Assembly: GCA_947598585.1 (NCBI GenBank)
Contig: CANQFK010000001.1
Coordinates: 1-64,000, forward strand
Direction: 5' to 3'
DNA: 64,000 nucleotides
Origin: an uncultured Clostridia bacterium
Lineage (GTDB): Bacteria; Bacillota; Clostridia; Christensenellales; Pumilibacteraceae
The position numbers and the translations under genes were made by a program. Below are positions 1 through 64,000 of the stretch, piece by piece. Every line of letters starts with the position of its first letter. Within the stretch, counting starts at the first letter, position 1. The notes below the pieces were generated by a model. That model saw nothing but the letters and a program-made list of their open reading frames with translations, had not been told where the DNA came from and did no database searches.

Positions 1-102
1 GAATGAGCCCGGTGCAATACCGAACTCGTTCACAAATTTAATTATGAATTCTTGTCCAAACTTTGGGGTTCAATTCAGTACCTGTCGCTTTTTTTACATT
101 CC

Positions 103-222
103 TCAGTTGCAATCCTTAGTGGTCGCCTTTTTGCTTGTCGATCTTCCTGCCTTAGCCTTGGATGTGCAAGACTTGGTGGCAGCTTTGGTCGACTTCTTGG
201 AATCGGTTTTGGTGTTTGCCAT
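103..222 (-). CDS. Hypothetical Lys/Thr/Ser-rich micro-protein, 39 aa
   Basis: A 39-codon frame starting at an ATG (222) preceded by a strong ribosome binding site (AAGGAGG, complement of 231-238, eight bases upstream). The product is very rich in Lys, Thr, Ser and Ala, has two Cys and no hydrophobic segment, so it should be soluble and strongly basic, like a histone-H1 tail or nucleic-acid-binding peptide. I do not recognise a family. It lies downstream of ppx on the same strand, separated by an AT-rich region with an inverted repeat. The good Shine-Dalgarno and biased composition argue that it is real; the length argues caution. Confidence 0.5.
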   Translation of the reverse strand: MANTKTDSKKSTKAATKSCTSKAKAGRSTSKKATTKDCN

Positions 223-255
223 TTTCACAACCTCCTTATGTATATTTACAAGCAT

Positions 256-284
256 AGTATAATTCGATAGCGATAAATTATACT
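256..284. repeat. AT-rich inverted repeat, 9-bp arms
   Basis: AGTATAATT (256-264) and AATTATACT (276-284) form a perfect 9-bp inverted repeat around an 11-base centre, between ppx and the 39-aa ORF. It may be an operator or contain the promoter of the small ORF on the minus strand. It has no GC-rich stem with T-run, so it is a poor intrinsic terminator. Confidence 0.4.
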
Positions 285-295
285 GTAAAAATATA

Positions 296-1105
296 CTATA
301 AGATGTTGCGACTTATCTTATAACCTTCGAGGTTGTCATGTTCGCTTACGGTCAAGACGGGTATGTTCGATATTTTCATTACCGCCCTCAATGCCGCCGC
401 GCCCTGAACTATTGTCTTTCGTCTTGCCTCGCCGAGGGTGGGGAAGTCTTTTCCGCCTATTATCTCGTCTATAAGCCCCGAAATGTCCTCGGCGGTCAGT
501 TTATGCCCGTTTACCTTATTCGGGTCGTAAACGTCAAGAGCGAGGTGTGCAGCTGCGAGCGCAGTTGCCGTGCCGCCTACCGCAAGATAAGCGTCGGCTT
601 TCATCTTCGGCAAGTCAAATGTATCGATAATAAAACGATTTAGAGCTTCGAGATCGTTCCCGAACCTGTCTTTCAGCACCACGCAGCCGAAAGGATAGGA
701 GTTCGCCTTGAATATTTTTTTGTCTTTACCGAAAATGATTTCGCAACTTGCTCCGCCGAGATCTATCACCGCGGAGTCGCCGATAGAACCCATTGTTGCG
801 CCTATGTAGCTTATTTCCGCCTCCGCTTCTCCGCTCAGGACATCTACACTAAGCCCTGTTAGATTTTTGACCAAGGCGAGAAAATCGCCTTTGTTTTTTG
901 CACGTCTTACGGCTTCGGTGGCAAAAGCGCAGCATTTTCCGTCCGCCATGTCGCAAAGAGTTTTTACGGCTGCGGCAGTTCGCGACATGGATAATTCATT
1001 CAGCATATCGTCTTTCATGTTTTCGGCGAGGCGGGTAGTGATCACGGTCTTTTTGCCGTCCGCCATTATTCTGACCGAATTGCTTCCTATATCGATTATG
1101 TTCAT
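296..1105 (-). CDS. Ppx/GppA family phosphatase (exopolyphosphatase-like)
   Basis: 269 aa, the size of the two-lobed ASKHA domain alone, without the C-terminal HD-type domains of E. coli Ppx/GppA. The N-terminus carries the phosphate-1 motif IDIGSNSVR (residues 3-11); the second phosphate loop DLGGASCEI lies near residue 110 and a third glycine-rich loop VGGTATA follows. Family members hydrolyse inorganic polyphosphate or convert pppGpp to ppGpp; which substrate applies here cannot be told. The start at 1105 is chosen because the family motif begins there and GAGAG lies just upstream; the frame stays open further but the extra residues are not family-like. It follows divIC, as in many Firmicutes, but a terminator hairpin sits between them. 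Confidence 0.85.
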   Translation of the reverse strand: MNIIDIGSNSVRIMADGKKTVITTRLAENMKDDMLNELSMSRTAAAVKTLCDMADGKCCAFATEAVRRAKNKGDFLALVKNLTGLSVDVLSGEAEAEISYIGATMGSIGDSAVIDLGGASCEIIFGKDKKIFKANSYPFGCVVLKDRFGNDLEALNRFIIDTFDLPKMKADAYLAVGGTATALAAAHLALDVYDPNKVNGHKLTAEDISGLIDEIIGGKDFPTLGEARRKTIVQGAAALRAVMKISNIPVLTVSEHDNLEGYKISRNIL

Positions 1106-1116
1106 ATTTCTCTCAT

Positions 1117-1141
1117 AAAAAATGCCCGAATAAACGGGCAT
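1117..1141 (-). terminator. Intrinsic terminator between divIC and ppx
   Basis: On the minus strand ATGCCCG (1141-1135), a 6-base loop and CGGGCAT (1128-1122) form a perfect 7-bp stem followed by five further T residues. The ppx start codon begins only about 11 bases after the T-run, so the element sits within the ppx leader and may act as an attenuator rather than a simple operon end. Confidence 0.7.
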
Positions 1142-1146
1142 GATCT

Positions 1147-1422
1147 TTATTTTACCGTAAACGCTTCGTCGTCGCGACCTTTCATATTTAGGTATTCGCG
1201 AGCGTACCAATCGAGGTATTCGTTGCTTTCGAGTTCCGCAATGTTATCCGAATTTTCGGCAATCTGAGCGTCAAGCAAAGTCAGTTGTTCTTTGAGTTTA
1301 GACTCAGTCGACGACGCGTTTATCAATTTTACGAGGTTCATAAAGAAAGAAATGACAAGTAAAAATATCAGGATCACGGCGGAAACGGTGATTATTTTTA
1401 TAACTTTTGCTTTGGAATCCAT
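1147..1422 (-). CDS. divIC: Septum formation initiator, DivIC/FtsB family
   Basis: 91 aa with a short basic cytoplasmic N-terminus, one transmembrane helix (about residues 9-29) and a predicted extracytoplasmic coiled coil (about 35-65), ending in a Y-A-R-E-Y-L type motif typical of DivIC/FtsB. This bitopic protein acts in the FtsQLB/DivIB-FtsL-DivIC complex that activates septal peptidoglycan synthesis. The ATG at 1422 is preceded by GGAGG (complement of 1431-1435) at good spacing; upstream in-frame residues are therefore excluded. It has its own promoter (1446-1474). Confidence 0.8.
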   Translation of the reverse strand: MDSKAKVIKIITVSAVILIFLLVISFFMNLVKLINASSTESKLKEQLTLLDAQIAENSDNIAELESNEYLDWYAREYLNMKGRDDEAFTVK

Positions 1423-1445
1423 AACAAAACCCTCCGACAAAAAAC

Positions 1446-1474
1446 AGTTTAGCATATTTTAAAAAAAATGTCAA
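1446..1474 (-). promoter_or_regulatory. SigA-type promoter of divIC
   Basis: Minus-strand TTGACA (1474-1469), 17-base spacer, TAAACT (1451-1446), followed by the divIC ribosome binding site and start at 1422. The -35 box is a perfect consensus match. Confidence 0.75.
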
Positions 1475-1502
1475 CAATTTTCGAAAAAGCCTATAAAAAT
1501 AT

Positions 1503-1531
1503 TTGACAATTATATTCGGTCATGATATATT
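1503..1531 (+). promoter_or_regulatory. SigA-type promoter of the pot operon
   Basis: TTGACA (1503-1508), 17-base spacer, TATATT (1526-1531). Predicted transcription start is near 1538, inside the first palindromic operator, which would let a bound repressor block initiation. Confidence 0.8.
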
Positions 1532-1535
1532 AGCG

Positions 1536-1556
1536 AAGTTTAATAGAATTAAACTT
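1536..1556. promoter_or_regulatory. Operator 1 of the potR promoter (palindrome)
   Basis: AAGTTTAAT (1536-1544), three bases, ATTAAACTT (1548-1556): a perfect 9-bp inverted repeat beginning just after the -10 box. The half-site GTTTAAT recurs in operator 2. Autoregulation by the adjacent XRE-cupin repressor is inferred from position. Confidence 0.65.
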
Positions 1557-1577
1557 TCTGTTTATTTTAGCCAAACT

Positions 1578-1598
1578 TATTAAACTTTTAGTTTAATA
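1578..1598. promoter_or_regulatory. Operator 2 of the potR promoter (palindrome)
   Basis: TATTAAAC (1578-1585), five bases, GTTTAATA (1591-1598). It uses the same half-site as operator 1 but with reversed arm order, and its centre is 42 bp away, about four helical turns, so the two sites could be bound cooperatively on one DNA face. Confidence 0.6.
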
Positions 1599-1620
1599 TG
1601 GCAAAACGGGGAAACAAACA

Positions 1621-2154
1621 ATGGAGCTCGGAATAAAAATCAAGGAACTAAGGCTCAAAAAAGGGCTAACGCAGGAGGAACTTGCGTCCCGCTGCGAACT
1701 GACAAAGGGGTACATAAGTCAGCTTGAAAACGACCTGACAAGTCCCTCTATCGCGACTTTGAACGATATCCTCACTACGCTCGGGACAAGTCTTAACGAA
1801 TTTTTTTCGGACGACGAATACGAACAGATAGTGTTCAAAGAAGAAGATTACTTCGAAAAGGACAGTGACGGCAGCAGATTGTTGTGGCTCGTGCCGACGG
1901 CGCAAAAAAATATGATGGAGCCCATAGTGCTCGAACTCGCCGTGGGAGCGGAAACCGAACACGACATTCCGCACGACGGTGAAGAATTCGGATATGTTTT
2001 GAGTGGCAAGATAAAACTGTTTATAGGCAAACGAGAGGCCGAAGCGCAAAAGGGCGAAAGTTTTTACTTCAAGGCGGATCGAACTCATTATATAAAAAAT
2101 ACGGGCGACGAAACGGCTGTGATAATATGGCTTTCATGCCCGCCCAACTTTTGA
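1621..2154 (+). CDS. XRE-family regulator with C-terminal cupin domain (polyamine operon regulator)
   Basis: 177 aa. Residues 4-60 are a lambda-repressor-like helix-turn-helix (IKELRLKKGLTQEELA then SQLENDLTSPSIATL). Residues about 100-170 form a cupin_2 barrel (GEEFGYVLSGK, then the second cupin strand ending with N-T-G-D-E). This HTH-plus-cupin architecture is the PuuR-like class found beside polyamine uptake and catabolism genes; the cupin senses the small molecule. It is the first gene of the pot operon, 17 bases before potA, and two palindromes sit in its promoter, so repression of its own operon with a polyamine or metabolite as effector is inferred. Confidence 0.85.
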   Translation: MELGIKIKELRLKKGLTQEELASRCELTKGYISQLENDLTSPSIATLNDILTTLGTSLNEFFSDDEYEQIVFKEEDYFEKDSDGSRLLWLVPTAQKNMMEPIVLELAVGAETEHDIPHDGEEFGYVLSGKIKLFIGKREAEAQKGESFYFKADRTHYIKNTGDETAVIIWLSCPPNF

Positions 2155-2171
2155 TACACGGAGGAACACCA

Positions 2172-3647
2172 ATGAAAGAACAAAAAACTTTCGACAGGAT
2201 CATCGAAGTCAAAAATATCACAAAGATATTCGACGACACCACGGTCATCGACGACCTTAATTTGTCCATAAAACGCGGACAATTCGTGACCTTGCTCGGA
2301 CCGAGCGGTTGCGGCAAGACTACGCTTTTGCGTATGATCGCTGGATTTACGGCTCCCACCTCCGGAAAGATATTTATCGAGGGGCAGGACGTGACCGAAA
2401 TGCCGCCCTATAAGCGCCCTGTAAATACCGTATTTCAGAAGTACGCGCTTTTTCCTCATCTCAACGTTTTCAAAAACGTTGCGTTCGGACTTAAACTCAA
2501 AAAGATACCGAGCGGAGAAAAAAAGGCGAAAGGCGGAACGGAAAAGGAAATAATGCGCAAGTTCACCAAAGCGGAAATAGAGGAAAAGGTCAATCGTGCG
2601 CTCAAACTCGTGGGACTTGACGATTACGGCTATCGGGATATCAATTCGCTTTCAGGCGGACAGCAACAAAGAGTTGCGATAGCGCGCGCTCTCGTTTGCG
2701 AACCCAAGGTGCTTCTTCTCGACGAACCGCTCGGAGCGTTGGACCTCAAAATGCGCAAAGAAATGCAGATAGAACTTATGAAAATGCACCGAGAGTTGGG
2801 CATAACCTTTATTTATGTCACGCATGATCAGGAAGAGGCGCTCACGATGAGCGACGTTGTGGTGGTGCTCAACGACGGACTTATCCAGCAGATAGGCACT
2901 CCCAAACAGGTGTATGATGAGCCCGCAAACGCTTTTGTCGCCGACTTTATAGGCGAAAGCAACGTTCTTTCGGGCACGATGTTGAAAGATTTTTCCGTTT
3001 CATTCCTCGGCGCGCAATTCGTATGCGAGGACAAAGGCTTTGCCAAAAACGAAAAAGTGGATATAGTTATCCGTCCCGAGGATATATACATTTATCCTTT
3101 GGATACGGGCAAAGGTCAGCTTGCGGGCAAAGTTCTCGGCTCGGTTTTCAAAGGCACTTATTACGAAATGGAGATAGACGCGGGCGGCTATGAGTTCACC
3201 GTTCAATCCACGACGGAGGCAACGCCGGGCGCTATGGTCGAACTTCGTATCGAGCCCAACGGTATTCACATAATGAAGAAATTGCGTACCGTAAATCAAT
3301 TCATAGGCACGGTGAGCGGCGAAAATCGCGTCGACTTCTGCGACGGTTCATTCGATATAAATACCGAAATCGGCGGAGTCGCTTTGGAAAAGGGCACAAA
3401 GGTCAAGGTGTTTGTCCCGTTCGACGGAGTGGAACTTACCGACGACGAAGAGGACGGCGAGATAGGCGGAAACGTTACTCATTCGCTGTATAAGGGCACT
3501 TATTATCAAGTACAGGTGTATTCCGACACCGACGAAGACTTTTATATCGACACGACCGACGAATGGGACCTTAATGACAGAGTGGGCATAAAACTCGATA
3601 AAAACAAGATCCGTCTCGAAGTGATAGAGGAGGAGAGCGATGCCTGA
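2172..3647 (+). CDS. potA: Spermidine/putrescine ABC transporter ATP-binding protein PotA
   Basis: 491 aa, clearly longer than the usual 350-380. Walker A GPSGCGKTT at 43-51, Q-loop TVFQKYALFPHL, signature LSGGQQQRVAIA at 160-171, Walker B LLLDEP and H-loop THDQEE are all intact. A Lys/Glu-rich insertion of about 20-25 residues lies between the Q-loop region and the signature. The C-terminus contains what look like two TOBE-like beta units, near 315-370 and 380-485, both including a KGTYY motif (first after G315, second after about 432). The ATG at 2172 is used because GGAGG precedes it. It overlaps potB by 8 bases. The protein energises polyamine import at the inner face of the membrane. Confidence 0.9.
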   Translation: MKEQKTFDRIIEVKNITKIFDDTTVIDDLNLSIKRGQFVTLLGPSGCGKTTLLRMIAGFTAPTSGKIFIEGQDVTEMPPYKRPVNTVFQKYALFPHLNVFKNVAFGLKLKKIPSGEKKAKGGTEKEIMRKFTKAEIEEKVNRALKLVGLDDYGYRDINSLSGGQQQRVAIARALVCEPKVLLLDEPLGALDLKMRKEMQIELMKMHRELGITFIYVTHDQEEALTMSDVVVVLNDGLIQQIGTPKQVYDEPANAFVADFIGESNVLSGTMLKDFSVSFLGAQFVCEDKGFAKNEKVDIVIRPEDIYIYPLDTGKGQLAGKVLGSVFKGTYYEMEIDAGGYEFTVQSTTEATPGAMVELRIEPNGIHIMKKLRTVNQFIGTVSGENRVDFCDGSFDINTEIGGVALEKGTKVKVFVPFDGVELTDDEEDGEIGGNVTHSLYKGTYYQVQVYSDTDEDFYIDTTDEWDLNDRVGIKLDKNKIRLEVIEEESDA

Positions 3648-4467
3648 ATCTTCCGAAACCAAAAAGACGCTCAAAAAAAAGATCGTTTTCAAGCCGTCGT
3701 ACTTTTCCTTTCCGTACATGCTTTTATGCGCCATATTCGTGGTGTTGCCGCTCGTACTCGTGTTCGTGTATGCGTTTATAGATGATAAGACGGGGCAATT
3801 CACTTTTTCCAATTTCGCCGAAGTGTTTACGGGCGCAAATCTCAGATTGTTGTTGCGCACGATAGGCATAGCATTATTGACGACGGCGATCTGCTTATTG
3901 ATAGCTTATCCCACCGCGCTCATTTTAGCTTCTTCGCCTTTCAACAAATTCGTCATTCTGGCGCTGCTGTTTATCATACCCATGTGGATGAACTTCGTTT
4001 TGAGGGTGATCGCGCTCAAAGAATTGCTCACTTTGATGGGGATAGGAAACGGATTGCTTGCGTCCGTGATAGGTATGGTCTATGATTTTCTGCCGTTTAT
4101 GCTGCTACCGATATATACCGTGCTTACCGATATGGACAAAAGTTACGGTGAGGCGGCTTCCGACCTCGGCGCCAACGGATTCAAGACTTTTATAAAAGTC
4201 ACGTTGCCGCTGTCGGCAAAGGGCATAGCGAGCGGAATAACAATGGTGTTTATGCCCGTATTCTCCGCCTATGCGATAACCGATATGTTGGGCAACAACA
4301 ATACCACTCTTATAGGAAAGATAATAAACGAACTGTTCATCAACGGCAGCACTTGGGGCGTCGGCTCGGCGTTTTCGTTCGTATTGCTCCTGTTGGTGTT
4401 CGGCACAATGGTGCTGTCCAACCTGGTGGGTAGAGAAAAGCCCAAAGCAAAGGGAGGCGCAAAATGA
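3640..4467 (+). CDS. potB: Spermidine/putrescine ABC transporter permease PotB
   Basis: 275 aa with about six transmembrane helices. The coupling helix motif of BPD-type permeases is visible as E-A-A-S-D-L-G-A-N (about residues 168-176), which docks on PotA. The family imports polyamines handed over by the lipoprotein PotD. The start has GGAGGAG upstream inside potA and overlaps the potA stop, so the two are translationally coupled. Confidence 0.9.
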   Translation: MPESSETKKTLKKKIVFKPSYFSFPYMLLCAIFVVLPLVLVFVYAFIDDKTGQFTFSNFAEVFTGANLRLLLRTIGIALLTTAICLLIAYPTALILASSPFNKFVILALLFIIPMWMNFVLRVIALKELLTLMGIGNGLLASVIGMVYDFLPFMLLPIYTVLTDMDKSYGEAASDLGANGFKTFIKVTLPLSAKGIASGITMVFMPVFSAYAITDMLGNNNTTLIGKIINELFINGSTWGVGSAFSFVLLLLVFGTMVLSNLVGREKPKAKGGAK

Positions 4468-5309
4468 GATCGACAAAGAACAAATTGCTTTTGTGTTTCA
4501 AATGGGCGTTTCTTATCGTGGTACTTGCCTGCATTTATTTGCCCATACTTCTCATAATCGTCTATTCCTTTTCGGGCGAACCGAACATAGGCGGCGTAAA
4601 CGGATTCGGACCATTCACGTTCGCATTGTACAAAAAGCTGTTCACCAATAGCCCGAGGCTTATGGACGCCACAAAGAATACGCTTATAATCGGCGTTTCG
4701 AGCGCTCTCATCGCCACGTTTGTAGGCACTTTGACTTCGGTCGGGCTTTACTACTTGCGCAAGGGCAAAAAGGCGGTCAACTTCGTTTCGGAGATCACCG
4801 TCATAAATGCGGATATCGTTACAGCGGTCGGATTTTTCCTGCTTTCTATCTTTCTTACCCGTATAGGATTGCCCGTCGAAAAGGGCATGGGCTGGCTCAT
4901 CGTCGCACACGCCGTAATTACGACGCCTTATGTGATACTGACGGTAAGCCCGAGATTGCACCAACTCAATCCCAACCTTTACGAAGCGGGGCTTGACCTC
5001 GGAGCGGGACCCATGCGCAGCTTGTTTACGGTAATTGTCCCGCAACTTATAGGCGGAATGATATCGGGTTTTGCGCTCGCGTTCACTTTGAGTCTTGACG
5101 ATTTCGTCGTTACGAACCTCAATAAGGGCACCAACGGCGTGGAAACGATAACGACTTTCGTTTATGCGAGCCTTCGCCGCAGTCTTGATCCTGCAATAAG
5201 GGCGCTCAGTACAATAATATTCGTTATCGTCCTTGTGGCGCTTATTATATTTAACATAGTCAAGAACAGAAAACTTTACAGACAACAAAAACAACAAAAT
5301 TTCAGATAA
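4464..5309 (+). CDS. potC: Spermidine/putrescine ABC transporter permease PotC
   Basis: 281 aa, six predicted membrane helices, with the EAA-type coupling loop E-A-G-L-D-L-G-A-G (about residues 173-181). It forms the heterodimeric membrane channel with PotB. The ATGA overlap with the potB stop and the AGGGAGG upstream show tight coupling. Confidence 0.9.
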   Translation: MRSTKNKLLLCFKWAFLIVVLACIYLPILLIIVYSFSGEPNIGGVNGFGPFTFALYKKLFTNSPRLMDATKNTLIIGVSSALIATFVGTLTSVGLYYLRKGKKAVNFVSEITVINADIVTAVGFFLLSIFLTRIGLPVEKGMGWLIVAHAVITTPYVILTVSPRLHQLNPNLYEAGLDLGAGPMRSLFTVIVPQLIGGMISGFALAFTLSLDDFVVTNLNKGTNGVETITTFVYASLRRSLDPAIRALSTIIFVIVLVALIIFNIVKNRKLYRQQKQQNFR

Positions 5310-5322
5310 AGAGGAGTATAAA

Positions 5323-6561
5323 ATGAAAAAGTTTGTATCATTGATGGTTGCATTCGTACTTGTTTCGGCGTGCTTTTCGCTTGTGGGCTGTGCCGATCGC
5401 AGCGAGCAACTCAAAATTTATTTGCCGGGAGAATATATCTCCAAAGACGTCATCGAAGATTTCGAAGATTGGTACTTTGAACAAACGGGCAACAAGGTCG
5501 TCGTTAAGGAAACCAACTTCAATACGGTAGAGGAGATCTTCACCGCCGTCGAGCAAGACCATGCCGATTTCGATCTGTTGTGTCCGTCCGACTATGCGGT
5601 CGAGCGCCTTATAAAAAGAGGTTATTTGCTCGAAGTCGATAAGAACATCATCGATATAGAACAAGCGGGATTGATCCGTCCCGAATTTTTGGAGAAAGCA
5701 AAGATATCCGATCCCGAACTCAAATATTCCGTTCCTTATATGTACGGGACATTCGGTATTATGTACGACACGTCCGCCGTCGAGGGCGAGATAACGAGTT
5801 GGGACGCGATCTTTACCGATAAATACGGCAAAAACAAGAGCTCCAACAAGGATTCTATCCGCGAGGCGATATTCTCGGCTGCCATTTTTGCCAACCGTGA
5901 AGAACTCAGAGCCGCTTCCGAAGATTTCACGAATTACGGCACGCCCGCATATCAGGATCTTTTGAATCGTATATATTCGGACTTTTCCAAAGAAAGCATA
6001 GATAAGGCAATAGACATGCTTTATCAAATGAAAACTTATCACAACAGCACTTGGGGCGGCGAGCAACTCAAATATGATATGGCTACGCGAAAGACCGACA
6101 TAAAGATCGCCCTTATGTGGTCTTGCGACGCCGGCTATGTAATGAACGACTTCGTGGACTACAACGACGTTCCGCACAAGGGCAACAAGGATCTTTGGTA
6201 TGTTGTTCCCGAAGAGGGCGGCAATCTCTATATCGACAATTGGGTCATAAGCAAATATGCCAAAAACGTGGACGCCGCTCAATATTTCCTTAAATATCTG
6301 TGCCTCAAAGACGTCGCTATCGAAAACAGCGAGTACGCGGGCGCTATAAGCGTTGTTTCCGACGCTTATAACGAACTAAAAGAGGAGTACGAAAACGACG
6401 ACGAAATAGCCCAAGGCGCCGCAGATCCCGAGGCATGGAAAGCTATGTATATCGAAACGCTTTTCCCGTCCGCGAGCACTGTGGAACGTTGCGGGACCAT
6501 GATAGACTTCGGAGATGCCGATACCGACATCACGCTTAAATGGGTAAACGTCAAAAAATAA
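5323..6561 (+). CDS. potD: Spermidine/putrescine-binding lipoprotein PotD
   Basis: 412 aa. A signal peptide ends in a lipobox LVGC with Cys23 as lipidation site, expected for a Gram-positive solute-binding protein anchored outside the membrane. The rest is a periplasmic-binding-protein type II fold: N-IYLPGEYIS start, DLLCPSDYAVERL near residue 85 and a W-Y-V-V-P-E-E-G-G segment near 290 as in PotD/PotF. It captures spermidine or putrescine for PotBC. The start has AGAGGAG upstream. mnmG follows after three bases. Confidence 0.9.
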   Translation: MKKFVSLMVAFVLVSACFSLVGCADRSEQLKIYLPGEYISKDVIEDFEDWYFEQTGNKVVVKETNFNTVEEIFTAVEQDHADFDLLCPSDYAVERLIKRGYLLEVDKNIIDIEQAGLIRPEFLEKAKISDPELKYSVPYMYGTFGIMYDTSAVEGEITSWDAIFTDKYGKNKSSNKDSIREAIFSAAIFANREELRAASEDFTNYGTPAYQDLLNRIYSDFSKESIDKAIDMLYQMKTYHNSTWGGEQLKYDMATRKTDIKIALMWSCDAGYVMNDFVDYNDVPHKGNKDLWYVVPEEGGNLYIDNWVISKYAKNVDAAQYFLKYLCLKDVAIENSEYAGAISVVSDAYNELKEEYENDDEIAQGAADPEAWKAMYIETLFPSASTVERCGTMIDFGDADTDITLKWVNVKK

Positions 6562-6564
6562 TTT

Positions 6565-8415
6565 ATGCTATCGACAGACAAAGACAATTGCTTTGACGCA
6601 ATTATAATAGGAGCAGGACACGCCGGAATAGAGGCGGGTCTTGCTCTTGCACGTTTGGGACACAAAACGCTTATGTTATCGATAAGTCTTGACAACATAG
6701 GCTATCTTGCGTGCAATCCGAGCATAGGCGGAACGGCAAAGGGACATCTCGTGTGCGAAGTGGACGCTCTCGGCGGCGAGATAGGCAGAGCGGCGGACAA
6801 AAACATTTTGCAGCTGCGAATGCTCAACCGTTCCAAGGGTCCTGCCGTACAATCGCTGAGGGCGCAGGTGGACAAATACGGCTATCACGACTATATGAAA
6901 AGCGTGCTCGAAAATTGTCCGAATATCTATTTGAGGCAGGCGGAAGTCAAGAAGATATTGACCGAAAACGGCGCGGTCACGGGCGTGGAAACAATGCAAC
7001 AGACTTACTATGCAAAGACGGTCGTGGTCTGCTGCGGCGTATATCTCAAATCGGAAATTATCACGGGCACGGTCAAGGAAGCAAAGGGACCGTCGTCTTT
7101 CATGCGATCGCAATATCTTTCGGACAGCCTTACCGAACTCGGATTTACATTGAGAAGATTCAAAACAGGCACGCCCGCGCGCATAAAGCGTGACAGCGTA
7201 AACTTCGATAAACTCGAAGTACAGGAGGGCGACGACGACATATACAGCTTTTGCACGCTTACGGACGGCACCGAAAATAAACTCAACTGTTATTTGGGAT
7301 ATACCAATTCCGAAACGCACCGAATAATAAGAGAAAATCTCGACAAAACAGCCCGCTCTCTCGGTCTGGTCAAGGGCGCTGGAGCAAGATATTGTCCGTC
7401 TATCGAGGACAAGATAGTGCGCTTTGCGGACAAGGAACGTCATCAATTCTTCCTCGAACCCGAAGGCGAAAATACACAGGAAATGTACGTTCAGGGCATT
7501 TCGACGTCGCTGCCCGCAACTATCCAACTCGAAATGTATCGCAGCATAGAGGGCTTTGAAAACGTCTTTATCATGCGCGACGCATATGCGATAGAGTACG
7601 ATTGCATAGATCCGACCGAACTTTATCCCACGCTCATGAGCAAGCGAATAGACGGCTTGTTCTTTGCGGGACAAATAAACGGTACGAGCGGATACGAAGA
7701 GGCTGCTGCGCAAGGTATAGTCGCAGGCATAAACGCCGCAATGAGAGCGGATGGCAAGGAGCCGATCGTTTTCGGGCGCGAAAATTCGTATATCGGCGTT
7801 ATGATAGACGATCTTGTCACCAAGGGAACGGACGAGCCTTACAGAATGATGACGAGCCGAAGCGAATATCGTCTTTGCTTGCGACAGGACAATGCCGATC
7901 TCCGTCTGACGCCTACGGCTATTTCGATAGGGCTGGCGGACAAGGAAAGGATCTCGAGGTTCGAGCGCAAAAAGGCGGATATAGCCGAGGCGGAAAAACG
8001 ACTTTCTTTAAAGATAGACAAAGAAATCGTCGAATCCGTTTTGGGCGAGGGCGTAGGCGCCCTTACGTTGGAGCAGTTCATCAAGCGCACGTCTATCGAT
8101 CCGATCGGCTTCAATAAGATAAGCGACGTCTTTGACGGACTTTGCTTGTCGGCGGTCCGCGACGTATTTATCAGGCTCCGTTACGAGGGCTATATAGTAA
8201 GGCAGGAAAAGGCGCGCAAAGAGCAAGCAAGGCTCGAAAATATGCCTCTTTGCGTCGAAGATTATTTCAAGGTCAAAGGGCTGAGGACCGAGGCGGCGGA
8301 AAAATTGAATAAAATAAAGCCGCTTACTATCGGACAGGCGTCGCGCATAAGCGGCGTAAATCCCGCCGACGTAAATGTGCTCATCTTGACGGTAAAAACT
8401 TCCGTAGATAAATAA
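6565..8415 (+). CDS. mnmG: tRNA uridine-5-carboxymethylaminomethyl modification enzyme MnmG (GidA)
   Basis: 616 aa, normal family size. N-terminal FAD dinucleotide-binding motif IIGAGHAGIEA (about 9-19), conserved CNPSIGGTAKGH near 50-61, GTPARI near residue 197 and the Cys/Gly-rich FAGQINGTSGYEEAAAQG (about 368-385). With MnmE it installs the cmnm5 group on the wobble uridine of certain tRNAs, using FAD, NADH and methylene-THF. No Shine-Dalgarno is visible before the ATG, which lies three bases after the potD stop, so coupling to potD translation is likely. Its usual partner mnmE is not in the window; linkage to a polyamine operon is unusual. Confidence 0.93.
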   Translation: MLSTDKDNCFDAIIIGAGHAGIEAGLALARLGHKTLMLSISLDNIGYLACNPSIGGTAKGHLVCEVDALGGEIGRAADKNILQLRMLNRSKGPAVQSLRAQVDKYGYHDYMKSVLENCPNIYLRQAEVKKILTENGAVTGVETMQQTYYAKTVVVCCGVYLKSEIITGTVKEAKGPSSFMRSQYLSDSLTELGFTLRRFKTGTPARIKRDSVNFDKLEVQEGDDDIYSFCTLTDGTENKLNCYLGYTNSETHRIIRENLDKTARSLGLVKGAGARYCPSIEDKIVRFADKERHQFFLEPEGENTQEMYVQGISTSLPATIQLEMYRSIEGFENVFIMRDAYAIEYDCIDPTELYPTLMSKRIDGLFFAGQINGTSGYEEAAAQGIVAGINAAMRADGKEPIVFGRENSYIGVMIDDLVTKGTDEPYRMMTSRSEYRLCLRQDNADLRLTPTAISIGLADKERISRFERKKADIAEAEKRLSLKIDKEIVESVLGEGVGALTLEQFIKRTSIDPIGFNKISDVFDGLCLSAVRDVFIRLRYEGYIVRQEKARKEQARLENMPLCVEDYFKVKGLRTEAAEKLNKIKPLTIGQASRISGVNPADVNVLILTVKTSVDK

Positions 8416-8433
8416 AATTTTTGTTTATAAAGG

Positions 8434-8486
8434 CGGTCGCTCGCGAAATTCGCTTTTCGGCGTCGAGAGCGACCGTTATTTTTTTT
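8434..8486 (+). terminator. Intrinsic terminator after mnmG
   Basis: CGGTCGCTC (8434-8442) pairs perfectly with GAGCGACCG (8467-8475) across a 24-base loop, followed by TTATTTTTTTT. It ends the pot-mnmG operon. Confidence 0.8.
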
Positions 8487-8506
8487 GAAAAAATAAAAAA
8501 AATTTT

Positions 8507-8526
8507 CGGTTAGCCCCTGCTAACCG
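8507..8526. repeat. Palindrome upstream of the feo promoter
   Basis: CGGTTAGC (8507-8514), CCCT, GCTAACCG (8519-8526): perfect 8-bp arms overlapping the upstream edge of the -35 box. The half-site GGTTAG resembles the half-site of DtxR/IdeR iron boxes, but the separation of the two halves is wider than in the canonical box, so assignment is open. Confidence 0.5.
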
Positions 8527-8527
8527 C

Positions 8528-8556
8528 TTGACATAATTCGATTTTTAATGTAATAT
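8528..8556 (+). promoter_or_regulatory. SigA-type promoter of the feo operon
   Basis: TTGACA (8528-8533), 17-base spacer, TAATAT (8551-8556). The predicted start near 8563 lies at the edge of the first downstream palindrome. Confidence 0.8.
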
Positions 8557-8565
8557 ATACCCGTA

Positions 8566-8583
8566 AGTTCGCAATAGCGAACT
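8566..8583. promoter_or_regulatory. Candidate feo operator 1 (palindrome)
   Basis: AGTTCGC (8566-8572), AATA, GCGAACT (8577-8583): perfect 7-bp arms directly after the predicted transcription start. The core GTTCGC-N4-GCGAAC repeats at 8601-8616. It is not a Fur-type box. It could alternatively act as an RNA hairpin in the leader. Confidence 0.55.
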
Positions 8584-8600
8584 ATTATTAAGGCTTATGA

Positions 8601-8616
8601 GTTCGCCATTGCGAAC
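8601..8616. promoter_or_regulatory. Candidate feo operator 2 (palindrome)
   Basis: GTTCGC (8601-8606), CATT, GCGAAC (8611-8616): the same core as operator 1, centre to centre 34 bp, ending two bases before the feoA ribosome binding site AAGGAGG. Confidence 0.55.
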
Positions 8617-8628
8617 CAAGGAGGGAAC

Positions 8629-8841
8629 ATGCCGATATTTGCGGCTCCGGTAGGAGTGGAACTTAAAGTAACGAAGGTGCTTGCCGACGATAAGACAAAA
8701 CGACATCTTGAAAATTTGGGTATATTGACGGGCAGTAATGTTACTCTCGTATCTCAATCCAACGGTAACATTATAGTAAAGATCAAGGATGGCAGGATCG
8801 CTATAAACAAGCAACTTGCAATGAAGATCCTTGTTGCATAA
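8629..8841 (+). CDS. feoA: FeoA domain protein (first copy)
   Basis: 70 aa, a single SH3-like FeoA domain with the typical V-x-K-V-L-A-D-D-K-T/R-HLENLGIL...G pattern and a closing I-A-I-N-K-Q-L-A-M-K-I segment. FeoA is a small cytoplasmic partner of FeoB in ferrous iron uptake. Strong AAGGAGGG site upstream. A second FeoA gene follows after 11 bases, a common arrangement in Clostridia. Confidence 0.88.
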   Translation: MPIFAAPVGVELKVTKVLADDKTKRHLENLGILTGSNVTLVSQSNGNIIVKIKDGRIAINKQLAMKILVA

Positions 8842-8852
8842 ACGGAGGCATT

Positions 8853-9086
8853 ATGGAAAAATATTTGAATGAGTTTGCGGTGGGGGAAACGGGTATTGTC
8901 AAAAAGATCACCGCAGACGGTAAGATCAAACGTCGACTTTTCGACATGGGCGTAACGCCCAACGTGGAGATCTTGCTTCGCAAAGTCGCGCCGCTCGGGG
9001 ACCCTCTCGAAGTGACGATACGCGGTTATGAGCTCTCGCTTCGTAAGTCGGAGGCGCAGAACATTCTCATGGAGGTGCAAAAATGA
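8853..9086 (+). CDS. feoA: FeoA domain protein (second copy)
   Basis: 77 aa, FeoA fold with K-R-R-L-F-D-M-G-V-T-P-N signature and L-R-K-S-E-A at the C-terminus, closer to canonical FeoA than the first copy. GGAGG precedes the start. The stop overlaps the feoB start (ATGA), implying stoichiometric co-translation with FeoB. Confidence 0.9.
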   Translation: MEKYLNEFAVGETGIVKKITADGKIKRRLFDMGVTPNVEILLRKVAPLGDPLEVTIRGYELSLRKSEAQNILMEVQK

Positions 9087-11314
9087 TAAGATTTGCACTT
9101 GCGGGCAATCCCAACTGCGGCAAGACGACGCTTTTCAATACGCTTACGGGCTCGACCGCTCATGTGGGCAACTGGCCGGGCGTTACGGTCGATAAGCGCG
9201 AGGGTACATACAAAAAACTCGACGAAAAGGTCGAAATAGTCGATCTTCCTGGCATATATTCTCTTTCGCCATACACTCCCGAGGAAGTCGTTTCCCGCAA
9301 CTTCATTCTCGACGAAAAGCCCGATTGCGTTATAAACGTCGTGGACGCTACCAATCTCGAACGCAACCTTTATCTTACGACGCAGATCCTCGAAATAGAC
9401 GTGCCCGTGGTGGTCGCGCTCAACATGATGGATGCGCTCGAAGCGAGCGGCGACAAGATCATAATCGACGATCTGCAAAAGCAGCTTGGCGTTCCCGTGA
9501 TAGGCATAAGCGCATTGAAAAAGCAGGGGACGGACGAACTGATGAAACGCGCTTATGACGCGGCAAAGCATAGCCGAAGCGGTTCTACGGTGCTCGAAAA
9601 CAGTTCGGTGAGCGGCATAATAAGCAAGGTCAAGGACGCTCTTCCCGCCGATCTCGAAAGCAAACTCTTTCACGCCGTTAAACTTATAGAGGGCGATGAA
9701 CTCGAAATAAAGGCGCACCCCGAGGCGAACGAGATAGCCATGAAACTCAAAGCCGAACAGCCCGACGACGGATTCGAAGGCGATTACGAGGCGGTGGTCG
9801 CGGACAGAAGATACGACTATATTTCGAGGAAGTTCAGATCCGTCGTGATCAAGGCAAACAAGAAAGGAGTGACCAAATCGGATAAGATCGACAAGGTTAT
9901 GACACACAGAATATGGGCGATACCTATCTTTTTGGTCATAATGTTCGCTGTTTTCCATATCGTATTCAGTGAAGATCTGTTCTTTATGAACGCTATGGGG
10001 CTCAATATAGCCAACAATCCGACCGCCGTCAACTTCTTTACGGGCATGGGCTATGAAGGCTTGCTCGAAGAAGCTATGGCAAACGGTGAAGAACTTTCGC
10101 TCGGTATTCCGTCACTCGGCGTGTTCCTGCAAAGTTGGATGGGCTTTTTGACGGACGGATTGGGCGAACTGTTCCTTAGTTTTATGCCCGAAGGCACCTG
10201 GTACACCTCGCTTGTCGTAGACGGCATTATCGGCGGCGTAGGAGCGGTGGCCTCGTTCATACCTCAGATACTTCTTCTGTTCCTCTTTATATCCATTATG
10301 GAGGACAGCGGTTATATGGCGCGCGTCGCGTTCATTATGGACAGGGCGTTCCGAAAGTTCGGACTTTCGGGCAAGGCGTTCATTCCCATGCTCATGGGAT
10401 TCGGCTGTTCGGTGCCCGCAATGATGGCGGCAAGAACTCTCGAAGACGAAAAGGAGCGCGACCGAACGATACGACTTGCAACTTGTTTTTCGTGCGGCGC
10501 AAAGGCTCCCATATGGGCGATGCTTGCGACGGTGATAGCGGCAATAGGGTCGTCGCTTGGATTTTTGAGCAGCATATTCGTATTCCTGATCTACATTCTC
10601 GGCATAGCTATCGCTATCGTGTTTGCACTCATAATGAAGTTGTTCGGCAAGAATAACGAAGTCCCGCCGTTCATCATGGAACTTCCCGCATATCACGCTC
10701 CGCAATTCAAAAATCTCATGGCGCACCTTTGGGAAAAACTCAAACACTATGTTATCAAGGCGGCGACCATAATCGCGGCTTCGACGGTGGTATTGTGGTT
10801 CCTTTCCAACTTCGGCTGGGCGTTCTGGCAAGGTCTTGTGGATATCGAGGACAGCATCATAGCCGACATAGGCGTTGTGCTCAAATACTTCTTCTATCCG
10901 CTCGGCTGGACGATGGGCGAGGACGGCTGGATGTATGCCGTGGCTACCGTTACGGGTCTTATCGCCAAGGAAGATGTCGTATCCACTTGCGAAATACTCG
11001 GTGTTTCGGGTTCGACGCTTTCCATAGCGGGGATATTCGCCTTTGCCGCATACAATCTCTTTACGTTGCCGTGCATGGCTGCGGTAGCTACCGCCAAGAG
11101 CGAAAGCACAAAGAAAGGCTTTTGGGTGACTCTCGCCTGGTGGTTCGTATCTTCGTACATCGTATCGTTTATCATCTATTGGGTACTTCACTGTTACGAG
11201 ATCGCTTGGTGGATCGGACTTATCCTGACGGCAGCGATAATCGCCGCGATAGTGATAAGCGCGCTTTATCTCGCCCGCAGGATCAAAAGGGCGAATTCCC
11301 AAGCGACGGCATAG
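9083..11314 (+). CDS. feoB: Ferrous iron transporter FeoB
   Basis: 743 aa. Cytoplasmic N-terminal GTPase with G1 GNPNCGKTTLFN (8-19), G3 DLPG near residue 55 and G4 NMMD near 115, followed by a helical GDI-like domain (about 170-250), then the polytopic transport domain with two Gate motifs containing conserved Cys (GFGCSVPAMMAAR near 437-449 and the FSCGAKAPI stretch near 470). It imports Fe2+ across the cytoplasmic membrane, driven by nucleotide hydrolysis. It lies in an operon with two FeoA proteins and a Cys-rich accessory peptide. Confidence 0.95.
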   Translation: MIRFALAGNPNCGKTTLFNTLTGSTAHVGNWPGVTVDKREGTYKKLDEKVEIVDLPGIYSLSPYTPEEVVSRNFILDEKPDCVINVVDATNLERNLYLTTQILEIDVPVVVALNMMDALEASGDKIIIDDLQKQLGVPVIGISALKKQGTDELMKRAYDAAKHSRSGSTVLENSSVSGIISKVKDALPADLESKLFHAVKLIEGDELEIKAHPEANEIAMKLKAEQPDDGFEGDYEAVVADRRYDYISRKFRSVVIKANKKGVTKSDKIDKVMTHRIWAIPIFLVIMFAVFHIVFSEDLFFMNAMGLNIANNPTAVNFFTGMGYEGLLEEAMANGEELSLGIPSLGVFLQSWMGFLTDGLGELFLSFMPEGTWYTSLVVDGIIGGVGAVASFIPQILLLFLFISIMEDSGYMARVAFIMDRAFRKFGLSGKAFIPMLMGFGCSVPAMMAARTLEDEKERDRTIRLATCFSCGAKAPIWAMLATVIAAIGSSLGFLSSIFVFLIYILGIAIAIVFALIMKLFGKNNEVPPFIMELPAYHAPQFKNLMAHLWEKLKHYVIKAATIIAASTVVLWFLSNFGWAFWQGLVDIEDSIIADIGVVLKYFFYPLGWTMGEDGWMYAVATVTGLIAKEDVVSTCEILGVSGSTLSIAGIFAFAAYNLFTLPCMAAVATAKSESTKKGFWVTLAWWFVSSYIVSFIIYWVLHCYEIAWWIGLILTAAIIAAIVISALYLARRIKRANSQATA

Positions 11315-11332
11315 AACTTTTCGGAGGATGTT

Positions 11333-11503
11333 ATGACCTGGTATGAAATTCTCATAGCGATAGGAGCTGTCGCAATAGTTGCGCTTCCCATAGTGCTACA
11401 CTTTGTGCGCAAAAAGAAAGGCAAAAGTTCCTGTTCTTGCGGCTGTGATTGCGCATCGTGCGATAAGTGCAGATATAATAACAGTTCCGAAAAACAACAT
11501 TAG
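11333..11503 (+). CDS. FeoB-associated Cys-rich membrane protein, 56 aa
   Basis: A short frame just after feoB with GGAGG before the ATG at 11333. Residues 4-24 form one transmembrane helix; a KKKGK basic stop-transfer follows, and then a cytoplasmic tail with six Cys (C34, C36, C38, C40, C43, C46) in a CSCGCDC-type cluster. This matches the small Cys-rich membrane proteins often encoded next to feoB in Firmicutes; a role in metal handling at the FeoB exit is assumed, not proven. Confidence 0.85.
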   Translation: MTWYEILIAIGAVAIVALPIVLHFVRKKKGKSSCSCGCDCASCDKCRYNNSSEKQH

Positions 11504-11554
11504 CGTATTTTACCATAATCGGTATAATAACTCTTCTCTTTTCTCCATGATAAA

Positions 11555-11584
11555 GTCGACTGCGATCATTGCGGTCGGCTTTTC
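11555..11584 (+). terminator. Probable terminator of the feo operon
   Basis: GTCGACTGC (11555-11563) pairs with GCGGTCGGC (11571-11579) with two G-U pairs across a 7-base loop, followed by a short T-run (TTTT). Moderate strength only. Confidence 0.5.
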
Positions 11585-11682
11585 GATTTCGGCAGGGACA
11601 TGAAAAATAAAATTTCCGATGCGCGCATAAAAAGAAATGAGCATGGATATAATCGGGATATTGTCTTTACAAGAGGGCTGAA

Positions 11683-14600
11683 ATGCTGTATTTTATCATT
11701 GCTTTGTTGCTGCTGATATGCTTTATAATACTATATAAGATCCTTTTGCCCATAAGCGAGCCGAACATGGAGCTTACGGGAGTTATGACGACCGAGGAAC
11801 TCAAAGCGAAAATAACCGACCTTGCTTCGCTCATGAAGTCGGAACGATCGGATTCGTCGCTGTCGTCCTATCTCATACGATCGACCATTGCCAAAACCTA
11901 CAAAAACTTGCGCAAAAAAACGGGCAAATTTCTCGACTTCGAAAGGTGGATCTGCGACAACTATTACAAACTCGTCGAAGTCATGGAAGCGCAAAAGAAA
12001 TTGACTTATAAGTACAACAAATTGCCGGGATACAAAAACGTACCTCGGCTGTATCATCTTGCCGCGCTCATAGTAAAGGGTAGCGGCGGCGCGGTGAATG
12101 CGAACACGATCGGTAAGTGCGTAAAGGCGTTCAACGAAATTTTGCCTTTGACATATGACGAGATCATGATGCTGCCCATGGCGATCGACCTTGCTTTGCT
12201 CGAATATGTCGCTATTTTTGCGTCGCGCTCTAACTTCATAAACGAAAAGTTCGAGGCGGCAAAGGCGGACATGGCTAACGGAACAGTCGATATTTCGCAG
12301 CTTGGTTACAACAGTTACGCATACGCCTTTGTCAAATATGCCGACGGACGGCTTTTGAAACGAATGAACGCTATGTCGCATGATATGGGAACGGACGCTT
12401 ATCAACGCGCCGAGAATTTTCTGTCCGCTTGCGTGCGCTATACCGAGGCGGTGAGCAGCGCCATAAAGTCGATACACGAACTTTCTACAAAATTAAGCGA
12501 CGAATTTCTTTTCGATATTTGCCCGCTTAATAACTATCTCGAACGGGCAGAGGGGATAATCTATAAAGATTGCACTTCCGCCACCAAGAACGTCTATCTC
12601 AAAAGAATAGCGAAAAAGGCGAAAAACAAAAGCGAGATAGCGTATGCGGGCGAACTTGTACGCAAGGCAAAAAAGGAAAATAGAGATATAGCATATTACA
12701 TTTTACCGAGGCCGCTCGGCAAATTCGCCGTTTTGGTATATGTTCTCATAATAGTGGGGTACACGATAAGCAACTGCGTGACGGTATTTATGTACTTGCC
12801 GAATTTCAAGTGGGCTGCGTCCGTAATATTTATTCCCATATCGCTCAATCTCGTGCTTATGTTCGTTACGAGCATAACCATAAGGCTGTTCAGTCGAAGA
12901 TATATGCCGCGGCTGAAATTGGAAGATAAAAATTATGCCATGATAGTTTTTCCCGTGCTTGTTTTCGACGAGGCGGAGGTGGACGAAATGGTCGAAAACC
13001 TCCTTACGGTAAGTTTTGCCAATAACGAAAAGATTTTTTCTTACGGTTTGCTTTTGGATCTGCCCGCGTCCCGATCGGACGCTTATACCGAAAAAGACCT
13101 TAGGATCATAGAGCGCGCAAAGGAGAGGATAGGTGCGCTCGACGATCGATTCAATCTTTTTATAAGACGACGCACCAAGGTGAATGGCGAAGAGAAATTT
13201 CAGGGCAGAGAAAAGAAACGTGGCGCCATTCTCGACCTGAACAACCTGATCCTTAGCGGAGAAAAGGATATTTTCGAAGTCGTTTTGGGCGATAGCTACA
13301 ACGTAAAATATGTTATAACTCTTGACAGCGACACTATGATTAATTGCGCTTACGAACTTGTGGAGATCATGGAGCACCCGTTCAACGCGGATAAGGCGGT
13401 CGTTTCGCTCAATATAAAGACGGATCCCGCGTCGCTCGTTACGCCCTTTGCAAAGGTCATGAGCGACAGCGTGGGATTGAACAATTACAGCAACTTTATA
13501 GCGGACGCCAATTACGATATATTCGGCAGCGGAAATTATACGGGCAAGGGGATATACAGAGTAAAAGAGTTTACCGCCAAGGTGGGCAATATCTTCATGG
13601 AGAACAGAGTGCTCTCTCATGATTTCGTCGAGGGCGCAATATCCGGCTGCGGCAGTAGCGGCGAAAGCGCTCTGGATTCCTATCCCGAAACATTTTCTTC
13701 GTATCTTAGCCGAAATATAAGGTGGTTACGAGGTGATTACCAACTTCTGCCTTTTTTGTTTACGAGAATAAAGAACGGAAGCGGCAGGATCATGCGCAAT
13801 CCCTTGTCGGTGGTCGCTCGGCTCCACATTCTGAACAACATAATTTTGGGACTTATACCTATCTCTTCCGCGCTTTTACTTATATTGTCGCTCTTTTCGC
13901 CGACTCCGTTCTGGCTTACCGCGGTGGCGTTCGCTCTCAATATCTTCATGTTCATCGGCTCGGCTCGGCTGATATTTATCGAGCCGAAGAAAGTGCTTTA
14001 CGAACTGTTCAGGCAGCTTGTCATGGCATTGTGTCTGCCCGTTATGGCATATAACTATGCAAAGGCAATATTGCTCACATTGTATCGTTTGACAGTAAAA
14101 AAGGATCTGCTCGATTGGAGCGTTTTTGCCCATTCAAAAGGTAAGGTGTCCTTTTTGCCGAACGTTATTGCGGCTGCGATCTATATCGGTTTTGCCGCAT
14201 TTGTCCGATTCAAAGTGACGTTTGTAGTCATGGCTGTACTGTTTTTGTCAGGCATAATATTGACAAAACTGCTCGACAGGAGCAAAAACGGCAAAAAAAC
14301 CGTCGCCTTGGATACGGAGGCGCAATTAAAGAAGATAGCTGCGGACACCTGGATATTTTTCGAAAAGCAATTGAAGGAAGACAATAATTTTTTGCCGTAC
14401 GACAACTATCAGGAGGAGGGCGAAATAGGATACGTTCCGAGGACATCTCCTACCGATATAGGCTTTTTGATAACTTCGCTCGTATGCGCCCGCGATATGG
14501 AGTTTGTCACTTCGGACGAGTTTGATTTTTATGCGGGCAGGATCCTTACTTCCATCGAACGCGCCGAAAAATGGAAAGGCAATTTGTACAATTGGATAGA

Positions 14601-17600
14601 TATTCGTTCGTTGAAAAGGCTGGGCGGATATGTGTCGTCCGTGGACAGCGGTAATTTGCTTGCCGCCCTCATATTGCTACGCAACGTTTCAAAAGGAAAT
14701 GTGTCCTTGCGTGCGGATAAACTTATTCGGGATACGGATCTCGAAGCCTTTTTCGATCATGACCGTGGGCTTTTGCATATAGGTTATGACTTCGACGCAA
14801 AAGCTTTCGACGTCAACCACTATGACTTGTTGGGCAGCGAATCTATGCTCACATATCTTGTTGGGATAGGCGTGGGAAAATTGAAAAGCGCTTGCTTTAA
14901 AAATCTTTCGGGCAGGTGCGTCAAATACAAGGGCGTGTCGCTTGCCTCCTGGACGGGCGGAGCGTTCGAGTATATGATGAGCGCCATTTACTTCAAGTAC
15001 AATGTCGGCGGAATGCTGTATAAGTCGGCTAAATCCGTCATGAAAGCGAACAAAGCGTATGCCAAGAGCCAAAAGCTGCCGTTTTGGGGCGTTTCGGAAT
15101 CTCAATATAACGCCGTGGACGGTAGCGGCAACTATCAATACAAGGCGTTCGGCGTTCCCAATATAGCGCTTAGCAACGAAAGGCGCAAAGCGGTGGCATC
15201 GCCATATTCGTCCATGCTGTTTTTGCCGTTTTTCCCGACGGAAACGGAAAAGAACCTTCGCCGTATCATTTCGACGGGCGCAAAGGGAGAGGACGGACTT
15301 TACGAGGCATATGACGACGGCATTATCAAAACTTATATGACTCATCATCAGGGCATGATCCTTGCGAGCATATGCAATTATTTTTACGACGACTTGCTCA
15401 TAAAACAAATGGCGTCGGCGGACATGAAAGCGGCGGCGTTGCTGATAACCATGTCCGAACTTCCGAATGCCAAAAAAAAGCGAGAATACGATCGCTTTCC
15501 GCAAGAAGAACGCTTGGTCGAACCGATAAAAAGGCTTTCGCCGCCCGCTGTCAATCTGATGACGGGCGGAAGATATTCCGTGCTCATAGACGAGTCGGGC
15601 AACGGATATTCTTACTATGACGGCAAATATATTTCGAGATATTACAACTTCGACGGCGGCGCAAAACTTTATCTTGTGTCGAACGGCGAAAGGATAGATG
15701 TGCAACGGACCGCCTTTTTCCATGACGGCAGGACGGAGTTCGTCTATTCGGGCGACAAACTCGAAATCAAGCAGACGATAGCCGCATTGTCGGACATGGA
15801 CGGCGAGGTGAGGCGCATCGAGGTCAAAAATTTAAGTTCGAAGTCCCGTGCCATCGAACTCGAATCGTACATGGAAGTCGCTTTGGCGCCTCTATACAGC
15901 GATCTTGCGCATAAGACCTTTTCGGGAATGTTCGTGACCACGGCGTACGACGAAGAACTCGGCGCGGTCACCGCAAAACGCGATACGCTCATTTTGGCGC
16001 ACTTTTTCGACAGAGCCGCCGTATATCAAAGCAATCGAAGCAATTTTTCGGGGCGCGGCAGCGGCGAAAACTTCGGAAGAGTTCTCGATCCAATAGTGAG
16101 CGGAAAGATGAGCCTTTTGCTGCAACCTTACGAAAAGCAGACCGTCTGTTTGTACACCTTGGTTTCGGAAGATCATGCGAGGTTGAAAAAGCAGGCCGCA
16201 TTGACAAAGCGAAACGGATTTTTCGAGAAGATAATAGCGGGCAGTTCGTTGAAGAGCAGAGGATACGGCGTAAGCGACAGAATGAAGAATGTCGCGAGCA
16301 AGTTGATCTACGACGCCGCGCCCAATCTCTTGCATGGCGAACTTCCGCTCGTTTATATAGAGTCCAATATAGTCACATTCGGTATAAAGAGCAAAGTCAA
16401 AATGTTGTCTATGCTCGGACTTTGGGGCATAAGAGTGGAAATAGCGTTCGTCTATTACGGCGACGGATTTACGCGAGAAAAGCTGCTTGAAGTTCTCGAT
16501 CCGATTTTGGGCAAAAATTGCGTTCTCACCCTTATAAACAAAGAGGAAAATAATGCCGACGCCTTGCTTGCGCTAAGGTCGGCTACCGATATAGACGAAA
16601 TAATTTTCGATGAGATCAAGGAAAGGGAAGTAACTATCGGAATGCTTTGCAAAAGGGCTAAGCTGCCAAACCTCAATTACGCGTTCAAATTGGGAAAGGG
16701 CGGCTTTATGGCGGACGGATCGTACGCTTTGCCATTGAACAAAGACGATCTTCCGCCGCGACCTTGGAGCAATATCATTGCAAACGACAACTTCGGAACG
16801 TTGATAACGGAAAGCGGCGGAGGATACACATACAACAATAATTCCCGCGAAAATAAGCTTACCGAATGGAGCAACGACCCGATAGGCGACCCATGTTCGG
16901 AGGGTATAGTGATTTTCGAGGACGATAAAACATGGAGCGTTTCCGTTCGACCGATAAATGCGGACGCCGACTATCAGACTATACACGGCTTCGGCTATAC
17001 CGAATTCAGGTGCAATTACAACGGATTTTATTCGAGACAGCGTGAAACGATAAACGGCAATACCAAGTATTACGAATTGACGCTTATTTCCGAAATGGAT
17101 ATCGAAAGAAACGTGGACGTAATGTTTTTCGTTATGCCCGTGATAGGGGACTTTGCGTTTAAAACACGACACGACCTTGTCGCGGAATTTGACGGCGGAA
17201 AATTGACCATTAAAAATTTGTATAATAATATGAGTTTTTCGATAGGCTCCGACCGTGAAATATCGAATTATGTCTGTCATAAACAGTCGTATACGGACAG
17301 ATACGGGCGTATTTTCAAGCCAAACGGCGACGTCGGCAGCGAATTTAAACCAGCTGTTACGGTAAAGTTGACCGTTCCGCCTAAAAGCGTTGTCAAGACG
17401 GTTTTTTATCTGAGCGCCGACGAAAAGGTCAGAACAAACAATTTCGACGCCGTTTTAAACGCATCGATAAAGAAGTATTCCTCGCTTTCATGCTTGTCGA
17501 TAAGTACGGGCGAGAAGGCTTTGGATCTCATTGCCAAATGGTTGCCGTACCAGATAATGACGAGCAGATTTTTCGGCAGAACGGGCTTTTATCAGGCGGG

Positions 17601-18930
17601 CGGGGCGATAGGTTTTCGCGATCAACTTCAAGATTGCCTCGGCGTGCTGTATGTCGATCCCGAACTTGTCAAAAAGCATATTCTCGATTGCGCGGCTCAC
17701 CAATTCGAGGCTGGGGACGTTCAACATTGGTGGCACCCGCCTCGCACGGGCGTTCGCACAAAGATAACCGACGACAGACTTTTTTTGCCGCTGATAACGT
17801 CAGAATATATAGAGTTCACGGGCGACGTAGGCATCTTGTACGAAAGAATACCTTATCTCGAAGACGTTAAGATCCTGGATAAGGATTGGTACGGTTCGCC
17901 GTCGCAAACGGTCAATTCAGGCACCTTGTACGAGCATTGCATAAAGGCTATCAAGGCGACTGCCAAACTCGGCAAAAACGGGCTTGTTCTTATGGGCGGC
18001 GGCGATTGGAACGACGCCATGGACAAGGTGGGCATTGCGAGAAAAGGCACGACGGTGTGGGGCAGTATGTTCCTCTATCTCGTCATATCACGATTTATGC
18101 CTCACATAAAGAACAAAAAGCCGTATATAACATTGAAAGAAAAGTTGAAAAAGGCTATCGACAACGCTTGGGACGGCGAATGGTTCGTTCGCGCCTATTG
18201 CGATGACGGCTCCGTTTTGGGAAGCAGATCGAGCAAGGAATGTAACATAGATCTTATTACTCAGAGTTTTGCGGCGTTGTGCGGAGCGGTAAGCGTTCAA
18301 AAGGCAAAACTTGCTCTGTTTTCGGCAGCAAGCAGGCTTGTGGATAATGAAAACGGCATAATAAAACTTCTGACGCCGCCTTTGCAAGAGATAAAAGCGG
18401 GGTATATTTGCGACTATCCGCCCGGAGTGCGCGAAAACGGCGGACAGTACACGCACGGCGCCGTGTGGTTTATCATGAGTTTGTTCGAAATGGGAGAGGC
18501 GGACTATGCCTATGCGCTTTTGAATATGATAAACCCCATAAATCATTCGCTTACTCCGTCGGCGGTGAAGAAATACGAAGTGGAACCGTATGTGATAAGC
18601 GCGGACGTTTATTCGGAGCCACCGGGCAAGGGTGGTTGGAGCTGGTACACGGGCGCGGCGGCATGGTATTACCACGTTCTGATAAAGTATATGTTCGGCA
18701 TAAAATTTGTCGGCAACGGTATTTCCATAAACCCGAAAATGCCCAAGGCGATAAAGGAAGCCTCCGTAACGATAAAGAAGAACGGCGTGACCGTCTATGT
18801 CAAAATAGATAACGGGAATGATGAGGGAAGCTGGCGTCTTTTCATTGACGGAGTGGGGTGCAGCGACAACACGTTTGCCGTTACCGAGCACCTCGACAAA
18901 AAGGAGATCGTCGTCAAAAGATATAAATAA
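11683..18930 (+). CDS. Cyclic beta-1,2-glucan synthase-like protein (GT84 / glycoamylase-like / GH94)
   Basis: 2415 aa. Layout: N-terminal membrane helix (2-23); two helices near 340-400; GT84 glycosyltransferase with L-D-S-D-T (D548, D550), S-H-D-F (D647) and an R-W-L-R-G-D segment (680-685); five or six helices at about 700-870; a glycoamylase-like domain near 890-1250; beta-sandwich regions; and a C-terminal GH94 phosphorylase domain with GFRDQLQD (1977-1984) and GGDWNDAMD (about 2106-2114), whose Asp2111 aligns with the general acid of cellobiose phosphorylase. In Rhizobiales such proteins make and cyclise beta-1,2-glucan. It is somewhat shorter than the proteobacterial enzymes (about 2800 aa). 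The product in a Gram-positive is unknown. It appears monocistronic. Confidence 0.85.
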   Translation: MLYFIIALLLLICFIILYKILLPISEPNMELTGVMTTEELKAKITDLASLMKSERSDSSLSSYLIRSTIAKTYKNLRKKTGKFLDFERWICDNYYKLVEVMEAQKKLTYKYNKLPGYKNVPRLYHLAALIVKGSGGAVNANTIGKCVKAFNEILPLTYDEIMMLPMAIDLALLEYVAIFASRSNFINEKFEAAKADMANGTVDISQLGYNSYAYAFVKYADGRLLKRMNAMSHDMGTDAYQRAENFLSACVRYTEAVSSAIKSIHELSTKLSDEFLFDICPLNNYLERAEGIIYKDCTSATKNVYLKRIAKKAKNKSEIAYAGELVRKAKKENRDIAYYILPRPLGKFAVLVYVLIIVGYTISNCVTVFMYLPNFKWAASVIFIPISLNLVLMFVTSITIRLFSRRYMPRLKLEDKNYAMIVFPVLVFDEAEVDEMVENLLTVSFANNEKIFSYGLLLDLPASRSDAYTEKDLRIIERAKERIGALDDRFNLFIRRRTKVNGEEKFQGREKKRGAILDLNNLILSGEKDIFEVVLGDSYNVKYVITLDSDTMINCAYELVEIMEHPFNADKAVVSLNIKTDPASLVTPFAKVMSDSVGLNNYSNFIADANYDIFGSGNYTGKGIYRVKEFTAKVGNIFMENRVLSHDFVEGAISGCGSSGESALDSYPETFSSYLSRNIRWLRGDYQLLPFLFTRIKNGSGRIMRNPLSVVARLHILNNIILGLIPISSALLLILSLFSPTPFWLTAVAFALNIFMFIGSARLIFIEPKKVLYELFRQLVMALCLPVMAYNYAKAILLTLYRLTVKKDLLDWSVFAHSKGKVSFLPNVIAAAIYIGFAAFVRFKVTFVVMAVLFLSGIILTKLLDRSKNGKKTVALDTEAQLKKIAADTWIFFEKQLKEDNNFLPYDNYQEEGEIGYVPRTSPTDIGFLITSLVCARDMEFVTSDEFDFYAGRILTSIERAEKWKGNLYNWIDIRSLKRLGGYVSSVDSGNLLAALILLRNVSKGNVSLRADKLIRDTDLEAFFDHDRGLLHIGYDFDAKAFDVNHYDLLGSESMLTYLVGIGVGKLKSACFKNLSGRCVKYKGVSLASWTGGAFEYMMSAIYFKYNVGGMLYKSAKSVMKANKAYAKSQKLPFWGVSESQYNAVDGSGNYQYKAFGVPNIALSNERRKAVASPYSSMLFLPFFPTETEKNLRRIISTGAKGEDGLYEAYDDGIIKTYMTHHQGMILASICNYFYDDLLIKQMASADMKAAALLITMSELPNAKKKREYDRFPQEERLVEPIKRLSPPAVNLMTGGRYSVLIDESGNGYSYYDGKYISRYYNFDGGAKLYLVSNGERIDVQRTAFFHDGRTEFVYSGDKLEIKQTIAALSDMDGEVRRIEVKNLSSKSRAIELESYMEVALAPLYSDLAHKTFSGMFVTTAYDEELGAVTAKRDTLILAHFFDRAAVYQSNRSNFSGRGSGENFGRVLDPIVSGKMSLLLQPYEKQTVCLYTLVSEDHARLKKQAALTKRNGFFEKIIAGSSLKSRGYGVSDRMKNVASKLIYDAAPNLLHGELPLVYIESNIVTFGIKSKVKMLSMLGLWGIRVEIAFVYYGDGFTREKLLEVLDPILGKNCVLTLINKEENNADALLALRSATDIDEIIFDEIKEREVTIGMLCKRAKLPNLNYAFKLGKGGFMADGSYALPLNKDDLPPRPWSNIIANDNFGTLITESGGGYTYNNNSRENKLTEWSNDPIGDPCSEGIVIFEDDKTWSVSVRPINADADYQTIHGFGYTEFRCNYNGFYSRQRETINGNTKYYELTLISEMDIERNVDVMFFVMPVIGDFAFKTRHDLVAEFDGGKLTIKNLYNNMSFSIGSDREISNYVCHKQSYTDRYGRIFKPNGDVGSEFKPAVTVKLTVPPKSVVKTVFYLSADEKVRTNNFDAVLNASIKKYSSLSCLSISTGEKALDLIAKWLPYQIMTSRFFGRTGFYQAGGAIGFRDQLQDCLGVLYVDPELVKKHILDCAAHQFEAGDVQHWWHPPRTGVRTKITDDRLFLPLITSEYIEFTGDVGILYERIPYLEDVKILDKDWYGSPSQTVNSGTLYEHCIKAIKATAKLGKNGLVLMGGGDWNDAMDKVGIARKGTTVWGSMFLYLVISRFMPHIKNKKPYITLKEKLKKAIDNAWDGEWFVRAYCDDGSVLGSRSSKECNIDLITQSFAALCGAVSVQKAKLALFSAASRLVDNENGIIKLLTPPLQEIKAGYICDYPPGVRENGGQYTHGAVWFIMSLFEMGEADYAYALLNMINPINHSLTPSAVKKYEVEPYVISADVYSEPPGKGGWSWYTGAAAWYYHVLIKYMFGIKFVGNGISINPKMPKAIKEASVTIKKNGVTVYVKIDNGNDEGSWRLFIDGVGCSDNTFAVTEHLDKKEIVVKRYK

Positions 18931-19143
18931 TGCGAGCGTTTGCGCGTATTATCTCTACAAAACAGTTGTTTATGTCACGCATAATATGGCGGTTTAAACA
19001 AAAATTATCCTATTCGGTCATGTTTCCGACTGATATTTCAGCCAAAAGGAGGACCCGGCGCGACGCTACTTTGGCGTTAAAAGTCGGATATCGATAACGA
19101 ACGTAGGCATAATCGTCATATTCCCGCGCATATATATTCTGTG
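18931..19143. other. Intergenic region after the glucan synthase gene
   Basis: No gene found. It contains an orphan Shine-Dalgarno-like AAAAGGAGGA (about 19043-19052) with no start codon at useful distance, and a candidate SigE-type promoter at its 3' end. I see no convincing terminator for the giant gene. Confidence 0.4.
19107..19136 (+). promoter_or_regulatory. Candidate SigE-like promoter of the SPOR-domain gene
   Basis: GCATAAT (19107-19113), 15-base spacer, CATATATA (19129-19136), loosely matching the sporulation SigE pattern (-35 GTCATATT-like, -10 CATACAAT-like). The -10 ends seven bases before the ATG at 19144, predicting a leaderless message. The match is imperfect. Confidence 0.3.
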
Positions 19144-19887
19144 ATGAAACGGATCATTTACGATTATGAAAATCCTCATATAGTGGGCAAGGCAAGCCGA
19201 TCGTTCCCGCTTGCCAAGATCATAATTTCCATAATAGTCATTTTCTTTGCGATAGCGCTTATATATATATTGTTCTTCCGCAAGCCCTCGTACAAACTCG
19301 AAAGCAAGGAATATTTTTCGGTCGTATCGGGCGAATACGAAAGCGAAACGGAGGCAAGCCGCGCTGCCGAAGAGATAAAGAGCAGGGGCGGCGGCGGTTA
19401 TGTCGCTCCGAATGGCAAATACGAAGTGGTGGTCGCGGTATACGACAACAGGGACGACGCCGACGCGATAGCGACGAGATACGGATATATCATCAAGGAT
19501 CTCGGGCGCTATACGCTCGGAGCCGACCTCGACGACGCGGAACTCAGCCGAAAAGCGCTGAAACTTTGCGTTTTCCCCGAGCAAATATTCGATTCGGTAT
19601 ACGAAACGCTCAACTCGATAGGCAAGGGTGAACTGTCCGCGGACGCGGCGGAATATTCTTTGGAGCAGCTGAGCGAAACGCTGTCGCAAAAACATGACGA
19701 ATTGAAAGTTTTGATCGAAAAATATCCGTCGGACAAGCTGCTCTTATCCGCGGACGAGATGTACGAGCGGCTTTTTGCTTCCGCGACCGAAGCGAAACAA
19801 GCGGGGTATACCGTATCGGTCCGATTGAGATATTGGCTCATCGAACTTACATATATTTACAAAAATTTTCTTATTACGATATCTTAG
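19144..19887 (+). CDS. SPOR-domain membrane protein
   Basis: 247 aa. About 25 cytoplasmic residues, one transmembrane helix (about 25-44), then a SPOR domain (about 56-115: YFSVVSGEYESETEA, then YEVVVAVYDNRDDADA). SPOR domains bind denuded septal or spore peptidoglycan. The remainder is helical with no recognised domain. A GTG directly precedes the ATG; I used the ATG. No Shine-Dalgarno is visible, and an -10-like element lies just upstream. Role in division or sporulation is likely. Confidence 0.7.
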   Translation: MKRIIYDYENPHIVGKASRSFPLAKIIISIIVIFFAIALIYILFFRKPSYKLESKEYFSVVSGEYESETEASRAAEEIKSRGGGGYVAPNGKYEVVVAVYDNRDDADAIATRYGYIIKDLGRYTLGADLDDAELSRKALKLCVFPEQIFDSVYETLNSIGKGELSADAAEYSLEQLSETLSQKHDELKVLIEKYPSDKLLLSADEMYERLFASATEAKQAGYTVSVRLRYWLIELTYIYKNFLITIS

Positions 19888-19919
19888 TATAAATTTTTAT
19901 TTTTTTATGCTTTAAGTGT

Positions 19920-19948
19920 TTGCAATTTATTTTCGGGTATGATATAAT
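19920..19948 (+). promoter_or_regulatory. SigA-type promoter of the hydrogenase operon
   Basis: TTGCAA (19920-19925), 17-base spacer, TATAAT (19943-19948). It predicts a leader of about 140 bases. In that leader ATGCGA (19962-19967) and TCGCAT (19977-19982) can form a 6-bp hairpin around a palindromic CGACGCGTCG; no known riboswitch was recognised. Confidence 0.75.
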
Positions 19949-20094
19949 ACCACAAGGGCTTATGCGAAACGACGCGTCGCATTTGCCATATTGTTATGGT
20001 TCCCCTTGCTCGTTAACGCGAAAATATCGAATTTTAATGCGTGCAAAGACGCTTAGAATAAAATACAAAATTTTTTTTGTAAAAGGAGAAAGAA

Positions 20095-20577
20095 ATGAGT
20101 AACCAATTTAAAGACACGCCTCAACAAAAAAAGCAGCTCGATAAAGTTTTTGAAGAACTCAAAGACGTCCCGGGCTCTTTGATGAAGGCTATGCAGAAGG
20201 CTCAGGATATCTACGGCTATCTCCCCATCGAAATCATGCAGCGTATAGCAACCGCTTGCAAGTGCCCGGTCGAAGAGGTATACGGAATTGCCACATTCTA
20301 TGCGCAATTCAATATAGAGCCCATGGGCAAGTATAAGGTAGGTATTTGCCTTGGAACAGCATGCTACGTTAAGGGATCGGGAGTTATTCTCGAAAAAGTA
20401 AAGGAACGTTTGCATATCGAGCCGGGACACACGTCCGACGATATGATGTTCACCCTCGAAGCGACGCGTTGCATCGGCTGCTGCGGATTGGCGCCCGTTT
20501 TGACCGTTAACGGCGAAGTGCACGGAAACCTTGTTCCCGAGGATCTGGACGCGATCTTCGCAAAGTTGAATGCGTAA
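20095..20577 (+). CDS. NuoE-like [2Fe-2S] subunit of NADH-linked [FeFe] hydrogenase
   Basis: 160 aa, thioredoxin-like ferredoxin fold. The cluster ligands are visible as C-L-G-T-A-C (C-x4-C, about residues 84-89) and C-I-G-C-C (C-x3-C, about 124-128), the NuoE/HydC pattern. It passes electrons within the cytoplasmic HydABC-type complex that couples NADH, ferredoxin and H2. It is first in a four-gene operon; AAAGGAG precedes the start. Confidence 0.9.
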   Translation: MSNQFKDTPQQKKQLDKVFEELKDVPGSLMKAMQKAQDIYGYLPIEIMQRIATACKCPVEEVYGIATFYAQFNIEPMGKYKVGICLGTACYVKGSGVILEKVKERLHIEPGHTSDDMMFTLEATRCIGCCGLAPVLTVNGEVHGNLVPEDLDAIFAKLNA

Positions 20578-20614
20578 ACTGTCGCAGTAAAAAATTGAAT
20601 GGAGGACAAACTTT

Positions 20615-20944
20615 ATGAAGAGTTCGACTGAATTGGACGCGATCCGCGATAAGCTGAGAGTTTTTATAGGATACAGCTGCGCCATCGATGAAAAGATTGA
20701 TACCAAGGTTTTGGTGCGTATGAGCGACGACTGCGTAAAAGCCGCAGACGAAGTTATAAGGGCTTGCATGAGCGAGATAGAAAAACTCGATCTCGAACAT
20801 GTTAAGGTAACAAAGCTCGGCTCCGTGACCAAAATAGACGGCGAGCCCGTTGTCGAAGTTACCGTTCCCGGCAAGGAAAAGGTAGTTTACAAGAACGTGA
20901 ACGCAAATTCGGCGCGTGAAATAATCGCCAAATTGAACAAATAA
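20615..20944 (+). CDS. Ferredoxin-like thioredoxin-fold protein lacking cluster cysteines
   Basis: 109 aa. Its overall pattern (a hydrophobic strand, a helix ending in ADEVIRACMSEIEKL, a V-K-V-T strand, then EPVVEVTVPGKEKVVYKNV) resembles the thioredoxin-like [2Fe-2S] proteins of hydrogenase operons. The second ligand pair, normally T-G-C-x3-C, reads L-G-S-V-T-K-I here, and only single scattered Cys remain (C22, C40, C51), so a normal [2Fe-2S] cluster is not possible. GGAGG precedes the start. It may be structural or an assembly factor. Homology is inferred from pattern only. Confidence 0.55.
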   Translation: MKSSTELDAIRDKLRVFIGYSCAIDEKIDTKVLVRMSDDCVKAADEVIRACMSEIEKLDLEHVKVTKLGSVTKIDGEPVVEVTVPGKEKVVYKNVNANSAREIIAKLNK

Positions 20945-20963
20945 ACCCAAGGAGAAGAGGTTA

Positions 20964-22778
20964 ATGTTAGAAAGAGCACATATAATGATTTGCGGCGGTA
21001 CAGGTTGTACTTCCGGCAACAGTAAAAAAGTAATGGAAGAGTTTGAGCGTAGACTTACCGAGCACGGCGTAAGAGACGAAGTCAAACTTATCATGACGGG
21101 CTGCTTCGGTCTGTGCGCAAGAGGCCCCATCGTTGCGGTTTATCCCGACGGCGCGTTCTATCAACACGTCAAGGTAGAGGACGTGGAAGAGATCGTTTCG
21201 GAGCATATCGTAAAGGGTCGTCGCGTAACAAGACTTCTCGGATCCGAGCGTACCGAAAGCGGCGAAGTAATGCCTATCAACCAGACTCCTTTCTATCGCA
21301 GCCAAAAACGTATAGTTTTGCGCAATTGCGGCAGAATAAATCCTGAGAACATTGACGAATATATCGCTTTCGACGGATATAAAGCATACGAAAAATGCGT
21401 TAAGGAAATGACGCCCGAACAGGTTATCCAGCTTATCACCGACAGCGGACTTCGCGGACGCGGCGGCGGCGGATTCCCGACGGGCAAAAAGTGGCTTTCC
21501 ACATACAATGCAAAAGACGATCAAAAGTATGTAGTTTGTAACGCCGACGAGGGCGACCCGGGCGCATTCATGGACAGATCCGTTCTCGAAGGCGATCCGC
21601 ATTCCGTCATCGAGGCTATGATGATAGCAGGTTATGCGGTAGGCGCAACGCAAGGTTATGTATATGTCCGCGCCGAATATCCCATAGCTGTCCAGAGATT
21701 GCAGATAGCTATCGACCAGGCGAGAGAGTACGGAATATTGGGCGAGAACTCCATGGGGCTCGGACATAAGTTCGACATGGAGATACGTCTTGGCGCAGGC
21801 GCGTTCGTTTGCGGCGAGGCAACAGCGCTTATCCACAGCATCGAGGGACATCGCGGCGAACCCACTCAAAAGCCGCCTCACCTTGCCGAACACGGATTGT
21901 GGGGCAAGCCGACCGTCCTCAACAACGTCGAAACATATGCGAACATTCCGCAGATAATCCTTAACGGACCCCAGTGGTTCAAAGCTATGGGCACCGAGAA
22001 GAGCCCCGGAACGAAAGTATTCGCGCTTGGCGGAAAGATCGTCAACACGGGACTTGTCGAGATCCCCATGGGCACGACGCTTCGTACTATCATCGAAGAG
22101 ATCGGCGGCGGTATTCCTCACGGCAAGAAATTCAAGGCTGCTCAGACCGGCGGTCCCAGCGGCGGTTGCATACCCGCGTCGCTCATCGACACGCCTATCG
22201 ATTACGACAACCTTATCGCTATCGGTTCTATGATGGGATCGGGCGGACTTATCGTAATGGACGAAGACAACTGCATGGTCGATATAGCCAAATTCTTCCT
22301 CGAATTTACGGTAGACGAGTCTTGCGGCAAGTGCACGCCGTGCCGTATCGGCAACAAGCGTCTTTATGAGATGCTCGACAAGATCACTCAGGGCAAAGGC
22401 ACTATGGAAGACCTCGACAAAATGGAAGAGCTTTGCAAATATATCAAGGCAAATTCGCTTTGCGGTTTGGGACAAACGGCTCCCAACCCCGTACTCAGCA
22501 CACTCAGGTATTTCCGCGACGAATACATTGCTCACGTCAGGGACAAGAAGTGCCCGGCAGGCGTATGCAAAGCGCTCCTCAATTACGTTATCGATAAAGA
22601 TAAGTGCATAGGATGCGGCTTGTGCGCAAGAAAGTGCCCGGCAGGCGCTATAACCAAGTCCGATTACATAGCGGAAGGACACAAGTTGCCGTCCATGCAG
22701 ATCGACGTGACCAAGTGTCTTAAATGCGGTGCTTGTATGGATTCCTGCACAAGACAGTGCGCTATCAGCAAGAAATAG
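20964..22778 (+). CDS. NuoF-like flavoprotein subunit of NADH-linked [FeFe] hydrogenase
   Basis: 604 aa. Domains: N-terminal thioredoxin-like [2Fe-2S] domain (CGGTGC at 10-15 and CFGLC near 48-52), NADH/FMN-binding 51-kDa domain with GRGGGGFPTGKKW near 166-178, SLBB domain, the NuoF [4Fe-4S] motif SCGKCTPCRIG near 453-463, and two C-terminal ferredoxin clusters (CIGCGLCARKCP and CLKCGACMDSC). This is the architecture of HydB of electron-bifurcating hydrogenases, which oxidises or reduces NAD(P)H. GGAGAAGAGG lies upstream. Confidence 0.93.
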   Translation: MLERAHIMICGGTGCTSGNSKKVMEEFERRLTEHGVRDEVKLIMTGCFGLCARGPIVAVYPDGAFYQHVKVEDVEEIVSEHIVKGRRVTRLLGSERTESGEVMPINQTPFYRSQKRIVLRNCGRINPENIDEYIAFDGYKAYEKCVKEMTPEQVIQLITDSGLRGRGGGGFPTGKKWLSTYNAKDDQKYVVCNADEGDPGAFMDRSVLEGDPHSVIEAMMIAGYAVGATQGYVYVRAEYPIAVQRLQIAIDQAREYGILGENSMGLGHKFDMEIRLGAGAFVCGEATALIHSIEGHRGEPTQKPPHLAEHGLWGKPTVLNNVETYANIPQIILNGPQWFKAMGTEKSPGTKVFALGGKIVNTGLVEIPMGTTLRTIIEEIGGGIPHGKKFKAAQTGGPSGGCIPASLIDTPIDYDNLIAIGSMMGSGGLIVMDEDNCMVDIAKFFLEFTVDESCGKCTPCRIGNKRLYEMLDKITQGKGTMEDLDKMEELCKYIKANSLCGLGQTAPNPVLSTLRYFRDEYIAHVRDKKCPAGVCKALLNYVIDKDKCIGCGLCARKCPAGAITKSDYIAEGHKLPSMQIDVTKCLKCGACMDSCTRQCAISKK

Positions 22779-22792
22779 GAGAGAGAAGAAAT

Positions 22793-24538
22793 ATGAAACA
22801 AGTTAATTTAAAAGTAAACGGTATTCCCGTAACGGTAGACGCCGGTACAAGAATTTTGGATGCTGCAAGAAAGGTCGGAGTAAATATTCCCACGCTTTGC
22901 TATCTCAAAGACGTTACCAATCAAGGCTCTTGCCGTATGTGCGTAGTAGAAGTGGTAGGTGCAAAGAATCTCGTAACATCTTGCTTTGCGACCGTAAGAG
23001 AGGGTATGGAAGTCCTTACCAACACTCCGAAGGTTCTTGCTTCCCGCAAGACTACTTTGGAACTTATTCTCTCCAACCATGATCAGAAATGCTTGTCTTG
23101 CGTAAGATCCACAAATTGCGAACTTCAAAAACTTGCGCTTGAATACGGCTGCGATTCTTATAAATATCAAGGCGAAAAGAATCACTATGAGATAGACGAC
23201 AGCAATCCTTACCTTATCCGCGACAACAACAAATGTATTTTGTGCCGTCGTTGCGTAGCGGTCTGCGACAAGATCCAATCCGTAAACGCTATCGGCGCAA
23301 ACAACCGCGGATTCAAGACCGAAATAGGCAGCGTGTTCGGACATAAACTCAACGAAACGGGCTGCGTGGCATGCGGACAATGTATCAAGGTCTGCCCGGT
23401 CGGCGCTCTTTACGAAAAGGACGACACAGACAGAGTTATGAAAGCTATCCTCGATCCCGACAAGTTCGTTATCGTAGGAACGGCTCCGGCAGTAAGAGTA
23501 GGCGTAGGCGAAGAATTCGGCTATCCTATCGGAACGGACGTTCAGGGCAAAATGGTAACAGCTTGCCGCCGCCTCGGATTCGACAAGGTATTCGACGTAA
23601 ATATGACCGCCGACCTTACCATAATGGAAGAGGGCAACGAACTCATTTCCCGTCTTGGCGACAAAAATGCAAAACTTCCCATGATCACATCGTGTAGCCC
23701 GGGCTGGATCAACTTTATCGAAACATTCTATCCCGACCTTTTGGATCATCTGTCCACCTGCAAGTCGCCGCAACAAATGTTCGGCGCCGTAATGAAGACG
23801 TATTATGCCGAGAAGTTCGGTATCGATCCCGCAAAGATGGTAGTCGTTACCGTTATGCCTTGCACGGCAAAGAAGACCGAAGTTCTCCGCGAGCATCATA
23901 AGGCAAGCGGCTATCCCGACGTAGATATCACTATCACCACCAGAGAGTTTGCCCGTTTGCTCAAACGTCATTCTATCGACCTCAGGAACCTCGAAGAGAG
24001 CGAATTTGACGATCCTATCGGAACAGGCTCCTCCGCAGGTAACCTCTTCGGAACCACGGGCGGCGTTATGGAAGCTGCGCTTCGTACCGTTGCCGCTGTC
24101 GTAAACGGCAGGAACCTCGACAAACTTGATTTCAAGAAAGTAAGAGGTATGGACGGGATCAGGGAAGCTACCGTTAAACTCGATAACGGCGTGACTGTAA
24201 ACGTTGCGGTCGCTCATTCGCTTTCCAATGCTCGTAAACTTATGGACGAGATCAGAGCGGGCAAATCCAAATATCAATTTATCGAAGTCATGGCTTGCCC
24301 GGGCGGCTGCCTCAACGGCGGCGGACAACCGATCGTACCGTCCGAAGTGCTCAACAACGTAGACGTCAAAGCGCTCAGAGCAAAGGCTATTTATGACAAG
24401 GATAAGAAAGCCGAGATCAGACAGTGCCATGAGAATCCGGTCATGAAGACGCTTTACAAGGATTATTTCGGCAAGCCGAACAGCCATAAGGCTCATGAAG
24501 TTTTGCACACAACGTACAGCGCTCAGCATAAACTTTGA
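22793..24538 (+). CDS. hydA: [FeFe] hydrogenase catalytic subunit HydA
   Basis: 581 aa. N-terminal [2Fe-2S] domain with CRMC, the His-Cys3 [4Fe-4S] site (H-D-Q-K-C then C-V-R-S-T-N-C), two [4Fe-4S] motifs CILCRRCVAVC and CVACGQCIKVCP, then the H-domain: L1 TSCSPGW (C301), L2 MPCTAKKTE and L3 EVMACPGGCLNGGGQP, followed by the small-subunit-like tail. It reduces protons or oxidises H2 at the H-cluster. L1 has Ser in place of the second Cys of the textbook TSCCP form, a variant I recall from other clostridial NADH-linked enzymes. The start at 22793 follows GGAGAGAG; upstream in-frame residues overlap the previous gene. Maturases HydEFG are not in the window. Confidence 0.95.
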   Translation: MKQVNLKVNGIPVTVDAGTRILDAARKVGVNIPTLCYLKDVTNQGSCRMCVVEVVGAKNLVTSCFATVREGMEVLTNTPKVLASRKTTLELILSNHDQKCLSCVRSTNCELQKLALEYGCDSYKYQGEKNHYEIDDSNPYLIRDNNKCILCRRCVAVCDKIQSVNAIGANNRGFKTEIGSVFGHKLNETGCVACGQCIKVCPVGALYEKDDTDRVMKAILDPDKFVIVGTAPAVRVGVGEEFGYPIGTDVQGKMVTACRRLGFDKVFDVNMTADLTIMEEGNELISRLGDKNAKLPMITSCSPGWINFIETFYPDLLDHLSTCKSPQQMFGAVMKTYYAEKFGIDPAKMVVVTVMPCTAKKTEVLREHHKASGYPDVDITITTREFARLLKRHSIDLRNLEESEFDDPIGTGSSAGNLFGTTGGVMEAALRTVAAVVNGRNLDKLDFKKVRGMDGIREATVKLDNGVTVNVAVAHSLSNARKLMDEIRAGKSKYQFIEVMACPGGCLNGGGQPIVPSEVLNNVDVKALRAKAIYDKDKKAEIRQCHENPVMKTLYKDYFGKPNSHKAHEVLHTTYSAQHKL

Positions 24539-24562
24539 TTTGAATAATTTACAAATAGGAAA

Positions 24563-24586
24563 GGCGTGGCATTAGCCGCGTCTTTT
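24563..24586 (+). terminator. Intrinsic terminator of the hydrogenase operon
   Basis: GGCGTGGC (24563-24570) pairs with GCCGCGTC (24575-24582), including two G-U pairs, around an ATTA loop, followed by TTTT. Confidence 0.65.
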
Positions 24587-24625
24587 CATTTTGTAAAATA
24601 TAACGTTGATCGACTTCCGAAACGC

Positions 24626-24654
24626 TTGACAAAAGCATTTTTTTCGACTAAAAT
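24626..24654 (+). promoter_or_regulatory. SigA-type promoter of the DUF4143 ATPase gene
   Basis: TTGACA (24626-24631), 17-base spacer, TAAAAT (24649-24654), then a leader of about 28 bases with AGAGG before the ATG at 24689. Confidence 0.75.
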
Positions 24655-24688
24655 ATATTTACATTATAGATTGGTCGCAGAGGTATAT

Positions 24689-25945
24689 ATGTATATAAAG
24701 AGAAATATAGAGTCGGTACTTATAAAAAGGGCAAAGAGCAGCAGATGCGTTCTTGTTACGGGGGCGCGTCAAGTAGGCAAGTCGACGCTGCTCAAAACGC
24801 TGTATCCGAATGTAAGATACGTTACATTTGACGATAAGTTGTTATTGAGTACCGCGATCGAAGATCCGAAACTCTTTATAAAAAATCTGCCCAAACCGTC
24901 GATCATAGATGAAGTGCAGTATGCTTCGGAAATTTTTCCGTATATAAAGATCGAATGCGATAAATCAGACAAATACGAGAACTATTATTTGACGGGTTCG
25001 CAACAAATGAGGCTTATGTCAAAAGTACAAGAATCCTTGGCGGGCAGGATATCTATTTTGGAATTACAAGGATTATCGCTGCGCGAACTTAACGGGATAG
25101 AGTTCAACAGACATTTCGTTCCGTCGGAAGAATATATTGCCCAAAGAGAGAAGCACCTCAAACCTTATAACGATCTTTGGCAAACGATACATCGCGGCAT
25201 GTATCCCGAAATAAACGTTACGCAAAGGGAGTGGCAGGACTTTTATTCGTCCTATGTAAGAACATATTTAGAGCGGGATATCAAAGAGGAGATCGAGATC
25301 AAGGATTCGATCGCGTTCACGAAATTTCTCTCCGCCGTTGCCGCAAGAACGGCGCAAATGCTCAATTATGCGTCGCTTTCTCAAGAAGTCGGCGTTACGC
25401 AGGCGACAATAAAAAATTGGATCTCTGTGTTAAGCAGAACGGGGATCATATTCATATTGCAGCCGTACTATTCGAGCCACTTGACGAGGGCGATCAAGAC
25501 GCCCAAATTATATTTCAGAGATACCGGGCTTGCCTGCTATCTGTCAAAATGGAACAGTGCGGAGGCGCTCGAACAAAGTGCGGTCGCGGGCAATATGTTT
25601 GAAACTTTTGTGATTTCCGAAATATTGAAATCTTTTACGAACGAGGGAAGCGACTATACTTTCAATGTGTTCTATTACAGGGGCAAAGACAAAAAGCGGA
25701 CGAAAGAGAACGGAGAAAGCGTTGCGGAAGAAAGCGAGATCGATCTCATAATCGAAGAAAACGGAACTTTGTATCCCATAGAAATCAAAAAGAGCGCGGG
25801 ACCCAATAAAGCGATGGCTTCGGCGTTTGACGTTTTGGATAAAGACGTGGACAAAAAAAGGGGAATGGGCGCTATCGTCTGTCTTTACGACGAAAAATTA
25901 TATTTAAGTGACGATTTAGTCGTTTTGCCTATCGAATATATTTAA
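24689..25945 (+). CDS. AAA-14 ATPase with DUF4143 domain
   Basis: 418 aa. N-terminal P-loop ATPase (Walker A GARQVGKST near residue 24-32, Walker B-like SIIDEVQYA near 72-80, sensor TGSQQ), then a winged-helix region with an E-V-G-V-T-Q-A-T-I-K-N-W helix, and a C-terminal DUF4143 domain with a restriction-nuclease-like EIDLIIEENGTLYPIEIKK segment (E-D-EIK). Function is unknown; these ATPases occur as single accessory genes in many anaerobes and vary between strains. Its own promoter and lack of linked partners fit that. The start at 24689 is set by AGAGG and by promoter position. Confidence 0.85.
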   Translation: MYIKRNIESVLIKRAKSSRCVLVTGARQVGKSTLLKTLYPNVRYVTFDDKLLLSTAIEDPKLFIKNLPKPSIIDEVQYASEIFPYIKIECDKSDKYENYYLTGSQQMRLMSKVQESLAGRISILELQGLSLRELNGIEFNRHFVPSEEYIAQREKHLKPYNDLWQTIHRGMYPEINVTQREWQDFYSSYVRTYLERDIKEEIEIKDSIAFTKFLSAVAARTAQMLNYASLSQEVGVTQATIKNWISVLSRTGIIFILQPYYSSHLTRAIKTPKLYFRDTGLACYLSKWNSAEALEQSAVAGNMFETFVISEILKSFTNEGSDYTFNVFYYRGKDKKRTKENGESVAEESEIDLIIEENGTLYPIEIKKSAGPNKAMASAFDVLDKDVDKKRGMGAIVCLYDEKLYLSDDLVVLPIEYI

Positions 25946-26034
25946 AGTCGAACTTTCGACGCGTTAAGTCGCGCCGGAAACGGCATTTATTTTGAAAATG
26001 AGAGCCGAAAATACTGTACTTTCCTTTGAGATTA
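25946..26034. other. Intergenic start of the region before the ABC exporter
   Basis: No gene seen. This stretch precedes the exporter promoter (26035-26043); together with the leader it makes a gene-free region of about 350 bases up to the ABC ATPase start. Confidence 0.4.
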
Positions 26035-26043
26035 TGCTATAAT
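26035..26043 (+). promoter_or_regulatory. Extended -10 promoter of the ABC exporter operon
   Basis: TGCTATAAT (26035-26043) is a perfect extended -10 element; the corresponding -35 region (TGTACT near 26015-26020) is weak. Predicted transcription starts near 26050, precisely at the 5' arm of the long hairpin. Confidence 0.65.
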
Positions 26044-26049
26044 AACTAT

Positions 26050-26183
26050 GCTACACATTTTATTTACCCAATTTAAGGGAATACTCTCGGTAAAAGTGTA
26101 TTCTCTCGCCTTGAATTGGGTTATATGTGTAGCAACATTGAGAGGTGCATTTTTCGTGTGCCTCATTCGTGGGGCGCATTTTT
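26050..26183 (+). ncRNA. Structured 5' leader with probable transcription attenuator
   Basis: Rod hairpin: GCTACACAT (26050-26058) pairs with ATGTGTAGC (26125-26133); inside, ACCCAATT (26066-26073) pairs with AATTGGGT (26114-26121), AAGG with CCTT, and GAATAC (26079-26084) with GTATTC (26098-26103), leaving a 13-base loop and a TCTCG bulge. Downstream, TGTGCCTCA (26157-26165) pairs with TGGGGCGCA (26170-26178) around TTCG, followed by five T: an intrinsic terminator. The same 5' arm can instead pair with GAGGTGCA (26142-26149), which would prevent termination. The bulge TCTC could also pair with GAGAG near 26140. I recognise no known riboswitch class. Ligand or trigger unknown. Confidence 0.6.
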
Positions 26184-26296
26184 ATTCTAAAATCGAGTTT
26201 TAAAATAAAAGAAAATATAAAGCGTGGATCATCGAGAAAAACGATAAAGACAATTGTGCTACTTGCGAATAATTTATTTTTTAAGAGGTGGGAAAG

Positions 26297-27187
26297 TTGA
26301 TACTCGAAGTAAAAAACATTGACAAATCTTTCGGAAAAAAGCAAGTGTTGAAAGGTGTGTCGTTCGTTGCCGAGGGCGGCAAGGCGTTCGGCTTGCTTGG
26401 CAGGAACGGCGCGGGAAAAACTACCGCTATTCGTATCTTGATGAACGTGTTTCCCGCCGATAACGGCGAGGTTTTGGTCGACGGGGAACATATTGACTAC
26501 AACAAGATCAAGATAGGTTATCTTCCCGAAGAGAGAGGGCTGTATCCCAAGAAGATAATATTCGACCAACTCGTGTATTTTTCGGTGCTTAAAGGCATGA
26601 ATAAGAAAGACGCTGTAAAAGCCGTCGATCATTGGCTGGATAGGCTGGGCATGCTCGAATATCGCAACAAACGTCTTGACACCCTTTCAAAGGGAAATCA
26701 ACAAAAGATCCAACTTATAACCGCTTTGAGCCACGATCCCGATATCGTAATTCTCGACGAACCGTTTTCGGGGCTTGATCCCGTCAACGCCATGCTTTTG
26801 AAAGACGTGGTCAAGGAACAGATTGGCAAAGGTAAGATCGTTTTGTTTTCAAGTCATCAAATGAATTACATCGAAGAATTTTGCGACAGTATTGCGATCA
26901 TAAATACGGGTAGAGTAGTGCTTAAAGGCGATCTTCACGACATAAAGAGAAATTATGTTCGCGATCGCTTGGTCGTAAACACGGAAACGCCCGAAAGGAT
27001 TATGGCGGATTTCGGCGATTCGTGCAGCAAAAACGAGGACGGATCTTTGCTCATCAAACTCGACAATGTTTCCGACAAGCAAAACGTAATGAAAAAGTTG
27101 ATAGAACATTATGATATCGACGAAGTAAAGGTATTCGAGCCTTCGCTCAACGATATTTTCGTCGAGTACACTCATAAAGAAATATAG
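26297..27187 (+). CDS. ABC transporter ATP-binding protein (NatA-like exporter)
   Basis: 296 aa. Walker A GRNGAGKTT near 39-47, signature LSKGNQQKIQ (the S-K-G-N variant common in ABC-2 exporters) near 135-144, Walker B IVILDEPFSGLDP, H-loop SSHQM, and a C-terminal DUF4162-like domain that ends FVEYTHKEI. The start is taken as TTG 26297 because AGAGGTGGG lies at correct distance; an in-frame GTG at 26288 would sit on top of that site. It pairs with the following permease; substrates of such exporters include sodium ions, peptides and toxins, and none can be assigned. A structured leader precedes it. Confidence 0.88.
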   Translation: MILEVKNIDKSFGKKQVLKGVSFVAEGGKAFGLLGRNGAGKTTAIRILMNVFPADNGEVLVDGEHIDYNKIKIGYLPEERGLYPKKIIFDQLVYFSVLKGMNKKDAVKAVDHWLDRLGMLEYRNKRLDTLSKGNQQKIQLITALSHDPDIVILDEPFSGLDPVNAMLLKDVVKEQIGKGKIVLFSSHQMNYIEEFCDSIAIINTGRVVLKGDLHDIKRNYVRDRLVVNTETPERIMADFGDSCSKNEDGSLLIKLDNVSDKQNVMKKLIEHYDIDEVKVFEPSLNDIFVEYTHKEI

Positions 27188-27196
27188 GAGGCTTTA

Positions 27197-28438
27197 ATGA
27201 AACAATTCGGGAGAATATTCCAATTCGAATTAAAGGGATATCTCAAAAACAAGATCTTTGTCGGCATAACGATAATCATGATAGTCGCTATTGCCGTAGC
27301 TATGTTTATACCCAATATCATATCGCTTATCGGATCGGGTTCGAGCGACGAGCAAAAGGATCGCCCGATAATGCTCATTCATTCCGAAAGTCCCGAACTT
27401 TCTCTCCTTGTAGAGCAGTACTTCGAGGAAGCATTTGCCGATTACGATATAAAGATAACCGACGGAACGGTCGATGACGTCAAGGAACAGATCGTTTCGG
27501 GCAAAGTCGAATGCGCTTTTGTTTTGAGCAGTGCGTCGTCTTACACCTATTATGTAAACAATCTTTCGATGTATGACGTCAATGTTGGCATAGCAAATAC
27601 CGTTTTGCAAGAGGTCTATCGCGCAAACGCCATGATACAGAGCGGCTTGACGCCCGAACAAGCGGGAGAGATCATGTCCGTTCAAATCGACGGCGTAACT
27701 ACCGCGCTCGGAAAGGACCAGATGAAGAACTATTTATACACATATATAATGATCTTCGCGTTGTACATGGTGATCTTGCTTTACGGGCAAATGGTTGCCA
27801 CGAATGTAGCGACCGAAAAGAGTTCGAGGGCTATGGAATTGCTCGTAACGAGCGCCAAACCCACGAACATGATGTTCGGCAAGGTGCTTGCTTCTTGTCT
27901 TGCGGGATTTTTGCAGTTGGTGGCGATATTCGGCTCGGCATTGTTGCTTTACAACATAAACAAAAACGCTTGGAGCGGCAACGTGCTCATCGGATCGATT
28001 TTCAATATCCCCGTTGTGTTGTTTATCTATTTGCTTATTTTCTTCGTACTCGGATTTTTAATATATGCGTTTCTTTACGGAGCGATCGGATCGACGGCGT
28101 CCAAACTCGAAGATATAAATACAGCCGTCATGCCCATCACGTTCTTGTTTATAATAGCGTTTTTCGTCGTTATATTCTCCATGACGAGCGGGAACGTTGA
28201 CAATGTGGTAATGAAAATTTGTTCCTATATTCCGTTTACTTCGCCCATGGCAATGTTCACTCGTATCGCGATGAGCACCGTTCCTTGGTACGAGATAGTC
28301 ATATCCATATCGCTGTTGATAGGTTCGGTCGTGGGGATAGGTATTCTTGCGGCAAAGATCTATCGGGTAGGCGTTCTGCTTTACGGAAATCGCCCGAGAT
28401 TGGGAACGATAATAAAAAGCGTTTTCAAAAAATCTTAA
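27197..28438 (+). CDS. ABC-2 type transporter permease (NatB-like)
   Basis: 413 aa. One N-terminal membrane helix (about 19-41), an extracytoplasmic domain of about 150 residues, then five to six helices from about 180 to 400, the ABC2_membrane_3 pattern. The motif NVATEKSSRAMELLVTSAKP (residues near 204-223) is the conserved amphipathic segment of NatB-type permeases. GGAGG lies upstream, nine bases after the ATPase gene. Together they form an efflux complex. Confidence 0.88.
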   Translation: MKQFGRIFQFELKGYLKNKIFVGITIIMIVAIAVAMFIPNIISLIGSGSSDEQKDRPIMLIHSESPELSLLVEQYFEEAFADYDIKITDGTVDDVKEQIVSGKVECAFVLSSASSYTYYVNNLSMYDVNVGIANTVLQEVYRANAMIQSGLTPEQAGEIMSVQIDGVTTALGKDQMKNYLYTYIMIFALYMVILLYGQMVATNVATEKSSRAMELLVTSAKPTNMMFGKVLASCLAGFLQLVAIFGSALLLYNINKNAWSGNVLIGSIFNIPVVLFIYLLIFFVLGFLIYAFLYGAIGSTASKLEDINTAVMPITFLFIIAFFVVIFSMTSGNVDNVVMKICSYIPFTSPMAMFTRIAMSTVPWYEIVISISLLIGSVVGIGILAAKIYRVGVLLYGNRPRLGTIIKSVFKKS

Positions 28439-28454
28439 ATTACCTAATAAATAA

Positions 28455-28484
28455 AAACGGCGGAGATCGATTTCTTCGCCGTTT
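28455..28484. terminator. Bidirectional terminator hairpin
   Basis: AAACGGCG (28455-28462) pairs with CGCCGTTT (28477-28484). The minus strand continues into a T-rich run (TTATTTATT), so it best serves the converging aminotransferase-like gene, but its position after the permease suits both. Confidence 0.65.
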
Positions 28485-28515
28485 GTCGTATTTGCAGATA
28501 ATAGAGTTGCTCCGA

Positions 28516-29667
28516 TTATAGATTGGTCAAAGCAAAGATATTTGCCAGCGCGTCGGTCATGCCGTCCATTTCCGCCTCCGTAATGGTGAAGGGCGGCGTT
28601 ATCCTCAGAGTGTTGTGATCGGTCTGATCGAGCAAAAAGCCGAGGCTTTCCATTTGTCCTATGATCTTTGCCGCTTTGAGATTGGGAGTAAGTTCTATTC
28701 CCACGAGCAGACCTATTCCGCGTATCTCGGCAATAAAATTGTGCTTTTTGAGTTTGCTCAGCTTGCTCATAAGGTAATCGCCCTTTGCCTCGATCTCGGC
28801 GAGCATGCCCGAATGAAGTCTGTCAACTACCACGAGCGCGGTCGTGCAAGCAATGGACGAGATCCTGAACGCGCTTATACGATCCGACGGGGAGAGGGAG
28901 GAGGATATTTCGCCTCGCGCGAGAACGGCAGCTATGGGTATACCTGCGCCCATACCGCGAGCGATCATGACTATGTCGGGTTGAATGCCGTACTGTTCGA
29001 ATGCAAACATTGTGCCCGTTCTGCCCAAGCCTATGCCCGTTTCGTCGTAAATTATAAGCGTGTCAAGCGACTTGCACATCGCGTACGATGACAGAATAAA
29101 CTCGTACTTATTTATAACGACGCCGCGTTCGACCTCGATAGGAGAGAAGATGACCGCGCACACGTCGTTGTCGAGCGCCTTTTTCAGATCGTCGGGGTGC
29201 GGCTTGACCATGCGAATATTCAGGCTGTGGTGGCGTAAGGATTCGTATTTCGACGAAGAGGCGTCGGATACGATCAAAACGGTGCTTCGGGGATCCTTTG
29301 CTTCGGCGCGATATTTTCGTATCATCATGCCCACGATGAGGTGCGTGTCGAAAATACTGCCGCAAAAGCACGCCTTGGTAAACGCCGTCTTATCGCAAAT
29401 GCTTTGCGCAAGCAGCGAGTGCAATTCGTTATAGTAAAGGTTAGAACAGCCGATGAACTTTTCGGCTTGATCTCTTATCGCCTCGGTGAGCATAACGTCC
29501 TTGTAACCAAGACAATTTTCGCCCAGCCCGGCTACAAAATCCAGATATGCGCGATCGTTGGTGTCGTACAAATAGTTGCCTTCGCCGCGGCAAAAGCACA
29601 AGTTGTGTCGCGGATAAGTTATTATCGAAAATTTGTTGTCTATCTCTTTTATTTGCGAAAAATCCAT
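28516..29667 (-). CDS. Class-III aminotransferase homologue, probably inactive (ArgD-like pseudoenzyme)
   Basis: 383 aa, colinear with acetylornithine aminotransferase (ArgD): YLYDTNDRAYLDFVAGLG at 32-49, GLGRTGTMFAFEQYGIQPDI at 213-232 and RGIGLLVGIEL near the C-terminus. The catalytic motifs are altered: the PLP lysine position (usual A-K-A-L-G-G-G) reads A-R237-G-M-G-A-G (CGC codon, 28957-28959); the phosphate loop SGAEA reads GSIFD (103-107); FHGR reads SSKYE; DEVQ reads DETG; the YGGNP segment is lost. The frame is intact over full length, so it is kept as a protein. It may regulate or bind ligand. Argument for transamination is weak. Confidence 0.8.
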   Translation of the reverse strand: MDFSQIKEIDNKFSIITYPRHNLCFCRGEGNYLYDTNDRAYLDFVAGLGENCLGYKDVMLTEAIRDQAEKFIGCSNLYYNELHSLLAQSICDKTAFTKACFCGSIFDTHLIVGMMIRKYRAEAKDPRSTVLIVSDASSSKYESLRHHSLNIRMVKPHPDDLKKALDNDVCAVIFSPIEVERGVVINKYEFILSSYAMCKSLDTLIIYDETGIGLGRTGTMFAFEQYGIQPDIVMIARGMGAGIPIAAVLARGEISSSLSPSDRISAFRISSIACTTALVVVDRLHSGMLAEIEAKGDYLMSKLSKLKKHNFIAEIRGIGLLVGIELTPNLKAAKIIGQMESLGFLLDQTDHNTLRITPPFTITEAEMDGMTDALANIFALTNL

Positions 29668-29675
29668 ACAACTCT

Positions 29676-29704
29676 ATTATATGATATTTTGACTATTATT
29701 GCAA
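29676..29704 (-). promoter_or_regulatory. SigA-type promoter of the ArgD-like gene
   Basis: Minus strand TTGCAA (29704-29699), 17-base spacer, TATAAT (29681-29676). Only eight bases separate the -10 box from the ATG at 29667, so the mRNA should start at or one base before the start codon. Confidence 0.7.
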
Positions 29705-29806
29705 ATCAAAAAGGGCGGTAGAGTGTGAAATTTACAGTTTATTCCAATGAGTATCTTTGATATCCGTAATTTCGGGCTATTTCGCTATCGTTATTGTTAT
29801 CGCATT

Positions 29807-30643
29807 TTATTCGGCGACTTTCGAGTCGAACAGCTCTTTGTCGGGGATAGCGACGGATCCGTTTAACGTAAAGTCCTCGGTGGCTTCGCTCGTGCAGGTA
29901 ATATTGCCGAGTATGGATAGAGTATAGCGTTCCTTCGACGTGGTTCGTATGATGTTCCAATGCTCGTCCATTTCCACCGTACATTCCATTTCCAGAAATT
30001 CGGGATAGGATCTCGCGTTCGCCATAGTTTTGACTTCCGCTTTGAGATAGTCCGCGCATTCGGGGGAGAGTACGAATTTAAAGGTATAATTTTCTCCGTC
30101 CGTTCGTTCGGACGAAATGATCGTCGAATCGTTTATAGAATACTTGAAGATCTCTTTTGGCATAAGCCCGTATTTTGTGAAATAATCGTCCCGAGCGATC
30201 GCGTTTACGGAGTTGCTCCAAGTCGCGGTGATAGTGTTTTTGTCGATTTTTTTATACGAGCGCACCAGGATCTTGTCGCCGCAGAAATATTTTTGCTCTC
30301 CGACTTTCTTCAATGACGAAATGCTTATTGCCTCGCAGAAAAGCGCGCCGTTATCGTAAATGCGCTTGTTTCTGACTTGTTGTTTGACGCCGACAGCCGT
30401 GACTTCGCCTTTGTACGAACTTTCCCAAGTGGCGGCGTGATTTAAGTTGTATGCCGCAAACGACAGGTTCTCCAAAGGCGTATGATCGTCGGGAGTTCCG
30501 AAATTCGGGACTTTTGTTTCTTTTATAAGTACGACGTTTGTATCGTACGCTATGGGCTTATCGTCGTTTTCATGTTGGCAAGCGGAAAGGGCAGGCACGA
30601 TGAGCAAGACCGTAAGCAATATTCGTAAAACCGTTTTCTTCAT
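29807..30643 (-). CDS. Hypothetical lipoprotein
   Basis: 278 aa. Lipoprotein signal peptide with lipobox LSAC (Cys22), then an extracytoplasmic domain without a motif I recognise. The domain is rich in beta-type segments (for example the region around VGEQKYFCGDKILVRSYKK, residues about 118-136), somewhat like LolA/RseB-type folds, but this is not a claim. AGAAGGAAAT precedes the ATG. It has a promoter of its own upstream and lies 139 bases before the ArgD-like gene. Confidence 0.75.
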   Translation of the reverse strand: MKKTVLRILLTVLLIVPALSACQHENDDKPIAYDTNVVLIKETKVPNFGTPDDHTPLENLSFAAYNLNHAATWESSYKGEVTAVGVKQQVRNKRIYDNGALFCEAISISSLKKVGEQKYFCGDKILVRSYKKIDKNTITATWSNSVNAIARDDYFTKYGLMPKEIFKYSINDSTIISSERTDGENYTFKFVLSPECADYLKAEVKTMANARSYPEFLEMECTVEMDEHWNIIRTTSKERYTLSILGNITCTSEATEDFTLNGSVAIPDKELFDSKVAE

Positions 30644-30680
30644 ATTTCCTTCTTGATATTGGTTAAATTGTATCGCTTAT

Positions 30681-30708
30681 ATTATACCATATCTTAATGC
30701 GAAAACAA
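30681..30708 (-). promoter_or_regulatory. Promoter of the lipoprotein gene
   Basis: Minus strand TTGTTT (30708-30703), 16-base spacer, TATAAT (30686-30681). It transcribes towards the lipoprotein start at 30643, leader about 30 bases. Confidence 0.6.
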
Positions 30709-30855
30709 ATCAAAAATGAATAAAATCGGTTAAAATTTGCTTTTATGACCAAAAAAACGGCGTATAGTCCTATTTGCGCGTACGATATAAGCCGATTTTT
30801 CCGTTTAGCAAGAGAGAATTTTCCAAATAAGGAAATGCGAGTTCGCTTTTATCGC

Positions 30856-30884
30856 TTGTAATATTCTTCAAAATGTGGTAATAT
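30856..30884 (+). promoter_or_regulatory. SigA-type promoter of the degenerate ABC ATPase gene
   Basis: TTGTAA (30856-30861), 17-base spacer, TAATAT (30879-30884). Six bases separate the -10 box from the ATG at 30891 and no Shine-Dalgarno exists, so the message is predicted to be leaderless. Confidence 0.65.
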
Positions 30885-30890
30885 AAAGCC

Positions 30891-31562
30891 ATGTTGGAAT
30901 TAAAGCGCGTTAAAGTGGATTTTTACGGAAACAAGACCGTTCTCGATATAAATTTCGAGCCGGGCATAACGCTTATTCTCGGCGAAACGGGCTCGCTTAA
31001 AACCACTATATTGAGAGTGGTGGGGGGAATAAAGGAAATAGAGGACGGCGAATTGATACTCGGCGGCAAAAATATAGAAGAACTTTCGCCCAAAGAGAGG
31101 AACATGTCCCTTGTAGCCGCGGAAACGCTTCCTACGGGAGGAAAAACGGACAGAATGCTCATACGTCCACTTGTTATGCGTGGCATAAACAAGAAAGAGG
31201 CGCTGATACAGGCGCATACGGCCGCCGAAAAATACGCTTTGGATCTTAATAAAAAGATAAAGGACCTTACCGCAAGAGAGCGTTTGTCCTTTGTTGCCGC
31301 AAGACTTATGTTGCGACAGACCGAAGTCACTATGTTCGATGAGCCGTATCATTTGTTCGATGACGACAGAGCCGTTACGGATATGATAAGGAGCCGCGGC
31401 GGGTACGTTTTGGTCACTTCGTGCGACGGCTCCGATCTCGGAAAGTTGGCGCCCGACTATGTTGTGCTGTTGAGAAGAGGCGAGATCTTGCAACAAGGCA
31501 AGACGAGCGAAGTGCTGCGTTCTCCCAAGGGCAAATATGTCGAAATGTTTTTGAATATTTAA
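30891..31562 (+). CDS. Degenerate ABC-type ATPase, stand-alone
   Basis: 223 aa, ABC ATPase fold of the MalK/PotA type without the C-terminal TOBE part. Walker A is kept (GETGSLKTT, 31-39) and Walker B has FDEP (149-152). The Q-loop glutamine is absent (SLVAAETLP, 73-81), the signature LSGGQ reads LTARE (126-130), and the switch histidine of the H-loop is Ser177 (VTSCD). Such changes should abolish normal transport-coupled hydrolysis. No permease is adjacent. The start is right by family alignment (MLELKRVKV) although no ribosome binding site exists. It may be a nucleotide-binding regulator or on its way to loss. Confidence 0.75.
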   Translation: MLELKRVKVDFYGNKTVLDINFEPGITLILGETGSLKTTILRVVGGIKEIEDGELILGGKNIEELSPKERNMSLVAAETLPTGGKTDRMLIRPLVMRGINKKEALIQAHTAAEKYALDLNKKIKDLTARERLSFVAARLMLRQTEVTMFDEPYHLFDDDRAVTDMIRSRGGYVLVTSCDGSDLGKLAPDYVVLLRRGEILQQGKTSEVLRSPKGKYVEMFLNI

Positions 31563-31563
31563 A

Positions 31564-31590
31564 GCCGCGCTCCTAATAAGGTAACGCGGC
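31564..31590. terminator. Hairpin between convergent genes
   Basis: GCCGCG (31564-31569) pairs with CGCGGC (31585-31590), with an inner CCTAATAAGG palindrome extending the stem. T-runs on either strand are short, so termination efficiency is uncertain. Confidence 0.4.
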
Positions 31591-31598
31591 AAAAACGA

Positions 31599-32024
31599 TC
31601 ATATTTTCATTTGTTGTTCGCAGGCGGTAAACTTCTTTTTTGCCTGATTGATCTTCGGCATGGGCGCGCTGTCGGTAGGATACAGACCGCGTTCCTGCAT
31701 ATAAAGGAAGGCGTCGAATTGATCTTCCGCGCATTCGCTTAGCTGGTTGTCGATAAGATCTCTCAACTTGGGACACGATGCTTCGCAAAGCGCGGTGCCG
31801 TATAGTTTTATAAGCGATTTCTGCGAACCGAGAACGTCGGAAATTATTTCCTTATCGGTAAGTTTGCACACGTCCTGAGCGAATTCGGTAGAACGGTTGC
31901 AGTTGCAATTGCAATTCTTTTTCGGCTTGGACGATGATCCCGTGTTCTGAGTTTTGGTATTGAAGTCTGTGATAGCGGTAGTGTTCTTTTGTTGAACGTT
32001 TCTTTTGGTTTGTGTACTCGGCAT
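31599..32024 (-). CDS. Spore coat protein, CotF-like
   Basis: 141 aa. Residues 1-48 are a low-complexity Thr/Asn/Lys/Gln-rich tail ending in a CNCNCN run; residues 50-115 form the Coat_F four-helix-like domain (F-A-Q-D-V-C-K-L-T-D-K-E-I-I-S-D-V-L-G-S-Q-K type pattern, then a helix with LRDLIDNQLSECAEDQFDAF). Related proteins are built into the spore coat. GGAGG lies 8-10 bases before the ATG. It is the second gene after the 61-aa coat-like protein, same operon. Confidence 0.8.
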   Translation of the reverse strand: MPSTQTKRNVQQKNTTAITDFNTKTQNTGSSSKPKKNCNCNCNRSTEFAQDVCKLTDKEIISDVLGSQKSLIKLYGTALCEASCPKLRDLIDNQLSECAEDQFDAFLYMQERGLYPTDSAPMPKINQAKKKFTACEQQMKI

Positions 32025-32043
32025 AATTATGAACCTCCTTTTA

Positions 32044-32229
32044 TTATGCGTTGGAGTTGAGGTAACTCAACAGCGCCTCGAATCTCACTCTGTGATTGTT
32101 GGCATACGTCCCGAGCTTTTCTTTGAGCGTGGGATCCTGACATTCCGAAACGTAGTTGCAGCATTTGCGATAGGCAAGATTTTCGCTGTCGAGAAGTTCG
32201 GAAATTTCCTGCAAATTTTTACTTGTCAT
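32044..32229 (-). CDS. Small helical spore coat-associated protein, 61 aa
   Basis: 61 aa, all helical, with a pattern (NLQEISELLDSENLAYRKC followed by a second helix LKEKLGTYANNHRVRFEAL) that resembles the short partners found next to CotF-like genes. GGAGG is located well before the start, and the CotF-like gene follows after 19 bases. It carries a probable sporulation promoter. Family membership is inferred from position and helix pattern. Confidence 0.65.
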   Translation of the reverse strand: MTSKNLQEISELLDSENLAYRKCCNYVSECQDPTLKEKLGTYANNHRVRFEALLSYLNSNA

Positions 32230-32259
32230 TTCAATGACCTCCGTTTATTTTTATAAACC

Positions 32260-32289
32260 AAGTATTTGCATTTGCAAAATTTTTATTCA
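32260..32289 (-). promoter_or_regulatory. Candidate forespore (SigF/SigG-like) promoter of the coat genes
   Basis: Minus strand TGAATA (32289-32284), 17-base spacer, AATACTT (32266-32260). The -35 is close to the SigG/SigF pattern; the -10 (usual CATACTA) has two differences. It overlaps the recX promoter on the other strand. Confidence 0.3.
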
Positions 32290-32300
32290 TGAGTTATACT
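32272..32300 (+). promoter_or_regulatory. SigA-type promoter of recX operon
   Basis: TTGCAA (32272-32277), 17-base spacer, TATACT (32295-32300). Transcription should start near 32307, giving a 22-base leader to the recX ATG at 32329. Confidence 0.7.
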
Positions 32301-32328
32301 ATAAGAAAGGTTTAATGGCTGAAAGATC

Positions 32329-32937
32329 ATGAACGAAATAACCGAAATATCTTTGCAAAAAAATAATAAGGACAGGCTGAATGTGTCCGTAAACGGAAGT
32401 TTTGCATTCGGCGTAGAGTATGCCACCGCCGTGAAGTTCGGTCTGAAAGTAGGCAGAACGCTGACCGACGACGAAATTGCCGCTATCTCGATCGAGGAAG
32501 GCAAAACGGCGGCGTTCGACCGCGGACTGAAATACGCCGTAAAAAAGACCGTGAGCGAAAAACAAATGGTCGAATATCTTTCGCGGCACGGATTTAACGA
32601 AGAAGCGGTACACGCTGCTATGGACAAACTCAAAGAATACGGCTATGTGGACGACGTTAAATTCGCAAACGCTTATGTGGCAACTTATTCCGCCGAAAGA
32701 GGCAAGAATCGCTTGAAACTCGAATTGAAAAGCGCGGGCGTCGATCCCGAAATAGCGGAAGAAATTTTGAGCAGAGTGGACGACGAAGATTCGTGCGACA
32801 AATGCCTTGATAAGTATTTGCGGACGCACAGGGAACCCGACAGACAAAAACTTATAAATTATTTGATGTATCGAGGCTTCGATTGGGACTGTATCAACGA
32901 GGCGATGAATAGGAGAGAATTATGGAAAGACTTATAA
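32329..32937 (+). CDS. recX: Regulatory protein RecX
   Basis: 202 aa, three tandem three-helix RecX repeats after a short N-terminal beta region. Typical motifs: M-V-E-Y-L-S-R-H-G-F-N-E-E-A-V at about 83-97, Y-G-Y-V-D-D near 104-109 and G-F-D-W-D-C-I near the end. RecX binds RecA filaments and inhibits recombinase and coprotease activity. recA is not in the window. The stop overlaps the following peptidase gene by 16 bases. Confidence 0.88.
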   Translation: MNEITEISLQKNNKDRLNVSVNGSFAFGVEYATAVKFGLKVGRTLTDDEIAAISIEEGKTAAFDRGLKYAVKKTVSEKQMVEYLSRHGFNEEAVHAAMDKLKEYGYVDDVKFANAYVATYSAERGKNRLKLELKSAGVDPEIAEEILSRVDDEDSCDKCLDKYLRTHREPDRQKLINYLMYRGFDWDCINEAMNRRELWKDL

Positions 32938-33797
32938 AAGGCGTAAAAATAGGTAACGTCAACGACGACTTTACGGGCGTTACCGTCATCGTGTTCGAGG
33001 ACGGTTGCGTTTGCGGTTGCGATGTTCGCGGAGGCGCGCCGGGCACGCGCGAAACGGCTTTGCTCGGCAGCGACAAAGCCAACGAGCATGTGGACGCGAT
33101 AGCTCTTTGCGGCGGCTCGGCATACGGACTTGCAGCGGCGTGTGGAGTTATGAACGCATTAAAGGAGAAAGGAAAGGGCGTAAAAGTGCTCGATAAGATA
33201 GTGCCCATAGTCCCGTCTGCCGTAATTTACGACCTCAACGATCGCGAATATCATTTCCCGTCCGAAAAAATGGGGTATGACGCTGTCCAAAAAGCGACCG
33301 ACATGTGGGAACGCGGCAAGGTGGGCGCGGGCAAAGGCGCTACCGTGGGAAAGATCCTCGGGATCGATCATTGTTCGCGATCGGGTCTTGGTATAGGCAG
33401 AGCGGTCGTTGACGGAGCCGAAGTTGTCGCGATCATGGTGGTGAACGCGTTCGGGGACGTGCGAAAGGACGGAAAGATCATTGCGGGCGCAAAATATAAC
33501 GACGCTTTTGTCGATACGCTCGAACTTCTCGGCTCGATAAGATCGGACGCAAAAGGGGCGAATACGACCATAGGCTGCGTAATTACCGACGCAAAATTGA
33601 CCAAGGTGCAGACCAACAAACTTGCCTCTGTCTCTCACAACGGACTTGCGAAAACGATCTTTCCCGTTCATACCGATCTTGACGGGGATACGATCTTTTG
33701 CGCGTCGGTGGGCGACAAAAACGTCGATATGATAAAATTGCAGGTGGCTTGCGTCAAGGCTGTCGAAGCGGCTGTTTGGGACGCCGTAACGTTATGA
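32922..33797 (+). CDS. P1 family peptidase (DmpA/BapA-type aminopeptidase)
   Basis: 291 aa. The self-processing Ntn-like fold of S58 peptidases is indicated by L-C-G-G-S-A-Y-G-L at about 64-72, GKGATVGKILG near 138-148, and the cleavage/nucleophile site GANTTIGCV near 208-216, where the second Thr is the likely new N-terminal nucleophile. Substrates of the family include D-amino acid amides, beta-peptides and N-terminal residues. AGGAGAG precedes the start inside recX; the ATGA overlap with the next gene implies coupling. Confidence 0.88.
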   Translation: MERLIKGVKIGNVNDDFTGVTVIVFEDGCVCGCDVRGGAPGTRETALLGSDKANEHVDAIALCGGSAYGLAAACGVMNALKEKGKGVKVLDKIVPIVPSAVIYDLNDREYHFPSEKMGYDAVQKATDMWERGKVGAGKGATVGKILGIDHCSRSGLGIGRAVVDGAEVVAIMVVNAFGDVRKDGKIIAGAKYNDAFVDTLELLGSIRSDAKGANTTIGCVITDAKLTKVQTNKLASVSHNGLAKTIFPVHTDLDGDTIFCASVGDKNVDMIKLQVACVKAVEAAVWDAVTL

Positions 33798-34975
33798 TAG
33801 GCGCGGATATCGTAGAGATCAGACGGATCGAAGAGGCGATAAAGAGCGAGCGCTTTTTGCAAAGAGTTTTTACTCGGAGCGAACGCGATTACGCCCTTTC
33901 CAAAGGTAACAAGGCTCAGACATTGGCGGGGGTATTTGCCGCAAAGGAAGCCGTCGCAAAACTTTCGGGCAAGGGATTGAGAGGCTATATTTTTACGGAT
34001 ATAGAGATCGCGCATACCGTATCGGGCGCTCCGTATGTGATCATGTCAGACAAAGTCAGGGGACTTTTTGACGGAGAGATAAGCGTAAGCATATCGCATG
34101 AAAAGGATTATGCTTTCGCCGTTGCAAGTTATGAGCCTTGCGAGTTTTCTCCCGTTCTTCCCGGAAAGGAGATATGCGATGAGGACTTAAAACTCTTGCC
34201 GCGGAAGAGATCTACGCATAAGGGCGATTACGGCAGAGTGTACGTTATAGGCGGCAGCCCCAAAATGATAGGAGCGCCACTCATATGCGCAGAGGCGGCG
34301 GTGCGGTCGGGCGCGGGACTTACGACGCTTTGCGTGCCCGCTTCGTTGCTTTTCGCTTATCAAAGCAGGGTAAAGGAGATCATGCTAAAAGGTCTGCCCG
34401 ACGCGAACGGAAAATTGATCTTCGACGAAACCGCGATGAATGAAATTTGCGATAAAGCTGACGCCATAGTTATCGGAATGGGACTTGGAGCAAATGCCGA
34501 ACTGAGTTCTGTATTGAAATATTTGCTTAATAACTTCACAGGGACCCTTGTATGCGACGCGGACGCGATAAACGCTTTGGCAAAAGAACCCGACCTGTTC
34601 GCGATCGAGAGAAAGGGCGTCAAACTTATCCTTACTCCTCATGTCGGAGAGTTCAAAAGACTTGCTAACGCGTTAAATATCAATTCCGTATCGGATATCG
34701 CGCTCGCAACGGACGCGGTCGTTGCGTGCAAAAGCGCATATACCTTAGTCACCGACGGTGTGACCGAATACAAAATAACTTCGGGTTGCGCGGCCATGGC
34801 AAAGGGCGGGAGCGGCGATACTCTTGCGGGGATAATAGCGGCATATTCGTGCAGGACCGTCCCGCTCGAAGCTACCGCTCTTGCATGTCATTACTTCGGA
34901 AGGTGCGGCGAAAGGGCTGCTGTGATAAAAGGTGAGAATGCGGTTACGGCGTCGGATATAATCGATATTTTATGA
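33794..34975 (+). CDS. Fusion of holo-ACP synthase (AcpS) and ADP/ATP-dependent NAD(P)H-hydrate dehydratase (NnrD)
   Basis: 393 aa. Residues 1-118 are AcpS: IGADIVEIRRIE at 2-13, FAAKEAVAKLSGKG near 47-60, and SISHEKDYAFAVA near 97-109; this enzyme attaches 4'-phosphopantetheine to acyl carrier protein. Residues about 130-393 are a ribokinase-like NnrD: HKGDYGRVYVIGGSP, a V-C-D-A-D-A-I-N-A-L segment, L-T-P-H-V-G-E-F and KGGSGDTLAG. It repairs hydrated NAD(P)H. The NnrE epimerase domain usually fused to NnrD is absent. In Firmicutes acpS and nnr genes are often neighbours; here they are one frame. The start overlaps the peptidase stop. Confidence 0.88.
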   Translation: MIGADIVEIRRIEEAIKSERFLQRVFTRSERDYALSKGNKAQTLAGVFAAKEAVAKLSGKGLRGYIFTDIEIAHTVSGAPYVIMSDKVRGLFDGEISVSISHEKDYAFAVASYEPCEFSPVLPGKEICDEDLKLLPRKRSTHKGDYGRVYVIGGSPKMIGAPLICAEAAVRSGAGLTTLCVPASLLFAYQSRVKEIMLKGLPDANGKLIFDETAMNEICDKADAIVIGMGLGANAELSSVLKYLLNNFTGTLVCDADAINALAKEPDLFAIERKGVKLILTPHVGEFKRLANALNINSVSDIALATDAVVACKSAYTLVTDGVTEYKITSGCAAMAKGGSGDTLAGIIAAYSCRTVPLEATALACHYFGRCGERAAVIKGENAVTASDIIDIL

Positions 34976-35055
34976 CAATTTTCATGTTATGTCAGATATA
35001 ACTTGATATGTAGGCACGATTTGAACGAAAATCTAATAAAAAGGAGAACATTTTA

Positions 35056-35706
35056 ATGCTCGGAGTTTTATGCGCGATGGAAGTAGAAGCCAAAGGGCTC
35101 ATTGCGCTTATGGATCGTAAAAGCGAAAAAAGCATGATAGGATATGACTTTACGAGCGGTTATATCGGAGATAAGGAGATCGTAGTCGCGCTCAGCGGAA
35201 TAGGCAAAGGTTATGCGGCGGCGGCGACGGCGCTGCTTATCAGCCATTTTGACGTGACGGAAGTGATCAACCTCGGCATTTGCGGCGGCAGCGTCGGCGT
35301 GGGAAAGTTGATAGTGGCGGACAGCGTCGTTCAATATGATTTCGATACGACCGCATTCGGCGATGAACTCGGCAAACTCGACGGATTCGACAGTCCGTAT
35401 ATCGCATGTTCGGACATGAGAAAACGCATACGAGGCGATCTCGGCGGCGTCATCGCTTCGGGCGACAAGTTTATTGCAGGCGAAGAGGAAGCGGATAGGC
35501 TCGCCAAGCGTTTCGGAGCGGTGGGATTCGATATGGAATCGGGCGCGGTGGCTCAGATATGTTCCAAAGCAAAGGTCGATTTTGCCATAGTGCGTGTTGT
35601 CAGCGACGGCGGTGACGCCACCGAATACGAAAAGTTTAAAGCGGAGGCGGCAAAAAAAGGCGTAAATGCCGTCATGGAATATCTCGATCGCCCTTACAGC
35701 GATTGA
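35056..35706 (+). CDS. mtnN: 5'-methylthioadenosine/S-adenosylhomocysteine nucleosidase
   Basis: 216 aa, PNP/UDP phosphorylase-like fold. Visible catalytic positions: A-M-E-V-E (Glu near 11), GICGG near 75-79, the D-M-E-S segment near residue 158 and V-S-D-G-G near 181 with the catalytic Asp. It splits adenine off MTA and SAH, recycling products of SAM and polyamine chemistry. AAAGGAG precedes the start. A fairly long AT-rich gap separates it from the preceding fusion gene. Confidence 0.88.
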   Translation: MLGVLCAMEVEAKGLIALMDRKSEKSMIGYDFTSGYIGDKEIVVALSGIGKGYAAAATALLISHFDVTEVINLGICGGSVGVGKLIVADSVVQYDFDTTAFGDELGKLDGFDSPYIACSDMRKRIRGDLGGVIASGDKFIAGEEEADRLAKRFGAVGFDMESGAVAQICSKAKVDFAIVRVVSDGGDATEYEKFKAEAAKKGVNAVMEYLDRPYSD

Positions 35707-35731
35707 CATAAGATTGGATCAGTGATAAAAT
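35703..35731 (+). promoter_or_regulatory. Consensus SigA promoter of the malic enzyme gene
   Basis: TTGACA (35703-35708), 17-base spacer, TAAAAT (35726-35731). The ATG at 35739 follows after seven bases, so the predicted transcription start coincides with the start codon. The -35 box overlaps the mtnN stop codon. Confidence 0.75.
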
Positions 35732-35738
35732 ATACAGT

Positions 35739-36902
35739 ATGGATTACAAAGAACTTGCACTTATAAAACATGAAGAATGGCGCGGAAAGATCGAAGTGAT
35801 CTCCCGTGCTCCGCTCAACACCAAGGACGATCTGTCCACAGCATATACGCCCGGCGTTGCTCAGCCTTGCCTCGAAATCGCGTCCGATCCCGAAAAGGCA
35901 TATACATACACGCGTAAGGGCAATCTCGTCGCGGTAATTTCCGACGGCAGCGCAGTGCTCGGATTGGGCAACATAGGCGGTCTTGCAGGCATGCCCGTCA
36001 TGGAGGGCAAGAGTATTCTGTTCAAGCGGTTCGGCGGCGTGGACGCGTTCCCGATCTGCCTCGATACTCAGGATCCCGACGAAATAGTGAAGACGATAGT
36101 AAACATCGCGCCTTGCTTCGGGGGAATAAACCTCGAAGATATTTCGGCTCCCCGTTGTTTTGAAATAGAGAGGGCGCTTATCGAAAAACTCGATATCCCC
36201 GTTTTTCACGACGACCAACACGGTACGGCGATAGTCGTGCTCGCGGCGATCATCAATTCGTTGAAACTTGCGGGCAAAAGATTGCAAGATATCAACGTGT
36301 GCATCTCGGGCGCGGGAGCGGCGGGCAGCGCGATTTGCCGATTGTTGCTAAGCGTCGGTGTGAACGACATAATCCTTTGCGGCAGCAAGGGCGCGATATA
36401 CGACGGAATGGAGGGACTCGATAATAACAAAAAAGAGCTTTGCAAACTCACCAACAAACGAAAGGTAAAGGGTCCGCTTTCCGAGGCGATAAAGGGCGCC
36501 GACGTCTTTGTGGGCGTATCGAAAGGCGGTATAGTAACGGGCGAAATGATAGAGTCTATGGCGAAAAACGCCATAGTATTCGCCATGGCAAACCCCGTTC
36601 CCGAAATTTTCCCCGATGAAGCGAAAAAGCATGGCGCTCTCGTAGTTGGAACGGGCAGAAGCGACTATCCCAATCAAGTGAATAACGTGCTTGTGTTCCC
36701 GGGCATTTTCCGCGGAGCGTTGGATTGTCGGGCAAAACGCATAACCGAAAAGATGAAGATAAGCGCGGCATATGCGCTTGCGGGCTTGGTTGCCGACGAC
36801 GAACTCAGTCCCGACTATGTTCTTCCAAAGGCTTTCGACGAACGCGTTGCGCCGACCATAGCTAAGAGCGTCGTTCGTTGCAAGGAAGATCAGAACGAAT
36901 AA
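35739..36902 (+). CDS. NAD(P)-dependent malic enzyme
   Basis: 387 aa, the short bacterial form. N-terminal motif Y-T-P-G-V-A-Q-P-C (about 40-48), [15 protein letters not shown] (about 65-79), a catalytic [10 protein letters not shown] segment near 157-166, and the Rossmann motif [10 protein letters not shown] near 187-196. It oxidatively decarboxylates malate to pyruvate, which the Vor-type oxidoreductases could then use. No Shine-Dalgarno precedes the ATG, and the -10 box lies seven bases upstream: predicted leaderless transcript. The 3' end overlaps the convergent small gene by 13 bases. Confidence 0.92.
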
Positions 36903-37153
36903 TATTTGACCATTATCCCGAGAATTTCGTTGGATGCGATGCCCTCTATGGCGCCCAAACCGCCGTTGGAGGGCTTTTTGTTATCGGTCATTTTCAAAAT
37001 ATCAAGCAACTGTTCGTTGTTTTTGTTTTTGGGCAGCAAGGCTTCGATAGCTTTGCTTTTGTCGCCGTTTTTTATAGCGGACAAAATTTTTATCATTTCG
37101 GTGTTCGAGGTATTGCCTTTGAGGAGCAGAGGCAGCAAAGCGTCAATATTCAT
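36890..37153 (-). CDS. Hypothetical protein, 87 aa
   Basis: Begins at an ATG preceded by GGAG (complement of 37161-37164), with an AT-rich region holding a TATAAT-like -10 upstream. Two helical segments (residues about 3-12 and 18-36), a Lys/Asn-rich linker and a Gly-rich stretch (N-G-G-L-G-A-I-E-G-I) near the C-terminus. No family recognised. It is divergent to another 87-aa gene. Confidence 0.6.
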   Translation of the reverse strand: MNIDALLPLLLKGNTSNTEMIKILSAIKNGDKSKAIEALLPKNKNNEQLLDILKMTDNKKPSNGGLGAIEGIASNEILGIMVKYYSF

Positions 37154-37232
37154 TATAAAACTCCGATAAATTATTACACTAATTATTATATTCGAGCATA
37201 AAAAATATAGTAACGTTTTATGGAGGATAATT

Positions 37233-37496
37233 ATGAAAGAATTGAAAAATTTTAACGCCGAATGCGATAACGACATTACGGACAACGAATTGCTCGACGA
37301 CGTATTGGGCAAATATAAAAACAAGACCGAAAAAGAACTCATGGAAGAATTGAATAGGGCGGTTTCTCGCGCAAAAGAGGACGGCTCGTTCAACGAGCAG
37401 TCATTAAAAGATTTTGTCGAACTCGTGTCGCCTCATCTCAGCGAAGAACAGCTCGAAAAATTGAATGGTCTTATTTCCGCTATCGAGAGTAAGTAA
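37233..37496 (+). CDS. Hypothetical protein, 87 aa, acidic and helical
   Basis: GGAGG lies just before the ATG. The product is acidic with repeated short helices (DNELLDDVLGKYKNKTEKEL, then a C-terminal S-E-E-Q-L-E-K-L-N-G-L helix). No signal or membrane segment. Not recognised. Divergent from the other 87-aa gene across an 80-base AT-rich gap, so they may share a regulatory region. Confidence 0.65.
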   Translation: MKELKNFNAECDNDITDNELLDDVLGKYKNKTEKELMEELNRAVSRAKEDGSFNEQSLKDFVELVSPHLSEEQLEKLNGLISAIESK

Positions 37497-37521
37497 CCTC
37501 ATCATTATCCGAAAACGACGA

Positions 37522-38382
37522 TCATATCTCGAATGTTTTTAGTCCGCCTTTGACGATCTTGCATGTAAGATCGGCGTTTTCGTATATTTCGCCGTCAAGC
37601 TGTATCGGTCTGCCGTCCAAAGGATGAATGGTAACTTCTTCGCAACGTATCGTCTTGGTTATGGGCAGATCGATGTGTTTGCCTTTCAAAAACTTAAATA
37701 GAGCAGGCCATATGCTGCCTTTCGGCATGAGAATGATGACAAGGTCCATAAGCCCGTCGTCGAATTTCGATCGCGGCGAGAGTTTCAGACCTCCTCCGAA
37801 CTGAGTTCCGTTGCAAATGCCCACTATTACCGCGCTGTATTCCACCTTGGCTTCGCCCGGCAAAGTCACTTCGATCCTGTACGGAGTAAAGTGATTTACG
37901 CAGTAGAGCAGGCTGTTGAGATAAGTTATCTTGCCTTGGCGCCCTGCGACGCGTTTCAACACGTCTATATCGAGCCCCGTGCCACCGATATTCAGGCATC
38001 TTTTTTCGCCGACCTGAATGTAATCTATATTTTTATGCTTGCCTTTGAGTATGATTTCGAGCGCCTTGACGGGATCGAGCGGAATGCCCATGCCGTTAGC
38101 GAAATCGTTTCCTCTGCCGCTTGGTATAAAGCCGAGCGACGTGTTTTCAAACGATCGTATTCCTCCGAGTATTTCATGAAAAGTGCCGTCGCCGCCTACC
38201 GCTACTATGGTTCGGGCTCCGTTCTTGCTCAGTTCTTTCGCAATGGTCGAGGCGTGACCGCGAGCGTTCGTGATATGTACCGAATATTCGATGTTGTGTA
38301 AGTCGCAATATGCGGTGATCTTTTTCAAATTTTTATTACCGAGCCCTTTTCCGCTTAGAATGTTGGCAATAAAATCGAGCAT
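37522..38382 (-). CDS. Diacylglycerol kinase family lipid kinase (YegS/DgkB type)
   Basis: 286 aa. Catalytic-domain nucleotide motif GGDGTFHEIL near 59-68 and P-S-G-R-G-N-D-F near 88-95 (family form GTxNDF). The second domain has V-G-I-C-N-G-T-Q-F-G-G-G near 186-197 and ends with DGEIYENADL. Members phosphorylate diacylglycerol or related lipids at the membrane. The ATG at 38382 follows AAGGAG; upstream in-frame residues are not needed. Lies alone between two plus-strand genes. Confidence 0.88.
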   Translation of the reverse strand: MLDFIANILSGKGLGNKNLKKITAYCDLHNIEYSVHITNARGHASTIAKELSKNGARTIVAVGGDGTFHEILGGIRSFENTSLGFIPSGRGNDFANGMGIPLDPVKALEIILKGKHKNIDYIQVGEKRCLNIGGTGLDIDVLKRVAGRQGKITYLNSLLYCVNHFTPYRIEVTLPGEAKVEYSAVIVGICNGTQFGGGLKLSPRSKFDDGLMDLVIILMPKGSIWPALFKFLKGKHIDLPITKTIRCEEVTIHPLDGRPIQLDGEIYENADLTCKIVKGGLKTFEI

Positions 38383-38448
38383 AAAACAACTCCTTGACAT
38401 AAATTCAAGTATATTTTACCAAAACAGACGAAAAATATCAATTATTTG

Positions 38449-38478
38449 TTGCAAAAAAAACGAATTTGATGCTAAAAT
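38449..38478 (+). promoter_or_regulatory. SigA-type promoter of the CCA-adding enzyme gene
   Basis: TTGCAA (38449-38454), 18-base spacer, TAAAAT (38473-38478), followed by GGGGAG and a GTG start at 38498. Confidence 0.55.
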
Positions 38479-38497
38479 ATGTTGGGGAGAAACAAAT

Positions 38498-39850
38498 GTG
38501 AATAAAGAAATTATCGTTCCCGATTTTTTGAAACAAATAGCGGAAAAGGCGGCTTGCCCGATATATATAGTGGGCGGCTATGTTCGCAACAGTTTGCTTG
38601 GGCTGAAAAGAAGCGACATAGACATCTGCGGCTCGCTTTTGCCCGAAGAATTGAATATTGACGGAATAGACAATATAAAGATAGTGCCCGTAAATCGCAG
38701 GCTGGGCACTGCCGTTATAACCGACGGAGCGGAAGAATACGAATATACGCCGTTTAGGAGCGAGAGTTACGGCAGCGGCGGCGAACATACGCCTCAAAGC
38801 GTCACTTTCGGCGCCACGATAGAAGAGGACGCGCGCAGGCGGGATTTTACGGCGGGCTCCGTTTATTATAACGTGCTCGACGGCGAATTTATCGATCCTT
38901 ATAACGGGATCGAGGATATATACGATCGCGTATTGAGATCTGCCGATCCCGAATATACGCTCGGCGACGACGGATTAAGGCTGATGCGCCTCGCTCGCAT
39001 TGCCGCCGAAACGGGATTTTCGATAGAAAAAAACACTTTTGATACGGCGGTCGCTTGCGGGGACAGGCTCAAAGACATTTCGCCCGAACGCAAAAGGTCC
39101 GAACTCGATAAAATACTTGCGGCGGACTTGAAGTACGGGATCCCCGACGCTCATTACAGGGGAGTGGAACTTCTCAAACAACTCGGTCTATGGAAGTATA
39201 TCATAAAGGAAGTGGACGATATGGACGGAATGGCGCAAAATCCGTTATATCATAAATACGATTGTCTGGAACACAGCCTCATGGCGGTCAGATACGCGCC
39301 GCCGTCCGTAAGACTTGCCGCGCTCTTGCACGACATAGGCAAACCCGTGTGCTTTCATTCGTGCGGCAACACATATGCGCACGCGGAAGTCGGAGCGGGA
39401 ATGGTGAAAGATATTCTCGGGCAAAAGGGATTGAAATATCCGAATTCGGTGGTAAGCAGAGTGGCGGAACTCGTAAGGCTTCATATGTACGACATGAGCG
39501 GGAAAACCAAGACCAATAAGCTCAAAATATTTTTGGCGGAGCATTTCGATCTTATACCCGAACTCGTGCAACTTATCGAGGCGGACGGCAGGGCGACGGG
39601 GGTCAGAGAGATCGTTTCCCCCTGTCGTTTTACGATCTTGTATAACGAGTTGAAACAAAGCGGAGCGCCCGTAAAGATGTCCGATCTTGCCGTCGGCGGG
39701 GCGGAAGTAGAGGCGGCGGGCTTTAAGGGAAAGCAGATATCCGAGGTGCTTTACGAACTTTGGCGCGAATGTATCATCGATCCTTCACTGAATACGTCAG
39801 ACATACTTAGGGAAAAAATAACAAAACGCAAGAAAAAATATAGGGTATAA
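38498..39850 (+). CDS. cca: CCA tRNA nucleotidyltransferase with HD domain
   Basis: 450 aa from a GTG start, chosen because GGGGAG (38484-38489) lies eight bases upstream and the family fold begins here. Nucleotidyltransferase motif VGGYVRNSLLGLKRSDIDIC (about residues 21-40), RRDFTAGSVYY near 113-123 and the RNA-binding region LRLMRLARIAAETGF. A C-terminal HD domain (LLHDIGKP near 275-282) may give phosphatase or phosphodiesterase activity. It builds or repairs the CCA end of tRNA. A frame upstream stays open but overlaps the lipid kinase gene. Confidence 0.88.
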   Translation: MNKEIIVPDFLKQIAEKAACPIYIVGGYVRNSLLGLKRSDIDICGSLLPEELNIDGIDNIKIVPVNRRLGTAVITDGAEEYEYTPFRSESYGSGGEHTPQSVTFGATIEEDARRRDFTAGSVYYNVLDGEFIDPYNGIEDIYDRVLRSADPEYTLGDDGLRLMRLARIAAETGFSIEKNTFDTAVACGDRLKDISPERKRSELDKILAADLKYGIPDAHYRGVELLKQLGLWKYIIKEVDDMDGMAQNPLYHKYDCLEHSLMAVRYAPPSVRLAALLHDIGKPVCFHSCGNTYAHAEVGAGMVKDILGQKGLKYPNSVVSRVAELVRLHMYDMSGKTKTNKLKIFLAEHFDLIPELVQLIEADGRATGVREIVSPCRFTILYNELKQSGAPVKMSDLAVGGAEVEAAGFKGKQISEVLYELWRECIIDPSLNTSDILREKITKRKKKYRV

Positions 39851-39879
39851 TAGTAAATGCGACTGTGCACTATAATTAT

Positions 39880-41124
39880 ATGGGCAAGAGGTACATAATT
39901 ATATTTTCCGCTATCGCATTGCTTGCTGTCGCGCAAATAAGCGTAAAAGCGGCGGACGCGCAGTCTGCGGTATATATAGAACTTTATTACGGAACGCAGA
40001 GATTCGTTTACAGGGACGAATATATCGAGCCGAGCAATCATATTGTCGCGGAGGAGATCTTCGAACGCAAAATAAACGCGCCTTACGAAGAGAAAATGGA
40101 ATTTGTCGCCCGTAAATTACGAGGGGGAGCCGACTATAAAAATGCGCTTATAACATGTTTTCCTTTGCTCGAAGAAACGGTAAACAAGGCGGTAAACGTT
40201 TTGAGTAAAGAGCCGACAGACAGCGAAATAAAGTTCGATCCGTCGGCGCGCCCGATGTTCACCGTGTCGAGGGAAAAAAGCGGGACGACCGTGCTTGTCG
40301 ACAGACTTTACATGAACATATATTTCGCCCTTATGAATGCTCCCTCGGTAAAAGTCGGTATACCGGTCGAACACCCGAAACCCGCTGTTACCGCAAACGA
40401 CAATATCGCACTCACTTCTCTAAGAGCGAAGTATTCGACGGATCTTTCGTCGAGCACTTCGGCCCGCAAGCACAACATTTCGCTTGCGCTTTCCAAAATA
40501 AACGGCTATGTTCTTCAAAGCGGCGCCACTTTCAGTTTTAACGATACGGTGGGCAAACGAACGGCGAAAAACGGGTTTAAAGAAGCCAAAATAATCAAGG
40601 GCGGCAAGTATGTTCCCGGGCTCGGGGGCGGAGTGTGTCAGGTGTCGACCACTCTGTACAATGCCGCTCTTTTGAGCGATTTGCAGATAACCGCGGTCGT
40701 CGGTCATTCGCTTCAAAGCAGTTACGAACTCCCCAGCTTCGACGCCATGGTCAATTCGGGATCGAGCGATCTCAAAATCTTCAATCAAGGTAAGCGCCCC
40801 GTGTTTATCAAGGCGTATTCGGACGAGTCGAGAGCGTATGTGGAAATTTACGGCTCGAAGTTGCCGTATAGTATAAAGCGAAAGAGCGAAGTGACTTATA
40901 CGGGCAACACTCCCGAATATGAGGAAGTCGTGGACGAAAAGTCGGAATATTTCGAGGAGGGGACCGCGTCGGGCTCGCGTAAGGTAATATCGTATTCGCA
41001 TCCCGAAGTACGCAGCAACGGTTATTTGTTGTACTATGACCGTTATGGCAGATTGCTCGAAACAAAACTTATCCGCAAAGACGTGTATAATTCGGTAAGG
41101 GGAGTTATCGCCATAGCCCCGTGA
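39880..41124 (+). CDS. VanW-family secreted protein
   Basis: 414 aa with a signal peptide (about 1-23). Residues about 60-150 are a YoaR-like peptidoglycan-binding region; residues about 190-325 are the VanW domain (SGATFSFNDTVGKRTAKNGF, then GGGVCQVSTTLYNAAL and GHSLQSSYE), and the C-terminus is Glu/Ser-rich beta sheet. Function in the cell wall is likely but not known. No Shine-Dalgarno is visible; an in-frame GTG at 39865 is the other start. A TATAAT lies at 39846-39851 without a clear -35. Confidence 0.82.
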   Translation: MGKRYIIIFSAIALLAVAQISVKAADAQSAVYIELYYGTQRFVYRDEYIEPSNHIVAEEIFERKINAPYEEKMEFVARKLRGGADYKNALITCFPLLEETVNKAVNVLSKEPTDSEIKFDPSARPMFTVSREKSGTTVLVDRLYMNIYFALMNAPSVKVGIPVEHPKPAVTANDNIALTSLRAKYSTDLSSSTSARKHNISLALSKINGYVLQSGATFSFNDTVGKRTAKNGFKEAKIIKGGKYVPGLGGGVCQVSTTLYNAALLSDLQITAVVGHSLQSSYELPSFDAMVNSGSSDLKIFNQGKRPVFIKAYSDESRAYVEIYGSKLPYSIKRKSEVTYTGNTPEYEEVVDEKSEYFEEGTASGSRKVISYSHPEVRSNGYLLYYDRYGRLLETKLIRKDVYNSVRGVIAIAP

Positions 41125-41198
41125 ATGAAAATATCGACAAAAAATTTATATTGACATAAAAAATTCGTTTCCTTTTTTTCCCAATGACACAAGACCGA

Positions 41199-41228
41199 TT
41201 GACAATCGACATTGATTTATAGTATACT
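41199..41228 (+). promoter_or_regulatory. SigA-type promoter of the lgt operon
   Basis: TTGACA (41199-41204), 18-base spacer, TATACT (41223-41228). Leader about 23 bases to the lgt ATG at 41258. Confidence 0.7.
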
Positions 41229-41257
41229 GATACCATTGATTTAACGTGGAGGTTACT

Positions 41258-42223
41258 ATGCTTATTTCTGCCGGTTGGTATGGCGGTCTTATAGGCGGCG
41301 GAATGGTTTTATGTATCGTTCTGGCGTTTTTCTTGGCTAAACGACGCGGATACGATACGGACAACGTATTCGACGTCGCCCTTGTATGTATACCTCTTGC
41401 CATAATAGGAGCAAGGCTGTATTATGTCCTCAACGATATGGCGCACAACGGAACGTCCTGGACTTTGGGCGAAGTCATCGGATTTCGCAACGGGCGCTTC
41501 ACGGGGCTTGCGGGGCTTGCCATATACGGCGGCTTGCTGGGCGGCTTGATCGGCGCGGTCATAGTCAGATTTCTCATCAATAAGCGCAAACCTCCCGAAA
41601 AACAAATGACGCTCGTGCAAATGGCGGACCTCTATTTTTGCCTTATCATACTCGGACAGGCGATAGGAAGGTGGGGCAACTACGCCAACGGCGAGGCTTA
41701 CGGTCAACTCATCACCGATCCTAATTGGTGCTGGTTCCCGTTCGCCGTATGGATCGAAAACGGAGTGGACGGACCGGGCTATTACAACGCGTGCTTTTTC
41801 TACGAATCCATGTGGAACCTCATAGGATTCGGGCTTTTGCAATGGTTCTATAACGGCAAGCGAAAGAGTTTTGACGGCTTTTGTTTTGCTTTCTATTGCG
41901 TCTGGTACGGTTTTATAAGGTTTTGGGTGGAGGGACTGCGAAGCGACAGCATGTGGTTCGGACCGATCAAGGCGAATCAACTCATAAGCGCGTTGATCTT
42001 TATCGCAGGCATAGCCATAATAGTCGGCCATATAGTTATGGCAAAACGAGCGGGCAAAAAGCCGTTTTTGTTCGTCGATGAGAGCAAATTGACGCTCGAT
42101 TATTACGGATACGAAAAGACTTTCATGTACAAAAAGAAAATTTTTGCCGCTTCCGCGCAAAAGGAAGTCAAAAGCGAAGGATCGTCGGAAAACGGCGAAG
42201 AAGACAATTCGGAGAATACATGA
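41258..42223 (+). CDS. lgt: Prolipoprotein diacylglyceryl transferase
   Basis: 321 aa, seven predicted membrane helices. Lgt signature G-R-W-G-N-Y-A-N-G-E-A-Y-G (about residues 136-148) with the essential Arg and Asn, G-A-R-L-Y-Y-V near 51-57 and F-F-Y-E-S-M-W-N near 180-187. It transfers diacylglycerol from phosphatidylglycerol to the lipobox Cys of lipoproteins such as PotD. GGAGG before ATG 41258 decides the start over an in-frame GTG twelve bases upstream. A charged cytoplasmic tail of about 60 residues follows the last helix. Confidence 0.93.
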   Translation: MLISAGWYGGLIGGGMVLCIVLAFFLAKRRGYDTDNVFDVALVCIPLAIIGARLYYVLNDMAHNGTSWTLGEVIGFRNGRFTGLAGLAIYGGLLGGLIGAVIVRFLINKRKPPEKQMTLVQMADLYFCLIILGQAIGRWGNYANGEAYGQLITDPNWCWFPFAVWIENGVDGPGYYNACFFYESMWNLIGFGLLQWFYNGKRKSFDGFCFAFYCVWYGFIRFWVEGLRSDSMWFGPIKANQLISALIFIAGIAIIVGHIVMAKRAGKKPFLFVDESKLTLDYYGYEKTFMYKKKIFAASAQKEVKSEGSSENGEEDNSENT

Positions 42224-42747
42224 AAAGAGAAGTAGACGGCAAGATATTACATATTACCGAGCTGATAAGCGCGGCGGCTGTCACGTTGACGTCCGTGTTT
42301 TTGATACTTGCCGCATTGAATGTTTTCCCGTTCTCGATAGACAAATGTTGGCTTATGGCAGTTTACGTTTGTCTGTTTGCGATCTCGCTTTCCGTCGCGC
42401 TGTTGCAAAAGAACGTTATAGGGATAGGTTGCGTCGCGTCCTCGATCGTACTTATTATCGCTCAGGCGACGATCGTCTGCGGAATGACGCTGAAAGAAAT
42501 TTATCCGCTTTACGTTATATTTTTGCCGATAGGCGCGGTTTGCGGCTCATGTTTCGCGCGTCGTTTCGATGGATTTTTCAAGATAAGCGCGGCTTTGACG
42601 GGAATGGGGCTGTTATTGTTTTTGCACAGTTTGTCCGTTCTGCCGATAAAAGTTGTCTTGCCTGTTCTGGCGGCATATTTCGGGATATTGGGCGTTATCT
42701 ACGCCGTTGTCAAAATGAACGGAAAAAAATATAAGGAGAACAAATGA
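42220..42747 (+). CDS. Hypothetical polytopic membrane protein
   Basis: 175 aa with about five or six membrane helices (near 12-34, 40-58, 66-88, 93-112, 118-138 and 142-164), little outside the membrane. No family motif seen. ATGA overlaps with both lgt upstream and pncB downstream show that it belongs in the operon. Confidence 0.75.
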   Translation: MKREVDGKILHITELISAAAVTLTSVFLILAALNVFPFSIDKCWLMAVYVCLFAISLSVALLQKNVIGIGCVASSIVLIIAQATIVCGMTLKEIYPLYVIFLPIGAVCGSCFARRFDGFFKISAALTGMGLLLFLHSLSVLPIKVVLPVLAAYFGILGVIYAVVKMNGKKYKENK

Positions 42748-44171
42748 ATACTCGCAATCTTACTCTTATGACCGATCTGTATCAACTCACCATGATGAAC
42801 GGATATTATCTGGATGGCACATACAAAAACGAAGCTGTTTTCGATATGTTTTTCAGATATAAGCCCGAATTGAACTATGCGATCTTCGCAGGGCTCGAAC
42901 AGGTCATAGATTATATCGAAAATTTGAAGTTTACAGATGGCGACATCGAATATCTCAAAGGGCTGAATATATTTGACGAGGGATTTCTGAAATATCTGAA
43001 AGATTTCAGATTCACGGGCGATATATATTCGGCGGTAGAGGGCGAAGTGGTCTTTCCCAACGAGCCTATCCTGATAGTCAAGGCGCCGCTCATCGAGGCG
43101 CAACTCATCGAAACGGCTATGCTCACCATAATAGGGCACCAGACTTTGATAGCGACAAAGACGTCGAGGATAGTCGAGGCTGCCGACGGAAAGAGCGTGG
43201 TGGAGTTCGGATTAAGGCGTGCGCAAGGACCGGACGCGGGCATTTACGGGTCGAGAGCGAGCATTATAGGCGGCTGCGTAGGCACGAGCAACGTTCTTGC
43301 GGCAAAGGAATTCGATATCCCCGTCAAGGGTACTCATGCGCACAGCTGGGTAATGAGTTTCAGGACCGAACTCGAAGCGTTCGAACGATTCGCCGAACTT
43401 TATCCCGATAATTGTCTGCTTCTTGTGGATACATATGATACGCTCAACAGCGGTATGCCCAACGCCATAAAGGTGTTCAAAAAGCTGAGAGAGAGCGGAC
43501 ACAAGCCTGTCGGCATAAGGTTGGACAGCGGCGACCTTGCGTATTTGAGCAAAAAGGCACGCGAGATGCTTGACGCCGAGGGCTTTAACGACGCCATAAT
43601 CTTCGCCAGCGGCGATATCGACGAGGAAGTGCTTACCGCGCTCAAAGTTCAGGACGCAAAGATCGACGTTTACGGAGTGGGGACCAAACTCATTACAAGC
43701 GAAAGGACTCCATCTCTCGGCGGCGTGTACAAACTTTCGCGCATCGAAATAGACAATGAAAAATATGATAAAATGAAAATAAGTTCTTCGCTCGAAAAGA
43801 TAACCAATCCTGGCTTCAAAAAGGTCTTGCGCCTTTACGATAAGAGATCGGGCATGGCGGTGGCGGACGTCATCGCGCTAAAAGACGAACAACTTCCCAA
43901 GCCGATTACGCTCAGGCACGAAACGGACGTGTGGAAGAAATTCACGTTGGGCGATTACGACGTGCGCGAAATTTTGAATAACATATTTGTAAACGGAAAA
44001 TGCGTATATCATTCGCCGAAACTTTCTCAGATGGCGGATTATGCGAAACGCGAAAAGGCTAAACTTTGGGAGGAATACAAAAGATTGCTCAATCCCAACA
44101 TATACAGGGTGAATATAAGCAAGGGCGTTTATGATATAAAGCAAAAATTCTTGATCGGAGTTCAAAAATGA
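42744..44171 (+). CDS. pncB: Nicotinate phosphoribosyltransferase
   Basis: 475 aa. Motifs: LTMMNGYY near 13-20, F-G-L-R-R-A-Q-G-P-D-A-G near 154-165, the GTHAHSWVM segment with the catalytic His near 196-204, R-L-D-S-G-D-L near 256-262 and VGTKLITS near 313-320. It makes nicotinate mononucleotide from nicotinate, the salvage route to NAD. It overlaps its neighbours on both sides by ATGA junctions. Confidence 0.92.
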   Translation: MNTRNLTLMTDLYQLTMMNGYYLDGTYKNEAVFDMFFRYKPELNYAIFAGLEQVIDYIENLKFTDGDIEYLKGLNIFDEGFLKYLKDFRFTGDIYSAVEGEVVFPNEPILIVKAPLIEAQLIETAMLTIIGHQTLIATKTSRIVEAADGKSVVEFGLRRAQGPDAGIYGSRASIIGGCVGTSNVLAAKEFDIPVKGTHAHSWVMSFRTELEAFERFAELYPDNCLLLVDTYDTLNSGMPNAIKVFKKLRESGHKPVGIRLDSGDLAYLSKKAREMLDAEGFNDAIIFASGDIDEEVLTALKVQDAKIDVYGVGTKLITSERTPSLGGVYKLSRIEIDNEKYDKMKISSSLEKITNPGFKKVLRLYDKRSGMAVADVIALKDEQLPKPITLRHETDVWKKFTLGDYDVREILNNIFVNGKCVYHSPKLSQMADYAKREKAKLWEEYKRLLNPNIYRVNISKGVYDIKQKFLIGVQK

Positions 44172-44851
44172 GTTTTGACATTAAAAGAAAGGGCTATTGT
44201 AAGGAGCAGGTGGACGCGTACATTCAGGGGCTCGTCGCCGCTTCCGCGCAAAAGGACGAGCGTATTGCCGATCTCACCACGCAGGTGTCCGCGCTCAAAG
44301 AGGAGCTCGGCAAACTCGAAGGCAAGCGCGAACTTATCGTAAAGGCGATCTATTCTGCGATATCCAAAGCTGAGCAGATAGAGCAGCTGACAAAAACCAA
44401 ATACGACGCCGAAATGGCGCGTTTAAAGGCTTTTCACGAAAAGTGGACGGCTTATTACGACAAACTCCTTGCCAAATATCCGCTCGACGACGATCTCATG
44501 GCGGTAAGCAAATTCAACAGGGAAATGACCGAAACGCTGGGCGGACCGTCAAAACGACTCGGCGAGGAAGAGGCGCGTCTTAAAAACAAAAAGACGGGAA
44601 GCGTGGAGATCTCATCTCGCGAGGAACCTTTCGATCCCATAAAGAGCATCAAAGAATATCTCGGCGATCCCAAGCCCCCGACGGCGGCTACAAGACCGCG
44701 TAAAAATTCCAAAGCATACAAAACGGGCATCGCGGTCATGAATCCTGCGCTATCGGGACCGTCGGACAGCGGCTTTAACTTCGAGGAAGCGCTCAATCCC
44801 ACCGAAGATCTGAAAGACATAATGAAAGAGTTGGGAATATCCGACGATTAG
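44168..44851 (+). CDS. DivIVA-like coiled-coil protein
   Basis: 227 aa. The start F-D-I-K-R-K-G-Y-C-K-E-Q-V-D-A-Y-I is the DivIVA N-terminal lipid-binding pattern; a coiled coil runs to about residue 100, and the C-terminal half is charged and low in structure with Pro/Lys-rich stretches. DivIVA proteins mark curved membrane at septum and poles. Translationally coupled to pncB by ATGA. The role at this locus is unclear; it may be a paralogue of the main DivIVA. Confidence 0.7.
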   Translation: MSFDIKRKGYCKEQVDAYIQGLVAASAQKDERIADLTTQVSALKEELGKLEGKRELIVKAIYSAISKAEQIEQLTKTKYDAEMARLKAFHEKWTAYYDKLLAKYPLDDDLMAVSKFNREMTETLGGPSKRLGEEEARLKNKKTGSVEISSREEPFDPIKSIKEYLGDPKPPTAATRPRKNSKAYKTGIAVMNPALSGPSDSGFNFEEALNPTEDLKDIMKELGISDD

Positions 44852-44895
44852 TTTTATTCCCATTCCTATAAAATACTTGCATACGGAGAAGATAT

Positions 44896-46416
44896 ATGAA
44901 AAAAAATCACATTGCTGCGGTCATAATTATTGCGATCATCGCTATTTTCGCATTGGCTGCTTGCAATCATGCGCATAACTTCGAGTGGAACTATGACGAA
45001 GATGTCCATTGGAAAGAATGCGCTTGCGGTGAAGTAAATTCAAGAGAAAGACACGACTATGCTTCCGATTATATTTATGACGATACGGAGCATTGGAGAA
45101 CATGCGTTTGCGGCAAGACGGGCGAAAGAGGCGAACACGATTTCTCTGTTTTCGGATACGACGATACATATCATTGGGAAGAATGCAGCGTTTGCGGCGC
45201 GAAGAGAGAAAAGACAAAACACAACGTTTCCGCCAAGTGGAGCAATGACGACGAAAGCCATTGGCACGAATGCGAGTGCGGTTACAGGCAAGATGAAACG
45301 GCACATGAGTTTACCGACAGGACGGTCAGGGAACCCAAATGTTCGGAAGAAGGCGTTTTGCTTCGCACTTGTTCTGTTTGCGATAAAGAAGTAGAGAAGA
45401 GCATAGATAAATTGCCCCATGTTTTCGGCGACGACAACAAATGTATCGAATGCGGCGAAGATAAACCGTATTACACATATTCCGACAACGGCGCGTATAT
45501 GTATTTCGGCGAATATCCGCAGACCAAAGTCAACGATAACGATCTTATAAGGCAGCTTAACGACTCGTATGGCAAACCCGACAATGGATCGGGCGATTGG
45601 ATAGCTTACGATTATGCAGAGGACGGCGAAGCGGATTATATGTGGTATACAGATGTGGAAATGGGAGAGAACAGATATCGCGGAGTTTATTTCGATCGAT
45701 ATCGTCCATATAGTTTGGACATCGCTCCGTCTGCGGAAAACTCCGGTCAAGACGATAACGGCTATATGCCGGGCGAGGTCTATTGGTTTGAATTTGAGCC
45801 CATAAGGTGGAGAATTTTGACTAAAAATGACGAAGAAGCCCTGATTATGAGTGACATAATATTGGACTCGCAGCCATATCAAACAAATTATTACTCTCGA
45901 CAATACGAAACGCGTCCCATATATTACACTTCGTTTGGCGATGCGCCCGAGGGCACATATGCCAACAATTACAAATACAGTACGTTGAGGGAGTGGCTCA
46001 ACGATGAATTTTACGATAGCGCTTTCGACGATTACAGCAGGAAAAATATTTTGCTTACCGAAGTAAGCAACAGCATCGCGACCACCGGGCTCAACAATCC
46101 CGAATTTGTTTGCGAGGATACCGAGGACTATGTGTTCCTTTTGAGCCAAAGCGATTGCGTCAATGAAAAATACGGTTTTAGCCGATCGTTGCTCGAACAT
46201 TCTTCGCGTCAGTTGAAAACCACCGATTACAGCATGTCGCAGGGCGCGTATGTCTCTACCAGCGAATTTATCGGCACAGGTTGGTGGTGGACTCGCTCGC
46301 CCCGCAATATCAGCGAACTTTTGTGCGGCGTCTATTCCGCAGGGCGTTTGGACAGCGAATACAGATTCTTCATTACGGCTTGCGGCGTCGTTCCCGCGCT
46401 CACCGTTAAACTTTAA
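44896..46416 (+). CDS. Lipoprotein with His/Trp/Cys repeats and DUF6273-like domain
   Basis: 506 aa. Signal peptide with lipobox LAAC (Cys23). Residues about 25-140 hold four units of about 30 residues, each with a D-D/E-x-x-H-W-x-x-C-x-x-C-G or C-x-C-G core and a following His (HW at about 36, 66, 97 and 129), suggestive of small metal-binding ribbons. Two more Cys pairs follow (R-T-C-S-V-C, C-I-E-C). Residues about 195-506 are a DUF6273-like domain with YFGEYPQTKV, a WRILTKNDEEALIMSD segment and the closing WWTRSPRN...ALTVKL. The function is unknown; related proteins are abundant in gut Clostridia. CGGAGAAG precedes the start. Confidence 0.78.
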   Translation: MKKNHIAAVIIIAIIAIFALAACNHAHNFEWNYDEDVHWKECACGEVNSRERHDYASDYIYDDTEHWRTCVCGKTGERGEHDFSVFGYDDTYHWEECSVCGAKREKTKHNVSAKWSNDDESHWHECECGYRQDETAHEFTDRTVREPKCSEEGVLLRTCSVCDKEVEKSIDKLPHVFGDDNKCIECGEDKPYYTYSDNGAYMYFGEYPQTKVNDNDLIRQLNDSYGKPDNGSGDWIAYDYAEDGEADYMWYTDVEMGENRYRGVYFDRYRPYSLDIAPSAENSGQDDNGYMPGEVYWFEFEPIRWRILTKNDEEALIMSDIILDSQPYQTNYYSRQYETRPIYYTSFGDAPEGTYANNYKYSTLREWLNDEFYDSAFDDYSRKNILLTEVSNSIATTGLNNPEFVCEDTEDYVFLLSQSDCVNEKYGFSRSLLEHSSRQLKTTDYSMSQGAYVSTSEFIGTGWWWTRSPRNISELLCGVYSAGRLDSEYRFFITACGVVPALTVKL

Positions 46417-46442
46417 AAAAGCAAAAATATCACTTATCGATC

Positions 46443-46480
46443 GCGCCTTAAAGGTCAAACTCCTTTATAGGCGCTTTTTT
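46443..46480 (+). terminator. Strong intrinsic terminator after the DUF6273 lipoprotein
   Basis: GCGCCTTAAAGG (46443-46454) pairs with CCTTTATAGGCGC (46462-46474) with one bulged base, followed by six T. From here to 46640 I see no supported gene; an open frame in this stretch has no start codon. Confidence 0.8.
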
Positions 46481-46640
46481 ATCGCACTTTATTCTTCGAT
46501 ATATGCGACGCGGCCCTTTCGGACATGGAAAGAGCAGGGGAAATTTATAATAACTTCATTCGGAAGCGGTTATTACGCCGAACTTGACGGCTGTCCGTAT
46601 AGTTTTATTGCGACTGCGCAAAAAAAGCCTTAAAAAATAC

Positions 46641-46669
46641 TTGACTTTGGTTATCGTATAAGATATAAT
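46641..46669 (+). promoter_or_regulatory. SigA-type promoter of rplU operon
   Basis: TTGACT (46641-46646), 17-base spacer, TATAAT (46664-46669). Confidence 0.8.
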
Positions 46670-46675
46670 ACTTGT

Positions 46676-46757
46676 TGAGCCGTATAGAAAGGGTCGTCAA
46701 ATTTGCAATTGCAAATACCCTACTAACGGAGACATCAATGAGGAGGTGCTTAAAATC
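46676..46757 (+). ncRNA. Probable ribosomal protein L21 leader
   Basis: The leader between promoter and rplU folds into a hairpin: GGGT (46691-46694) with ACCC (46717-46720) and ATTTGC (46701-46706) with GCAAAT (46711-46716), followed by a conserved-looking ACGGAGAC and a long GAGGAGGTGC Shine-Dalgarno. Position and shape fit the L21 leader family known from Firmicutes, in which excess L21 is thought to repress the operon. Not checked against the Rfam model. Confidence 0.6.
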
Positions 46758-47045
46758 ATGTATGCAGTTTTAGTTACGGGCGGCAAACAATTCAGAGTAA
46801 GCGAAGGCGACGAGATCGAAGTTGAAAAACTCGACGGAGCGGTCGGCGACAAAGTAGAGCTCAGATCCATACTCAAAGTGGACGGCGACACTGTTTCCAC
46901 CGAAGTCGGCACGGTCAAAGCCGAGATACTCGGATTCGGTAAAGACAAGAAGATCACCGTTTTCAAGTATAAAGCCAAAAAGAATTCCCGCAGAAAGCAG
47001 GGACACAGACAACCGTTTACTCGTATAAAGATCCTTTCCATCTGA
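46758..47045 (+). CDS. rplU: 50S ribosomal protein L21
   Basis: 95 aa. The start M-Y-A-V-L-V-T-G-G-K-Q-F and the C-terminal K-K-N-S-R-R-K-Q-G-H-R-Q segment are diagnostic of bL21, which binds 23S rRNA near L20. AGGAGG lies upstream of the ATG at 46758; longer in-frame starts overlap the leader. Operon rplU-prp-rpmA as in most Firmicutes. Confidence 0.96.
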   Translation: MYAVLVTGGKQFRVSEGDEIEVEKLDGAVGDKVELRSILKVDGDTVSTEVGTVKAEILGFGKDKKITVFKYKAKKNSRRKQGHRQPFTRIKILSI

Positions 47046-47049
47046 TCAT

Positions 47050-47376
47050 ATGACCACTATCGAAGTATACAGGGAATCGGGACATATCGTATCGCTTACG
47101 GCAGACGGGCATACCGATTACGGCGAAAAAGGCGAAGATATAGTGTGTGCGGCTTTGAGCAGCATAATACAGACGGCGCTTTTGGGGCTTATGCAAGTCG
47201 CAAGTATTGCGGTGAAGTTCGATAGACGCGACGAAGAAGGCTTTTTGAGTTTTACGTTACCGCGTCTCGAAGCACAGACAAGGCACGACGCCGACATGAT
47301 CCTCGATACCATGCTTTGCGGGATAAGCGATCTATACGAAACGTATTCGGATTTTATCGAATTGAAGCTGAAATAG
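47050..47376 (+). CDS. prp: Ribosomal-processing cysteine protease Prp
   Basis: 108 aa. Catalytic His in T-A-D-G-H (His21) and Cys in E-D-I-V-C-A-A (Cys33) as in Prp (YsxB). It removes the N-terminal extension of L27 before ribosome assembly. It lies between rplU and rpmA with four bases after rplU, no strong Shine-Dalgarno, so coupling to L21 is probable. Confidence 0.93.
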   Translation: MTTIEVYRESGHIVSLTADGHTDYGEKGEDIVCAALSSIIQTALLGLMQVASIAVKFDRRDEEGFLSFTLPRLEAQTRHDADMILDTMLCGISDLYETYSDFIELKLK

Positions 47377-47405
47377 CTTCGGTGAATTTATTCAGGAGGT
47401 AAAAA

Positions 47406-47681
47406 ATGTTTATAAATATTCAGCTTTTTGCGCATAAAAAGGGAGGCGGCTCGTCTAAGAACGGTCGTGATTCGGCGGCGCAAAGACTCGGAGTCAAGGC
47501 CGGCGACGGCCAGCGCGTTAACGCAGGCAGTATTCTGGTAAGACAAAGAGGCACAAAATTCCACCCGGGCAATAATGTAGGCAGGGGCAACGACGATACG
47601 TTGTACGCTCTTGAAACGGGTGTTGTAAAGTTTGAAGTAAGCAGGAATAGAAAGCAGGTAAGCGTTTATCCTGTTGCTTGA
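47406..47681 (+). CDS. rpmA: 50S ribosomal protein L27
   Basis: 91 aa. It begins with the extension MFINIQLF followed by [15 protein letters not shown]; the F-A junction at 8/9 fits the Prp cleavage site of Firmicutes L27, giving the mature N-terminus that reaches the peptidyl transferase centre. CAGGAGG precedes the start. Confidence 0.96.
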
Positions 47682-47689
47682 TAATTTCA

Positions 47690-47711
47690 GGGGGTAAGCC
47701 CCCCTTTTTTT
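47690..47711 (+). terminator. Intrinsic terminator between rpmA and ogg
   Basis: GGGGG (47690-47694), loop TAAG, CCCCC (47699-47703), one more C, then seven T. It ends three bases before the ogg ATG at 47715, so it occupies the place where the ogg ribosome binding site should be. Confidence 0.8.
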
Positions 47712-47714
47712 AAG

Positions 47715-48515
47715 ATGAAGTACATTGTCAACGGCAATACCATTATAACCGAAAGGCCTCTCGACTTTAAGGCGATCCTTACATGCGGGCAGACGTTCAG
47801 GTTCGTAAGCGACGGTAGCGGCTATGAAGTGTTTTCGGGCAAATATCGCGCCAAGGTCGACGGAGATAGGATAGTCACCGATCAAACGGACTACTTTATA
47901 AACTATTTCGACCTCGATACGGATTACGACGAATTTACCAAAGCGCTCGGCAAGTTCGACGAACTCAAAGTCGGGATAGAAGCGGGCAAGGGCATAAGGA
48001 TCTTGCGGCAGGAACTTTTCGAAGTGATAATCGACTTTATCATTTCCGCCAACAACAATATTCCCCGCATAAAGGGAATAATCGAAAGGATCTGCGCCTT
48101 TTGCGGGAGCGATATGGGAGGATATTTCGCCTTTCCCACGCCCGAACAGCTTGCTAAGGTAAGCATAGATCGGTTCAGAATGCTCGGCGCGGGGTTCAGG
48201 GACGCGTATCTCGGCAAAACGGCTAAGATACTCTATGAAACGGATTTTCTTACAAAGATCGGTTCGGCGACGACGGAGGACGCGTACAACATGCTCTTGT
48301 CCTTGCCGGGAATAGGACCGAAAGTCGCCGATTGTATTTTGCTTTTCGGGCTCGGAAAGTGGGACTGCTTCCCCGTGGACACCTGGATATTCAAGATGTG
48401 CGGAAGCGAAACGCTCGACACGCCGGGCAAAGTGCGAAGTTATTATCTTCAAAGATACGGGGCGCTCGCCGGACTCGCACAACAATATATATTTTACGGA
48501 GCGCGACAAAAATAA
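47715..48515 (+). CDS. ogg: 8-oxoguanine DNA glycosylase (OGG1 type)
   Basis: 266 aa. N-terminal OGG_N domain with the T-C-G-Q-T-F-R-F motif (23-30), then HhH-GPD domain: L-L-S-L-P-G-I-G-P-K-V-A-D-C (about 194-207) with the catalytic Lys, and V-D-T-W-I with the activating Asp near residue 221. It excises 8-oxoguanine opposite C and nicks the strand. No clear Shine-Dalgarno: a terminator of rpmA ends three bases before the ATG. Translation may depend on read-through or an unseen start further on. Confidence 0.9.
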   Translation: MKYIVNGNTIITERPLDFKAILTCGQTFRFVSDGSGYEVFSGKYRAKVDGDRIVTDQTDYFINYFDLDTDYDEFTKALGKFDELKVGIEAGKGIRILRQELFEVIIDFIISANNNIPRIKGIIERICAFCGSDMGGYFAFPTPEQLAKVSIDRFRMLGAGFRDAYLGKTAKILYETDFLTKIGSATTEDAYNMLLSLPGIGPKVADCILLFGLGKWDCFPVDTWIFKMCGSETLDTPGKVRSYYLQRYGALAGLAQQYIFYGARQK

Positions 48516-48603
48516 TATGGAAAACACGGAGATCGAACAAGAGCCGCGATCGGTTCCCATCGATCAAACCGTATTTTATAAAAACAGGAGGGTTATTTTA
48601 TTT

Positions 48604-48816
48604 ATGGCAAAAGGTAAGGTTGAATTTCGCGAAGCCTACTGCAAAGGCTGCAGCTTATGCGTCAACGCTTGTCCGAAAAAGATTTTGCAGATCTCAAAAC
48701 GTACTAATGCAAAAGGCTATGAGGTAGCCGAATGTATTAATATGGACGAGTGTATAGGCTGCGCAAGTTGCGCAACAATGTGTCCGGATAGCGTTATCAC
48801 CGTTTATCGCGACTAA
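48604..48816 (+). CDS. vorD: 2-oxoacid:ferredoxin oxidoreductase, ferredoxin (delta) subunit
   Basis: 70 aa with two [4Fe-4S] motifs, CKGCSLCVNACP (about 14-25) and CIGCASCATMCP (about 49-60). It is the electron output subunit of the Vor/Kor complex. GGAGGG at 48587-48592 supports ATG 48604; an in-frame ATG at 48517 lacks a site and would add a non-family extension. First of four genes. Confidence 0.88.
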   Translation: MAKGKVEFREAYCKGCSLCVNACPKKILQISKRTNAKGYEVAECINMDECIGCASCATMCPDSVITVYRD

Positions 48817-48839
48817 TTAAAAGGAGGATTCGTTAATTT

Positions 48840-49895
48840 ATGAAAAAACTTTGGAAAGGTAATGAGGCGATCGCCGAAGCTGCTGTTGCTGCCGGTTGCA
48901 GATACTTCTTCGGTTATCCTATCACGCCTCAGAATGAAATACCCGAATATTTGTCTTGGAGGTTGCCCGAAGTAGGAGGCGCTTTCATTCAAGCCGAGAG
49001 TGAGGTTTCGGCGATCAATATGCTTTACGGAGCGGCAGGCGCAGGCGCAAGAGCCATGACGAGCTCGTCCAGCCCCGGAATAAGCCTTAAACAAGAGGGA
49101 ATAAGCTACATAGCGGCAGCAGAACTTCCTTGCGTAATAGTCAATATGATGCGTTCCGGTCCGGGACTCGGCGGTATTCAACCCGCACAGGGCGACTACT
49201 TCCAGGCTACCAAGGGCGGCGGACACGGCGACTATCACCCGATAGTATTCGCTCCGAGTTCCATTCAGGAATTTGTGGACATCACATACGGCGCATTCGA
49301 CGTAGCGGATAAATATCGCACGCCCGTAATGATAATAGGCGACGGCATGCTCGGTCAGATGATGGAGCCCGCAGAGATCCCGCCGATGCGCGACCTTAAA
49401 ACGCTCCCCGACAAAAACGAATGGGCTGCTTGCGGTCACAGCGACGGCAGACCGAGGATCATCAACTCGCTTCGTATCGAGCCCGATGAACTCGAAGCAT
49501 TCAACAATCATTTGTTCAAAAAATACGAAGAGATCACCAAGAACGAAACGAGATGCGAAGAATATCTCACGTCCGACGCCGAATACATATTTGTGGCTTA
49601 CGGTTCGGTTGCCCGTATATGCAAGGCTGCCATCGTAGAACTTCGCGCTCAGGGTATAAAGGCAGGACTTATCCGTCCCATCACGCTTTATCCGTATCCG
49701 ACCGACGCTATCGCAAGCAAGGCTAAATGCGACAAGGTCAAGAAGTTTATAACGGTAGAGATGAGCATGGGACAAATGATAGAGGACGTTCGTCTTGCCG
49801 TCAACGGACTTAAACCCGTTGAGTTCTACGGACGTAGCGGCGGTAACGTTATGATGCCGGCAGATCTCGTTAAGTATGTAAAGGAGGGCAAATAA
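48840..49895 (+). CDS. vorB: 2-oxoacid:ferredoxin oxidoreductase alpha subunit (VorB/KorA type)
   Basis: 351 aa, pyrimidine-binding domain plus transketolase C-terminal-like domain. Motifs: G-Y-P-I-T-P-Q-N-E near 25-33, E-S-E-V-S-A-I-N near 54-61, T-S-S-S-S-P-G near 74-80 and G-P-G-L-G-G-I-Q near 107-114. With the TPP subunit it oxidises a branched-chain 2-oxoacid or 2-oxoglutarate with CoA, reducing ferredoxin. The best-known homologues are annotated 3-methyl-2-oxobutanoate dehydrogenase VorB; the substrate cannot be settled from sequence alone. AAGGAGG is upstream. Confidence 0.88.
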
Positions 49896-49896
49896 T

Positions 49897-50649
49897 ATGA
49901 AAATAGTAGCAGATAAGCCTAAAATGCTGACCGAAACCCCGTTGCACTATTGCCCGGGTTGCACGCACGGCATTGTACATAGATTGGTAGCCGAAGTGCT
50001 CGATGAACTCGGCAAAGCTGATAACGCAATAGGCGTTGTTCCCGTAGGATGCTCGGTTTTCGGATATAAATATTTCCGTTGCGACGTGTTTGAGGCTGCT
50101 CACGGCAGAGCTCCCGCAGTTGCGAGCGCAATTCGCAGGGTAGTAAATCCCGACAACATGATATTCACATATCAGGGCGACGGCGACCTTGCTTCCATAG
50201 GTATGGCGGAAACGGTCCACGCTTGCACAAGAGGCGAGAACATCACCGTGATCTTCATCAATAACGGTATTTACGGTATGACGGGCGGACAGATGGCTCC
50301 CACAACGATGCCCGGCGAAAAAGCGACCACATGTATTTACGGCCGCGATCCCAAGGTAAACGGCAATCCCGTACATATGTGCGAAATGCTTGCCACTCTT
50401 ACGGGTCCCGCATATATCGAGCGCGTTTCGTGCTATGACGTACCCCATGTTATCAAAGCAAAGGCGGCTATCAAGAAGGCTTTCCAAGTCCAGATGGCAA
50501 AGAAAGGTCTTTCCTTTATCGAAGTCGTAGCCAATTGCCCGACGAACTATCATCAGACTCCGCTCGAATCCATGCAGTTCGTTAAGGAAAAAGGCTGCGC
50601 ATTCTATCCGCTCGGCGTATTCAAAGATATAACGAAGGAGGATAAATAA
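49897..50649 (+). CDS. vorA: 2-oxoacid:ferredoxin oxidoreductase beta subunit (TPP-binding)
   Basis: 250 aa. TPP-binding domain with H-Y-C-P-G-C-T-H-G near 19-27, the GDGDLASIGM segment near 91-100 and N-N-G-I-Y-G-M-T-G near 124-132 for Mg-TPP. It performs the decarboxylation step. It follows vorB after one base, showing co-translation. Confidence 0.9.
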   Translation: MKIVADKPKMLTETPLHYCPGCTHGIVHRLVAEVLDELGKADNAIGVVPVGCSVFGYKYFRCDVFEAAHGRAPAVASAIRRVVNPDNMIFTYQGDGDLASIGMAETVHACTRGENITVIFINNGIYGMTGGQMAPTTMPGEKATTCIYGRDPKVNGNPVHMCEMLATLTGPAYIERVSCYDVPHVIKAKAAIKKAFQVQMAKKGLSFIEVVANCPTNYHQTPLESMQFVKEKGCAFYPLGVFKDITKEDK

Positions 50650-50650
50650 T

Positions 50651-51193
50651 ATGCAAAAAATTATCATAAGCGGCTTCGGCGGTCAGGGCGTTTTGTCCCT
50701 CGGTAAATTTATTTCTTATTCGGCTATCGAGCAAAACCTCAATACTTCGTGGCTTCCTTCTTACGGTCCCGAAATGCGCGGCGGTACGGCTAACTGCTCG
50801 GTCATCTATTCGGCGGAAGATATCGCTGCTCCCGTTATCGATCATCCCGATATCCTTATCGCTTTCAACGAGCCCTCGCTCGACAAATTCGAAGGCAGCG
50901 TTAAGGCGGGCGGCGTAATAATCACCAACTCCGATATCGTTCACAAGAAAACGACCCGTAAAGACGTTAAGTTCTATCAAGTTCCGGTAGACACATTGGC
51001 AGCGGCTATCAATAAGCGCGGCGCCAACGTTTATATGCTCGGCGTATTGCTTCCCATTTTCAATGGCGATATTTCCGAAGAGGCGGCTATCCATGCGGTA
51101 GAACATGTTTTCGAGAGCAAGCCGAAGGTGATCCCGTCCAATATCGAATGCCTCAAAGCAGGTATCGAATATATGAAAAAATTTGTCAAATAA
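50651..51193 (+). CDS. vorC: 2-oxoacid:ferredoxin oxidoreductase gamma subunit
   Basis: 180 aa, POR_gamma domain: I-S-G-F-G-G-Q-G-V-L near 6-15 and S-Y-G-P-E-M-R-G-G-T-A near 38-48. It closes the CoA-binding side of the complex. One base after vorA; AGGAGG is at the end of vorA. It is the last gene before a strong terminator. Confidence 0.9.
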   Translation: MQKIIISGFGGQGVLSLGKFISYSAIEQNLNTSWLPSYGPEMRGGTANCSVIYSAEDIAAPVIDHPDILIAFNEPSLDKFEGSVKAGGVIITNSDIVHKKTTRKDVKFYQVPVDTLAAAINKRGANVYMLGVLLPIFNGDISEEAAIHAVEHVFESKPKVIPSNIECLKAGIEYMKKFVK

Positions 51194-51213
51194 GATCATC
51201 TCACTAAAAAAAG

Positions 51214-51245
51214 ATCGCATTCTCATTCGGGAGTGCGATTTTTTT
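51214..51245 (+). terminator. Intrinsic terminator of the vor operon
   Basis: ATCGCATTCTC (51214-51224) pairs with GGGAGTGCGAT (51229-51239) around ATTC with G-U pairs, followed by a seven-T run. Confidence 0.85.
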
Positions 51246-51301
51246 ATACGAAATATCCGCCGATCGAATAGAAATGCAAAAACAAAAAAGCAACAAAACA
51301 G

Positions 51302-51330
51302 TTGAAAAAAAGGATAAAATATGATAAACT
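51302..51330 (+). promoter_or_regulatory. SigA-type promoter of the HipA-like gene
   Basis: TTGAAA (51302-51307), 17-base spacer, TAAACT (51325-51330), then AAAGGAGA before the ATG at 51349. Confidence 0.65.
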
Positions 51331-51348
51331 TAATGAAAGGAGAATCGA

Positions 51349-52566
51349 ATGAAGTATTTCTTGATGCATAAGAATATTACGGTAGCTTTGCTCGACATAG
51401 ACGAAGACATCGGATTTATTCAAAAGGTCGATGAATTATACGAAGAAAAGCATCTTCCGTATGGCGTAAAAGTCAAAAACGGCATTTCGGACAGAGTTGC
51501 TTTAAACGATTGGTGGGTCGATCGTTCCATACCCGCAAGTCGTTCCGGGATCGTCCGCGCATTGGAAGTCTTGAACTTATATTCAACAAGAATGTTGCTC
51601 CTGAGATGTTACGGACTGAGCCTTTCCGATCAATATTGGATAAAACCTATAAACGGCAATTTGGAATGGAGCAAAATCAATTTCTTTGAGAACGGCTTTT
51701 CGGAAGACGTCGGCGACGTTCTATTGGGGAAAGGGGAGAAAAAAGGTCATTTCGATTTCAGTTCGCCCGATAACACCTCCGACGGTTGTTTAAAAAAGCG
51801 CTGGAAGATCGTAGACGGAAAGCGATGTCTGTTCAAGGCGGGCAGCAATCCGTTCATGCAGCAACCGTTCAATGAAGTTATTGCCTCAAAAATAGCGGCT
51901 CGCCTTGATATTCCTCATGTGGATTACAATATCATATGGGATGATGGAGTGCCGTACAGCGTTTGCGAAGATTTTATCGACGTAAATACCGAACTCGTCA
52001 GCGCCTGGCGTATCATGCAAATGACAAAGAAAGATAACAGTACTTCGATCTATAAACATTACATCGATTGTTGCGAGGCGCTTGGTCTGAAAGATATCGT
52101 AAAAGCGGTGGATCGTATGATAGTGCTGGATTATATCATTGCAAACGAGGATAGGCACCAAAACAATTTCGGTCTTATACGCAACGCCGTGACGCTGGAA
52201 TGGATCGCCGCTGCTCCCATATTCGACAGCGGATCTTCACTCGGTTACGATAAGATAGCAAGTCAGATCATCACAGGCGTCGGTTTGGAATGTAAACCTT
52301 TCAAGAAAAAACACGAAGACCAGATCAAACTTGTGTCATCGTTTGAATGGATAGATTTTAAAGCGCTCGACGGTGTGGAAGAAGATATAATTTCCGTGTT
52401 GGATCAAGCCGGTGAATATATAGATGAGATCCGTAAGAGCGCTATCGTGAGATCGGTATTGCACAGAATAAATAATTTGCAAAAGTTGGCTTCGACCGAA
52501 ATCAAGTTTTCCGATACGCCCGACGGCGATGTGGAAAGGGACATATCCGAAACATACGATAAATGA
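51349..52566 (+). CDS. HipA-like kinase, orphan
   Basis: 405 aa. The C-terminal two thirds resemble the HipA kinase fold: a Lys in L-F-K-A-G-S-N (about residues 163-169) at the ATP-binding position, catalytic loop N-E-D-R-H-Q-N-N-F (266-274, Asp268, Asn272/273) and metal-binding F-D-S-G-S-S-L-G (292-299, Asp293). The N-terminal 150 residues lack the usual HipA N-terminal domain and contain a N-D-W-W-V-D-R-S-I-P-A-S-R segment. No HipB-type antitoxin gene is adjacent; it is framed by its own promoter and terminator. Substrate unknown. Confidence 0.75.
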   Translation: MKYFLMHKNITVALLDIDEDIGFIQKVDELYEEKHLPYGVKVKNGISDRVALNDWWVDRSIPASRSGIVRALEVLNLYSTRMLLLRCYGLSLSDQYWIKPINGNLEWSKINFFENGFSEDVGDVLLGKGEKKGHFDFSSPDNTSDGCLKKRWKIVDGKRCLFKAGSNPFMQQPFNEVIASKIAARLDIPHVDYNIIWDDGVPYSVCEDFIDVNTELVSAWRIMQMTKKDNSTSIYKHYIDCCEALGLKDIVKAVDRMIVLDYIIANEDRHQNNFGLIRNAVTLEWIAAAPIFDSGSSLGYDKIASQIITGVGLECKPFKKKHEDQIKLVSSFEWIDFKALDGVEEDIISVLDQAGEYIDEIRKSAIVRSVLHRINNLQKLASTEIKFSDTPDGDVERDISETYDK

Positions 52567-52587
52567 TAATAAGAGAAAAAACAATAG

Positions 52588-52620
52588 GGCGGTAGTTTAT
52601 CTATCGCCTCTTATTTTTTA
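52588..52620 (+). terminator. Intrinsic terminator after the HipA-like gene
   Basis: GGCGGTAG (52588-52595) pairs with CTATCGCC (52601-52608) with one G-U pair around TTTAT, followed by TCTTATTTTTTA. Confidence 0.75.
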
Positions 52621-52656
52621 TGCCTTTTGTCGACAAAAAATGTCCGTCGTGCATTT

Positions 52657-52685
52657 TCATATTGAGCGGACAAGCGCCGTATAAA
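52657..52685 (+). promoter_or_regulatory. Candidate SigE promoter of the spoIIIA operon
   Basis: TCATATT (52657-52663), 14-base spacer, CGTATAAA (52678-52685). In Bacillus the operon is driven by mother-cell SigE with a -35 GTCATATT-like and a -10 CATACAAT-like element at this spacing; the -35 matches well and the -10 five of eight positions. The -10 ends seven bases before the ATG. Confidence 0.5.
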
Positions 52686-52692
52686 TAGATGT

Positions 52693-53553
52693 ATGGATAA
52701 TGCTGTAAAAAAGATCCTGCCTTTGCGGGTGGGCAACGCTTTGTCCAAGTTGGACGAGGAGAGGATATATGAGATTCGTTTGCGCAGCGGCGGGATATCC
52801 GTCAATTACGGCGGGCGATTTTTCGGACTTTCGGAAACGGGACTGTGCGGCTTTGGAATGAAAATAAGCTATGCCGAAATAGACGAAGTAGTGTTAAAGG
52901 CCTCGGGACATTCCATATATGCGGTAAACGACCAGATAAAAAACGGCTTTTTGTCGCTAAGCAGCGGAGTCAGGATAGGTATATGCGGCGAAGTCAACGA
53001 TAAGACCATAAAGAATTTTACATCGCTCAATATAAGGTTCCCGCACGAGATAAAAGGCTGCGCGGACGGCATAATGAAATTCATAAAAAGGGGCAAGGGC
53101 TGCTATAATACGCTTATCGTTTCGCCTCCCGGTTGCGGCAAAACCACATTGCTTCGCGACATTGTGCGCCAACTTTCGGACGGAGGCAGCAATGTGCTCG
53201 TAGCCGACGAGCGTTACGAGATAGCTGCCTTTCATGACGGTGAGTCGCTCGACGTAGGACGAAATACCGATGTCATATCGGGCGCGGATAAGTCGTTTTC
53301 ATTCGAACAAGGAATAAGATATATGCGTCCCGACGTTCTTGCCGCCGATGAAATAATGACCGTTAAGGACGTCGAGGCAATCGAACGCGCGTGTCACGGC
53401 GGGGTGGGCGTTATTGCCACTATCCATTCAATGGGGAAAGATTATAGGAATCGATTGAAAGGGCTTGGATTTGCCGAAAGGGTGGTCGTGCTTTCGAGCG
53501 AAAGCGTGGGGCGGATAGACGGCGTATACGACGGCAACTTCGACAGATTATGA
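52693..53553 (+). CDS. spoIIIAA: Stage III sporulation protein AA (secretion ATPase)
   Basis: 286 aa. Walker A S-P-P-G-C-G-K-T-T (144-152), Walker B region R-P-D-V-L-A-A-D-E near 217-225 and a conserved H-G-G-V-G-V-I-A-T-I-H-S motif near 236-247. It is a VirB11/GspE-like ATPase thought to power the feeding-tube apparatus between mother cell and forespore. No Shine-Dalgarno precedes the ATG. Confidence 0.93.
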   Translation: MDNAVKKILPLRVGNALSKLDEERIYEIRLRSGGISVNYGGRFFGLSETGLCGFGMKISYAEIDEVVLKASGHSIYAVNDQIKNGFLSLSSGVRIGICGEVNDKTIKNFTSLNIRFPHEIKGCADGIMKFIKRGKGCYNTLIVSPPGCGKTTLLRDIVRQLSDGGSNVLVADERYEIAAFHDGESLDVGRNTDVISGADKSFSFEQGIRYMRPDVLAADEIMTVKDVEAIERACHGGVGVIATIHSMGKDYRNRLKGLGFAERVVVLSSESVGRIDGVYDGNFDRL

Positions 53554-54026
53554 ACAGTATTTTTATAGCCGTTCTTTCATCGTTTTGCGGCTTTATGCTT
53601 GGACTTGCCATGTCAAAACGCGATAAAGAACGGGAAAATTACTATTGCGAATCTATGAAATTGTGTTCTTGGCTGATAGACAATATCAGTTATAAAGCGG
53701 ATAGGCTCGCGTCCATACTCGAAAGCGTCGAGATCGCCTCGCCGTTCCTTAAAAAAAATATTTCGGAGTATAAGGCTTATCTCGGCGGGGCGGCGCTCAC
53801 TGTAAGTTCGGGTTGTCTGACAAAGTGCGAGGCGGCGCAGGTAAAGGAGTTTTTTTCGAGATTGGGAAGATCGGACGGCGAAACACAGATAGGCGAATTG
53901 AAACGTTACGAAAGTCAATTCGGCTCGAAGTACAGGGAATTGAAAGAAAAAAACGATAGATATGGCAATATGTACATAAAATTGGGGTTGCTGTTTGGAC
54001 TGCTCGTTGGAATTTTGCTCATATAG
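53550..54026 (+). CDS. spoIIIAB: Stage III sporulation protein AB
   Basis: 158 aa: N-terminal membrane helix (about 2-18), a cytoplasmic or intermembrane helical bundle resembling type II secretion GspF cytoplasmic domains, and a C-terminal helix (about 139-157). ATGA overlap with spoIIIAA. Component of the SpoIIIA complex. Confidence 0.88.
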   Translation: MNSIFIAVLSSFCGFMLGLAMSKRDKERENYYCESMKLCSWLIDNISYKADRLASILESVEIASPFLKKNISEYKAYLGGAALTVSSGCLTKCEAAQVKEFFSRLGRSDGETQIGELKRYESQFGSKYRELKEKNDRYGNMYIKLGLLFGLLVGILLI

Positions 54027-54036
54027 GTAGGTGTTT

Positions 54037-54234
54037 ATGGGAGTGGAAATAATATTCAAGATCGCAGCGGTGGGGATAATCACGGCGATAGTGTGCCAGA
54101 TCCTGAAAAAGGCGGACAGAGATGAGATAGCGACCATGGTATCGCTTGCAGGGCTTGTCATAGTGCTTTTGATGGTAGTCGACATGATCGCAAAGCTGTT
54201 TGACACGTTAAATAATATGTTCGGGTTGTACTGA
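54037..54234 (+). CDS. spoIIIAC: Stage III sporulation protein AC
   Basis: 65 aa, two membrane helices with a short charged loop containing K-K-A-D-R-D-E, a typical SpoIIIAC feature. The ATG at 54037 is preferred to an in-frame GTG six bases upstream since AGGTAGGTG then serves as ribosome binding site. The stop overlaps the spoIIIAD start by one base. Confidence 0.9.
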   Translation: MGVEIIFKIAAVGIITAIVCQILKKADRDEIATMVSLAGLVIVLLMVVDMIAKLFDTLNNMFGLY

Positions 54235-54617
54235 TGGAGATCCTGAAAATCGCCGTGGTGGGAATAGTCACCGCATTTTGTTCTCTCACGCTTAAAGAAA
54301 GCAAAAGCGGATTGAGCATTGCGGTGGGAGTAGCGGGCGGGTGTATCATCATCTTTATGCTGCTCGATTATTTCGCCGATATTTTGACGAGCATAACCGC
54401 CGTGATCGAACGCGCAGGGATCCAAAGCGGCGTATTAAAGAGCGTGATCAAGATCATAGGAATAGGGTACATAACCGAATTTTCCGCCGGGATAGTGGAG
54501 GATACGGGCAACAGATCGGTAGCGGAAAAGATAGTAATGGCGGGCAAAGTCATAATTCTTATTGTGTCGTTGCCAATAATCAATGCGCTTTTCGACCTTA
54601 TTGCGGAGTTGTTTTGA
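54234..54617 (+). CDS. spoIIIAD: Stage III sporulation protein AD
   Basis: 127 aa, three to four membrane helices with a signature G-I-G-Y-I-T-E-F near 79-86 and a helix ending in LPIINALFDLI. Paralogous to SpoIIIAC in the first half. Membrane part of the SpoIIIA channel. Confidence 0.9.
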   Translation: MEILKIAVVGIVTAFCSLTLKESKSGLSIAVGVAGGCIIIFMLLDYFADILTSITAVIERAGIQSGVLKSVIKIIGIGYITEFSAGIVEDTGNRSVAEKIVMAGKVIILIVSLPIINALFDLIAELF

Positions 54618-55789
54618 TGAAGAAATTGATTTTATTGATATTGATCGTCTTTGTCGTTATGAATTCGTCTGTAAACGTCGTTATGGCGGAAGAGGTAAAC
54701 GCAAACGATCCGACGAATACCGAGGAAATAATCGACAACCTCGATACGAGCGGTCTTGACGAACTTTTGAACGAATTCGGAAGCGAAGAGATGTCGGTGT
54801 TCGGCTACGAAAGCATTAAGGACAAGCTCGTCAGCCTTATAAACGGCGGCGACGGCATTGACTTTGGCAATTTTTTCGGATACATAACGGGAGTCTTTGC
54901 TATAAAATTGAAAAATTTTATCCCGTTTATCGTGTCCATACTCACGATTTGCATATTGTTCAGCCTTATAAACGCGATAAAGGGCAAATTTGCGTCGCAA
55001 TCGACCGAAAATATAGTGCGAATGGCGTGCGTCGCCCTCGTAATGGTCATCGTATTTGCTCAGATAATCAACCTCGTCAATTCGTCGCGCGAGTTTATCG
55101 ACTTTCTTAAAAAACAGATGGACGGCTTTTTTCCCGTGCTTCTTACGCTCATGACGGCGATAGGGTCGAGCAAAAATATCGCCGTATATCAACCTGCGAT
55201 CGCAATTTTAAGCAGCGCCATGACGAATATCATAACGGTTTTCGCTCTTCCGTGTTTCCTTTTGAGCATAGTTTTCCATGTCGTGGGCAATCTCAGCGAC
55301 GGCATAAAACTCAATTCCATGGCGGAATTTTTCTCGGGCGCCATGAAGTGGGTGCTCAGCACCGTGTTTTTCGTTTTTTTGGCGGTGTTGTCCATTCAGG
55401 GAGTGACTGCGTCGATTTACGACAGCATATACATAAGAACGACAAAACTTGCGCTAAGCAGATATGTACCTATAATAGGGGGATATCTTTCGGAGGGATA
55501 CAACCTCGTTATAAGCGGAAGCGTGCTTATAAAGAACGGTATAGGTTTGAGCGGTATAATAATTCTGTTTTTGTCCGTGAGCCCGCTCATAATACAGATA
55601 GTGCTTTTCAGCCTTTCGCTCAAACTCATCGCGGCGATATGTGAGCCCCTCGGGAGCAAAGGCATTTGCAACATTCTTAACGGCATAAGCAAAAGCGTAT
55701 CTTCGCTTATAGCAATAATACTCGGCATCGCGTTTCTTTATTTTATATTTTTGTTGCTCATAGTTTGTACGGGCAATCTGGTGGTGTAA
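54617..55789 (+). CDS. spoIIIAE: Stage III sporulation protein AE
   Basis: 390 aa from ATG 54617, which overlaps the spoIIIAD stop. A signal sequence (about 1-21), an acidic extracytoplasmic stretch, and then seven or eight membrane helices from about residue 85 on; the motif S-V-Q/I-G-V-T-A-S (around 258-264) is typical. Largest membrane component of the SpoIIIA complex. Confidence 0.9.
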   Translation: MKKLILLILIVFVVMNSSVNVVMAEEVNANDPTNTEEIIDNLDTSGLDELLNEFGSEEMSVFGYESIKDKLVSLINGGDGIDFGNFFGYITGVFAIKLKNFIPFIVSILTICILFSLINAIKGKFASQSTENIVRMACVALVMVIVFAQIINLVNSSREFIDFLKKQMDGFFPVLLTLMTAIGSSKNIAVYQPAIAILSSAMTNIITVFALPCFLLSIVFHVVGNLSDGIKLNSMAEFFSGAMKWVLSTVFFVFLAVLSIQGVTASIYDSIYIRTTKLALSRYVPIIGGYLSEGYNLVISGSVLIKNGIGLSGIIILFLSVSPLIIQIVLFSLSLKLIAAICEPLGSKGICNILNGISKSVSSLIAIILGIAFLYFIFLLLIVCTGNLVV

Positions 55790-56269
55790 ATGATACTTTC
55801 GTGGATAATGAGTATTCTTGCGGTCGTTGCGCTCGGATTCATTTCCGATCTCGTACTCAGCGGAAAAAGAATGGGCAAATTCGTGAACGCAATTTTCGCT
55901 TCGCTTACCATTCTCATTGTGGTGGCGCCTATTCCCAACATGATAAAAAACGGAATCGGCGGCGACAATATCCTTTTCGTTCCGGGAATCGAAGTCGACG
56001 AAAGCTATCTTGAATACGCAAGCAGACTCAAAGTAAGCGCGTTGGAACGCGGAGTGGAGAATGCCTTGGCAAAGGAGGGATATCGAAATGCGCAAGTAGA
56101 GATAAAAGGTGATTTTTCCGACAAAATCGACATTAAAAGCGTTACGGTAAATTTGAGTAAATTGGTTATCGACGATAAAGTCGTGCATATAAATAAATAT
56201 GAAACAATAACCCGATTCGTAAGCGGTTATCTCGATGTGGACAAGGGAGTCATTATGATCTATGAGTAA
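55790..56269 (+). CDS. spoIIIAF: Stage III sporulation protein AF
   Basis: 159 aa: two N-terminal membrane helices (about 1-20 and 34-52) and a C-terminal ring-building-motif-like alpha/beta domain. It begins directly after the spoIIIAE stop. Confidence 0.87.
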   Translation: MILSWIMSILAVVALGFISDLVLSGKRMGKFVNAIFASLTILIVVAPIPNMIKNGIGGDNILFVPGIEVDESYLEYASRLKVSALERGVENALAKEGYRNAQVEIKGDFSDKIDIKSVTVNLSKLVIDDKVVHINKYETITRFVSGYLDVDKGVIMIYE

Positions 56270-56738
56270 GTTTATAGACGGATTGAAAGAATTGAAGCAT
56301 AAGGAGATCATTCTTGCGGTCGCCGCAGTGGCGATAATGCTCATAATTTACTTTTCGTCCTTCACTTCCGTAAAGTCCAAGCAACAAAGCGTAGCTGCGA
56401 GCGAAGATTATTGCCTGGACATGCAAAACAGGATCCAAAGCGCCATATCGAGAATGGATGGCGTAGGCAAGACCGAAGTGGTGATAAATTGGGCGTCGGG
56501 GGTGGAGATCGTTCCCGCTCAGAATACGAACGTCAACGGCAATTCCACATCGTCGCAGGTAGTGCAGAGCTCAGGTGGCCCGGTGATACTCAAAGAAATA
56601 TATCCCCGAGCGATCGGTGTGTTGATAATTTGTGAAGGAGGTAATAATGCAAAAATCAAGGTTGACGTAATTATGGCCGTATCCACATTGATGGATATTA
56701 CTGCGGAAAAAGTTTTGGTATTCGGAATGAGTAAATAA
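56262..56738 (+). CDS. spoIIIAG: Stage III sporulation protein AG
   Basis: 158 aa: membrane helix (about 18-35), then a ring-building-motif domain with M-D-G-V-G-K-T-E-V-V near 64-73 and G-V-L-I-I-C-E-G-G near 124-132. SpoIIIAG forms the large ring in the intermembrane space. It overlaps spoIIIAF by 8 bases. Confidence 0.9.
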   Translation: MSKFIDGLKELKHKEIILAVAAVAIMLIIYFSSFTSVKSKQQSVAASEDYCLDMQNRIQSAISRMDGVGKTEVVINWASGVEIVPAQNTNVNGNSTSSQVVQSSGGPVILKEIYPRAIGVLIICEGGNNAKIKVDVIMAVSTLMDITAEKVLVFGMSK

Positions 56739-56756
56739 ATTATGGAGGGAACCCTT

Positions 56757-57248
56757 ATGTTAAGTAAAAAGAAAAAGATATTTATTTTGTGTGGTATGTT
56801 GGCGCTTTTGGTAGTGACGGGCGTGCTCAATATCGTCCTCAACGGCAACGCTATCAGCGCCGGGAGCGGCAACAATAACAATTTGAACAATGAAAGTTCG
56901 ATGAGTTTTTTCGATACATATCGAAGCGATCGCTTGGCTACGAGAGATCAAACGATCCTGTATCTCGACGCTATCATAAATAACTCTGCGTCCGACGCCG
57001 ACGCGGTAGAGCAGGCAAAGCAGAGCAAACTCGAGATCACTAAGAACATGGAACTCGAACTCGTGCTCGAAGGACTTATCAAAGCGCTCGGATTCGACGA
57101 CGTCGTAGTGACAAATTCCACCGAGAGCATCAACGTCATAGTAAAGGCAGCCGCCCTTACCGAGGAACAGGCAACTCAGATCACCGAAATTATAGTAACG
57201 GAAACGGACAGAACGTCATTTGACGTCAGAATTATTTCCGTGGAATAA
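56757..57248 (+). CDS. spoIIIAH: Stage III sporulation protein AH
   Basis: 163 aa. Membrane helix (about 8-28), an Asn/Ser-rich linker, and a YscJ/FliF-like ring-building domain at the C-terminus. SpoIIIAH binds SpoIIQ from the forespore across the septum. GGAGGG lies in front of ATG 56757; an upstream in-frame ATG at 56742 overlaps that site and is not used. Confidence 0.9.
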   Translation: MLSKKKKIFILCGMLALLVVTGVLNIVLNGNAISAGSGNNNNLNNESSMSFFDTYRSDRLATRDQTILYLDAIINNSASDADAVEQAKQSKLEITKNMELELVLEGLIKALGFDDVVVTNSTESINVIVKAAALTEEQATQITEIIVTETDRTSFDVRIISVE

Positions 57249-57257
57249 TCAATTTAA

Positions 57258-57286
57258 TTGCAATTCTGAAAAATAAATGATATAAT
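57258..57286 (+). promoter_or_regulatory. SigA-type promoter of asp23-nusB operon
   Basis: TTGCAA (57258-57263), 17-base spacer, TATAAT (57281-57286). It separates vegetative genes from the sporulation operon upstream. Confidence 0.8.
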
Positions 57287-57316
57287 AAGCCCATAGACAT
57301 AAAAGTGGGTATTGTT

Positions 57317-57649
57317 ATGAAGAATTTGATCAATATTGATTCAGACGGCGACGTAATTTACGGCAATCATGTTCTGCGCTCGATCGTTCAACTCGCCACT
57401 TCGGAAATAAGCGGAGTGGGGTCGTTGCAAGGCAAGGGCGTAAGGATCGATGTGATAGGCGAAACAGTCAACGTCAGCGTCGGTATAAATGTTTTGTACG
57501 GCGTGAGTTGTGCCGATGTGGCTTTCAGGATCCAGAACAACATAAAACGCAATATAGAAACAAGCACTACCTATAAAGTAGGCAAGATCGATGTCAATAT
57601 ATTGGGTGTTGATTTTCGTGAAAATATCGATACGACGAATGCCCTATAG
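57317..57649 (+). CDS. Asp23/Gls24 family envelope stress protein
   Basis: 110 aa, single Asp23 domain: G-D-V-I-Y-G-N-H-V-L-R-S-I-V near 11-24 and G-V-R-I-D-V near 42-47, ending in a V-G-K-I-D-V-N-I-L-G-V segment. In B. subtilis the homologue (YqhY) also sits before nusB and is linked to acetyl-CoA carboxylase regulation; here accBC are absent. ATG 57317 is preferred to an in-frame GTG at 57305. Its last codons are part of a terminator stem. Confidence 0.85.
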   Translation: MKNLINIDSDGDVIYGNHVLRSIVQLATSEISGVGSLQGKGVRIDVIGETVNVSVGINVLYGVSCADVAFRIQNNIKRNIETSTTYKVGKIDVNILGVDFRENIDTTNAL

Positions 57650-57677
57650 GATTTCTATGGGGTAATTCGTTTTTTTT
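57635..57677 (+). terminator. Intrinsic terminator between asp23 and nusB
   Basis: ACGAAT (57635-57640) with ATTCGT (57665-57670) and CCTATAG (57643-57649) with CTATGGG (57655-57661) make a two-part stem around GATTT, followed by an eight-T run. The nusB ribosome binding site GGAG begins directly after the T-run. Confidence 0.8.
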
Positions 57678-57686
57678 GGAGATACG

Positions 57687-58091
57687 ATGAGCAGAAGAAG
57701 TGTAAGAGAAAGTGTATTTAAGCTGGTTTACGAAACAGATGTTTGCGGCGAAATGAACGACCTTTCGATAAGCGAAGCGTTGAAAGATATCGGCGATGAC
57801 GACAAGAAGTATTTCAACGATGTTTTTTTCGGGATAGTCGATAACTTGAAAAAACTCGAAGAGATCGTCAAAAAATATGCGCGCGCTTACGATTTCGACA
57901 GATTGTACAAAGTGGACAAGGCCCTTTTATATGTCGCGATCTATGAAATTCTGTATATGGACGATATACCCTACAAAGTGTCTGTAAACGAGGCCTTGGA
58001 GTTGTCGAAAATCTATTCGACGCCTAAGAGCGCCAATTATATAAACGGAATTCTGGCGTCCGTTATAAAAAATATGGAGGAACACAAATGA
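57687..58091 (+). CDS. nusB: Transcription antitermination factor NusB
   Basis: 134 aa, all-helical RNA-binding NusB fold: S-R-R-S-V-R-E-S-V-F-K-L-V-Y-E near 2-16, D-K-A-L-L-Y-V-A-I-Y-E near 82-92 and V-N-E-A-L-E-L-S-K near 104-112. With NusE it binds boxA RNA for rRNA antitermination. GGAG precedes the ATG. The ATGA overlap with folD couples the two. Confidence 0.93.
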   Translation: MSRRSVRESVFKLVYETDVCGEMNDLSISEALKDIGDDDKKYFNDVFFGIVDNLKKLEEIVKKYARAYDFDRLYKVDKALLYVAIYEILYMDDIPYKVSVNEALELSKIYSTPKSANYINGILASVIKNMEEHK

Positions 58092-58936
58092 GCGCACAGA
58101 TCATTGACGGAAGAAAGATAGCTGCCGAAATCAAGGCGCAGGTAAAAGCCGAGGCGGAAGCCTATCTGGAACGCAAAGGACGTAAGATGGGGCTTGCCGT
58201 AATTCTTGTTGGCGACGACTTTGCCAGCAGTATTTACGTCAGAAACAAATTGAATGCTTGCAACGAAAATTGCATAAATTCGTTTGCGTTCAGATTGCCG
58301 GCGTCAACCACCGAAGAGGAACTTATAGAACTTATTCACAAACTCAATGACGATATAACGGTGGACGGCATACTCGTTCAGTTGCCGCTTCCGCCGCATA
58401 TAAGGCAAAACGTGGTCCTTTCGCATATCTCGGTCTATAAAGACGCGGACGGATTCCTTGCAGAAAACGCAGGCAACCTTATGCTCGGCAATCCCTCTCT
58501 CAACGCTTGCACTCCGTGCGGCATCATAGAACTGATACGTTCGACGGGAGTGAATATTGACGGGGCAAACGCGGTCGTGATAGGCAGAAGCAATATCGTC
58601 GGAAAGCCGACGTCGCTTTTGCTACTCGAAAATCATGCCACGGTGACAATGTGTCATTCGCATACGGCAAACTTCGTCAATTTCTCGCGCCATGCCGACA
58701 TTTTGGTCGTAGCGGTAGGCAAAAAGGGGCTTATAACGGGCGAAATGGTAAAGAAAGGCGCGGTCATAATAGACGTAGGTATGAACCGTGAGGACGGAAA
58801 ATTGTGCGGCGACGTGGATTTCGAATCCGTAAGCAAGGTTGCGGGCTTTATAACTCCCGTACCCGGCGGAGTGGGACCCATGACCGTAGCTATGCTGCTC
58901 AAAAACGTGGTCAAGGCGGCTTTGAGGCTTGAATAA
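58088..58936 (+). CDS. folD: Bifunctional methylenetetrahydrofolate dehydrogenase/cyclohydrolase FolD
   Basis: 282 aa. Motifs: V-G-D-D-F-A-S-S-I-Y-V near 37-47 with the catalytic Lys of Y-V-R-N-K near 46-50, D-G-I-L-V-Q-L-P-L-P near 95-104, and V-I-G-R-S-N-I-V-G-K-P near 166-176, with the closing P-V-P-G-G-V-G-P-M-T. It interconverts 5,10-methylene- and 10-formyl-THF in the cytosol. Its end overlaps the TTG start of xseA. Confidence 0.95.
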   Translation: MSAQIIDGRKIAAEIKAQVKAEAEAYLERKGRKMGLAVILVGDDFASSIYVRNKLNACNENCINSFAFRLPASTTEEELIELIHKLNDDITVDGILVQLPLPPHIRQNVVLSHISVYKDADGFLAENAGNLMLGNPSLNACTPCGIIELIRSTGVNIDGANAVVIGRSNIVGKPTSLLLLENHATVTMCHSHTANFVNFSRHADILVVAVGKKGLITGEMVKKGAVIIDVGMNREDGKLCGDVDFESVSKVAGFITPVPGGVGPMTVAMLLKNVVKAALRLE

Positions 58937-60161
58937 GATCCTTTCGGTTTCCCAACTGAATAATTATATAAAGAATGTTTTCGATGACGAGTTGCTGCTT
59001 CAAAATATCACGGTAGAAGGCGAGGTGAGCGAAGCGAAATTCTCGGGCGGAAACACATATATCACCCTCAAAGAGGGCGATTATGTTCTTTCGTGTGTAA
59101 AATTCGGCGCTCGTTATGAATTTGCGATCGGAGATAAGATACGCGCTACGGGCAGTATGCGATTTTATCCGCGCGGCGGCAAAGCCACTTTTGTGATGAC
59201 CTATGCAAACGGCGTGGGCAAGGGCGAGTTGCTGATAAAGCTCAACGACCTGAAAGAAAGATTGGCGAAAGAGGGCGTATTCGACAATACCAAGACTTTG
59301 CCGCGCTTTATAAAGAATATAGCGCTTGTTACCAGCGCGGAAGGCGCCGTGATACATGACTTTTTGGAGGTCTTATCGCGCAATAATTGCTCATATATCG
59401 ACATAGACGTTTATTCCGTAAAAGTTCAGGGCGCCGAGGCTCCGCAAAGCATAGTAAAAGCCGTTTCTCTTTCGGAAGGGAAGAAATACGACGTGATGGT
59501 CGTCGCGCGCGGAGGCGGATCGGAGCAGGATCTCGGCTGTTTCAATACCGAAGCGGTCGCGCGCTGTGTGTCGTCGTGCTCGTTTCCCGTAATTTCCGCG
59601 ATAGGACACGAGGTGAATTTCACGCTTTGCGATTTCGCGTCGTCGTTAAGGGCGGGGACGCCGAGCATTGCCGCCGAATATATCGTAAGAAACAACGAGG
59701 CATTTTTGAGTTGTTTTTATACGGCATTAAGCGATCTGTCCGTTCGTGCCGAAAGATTGTTCGGCACGAGGCTTGAAAATGCAAAGAGCCGAATGTACGA
59801 GTTATTGCAAGGTTGCGAGAGCAAAGCCGCGGAAGTAAAAGCAAGGATAAGCGGCGTTCTCGGCGATATCTATGGCTATTGTCGCGATGATTCGCTTAGA
59901 TTCGGCAGCGAATTCAAAAGACTTCTGAATATTCTGCAAGTCAAGGCGGATAATATCCTCGCAGCCAAAGAGCACGAGCTAAGGCTGTCGTCCGCCGTCT
60001 TGGATAAGTCGAGCCCGTTGAAGATTTTGTCCGACGGATACGCCAAGGTCATAAAGAATGAACAAAGCGTAAACAACATAAACGAAGTAAAAATAGGCGA
60101 CGATATAAAAGTTGTTATGAGCGGAGGCGCTCTTTACGCAACGGTGAACGGAAAGGAGTAA
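58929..60161 (+). CDS. xseA: Exodeoxyribonuclease VII large subunit
   Basis: 410 aa. N-terminal OB-fold with L-S-V-S-Q-L-N-N-Y-I near 5-14, then V-E-G-E-V-S near 30-35, and catalytic region with A-R-G-G-G-S-E-Q-D-L near 193-202 and S-A-I-G-H-E-V near 221-227; a coiled-coil helical part follows and the C-terminal beta part ends in D-G-Y-A-K-V. The TTG at 58929 is the only start that keeps the OB fold; it overlaps the folD stop. It degrades single-stranded DNA with XseB. Confidence 0.92.
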   Translation: MNKILSVSQLNNYIKNVFDDELLLQNITVEGEVSEAKFSGGNTYITLKEGDYVLSCVKFGARYEFAIGDKIRATGSMRFYPRGGKATFVMTYANGVGKGELLIKLNDLKERLAKEGVFDNTKTLPRFIKNIALVTSAEGAVIHDFLEVLSRNNCSYIDIDVYSVKVQGAEAPQSIVKAVSLSEGKKYDVMVVARGGGSEQDLGCFNTEAVARCVSSCSFPVISAIGHEVNFTLCDFASSLRAGTPSIAAEYIVRNNEAFLSCFYTALSDLSVRAERLFGTRLENAKSRMYELLQGCESKAAEVKARISGVLGDIYGYCRDDSLRFGSEFKRLLNILQVKADNILAAKEHELRLSSAVLDKSSPLKILSDGYAKVIKNEQSVNNINEVKIGDDIKVVMSGGALYATVNGKE

Positions 60162-60166
60162 TATGT

Positions 60167-60361
60167 ATGGATCTGGAAGCTAAACTCAAAGAATTGGAAA
60201 ATCTGACCGCTAAAATGGAAAGCGGTATATCTCTCGAAGAAGGGATAAAACTCTTTGAAGAGGGGCTCAAACTGACCAAGGAGTGCATGGCTCAACTCAA
60301 AGATTATAAGGGCAAGCTAAACGAAATAAAGGCGGACATGGACGCGTTGCTCGATGAATAA
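60167..60361 (+). CDS. xseB: Exodeoxyribonuclease VII small subunit
   Basis: 64 aa, two helices with L-E-K/N-L-T-A-K-M-E-S-G-I-S-L-E-E-G-I-K-L-F-E-E-G pattern typical of XseB. AAGGAG lies before the start; a nearby ATG at 60163 is in another frame. It overlaps ispA by 8 bases. Confidence 0.93.
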   Translation: MDLEAKLKELENLTAKMESGISLEEGIKLFEEGLKLTKECMAQLKDYKGKLNEIKADMDALLDE

Positions 60362-61166
60362 AGAAACCGTTGAAAAATGGATAGATGACGCGATAGGCGA
60401 GGCGAATTTCGACGAGCCGATCCTATCCGCCGTAAGATACGTCTTTTCCACGGGTGGCAAAAGGCTTCGACCTCTCATGTTTATCGAAGCGTATAATTTG
60501 GGCGGCGGGCGGATAGAGCGACCCGTGATCGACTTTGCGGTCGGTATAGAATGTTTGCACCAATATACTCTCATTCACGACGATCTGCCTTGTATGGATA
60601 ACGACGATCTTCGTCGCGGAAAGCCGTCCTGTCACAAAAAGTTCGGAGAGGCGACGGCGCTGTTGACGGGCGACGCGCTTTTGAATATGGCGTTTTCACT
60701 CATGCTCAAAGCCGCGACTGCCGATCCCAAGGCGGCGGAAGCGGCATACAAATTTTCTCTTTTGTCCGGCGGAGCGGGAGTTATAGGCGGACAGGCGAGA
60801 GAACTTTTTTCCGAAAATATCGATCGGGAGATCGAGGACATATATCGCAAAAAGACGTGCTATCTTATTTCGGCGTCTGTTCTTGCGGGCGGAATTATGG
60901 GAAATTTGCCCAAGGCTGCTCTTGACGGGCTTGAAAAATATTGTTTGAATTTCGGATTTGCCTTTCAGATCTATGACGATCTTATGGATATTGCCGAAAA
61001 GGGAAGTGTGCCCGAAAAATCGTTTCCATATATCTATGGGATCGAAAGATCGTATGAAGAAATAAAGATAAGGACGAAAAAAGCTATCGACGCGCTGACT
61101 ATGTCAGGCATAAACAGTGATTTTTTTGTTGAATTGGCATTGAAAATGGCGGGTAAAAGGGAATAA
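60354..61166 (+). CDS. ispA: Polyprenyl synthetase (farnesyl/geranyl diphosphate synthase)
   Basis: 270 aa, slightly short for the family. First Asp-rich motif D-D-L-P-C-M-D-N-D-D near 81-90, then R-R-G-K-P-S-C-H near 92-99, and the second motif Q-I-Y-D-D-L-M-D near 205-212. It condenses IPP with allylic diphosphates to C15 or so; chain length cannot be set with confidence. dxs follows after one base, so isoprenoid precursor supply and elongation are co-expressed. Confidence 0.92.
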   Translation: MNKETVEKWIDDAIGEANFDEPILSAVRYVFSTGGKRLRPLMFIEAYNLGGGRIERPVIDFAVGIECLHQYTLIHDDLPCMDNDDLRRGKPSCHKKFGEATALLTGDALLNMAFSLMLKAATADPKAAEAAYKFSLLSGGAGVIGGQARELFSENIDREIEDIYRKKTCYLISASVLAGGIMGNLPKAALDGLEKYCLNFGFAFQIYDDLMDIAEKGSVPEKSFPYIYGIERSYEEIKIRTKKAIDALTMSGINSDFFVELALKMAGKRE

Positions 61167-61167
61167 A

Positions 61168-62976
61168 ATGGATCATAACGACGTAAGAAGCAAAGACATA
61201 AAATCTATGAGCGTTTCCGAACTCGACGATTACGCCGCCTTTTTGCGTGAAAAAATCATTGTCGTCACTCGAAAAAACGGCGGTCATCTTGCGTCCAATC
61301 TCGGAGCGGTGGAGCTTACGATCGCGCTCCACTATGTTTTTGATATGCCGACGGATAAGGTGATATGGGACGTAGGGCATCAGACTTACGCGCACAAATT
61401 TATTACGGGACGCGGCGCCATGATGGAAGATCTGCGTTGCGACGGCGGCGCATCCGGTTTTCCTTCGAGCAAGGAAAGCGATTTCGATACTTTTATCACA
61501 GGGCATAGCGGCACTTCGCTGTCTATGGCTTTGGGTCTTGCAAGGGCAAGGGATATAAACGGTACAAACGAAAATATCGTTGCGGTAGTGGGCGACGGAG
61601 CATTTACGAGCGGAGAGATATACGAAGCTCTCAACGATCTCGGCGATCGCCCCACGCCTATGATAATAATACTCAACGACAACAAAATGTCCATAAGCCG
61701 AAACGTCGGTGCAATGAGTAAGTACTTCAATAAGCTGAGAGTCAACAAGGATTTTGTCGCGATGAAAAGTAATCTCAAAACCGACCTCAACGGTTTGCCG
61801 TTTGTGGGTAAGCCGCTCGTAAGGGCGTTGACGGGGATCAAAAACAAGGTAAAAGAGGGCGTTGTCGGCAATAAATTCTTCGAACGTTTCGGTTTAAAAT
61901 ACTATGGACCATATGACGGTCATGTTATATCTGACATAATCAGTTCGCTCGAACTTGCAAAGACGTCCGCAAAGCCCGTTATAATACACTTGTTGACGGA
62001 AAAAGGACGGGGACTGAAAGATGCCGAACTTCATCCCGACGCTTATCACGGCATTTCGCCCGAGGGCGAATCGAAACTCAGATCCATGTCCGAAGTGGCA
62101 GGCAAGACGCTTTGCGAACTTGCCGAGAGCAAAAAAATAGCCGTTGTTACCGCCGCCATGACCGACGGATTGAAGTTCAACGAATTTGCTTTGCGCTATC
62201 CCGATCTTTTCTTTGACGTAGCCATAGCGGAGCAACATGCCGTATCGTTTTGCGCAGGGTTGAGCAAAAACGGCGTAAAACCGTTTTTCGGCGTATATTC
62301 CACGTTTCTGCAACGCGGATTCGACCAGGTCCTGCACGACGTTTGCCTCAACGACTTGCCCGTCACGTTTCTTATCGACAGGGCGGGCGCGGTAGGCTCG
62401 GACGGCGTAACGCATCAAGGCATATTCGACCTCAGCTATCTTTCGCTCATTCCCAATCTCGCCATTGCGTCCCCCAAGGACGGGACCGAATTGCGTGAAC
62501 TTATCAAATTTTCCGTCGGATACGATCACCCCATGGCGATACGATACGCCAAATCTTATGAGATCGAATTTCTCGCTCACGAAGAGATAAAGTTGGGCAA
62601 ATGGGAAACTTTTATAAAGTGTGATTCGCCGATAACCGTGCTTGCCGTTGGGCGTACCAACGAGATAGCTGTCAAAATAAAAAACGCAAACATAGTCAAT
62701 GCGCGGTTTGTGGCGCCGCTCGACAGCGAGCTGCTCGATTCGTTGAGCGGCACGGTCATAACGCTCGAAGACAATATTTTGCACGGCGGCTTCGGAGAAG
62801 AGGTCAGAAACTATCTGTACGGAAAATGCAAAGTCATAAATATCGGACACAAAAATGAGTTCTGCGACATAAGGAATGTCAAGAGCGCTTTTGAATTTTC
62901 GGGACTTACCTGCGAAAATATACAAAAAATAGTGGATAACGAGCTACTTTCACTTGAAAACAGTCAAAAAGTGTAG
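61168..62976 (+). CDS. dxs: 1-deoxy-D-xylulose-5-phosphate synthase
   Basis: 602 aa. H-L-A-S-N-L-G-A-V-E near 35-44, D-V-G-H-Q-T-Y-A-H-K near 66-75, TPP/Mg motif G-D-G-A-F-T-S-G near 143-150, and a central transketolase domain with D-R-A-G-A-V-G-S-D-G-V-T-H-Q-G near 400-414. First enzyme of the MEP pathway, from pyruvate and glyceraldehyde 3-phosphate. The nadK promoter lies across its 3' end. Confidence 0.95.
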   Translation: MDHNDVRSKDIKSMSVSELDDYAAFLREKIIVVTRKNGGHLASNLGAVELTIALHYVFDMPTDKVIWDVGHQTYAHKFITGRGAMMEDLRCDGGASGFPSSKESDFDTFITGHSGTSLSMALGLARARDINGTNENIVAVVGDGAFTSGEIYEALNDLGDRPTPMIIILNDNKMSISRNVGAMSKYFNKLRVNKDFVAMKSNLKTDLNGLPFVGKPLVRALTGIKNKVKEGVVGNKFFERFGLKYYGPYDGHVISDIISSLELAKTSAKPVIIHLLTEKGRGLKDAELHPDAYHGISPEGESKLRSMSEVAGKTLCELAESKKIAVVTAAMTDGLKFNEFALRYPDLFFDVAIAEQHAVSFCAGLSKNGVKPFFGVYSTFLQRGFDQVLHDVCLNDLPVTFLIDRAGAVGSDGVTHQGIFDLSYLSLIPNLAIASPKDGTELRELIKFSVGYDHPMAIRYAKSYEIEFLAHEEIKLGKWETFIKCDSPITVLAVGRTNEIAVKIKNANIVNARFVAPLDSELLDSLSGTVITLEDNILHGGFGEEVRNYLYGKCKVINIGHKNEFCDIRNVKSAFEFSGLTCENIQKIVDNELLSLENSQKV

Positions 62977-62982
62977 TATAAT
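62954..62982 (+). promoter_or_regulatory. SigA-type promoter of nadK-argR
   Basis: TTGAAA (62954-62959), 17-base spacer, TATAAT (62977-62982), immediately behind the dxs stop codon; leader about 13 bases with AGGTG before ATG 63002. Confidence 0.75.
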
Positions 62983-63001
62983 TTTATTGTAGGTGAAATA
63001 A

Positions 63002-63841
63002 ATGACGATCGGAATTTATACAAATTTATACAAGGACAACGATCTGTCGGTGACCAAAGCCGTGATAAAGATCCTTGAATCCGCGCAAATAGATTTTTGT
63101 ATATCCCAAGGGCTCAAACAATATTTTCCTCAATATCCGACTTACGACAAGGATAATTTTTCTTCGCTGAAATTATTGCTCACGGTCGGAGGGGACGGAA
63201 CGATACTCAACGTGGCGCGTCAATGTATCGACGATAACGTGCCCATTCTCGGCGTAAACAGGGGTACGCTCGGTTTTATGGCGGAAATCGAGTTGGGAAA
63301 TCTCGAAAGCATAATAGACGTGATCAAAAAGGGCGAATACAAGATAGACAAACGTTCGCTCTTATGCGCCGAATACGGCGGTTCGGTCTATCTTGCTCTC
63401 AACGAGGCTATCGTTTATCGCAGAGATACGAAGATGCTTACGGTGGACGTAAAGATAGAGGAGCAGCTTGTGGACAAATATTCTTGCGACGGCTTTATTG
63501 TTTGCACGCCGACGGGATCGACGGCTTATTCGCTTTCGGCGGGCGGTCCTATCATGAGTCCTACCGTCAACGCAATGTGCCTTACGCCGATAAATTCCCA
63601 TTCGCTTCACACCCGTCCCGTGGTGGTGAGCGCCGACGAAAAGGTGCAGATCTCTGTTTGTCGCGCATATGAAGCGCCCGTACTCATCATAGACGGAGTA
63701 GAGGTGGCTAAAATAGATCTGAATGAAAATTTGTATTTTTATAAATCGAAAAAGACTTTGAGTTTTATAAGGCTCAAAGACAGCAATTTTTACAACAGAC
63801 TTTTGTCCAAACTCAATATTTGGGGATTGACCGAAAATTAG
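63002..63841 (+). CDS. nadK: NAD kinase
   Basis: 279 aa. Kinase motif G-G-D-G-T-I-L near 62-68 with the essential Asp, N-R-G-T-L-G-F near 88-94, N-E-A-I-V near 136-140, and [15 protein letters not shown] near 168-182. It makes NADP from NAD and ATP. It occupies the place between dxs and argR where many Firmicutes have the rRNA methyltransferase gene tlyA/yqxC. Confidence 0.93.
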
Positions 63842-63849
63842 GAGCAAAA

Positions 63850-64000
63850 ATGGAACGAAACGAAAGGCAAATAAAAATTCTCGAACTCATATCTACGAAA
63901 AACATCGAAACACAAGATGAACTTGCATATGAGCTCAAAAAGCTGAATTACAATGTCACTCAGGCTACCATATCGCGCGATATAAAAGAACTCGGGCTTG
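63850..64000 (+). CDS. argR: Arginine repressor ArgR, 5' part (cut by window end)
   Basis: The first 50 codons are present. The winged-helix DNA-binding domain is clear: R-Q-I-K-I-L-E-L-I near 6-14, Q-D-E-L-A-Y-E-L near 22-29 and the recognition helix [11 protein letters not shown] near 38-48. GGAG precedes the ATG. ArgR controls arginine synthesis and catabolism; it often precedes recN, which would lie outside. Confidence 0.9.

Follow-up and report, generated by a model that had tools for sequence, protein, structure and literature searches.

The window analysed here, a stretch of 64,000 nucleotides from an uncultured Clostridia bacterium of the family Pumilibacteraceae (contig CANQFK010000001.1), carries on its reverse strand (28,516−29,667) a gene for a class III aminotransferase derived from ArgD, in which an arginine replaces the lysine that forms the Schiff base. 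Our results make it likely that this gene is an argD that outlived its operon and was repurposed, so that it now encodes a non-enzymatic binding or regulatory protein. The gene has been kept almost unchanged in eight genomes that lack arginine synthesis, although the catalytic chemistry is lost, and this combination suggests a new, probably non-enzymatic job. The ArgD-like protein is a bacterial pseudoenzyme that arose from a biosynthetic enzyme, and it has an unusual twin, a second pseudoenzyme, next door; pseudoenzymes of such origin are already known in bacteria, and this one is a variant of that kind. In the open-access literature that we searched we found no report of a conserved lysine-less ArgD, which is not proof of absence.

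Family and motifs of the ArgD-like protein

A preliminary description, made from the DNA letters, had presented the gene as a full-length ArgD homologue with an intact frame, and this is borne out: the frame runs from ATG to stop over 383 codons with no internal stop, and the product matches the Pfam Aminotran_3 profile at 6.4e-60. Its best NCBIfam subfamily is argD (TIGR00707, 9.5e-75), but the score of 251.8 bits stays far below the family cut-off of 410. The nearest solved protein by sequence is the Thermotoga maritima acetylornithine aminotransferase (TM1785, PDB 2ord), homologous over the whole length, which is also the best Foldseek match in the PDB (TM-score 0.90) of the AlphaFold model of our protein (pLDDT 93.4, pTM 0.91). 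Profile and predicted structure both place the protein in the class III aminotransferase fold.

We compared the motifs of the protein in an alignment with approximately 45 relatives, which confirmed that the Schiff-base lysine is Arg237. The changes claimed for the cofactor motifs are confirmed as well, with two corrections given below. The phosphate loop NSGAEA is replaced by GSIFDT, in which Ser104 is kept and followed by Ile105, Phe106, Asp107 and Thr108; FHGR is lost, with a net deficit of approximately 15 residues after its site; and DEVQ has become Asp208-Glu209-Thr210-Gly211, keeping Asp and Glu and losing Gln. The YGGNP segment had been described as gone; the GSTFGGNP stretch of ArgD is in fact replaced in register by ISAFRISS, with no deletion. 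Arg237 and the loss of SGAEA, FHGR, the Gln and S-T-GGNP are common to all eight genomes of the genus. Asn76, Glu180 and Arg355, which we take to be substrate-side residues as in acetylornithine aminotransferases, are retained, and mutant ArgD structures (N79R and E198A) among the Foldseek matches support this assignment. The protein therefore shares with TM1785 these three residues and the Asp-Glu pair of DEVQ, whereas its missing cofactor motifs, its low argD score and the lack of an arginine pathway in its hosts set it apart.

Conservation and selection within the genus

All genomes used here are metagenome-assembled and 75−96% complete; our sample of the genus comprised eight of them, drawn from several studies. 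Full-length orthologues of the gene, with 69−82% identity and no internal stops, occur in all seven other genomes, and Arg237 is invariant (8/8). Since identical motif changes are found in eight separate assemblies from several studies, we rejected sequencing or assembly error as their source.

The preliminary description had suggested that purifying selection be looked for among homologues, and it is indeed seen. For the G002/G006 pair, the one in which synonymous sites are unsaturated, dN is 0.006−0.008 and dS approximately 0.29, giving a dN/dS of 0.02−0.03; maximum-likelihood values for the other pairs, in most of which dS is saturated, range from 0.01 to 0.09. Other genes of the locus show a dN/dS of 0.01−0.13 in the G002/G006 pair, the ArgD-like gene lying below most of its neighbours. 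The 34 canonical relatives share 81 conserved alignment columns; in the genus, 38 of these are unchanged and invariant, 12 are replaced and fixed (including K237R, G105I, E107D and A108T), and 31 are variable, the FHGR and Gln positions among them. Glu180 is kept in seven of the eight genomes; Asp208, Glu209, Thr210 and Glu50 are, like Arg237, invariant. Glu50 stands where Val is usual, and this change is common to all 11 degenerate copies, which come from four genera. These columns indicate that the design for PLP no longer constrains the cofactor site, whereas the scaffold is still held, as are some of the substrate-side residues.

The set of five invariant residues would also suit a new enzyme, one that gained a chemistry in which the lysine is not needed, PMP or no cofactor at all is used, and Arg237 serves as base or anchor. 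Replacements of the lysine that go with altered PLP chemistry do exist, as in the His of ColD. We nevertheless regard this explanation as improbable, because the protein lacks the Gly-Ala of the phosphate loop, the loop with FHGR and the Thr contributed by the partner subunit, all of which serve to hold PLP or PMP, and because the genus shows variation at several of these sites. Nor does the gene resemble a decaying relic under relaxed selection: the loss of the arginine pathway would be in keeping with decay, but the frames are free of frameshifts and stops in eight genomes, dN/dS is approximately 0.02−0.1, new residues have become fixed and the promoter is conserved. On the strength of the intact frames and the low dN/dS we rejected decay, which we hold to be extremely improbable. 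The same observations, with the confidently predicted fold, support the earlier suggestion of a pseudoenzyme kept for another purpose and not in recent decay. A conserved pseudoenzyme, its catalytic residues lost while the reading frame is under purifying selection, is thus a well-supported reading of the gene.

Reading the DNA upstream of the gene, we noted a putative −10 box, TATAAT (29,676−29,681, reverse strand), 8 nt before the ATG and conserved in all eight genomes, and a −35-like element, TTGCAA (29,699−29,704, reverse strand), separated from it by a 17-bp spacer. The arrangement TTGnnn-17-TATAAT recurs throughout the genus (8/8), its −10 box 7−8 nt from the ATG, and a similar one precedes the gene in G017 and G032. 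In the neighbouring ATPase genes of the genus, too, the ATG follows closely on a −10-like box. With the −10 boxes of both pseudoenzyme genes only 4−8 nt before the start codon, leaderless transcripts are likely for both. In orphan argD copies that carry the lysine (G022, G034 and G018) the −10 box lies farther upstream. Upstream of the −35 box, at approximately 29,710−29,760, a motif like AAATTTCACA recurs by eye in about six of the eight genomes and is possibly the site of a regulator. No riboswitch or non-coding RNA was found near the gene.

Loss of the arginine pathway and origin of the gene

We were not able to find a second class III aminotransferase, and hence a canonical ArgD, in the genome under study (94.6% complete) or, by protein search, in its seven congeners. 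This bears on the proposal that the protein regulates a true ArgD by forming hetero-oligomers with it, or more generally joins a catalytic class III aminotransferase as its structural or regulatory subunit. Pairs of a dead and an active fold type I subunit are known: LCB1 of serine palmitoyltransferase, like the ArgD-like protein, has no catalytic lysine and forms a heterodimer with LCB2. LCB1, however, works with an active paralogue, and the genomes examined here contain none; the ArgD-like protein cannot regulate a "true ArgD" that was found in none of them, and we rejected a role as such a subunit, which is hardly credible.

The rest of the pathway is undetected as well. Searches of the eight genomes gave no match for argB or argJ, weak Asd-level matches for argC, PurB-level matches at most for argH, and for ornithine carbamoyltransferase only PyrB-level matches far below the cut-off; we presume these weak matches to be Asd, PurB and PyrB, given how they score and how these families commonly cross-match. 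These uncultured gut bacteria thus appear to be arginine auxotrophs, and the pathway genes expected beside an ArgD are not detected in them. A gene for an ArgR-like regulator (63,862 onwards, forward strand) is retained in the window despite the loss of the pathway.

Related genera suggest where the orphan came from. A UgpC/MalK-type ABC ATPase gene adjoins or lies near argC-argB-argD-argF in G030, G033 and G008. In G018, G019 and G034 a lone argD with lysine and canonical motifs is divergent to the ATPase gene, and these genomes also possess another argD, which belongs to a separate and distantly related arg cluster; G022 has an orphan argD with the lysine and an undetected arginine pathway. 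In G015, G017, G032 and the genus under study the argD beside the ATPase gene is degenerate. The ATPase-linked orphan ArgDs form one clade with 100% ultrafast bootstrap. In an AU test, the one alternative topology, which put the degenerate copies outside the ArgDs of the family itself, was not rejected (p = 0.12). The case for their descent is therefore built jointly on synteny and the tree; strict monophyly of these copies from sequence alone was dropped after this test. Synteny, and less firmly the tree, shows the ArgD-like gene to be the last survivor of an argC-B-D-F operon beside a UgpC/MalK-type ATPase gene.

We propose that, in the ancestral state, the ATPase gene would have been divergent to argC-argB-argD-argF; that argD would have stayed next to the ATPase gene when argC, argB and argF disappeared; and that, in the genus under study, ArgD would then have lost the lysine and most PLP contacts while keeping its fold. 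A restored lysine in relatives would speak against the pseudoenzyme reading of the preliminary description. Within the genus no copy has one; the lysine is present in degenerate copies of two other genera only (G015 and G017), and these have lost other cofactor motifs. Some degenerate members might therefore retain PLP chemistry. The four genera with degenerate copies include two, those of G032 and of the genome under study, with the change from Lys to Arg, which may have had one or two origins. Among the loci read after a search of 297 genomes of the order with a profile of the degenerate copies, no lysine-less copy was seen outside the family. In the G032 copy (L085, 11,853−13,133), Thr/Ala/Gly inserts of low complexity occupy the two places where motifs were lost.

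One bacterial family therefore holds a natural series, from canonical ArgD through motif-intact orphans (four genomes) and degenerate copies that keep the lysine (G015, G017) to those without it (G032 and the genus under study). With this series two questions become testable: why a biosynthetic enzyme should outlive its pathway, and which task an aminotransferase fold performs once PLP is gone.

Candidate functions and the neighbouring pseudo-ATPase

In the remodelled cleft that we predict, formed by Arg237, Glu50, Asp208-Glu209-Thr210 and Arg355, PLP would bind weakly or not at all and transamination would not occur. As to the precise job and partner of the protein, we infer that it is probably dimeric and would act by binding, without catalysis. 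Its ligand might be a carboxylate or an amino acid gripped by the retained substrate-side residues, which makes ligand sensing a possible role; alternatively, the protein may dock a partner protein. Transcription factors of the GabR/MocR type offer a parallel, in that their aminotransferase domain serves as a sensor with no need of enzymatic activity, regulation by GabR being independent of its aminotransferase activity (PMC6522883). MocR proteins differ in that they bind PLP and carry an N-terminal GntR DNA-binding domain. We found no such domain in the ArgD-like protein, whose 383 residues start directly in the aminotransferase fold and match Aminotran_3 only.

As first candidate partner we name, with low confidence, the product of the adjacent ABC ATPase gene (30,891−31,562, forward strand). 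Its nearest families are UgpC/MalK-type ATPases, and it too is a pseudoenzyme: Walker A reads GETGSLKT, and the Q-loop, LSGGQ and H-loop are lost. Throughout the genus (8/8) the gene keeps its place beside the ArgD-like gene and encodes only about 225 amino acids, in the window about 223; Leu, Phe or Tyr takes the place of the Gly that precedes the Lys of Walker A, and the Asp-Glu-Pro of Walker B is kept. The protein is predicted to fold with a pLDDT of 92. Its dN/dS of approximately 0.13−0.15 in the G002/G006 pair indicates faster evolution than that of the ArgD-like gene, though still under constraint.

It is an attractive, if rather unlikely, idea that the two proteins form a module, a dead ArgD dimer and a dead ABC ATPase assembling into a single sensor or regulator in which catalysis plays no part. 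In E. coli the PLP enzyme MalY represses MalT by protein contact, and MalK is a second contact repressor of MalT, both binding it directly (PMC10427625). The likeness lies in a dimer of PLP-enzyme fold that regulates by contact, as proposed for the ArgD-like protein, and in the part of a MalK-type ATPase in the control of MalT; MalY, however, is catalytically active and has PLP bound. It also belongs to a different aminotransferase subclass. No homologue of the MalT TPR domain (PF17874) was found in 12 genomes, including all eight of the genus, and repression of the MalT type is therefore unavailable here. Such a module would agree with the adjacency of the genes in all eight genomes and in G015, G017 and G032, with the absence of catalytic motifs from both proteins of the genus, both of them constrained, and with the −10-like box near the ATG of both genes. 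The adjacency, however, is inherited from the border of the old operon and provides no independent evidence for a pair, the ATPase evolves much faster than its neighbour, and in four of the eight genomes a lipoprotein gene separates the two. We thus see as doubtful the idea that a dead pair, left over at the edge of an arginine operon since deleted, has become one such complex throughout a genus of arginine-auxotrophic gut Clostridia.

G014, in which the arg operon is canonical, also has a degenerate UgpC/MalK-like ATPase beside that operon (L093, 6,473−7,480); this ATPase carries GEPGSGKRT and no longer has the Glu of Walker B. The losses in ATPase and ArgD are therefore not strictly linked, which also counts against a two-protein module; with this counterexample and the ancestral adjacency, we rejected co-degeneration as proof of a functional pair.

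Two further genes were noted at the locus. Between the two pseudoenzyme genes lies a putative lipoprotein gene (29,807−30,643, reverse strand) with the lipobox LSAC, whose product has no Pfam match; same-place homologues occur in only four of the eight genomes, and the encoded protein varies from 278 amino acids here to more than 1400 in G004 and G007; the gene was also noted at the loci L072 and L075. Adjoining the pseudo-ATPase gene is a gene for a Coat F domain protein of the spore coat type (31,599−32,024, reverse strand), with homologues in all eight genomes of the genus.

Follow-up and report, generated by a model that had tools for sequence, protein, structure and literature searches.

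In heterodimeric ABC exporters, degenerate nucleotide-binding sites sit inside the transporter and are paired with an active site. The multitask ATPase MsmX is described as serving several sugar importers (PMC7658222), and in E. coli the NBD protein MalK and the PLP-fold protein MalY are both described as restraining MalT by binding it (PMC10427625). Our search of the open-access literature gave no title or abstract on a stand-alone degenerate NBD of the MsmX type. Here we analyse a gene for such a protein in 64,000 nucleotides of DNA from an uncultured Clostridia bacterium of the Pumilibacteraceae (the window; contig CANQFK010000001.1, positions 1 to 64,000), together with its ArgD-like neighbour. 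With moderate confidence we suggest that a sugar-importer ATPase became a selected non-catalytic binding protein after the loss of its clients, and that the ArgD-like neighbour is a second such protein.

The window's genus of gut bacteria (g1) is represented by eight genomes of 1.1-1.6 Mb, the window's own included; G001 and G002 are near duplicates, which makes the eight genus rows about seven independent ones. The canonical reference set comprises ten ATPases, eight of which adjoin or lie near arg genes, with the other two (G008, G061) placed by the tree. Names of arg genes were given by eye from the sequences, and ArgD and ArgB also by homology searches.

Fold and motifs of the stand-alone ATPase

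The gene and the positions of its former motifs are the following.

30891..31562, forward strand: pseudo-NBD, a stand-alone ABC ATPase fold of 223 aa without TOBE (ORF, Pfam, AlphaFold, orthologues)
30981..31007, forward strand: altered Walker A, residues 31-39 (GETGSLKTT), with Leu36 (30996-30998) instead of Gly before Lys37 (motif table)
31101..31133, forward strand: former Q-loop, residues 71-81 (NMSLVAAETLP), with Ala77 at the Gln position (alignment with ten canonical relatives)
31266..31280, forward strand: former LSGGQ signature, residues 126-130 (LTARE) (alignment with canonical relatives)
31326..31346, forward strand: Walker B, residues 146-152 (VTMFDEP), with D150-E151 kept, followed by the changed D-loop H154-L-F-D157 (alignment)
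31422..31424, forward strand: Cys178 codon at the switch histidine position (Cys in seven of the eight orthologues, Ser in one)

Pfam recognises ABC_tran in the protein at 29 bits (cut-off 25), which assigns it to the NBD fold, and finds neither TOBE nor OB_MalK. NCBIfam and PDB sequence searches lead to UgpC, MalK, PotA and AlgS-type ATPases, with scores that fall far short of the NCBIfam cut-offs. The AlphaFold (AF2) model has a pLDDT of 93, and Foldseek searches with it place PotA, FbpC and MalK at the top, with B. subtilis MsmX also among the matches.

In all eight genus orthologues the canonical key residues of the Q-loop (Gln), the LSGGQ signature, the H-loop (His) and the D-loop are gone, and the Walker B Asp and the catalytic Glu (D150-E151) are present. 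The last Gly of GxxxxGK in Walker A is replaced by Leu, Phe or Tyr in 8/8, with Lys37 kept in each, and none of these proteins carries the pattern GxxGxGK(S/T). The Q-loop region, which we take to be the docking site for a permease, has been shortened, and its canonical residues are replaced by others.

The sequence-only reading had described a stand-alone ABC ATPase that lacks the Q-loop, the LSGGQ signature, the switch histidine and TOBE, and the ORF, Pfam, the fold, the alignment against the ten canonical relatives and the orthologues in 8/8 genomes bear this out. The alignment also places the lost signature and the lost Q-loop where they had been proposed, at LTARE (126-130) and within SLVAAE. 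The H-loop is indeed lost, but its position corresponds to Cys178 and not to the preceding Ser177 that had been named. As for the two Walker motifs said to be retained, Walker B stands and Walker A does not, the Lys being kept and the Gly before it replaced throughout the genus.

The bulky residue in place of the P-loop Gly in 8/8 makes tight ATP binding doubtful, despite the kept Lys37 and D150-E151, and the protein's earlier description as ATP-binding is weakened to the same degree. We take G17 of RhoA to be the same P-loop position as the Gly before Lys37. The RhoA mutant G17A is described as a nucleotide-free protein (PMC9954420). The window ATPase thus probably neither binds ATP tightly, nor forms the ATP-sandwich dimer, nor drives transport. 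The kept Lys37 and D150-E151 count against our preferred explanation, because residual nucleotide binding would account for them. They would be expected of a non-hydrolysing nucleotide sensor, close to what the sequence-only reading had in mind, in which ATP or ADP bound via these residues signals the energy state to a partner. K37, D150 and E151 are invariant in the genus and the NBD fold is predicted to be intact, yet the replaced Gly and the lost Q-loop and H-loop residues oppose a sensor, and so does genus g7, where the Walker A lysine is lost in 3 of the 12 rows read, so that nucleotide binding is not the property conserved across the wider group. We regard such a sensor as unlikely.

Descent, client loss and selection

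PotA served as the outgroup of the ATPase tree, which was made after three unrelated ABC proteins (G065_514, G000_299, G056_328) had been left out; the rows read exclude the partial matches of G038, G044, G068 and G069, and the search of the family genomes gave no match at subfamily level in G037. The degenerate copies form one group (98/84) on long branches, and the canonical copies lie close together on short ones. The long branches mean that the grouping of the degenerate copies may be partly an artefact of long-branch attraction. A comparison with PotA- and MalK-type ATPases had been proposed beforehand; in it the window ATPase groups with the arg-linked MsmX-type ATPases and not with PotA.

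The gene neighbourhood points the same way. An ATPase of this lineage, canonical or degenerate, lies beside or within ~10 kb of argC-argB-argD-argF in g4, g6, g7, g8, g9 and g16, and it adjoins argD in g5, g11 and one g12 genome. Tree and arg-linked position together indicate that the window ATPase shares common descent with the multitask ATPases of the MsmX/MalK type, with a certainty limited by the long branches.

Forms of different degradation survive along this lineage. The catalytic motifs are intact in 10/10 canonical copies, and the ATPase of G031 is fully canonical, with 691 aa and OB_MalK and TOBE domains. The copies of g6 (G033) and g16 (G067) are intermediates, in which OB_MalK and TOBE_2 are kept and the catalytic motifs are lost. 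In g7 the ATPase has ~320 aa, and its C-terminal extension aligns with the TOBE region, which Pfam did not recognise in either of two members that were scanned. The ATPases of g1 and g15 no longer have the extension. G154, which belongs to another family of the same order, holds one more degenerate copy, also lacking TOBE.

Some further observations concern these loci. Downstream of the degenerate ATPase gene, and on its strand, the g7 loci L044 to L051 carry genes for a glycogen branching enzyme and a glycogen synthase (named by eye), and the arg genes start divergently; a GlgB homologue occurs in 7/8 genus genomes, away from the ATPase locus. At the arg locus of g4, g6 and g8 (L127, L128, L132, L133) the ATPase gene has as its neighbour a gene judged by eye to encode a zinc-ribbon membrane protein. 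One MAG, G045, holds two copies of the ATPase-arg region (L050, L051) and possibly represents two strains binned together.

Wider searches returned few relatives. In the order, 8 of 347 genomes match at E<=1e-52; seven belong to the window's family, and the eighth is G154. In the class, 4 of 391 genomes besides the window genome match at E<=1e-50; three of these matches are canonical ATPases and one is that of G154, so that in the class this threshold is close to the background of canonical ATPases. Searches of genome contigs with the ATPase found no relative, and those with the ArgD-like alignment found seven loci of the congeners and one distant match in Bacteroidales.

Client importers were sought with a MalG-type permease query (E<=1e-12) in 74 family genomes, 43 of which gave a match. 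At this threshold none was found in the 31 genomes of g1, g3, g6, g7, g10, g15 and g16, all eight genus genomes among them. The 25 genomes in which a degenerate copy was read (8 of g1, 2 of g6, 11 of g7, 1 of g10, 2 of g15 and 1 of g16) all fall within these 31, and the genomes read with a canonical lineage copy (10/10) fall within the permease-bearing 43; the genomes being related, this match reflects one or few evolutionary events, not 35 independent ones. The pattern fits a multitask ATPase that has lost its clients.

No permease gene lies beside the ATPase in any of the eight genus genomes, which agrees with the sequence-only reading, and the homologues with permease neighbours that it had named as counter-evidence do not occur in the genus. 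Its proposal of a regulator of another transporter gains no positive support, given the changed and shortened Q-loop region and the missing MalG-type permeases. A related possibility is an accessory or regulatory NBD of a transporter that remains, such as Opp, Pot or the ABC-2-like system at 26288-28438 (names by eye). The NBD fold would suit this role, and the genome does hold other ABC ATPases and BPD-type permeases; those other ATPase genes, however, are available to the remaining transporters, and the altered docking region and the missing neighbouring permease speak against it as well. We give this possibility very little weight.

Orthologues of the ATPase occur in 8/8 genus genomes, the other seven at 49-58% identity to the window's and all without internal stops, and hence the motif losses are lineage-wide and not due to sequencing error. 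In the closest pair, G001 and G002, 14 differences are nonsynonymous and 29 synonymous (dN/dS 0.126), a departure from neutrality with p=6e-10; the nearby RecX gives a similar dN/dS of 0.116 in the same pair. The ATPase gene is under purifying selection. The eight orthologues share 37 invariant positions with a residue unlike the conserved canonical one, where conserved means the same residue in at least 9 of the 10 canonical copies; 16 other invariant positions keep the canonical residue, and three fall where the canonical copies vary. G45, K48, P81, P93, H154, S177, G180, D182 and P188 are among the newly invariant residues. This dN/dS and the 37 non-ancestral invariant positions point to a new constraint and not to decay. 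A decaying relic, drifting toward loss after its clients were lost, would explain why the ATPase evolves faster than the canonical copies, why the client permeases are lost and why the genomes are small. Nevertheless, it is already contradicted by the departure from neutrality at a RecX-like rate, and the open frame with an orthologue in every genus genome, the new invariant positions and the retained promoter-like sequence oppose it too; we therefore hold it to be highly improbable.

The ArgD-like neighbour and the layout of the locus

The second protein is encoded on the opposite strand, and the putative promoters of both genes lie close to their start codons.

28516..29667, reverse strand: ArgD-like pseudo-aminotransferase, 383 aa (Pfam Aminotran_3, 203 bits)
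28957..28959, reverse strand: Arg237 codon where ArgD has the codon of the PLP lysine (aligned to ArgD relatives and 2ord)
29338..29361, reverse strand: GSIFDTHL in place of the NSGAEANE loop (alignment)
29676..29704, reverse strand: putative leaderless ArgD-like promoter, TTGCAA - 17 nt - TATAAT, 8 nt before ATG (inferred)
29725..29733, reverse strand: AAATTTCAC upstream of the ArgD-like promoter (exact in 4/8 orthologues, one mismatch in 2/8, not seen in 2/8)
30856..30884, forward strand: putative leaderless or almost leaderless ATPase promoter, TTGTAA - 17 nt - TAATAT, 6 nt before ATG (window sequence and orthologues)

In all eight genus ArgD-like proteins the Schiff-base lysine of PLP is replaced by Arg237, and the GAEAN, HGRT and TTFGG motifs are absent, the first belonging to the NSGAEANE loop, presumably the PLP phosphate-binding loop. 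By contrast, among 29 arg-locus ArgD proteins of other genera the Lys and HGRT are present in 29/29 and GAEAN in 28/29, with GAEAV in G067, whose row is not part of the ArgD tree. Judged on these residues, the ArgD-like gene is a pseudoenzyme gene. Its selection is stronger than that of the ATPase, with 5 nonsynonymous and 63 synonymous differences between G001 and G002 (dN/dS 0.019, p=4e-35). ArgB, sought by homology, is present in 51/74 family genomes and absent from g10, g15 and 8/8 genus genomes, which accordingly lack the arginine pathway as judged on ArgB. The ArgD-like gene is a relic argD of a lost arginine operon. In G057 (g10) the ArgD-like protein keeps the lysine with the other motifs lost, and in G066 (g15) it has Arg at the lysine position and keeps part of GAEAN; the two patterns suggest more than one step, or more than one lineage, in the loss of the PLP site.

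The two pseudoenzyme genes are direct divergent neighbours in four of the eight genus genomes; the remaining four, the window's among them, have a lipoprotein gene in between, so that there the pair shares no promoter region. In G057 and G066 the pair is adjacent. In the window this putative lipoprotein (29807-30643, reverse strand) has no Pfam match, and its relatives vary fivefold in length (G006 280 aa, G004 1434 aa, G007 1421 aa).

Leaderless starts are likely for both genes, to judge from the spacing of their promoter-like boxes. A perfect TATAAT precedes the ATG of the ArgD-like gene by 6-8 nt in 8/8 genus genomes, by 6 nt in G057 and by 9 nt in G066. A -10-like box lies 6-9 nt before the ATG of the ATPase in 6/8 by the strict rule; the window and G004 have a weaker one, TAATAT. 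As a control, the same box arrangement occurs at 2 of 38 other starts in the window. The expectation of two adjacent pseudoenzymes, both predicted to be leaderless, is thereby supported and extends across the genus. At two other window starts, 35739 (forward) and 38400 (reverse), a -10-like box lies 7 nt before ATG, and leaderless genes may therefore occur elsewhere in the genome.

Several other features of the locus were considered. As a regulon motif AAATTTCAC was rejected, its one match in the window being the chance expectation. A role in a defence system was likewise dismissed, PADLOC giving only weak matches to generic ATPase models, and no structured RNA above the gathering score was found at 28300-32300. 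At 33698-34975 (forward strand) one frame appears by eye to fuse an AcpS-like and an NnrD-like protein.

The proximity of the two genes raises the possibility of an obligate hetero-complex of both pseudoenzymes, a particle without catalysis that would stem from the arg locus. The pair being adjacent or one gene apart throughout the genus is in its favour, as is the finding that among 23 ArgB-less family genomes an ArgD homologue occurs in 10 of the 12 with a degenerate ATPase and in 3 of the 11 others (Fisher p=0.012, kinship ignored). On the other hand, a mirror-tree test of the ATPase against the ArgD-like protein gave no co-evolution signal beyond that of two neighbouring genes (partial r=0.02), G065 has the ATPase with no ArgD homologue found, and in g7 a canonical ArgD accompanies the degenerate ATPase. 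Such an obligate complex appears distinctly unlikely to us.

Proposed route to non-catalytic binding and comparison with known systems

The route to two selected binding proteins, which we prefer, can be outlined as follows. It would have started with a multitask ATPase of the MsmX type near the arginine operon, serving sugar importers. With the loss of these client importers the ATPase would have been freed from ATP hydrolysis and permease docking. Selection would then have kept only a non-catalytic protein-binding role, which may be the sequestering of a regulator or the scaffolding of a complex. The ArgD-like protein would have been retained beside the ATPase as the second non-catalytic binding protein.

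A more specific version, which we put forward as speculative and rather unlikely, is a catalysis-free control module, where the nucleotide-free NBD and the PLP-free aminotransferase jointly restrain a target, e.g. a transcription factor. It would mean that two metabolic proteins from an arg-linked locus were stripped of their chemistry after pathway loss, with the intermediates visible in sister genera.

Pseudoenzymes are usually met as finished products, whereas here canonical, part-degraded and final short forms survive in sister genera. The forms are tied to one gene neighbourhood, and the change accompanies the loss of client transporters. The surviving series together with the client loss thus makes it testable which non-catalytic role of a transport ATPase outlives transport. 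If the preferred reading is true, the stand-alone nucleotide-free NBD would be a clean case of the ABC fold used only for binding.

Degenerate sites of heterodimeric ABC exporters are described as having likewise lost NBD catalytic motifs (PMC7756269); unlike them, the window NBD stands alone. With the acetylornithine aminotransferase ArgD the ArgD-like protein shares the fold (2ord, TM 0.86) and 39-42% identity to one canonical ArgD of the family, and it differs in the Arg in place of the PLP lysine, in the missing GAEAN, HGRT and TTFGG motifs and in the loss of ArgB from the genome.

The window ATPase shares the NBD fold and the lineage of B. subtilis MsmX and the MsmK/UgpC-type CUT1 ATPases, and its gene likewise lies apart from permeases, as expected from the description of an ATPase that serves several importers (PMC7658222). 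It differs from them in lacking the Q-loop, LSGGQ, H-loop, D-loop, TOBE and P-loop Gly, and its genome has no match to a client-type permease. The likeness to MalK and MalY lies in the pairing of an ABC ATPase with a PLP-fold protein, both acting through the binding of a regulator, which for the window pair we propose by analogy; MalK and MalY, however, are enzymes that still bind their cofactors. They are thus not a family assignment for the window pair but, as an analogy, a precedent for its mechanism.
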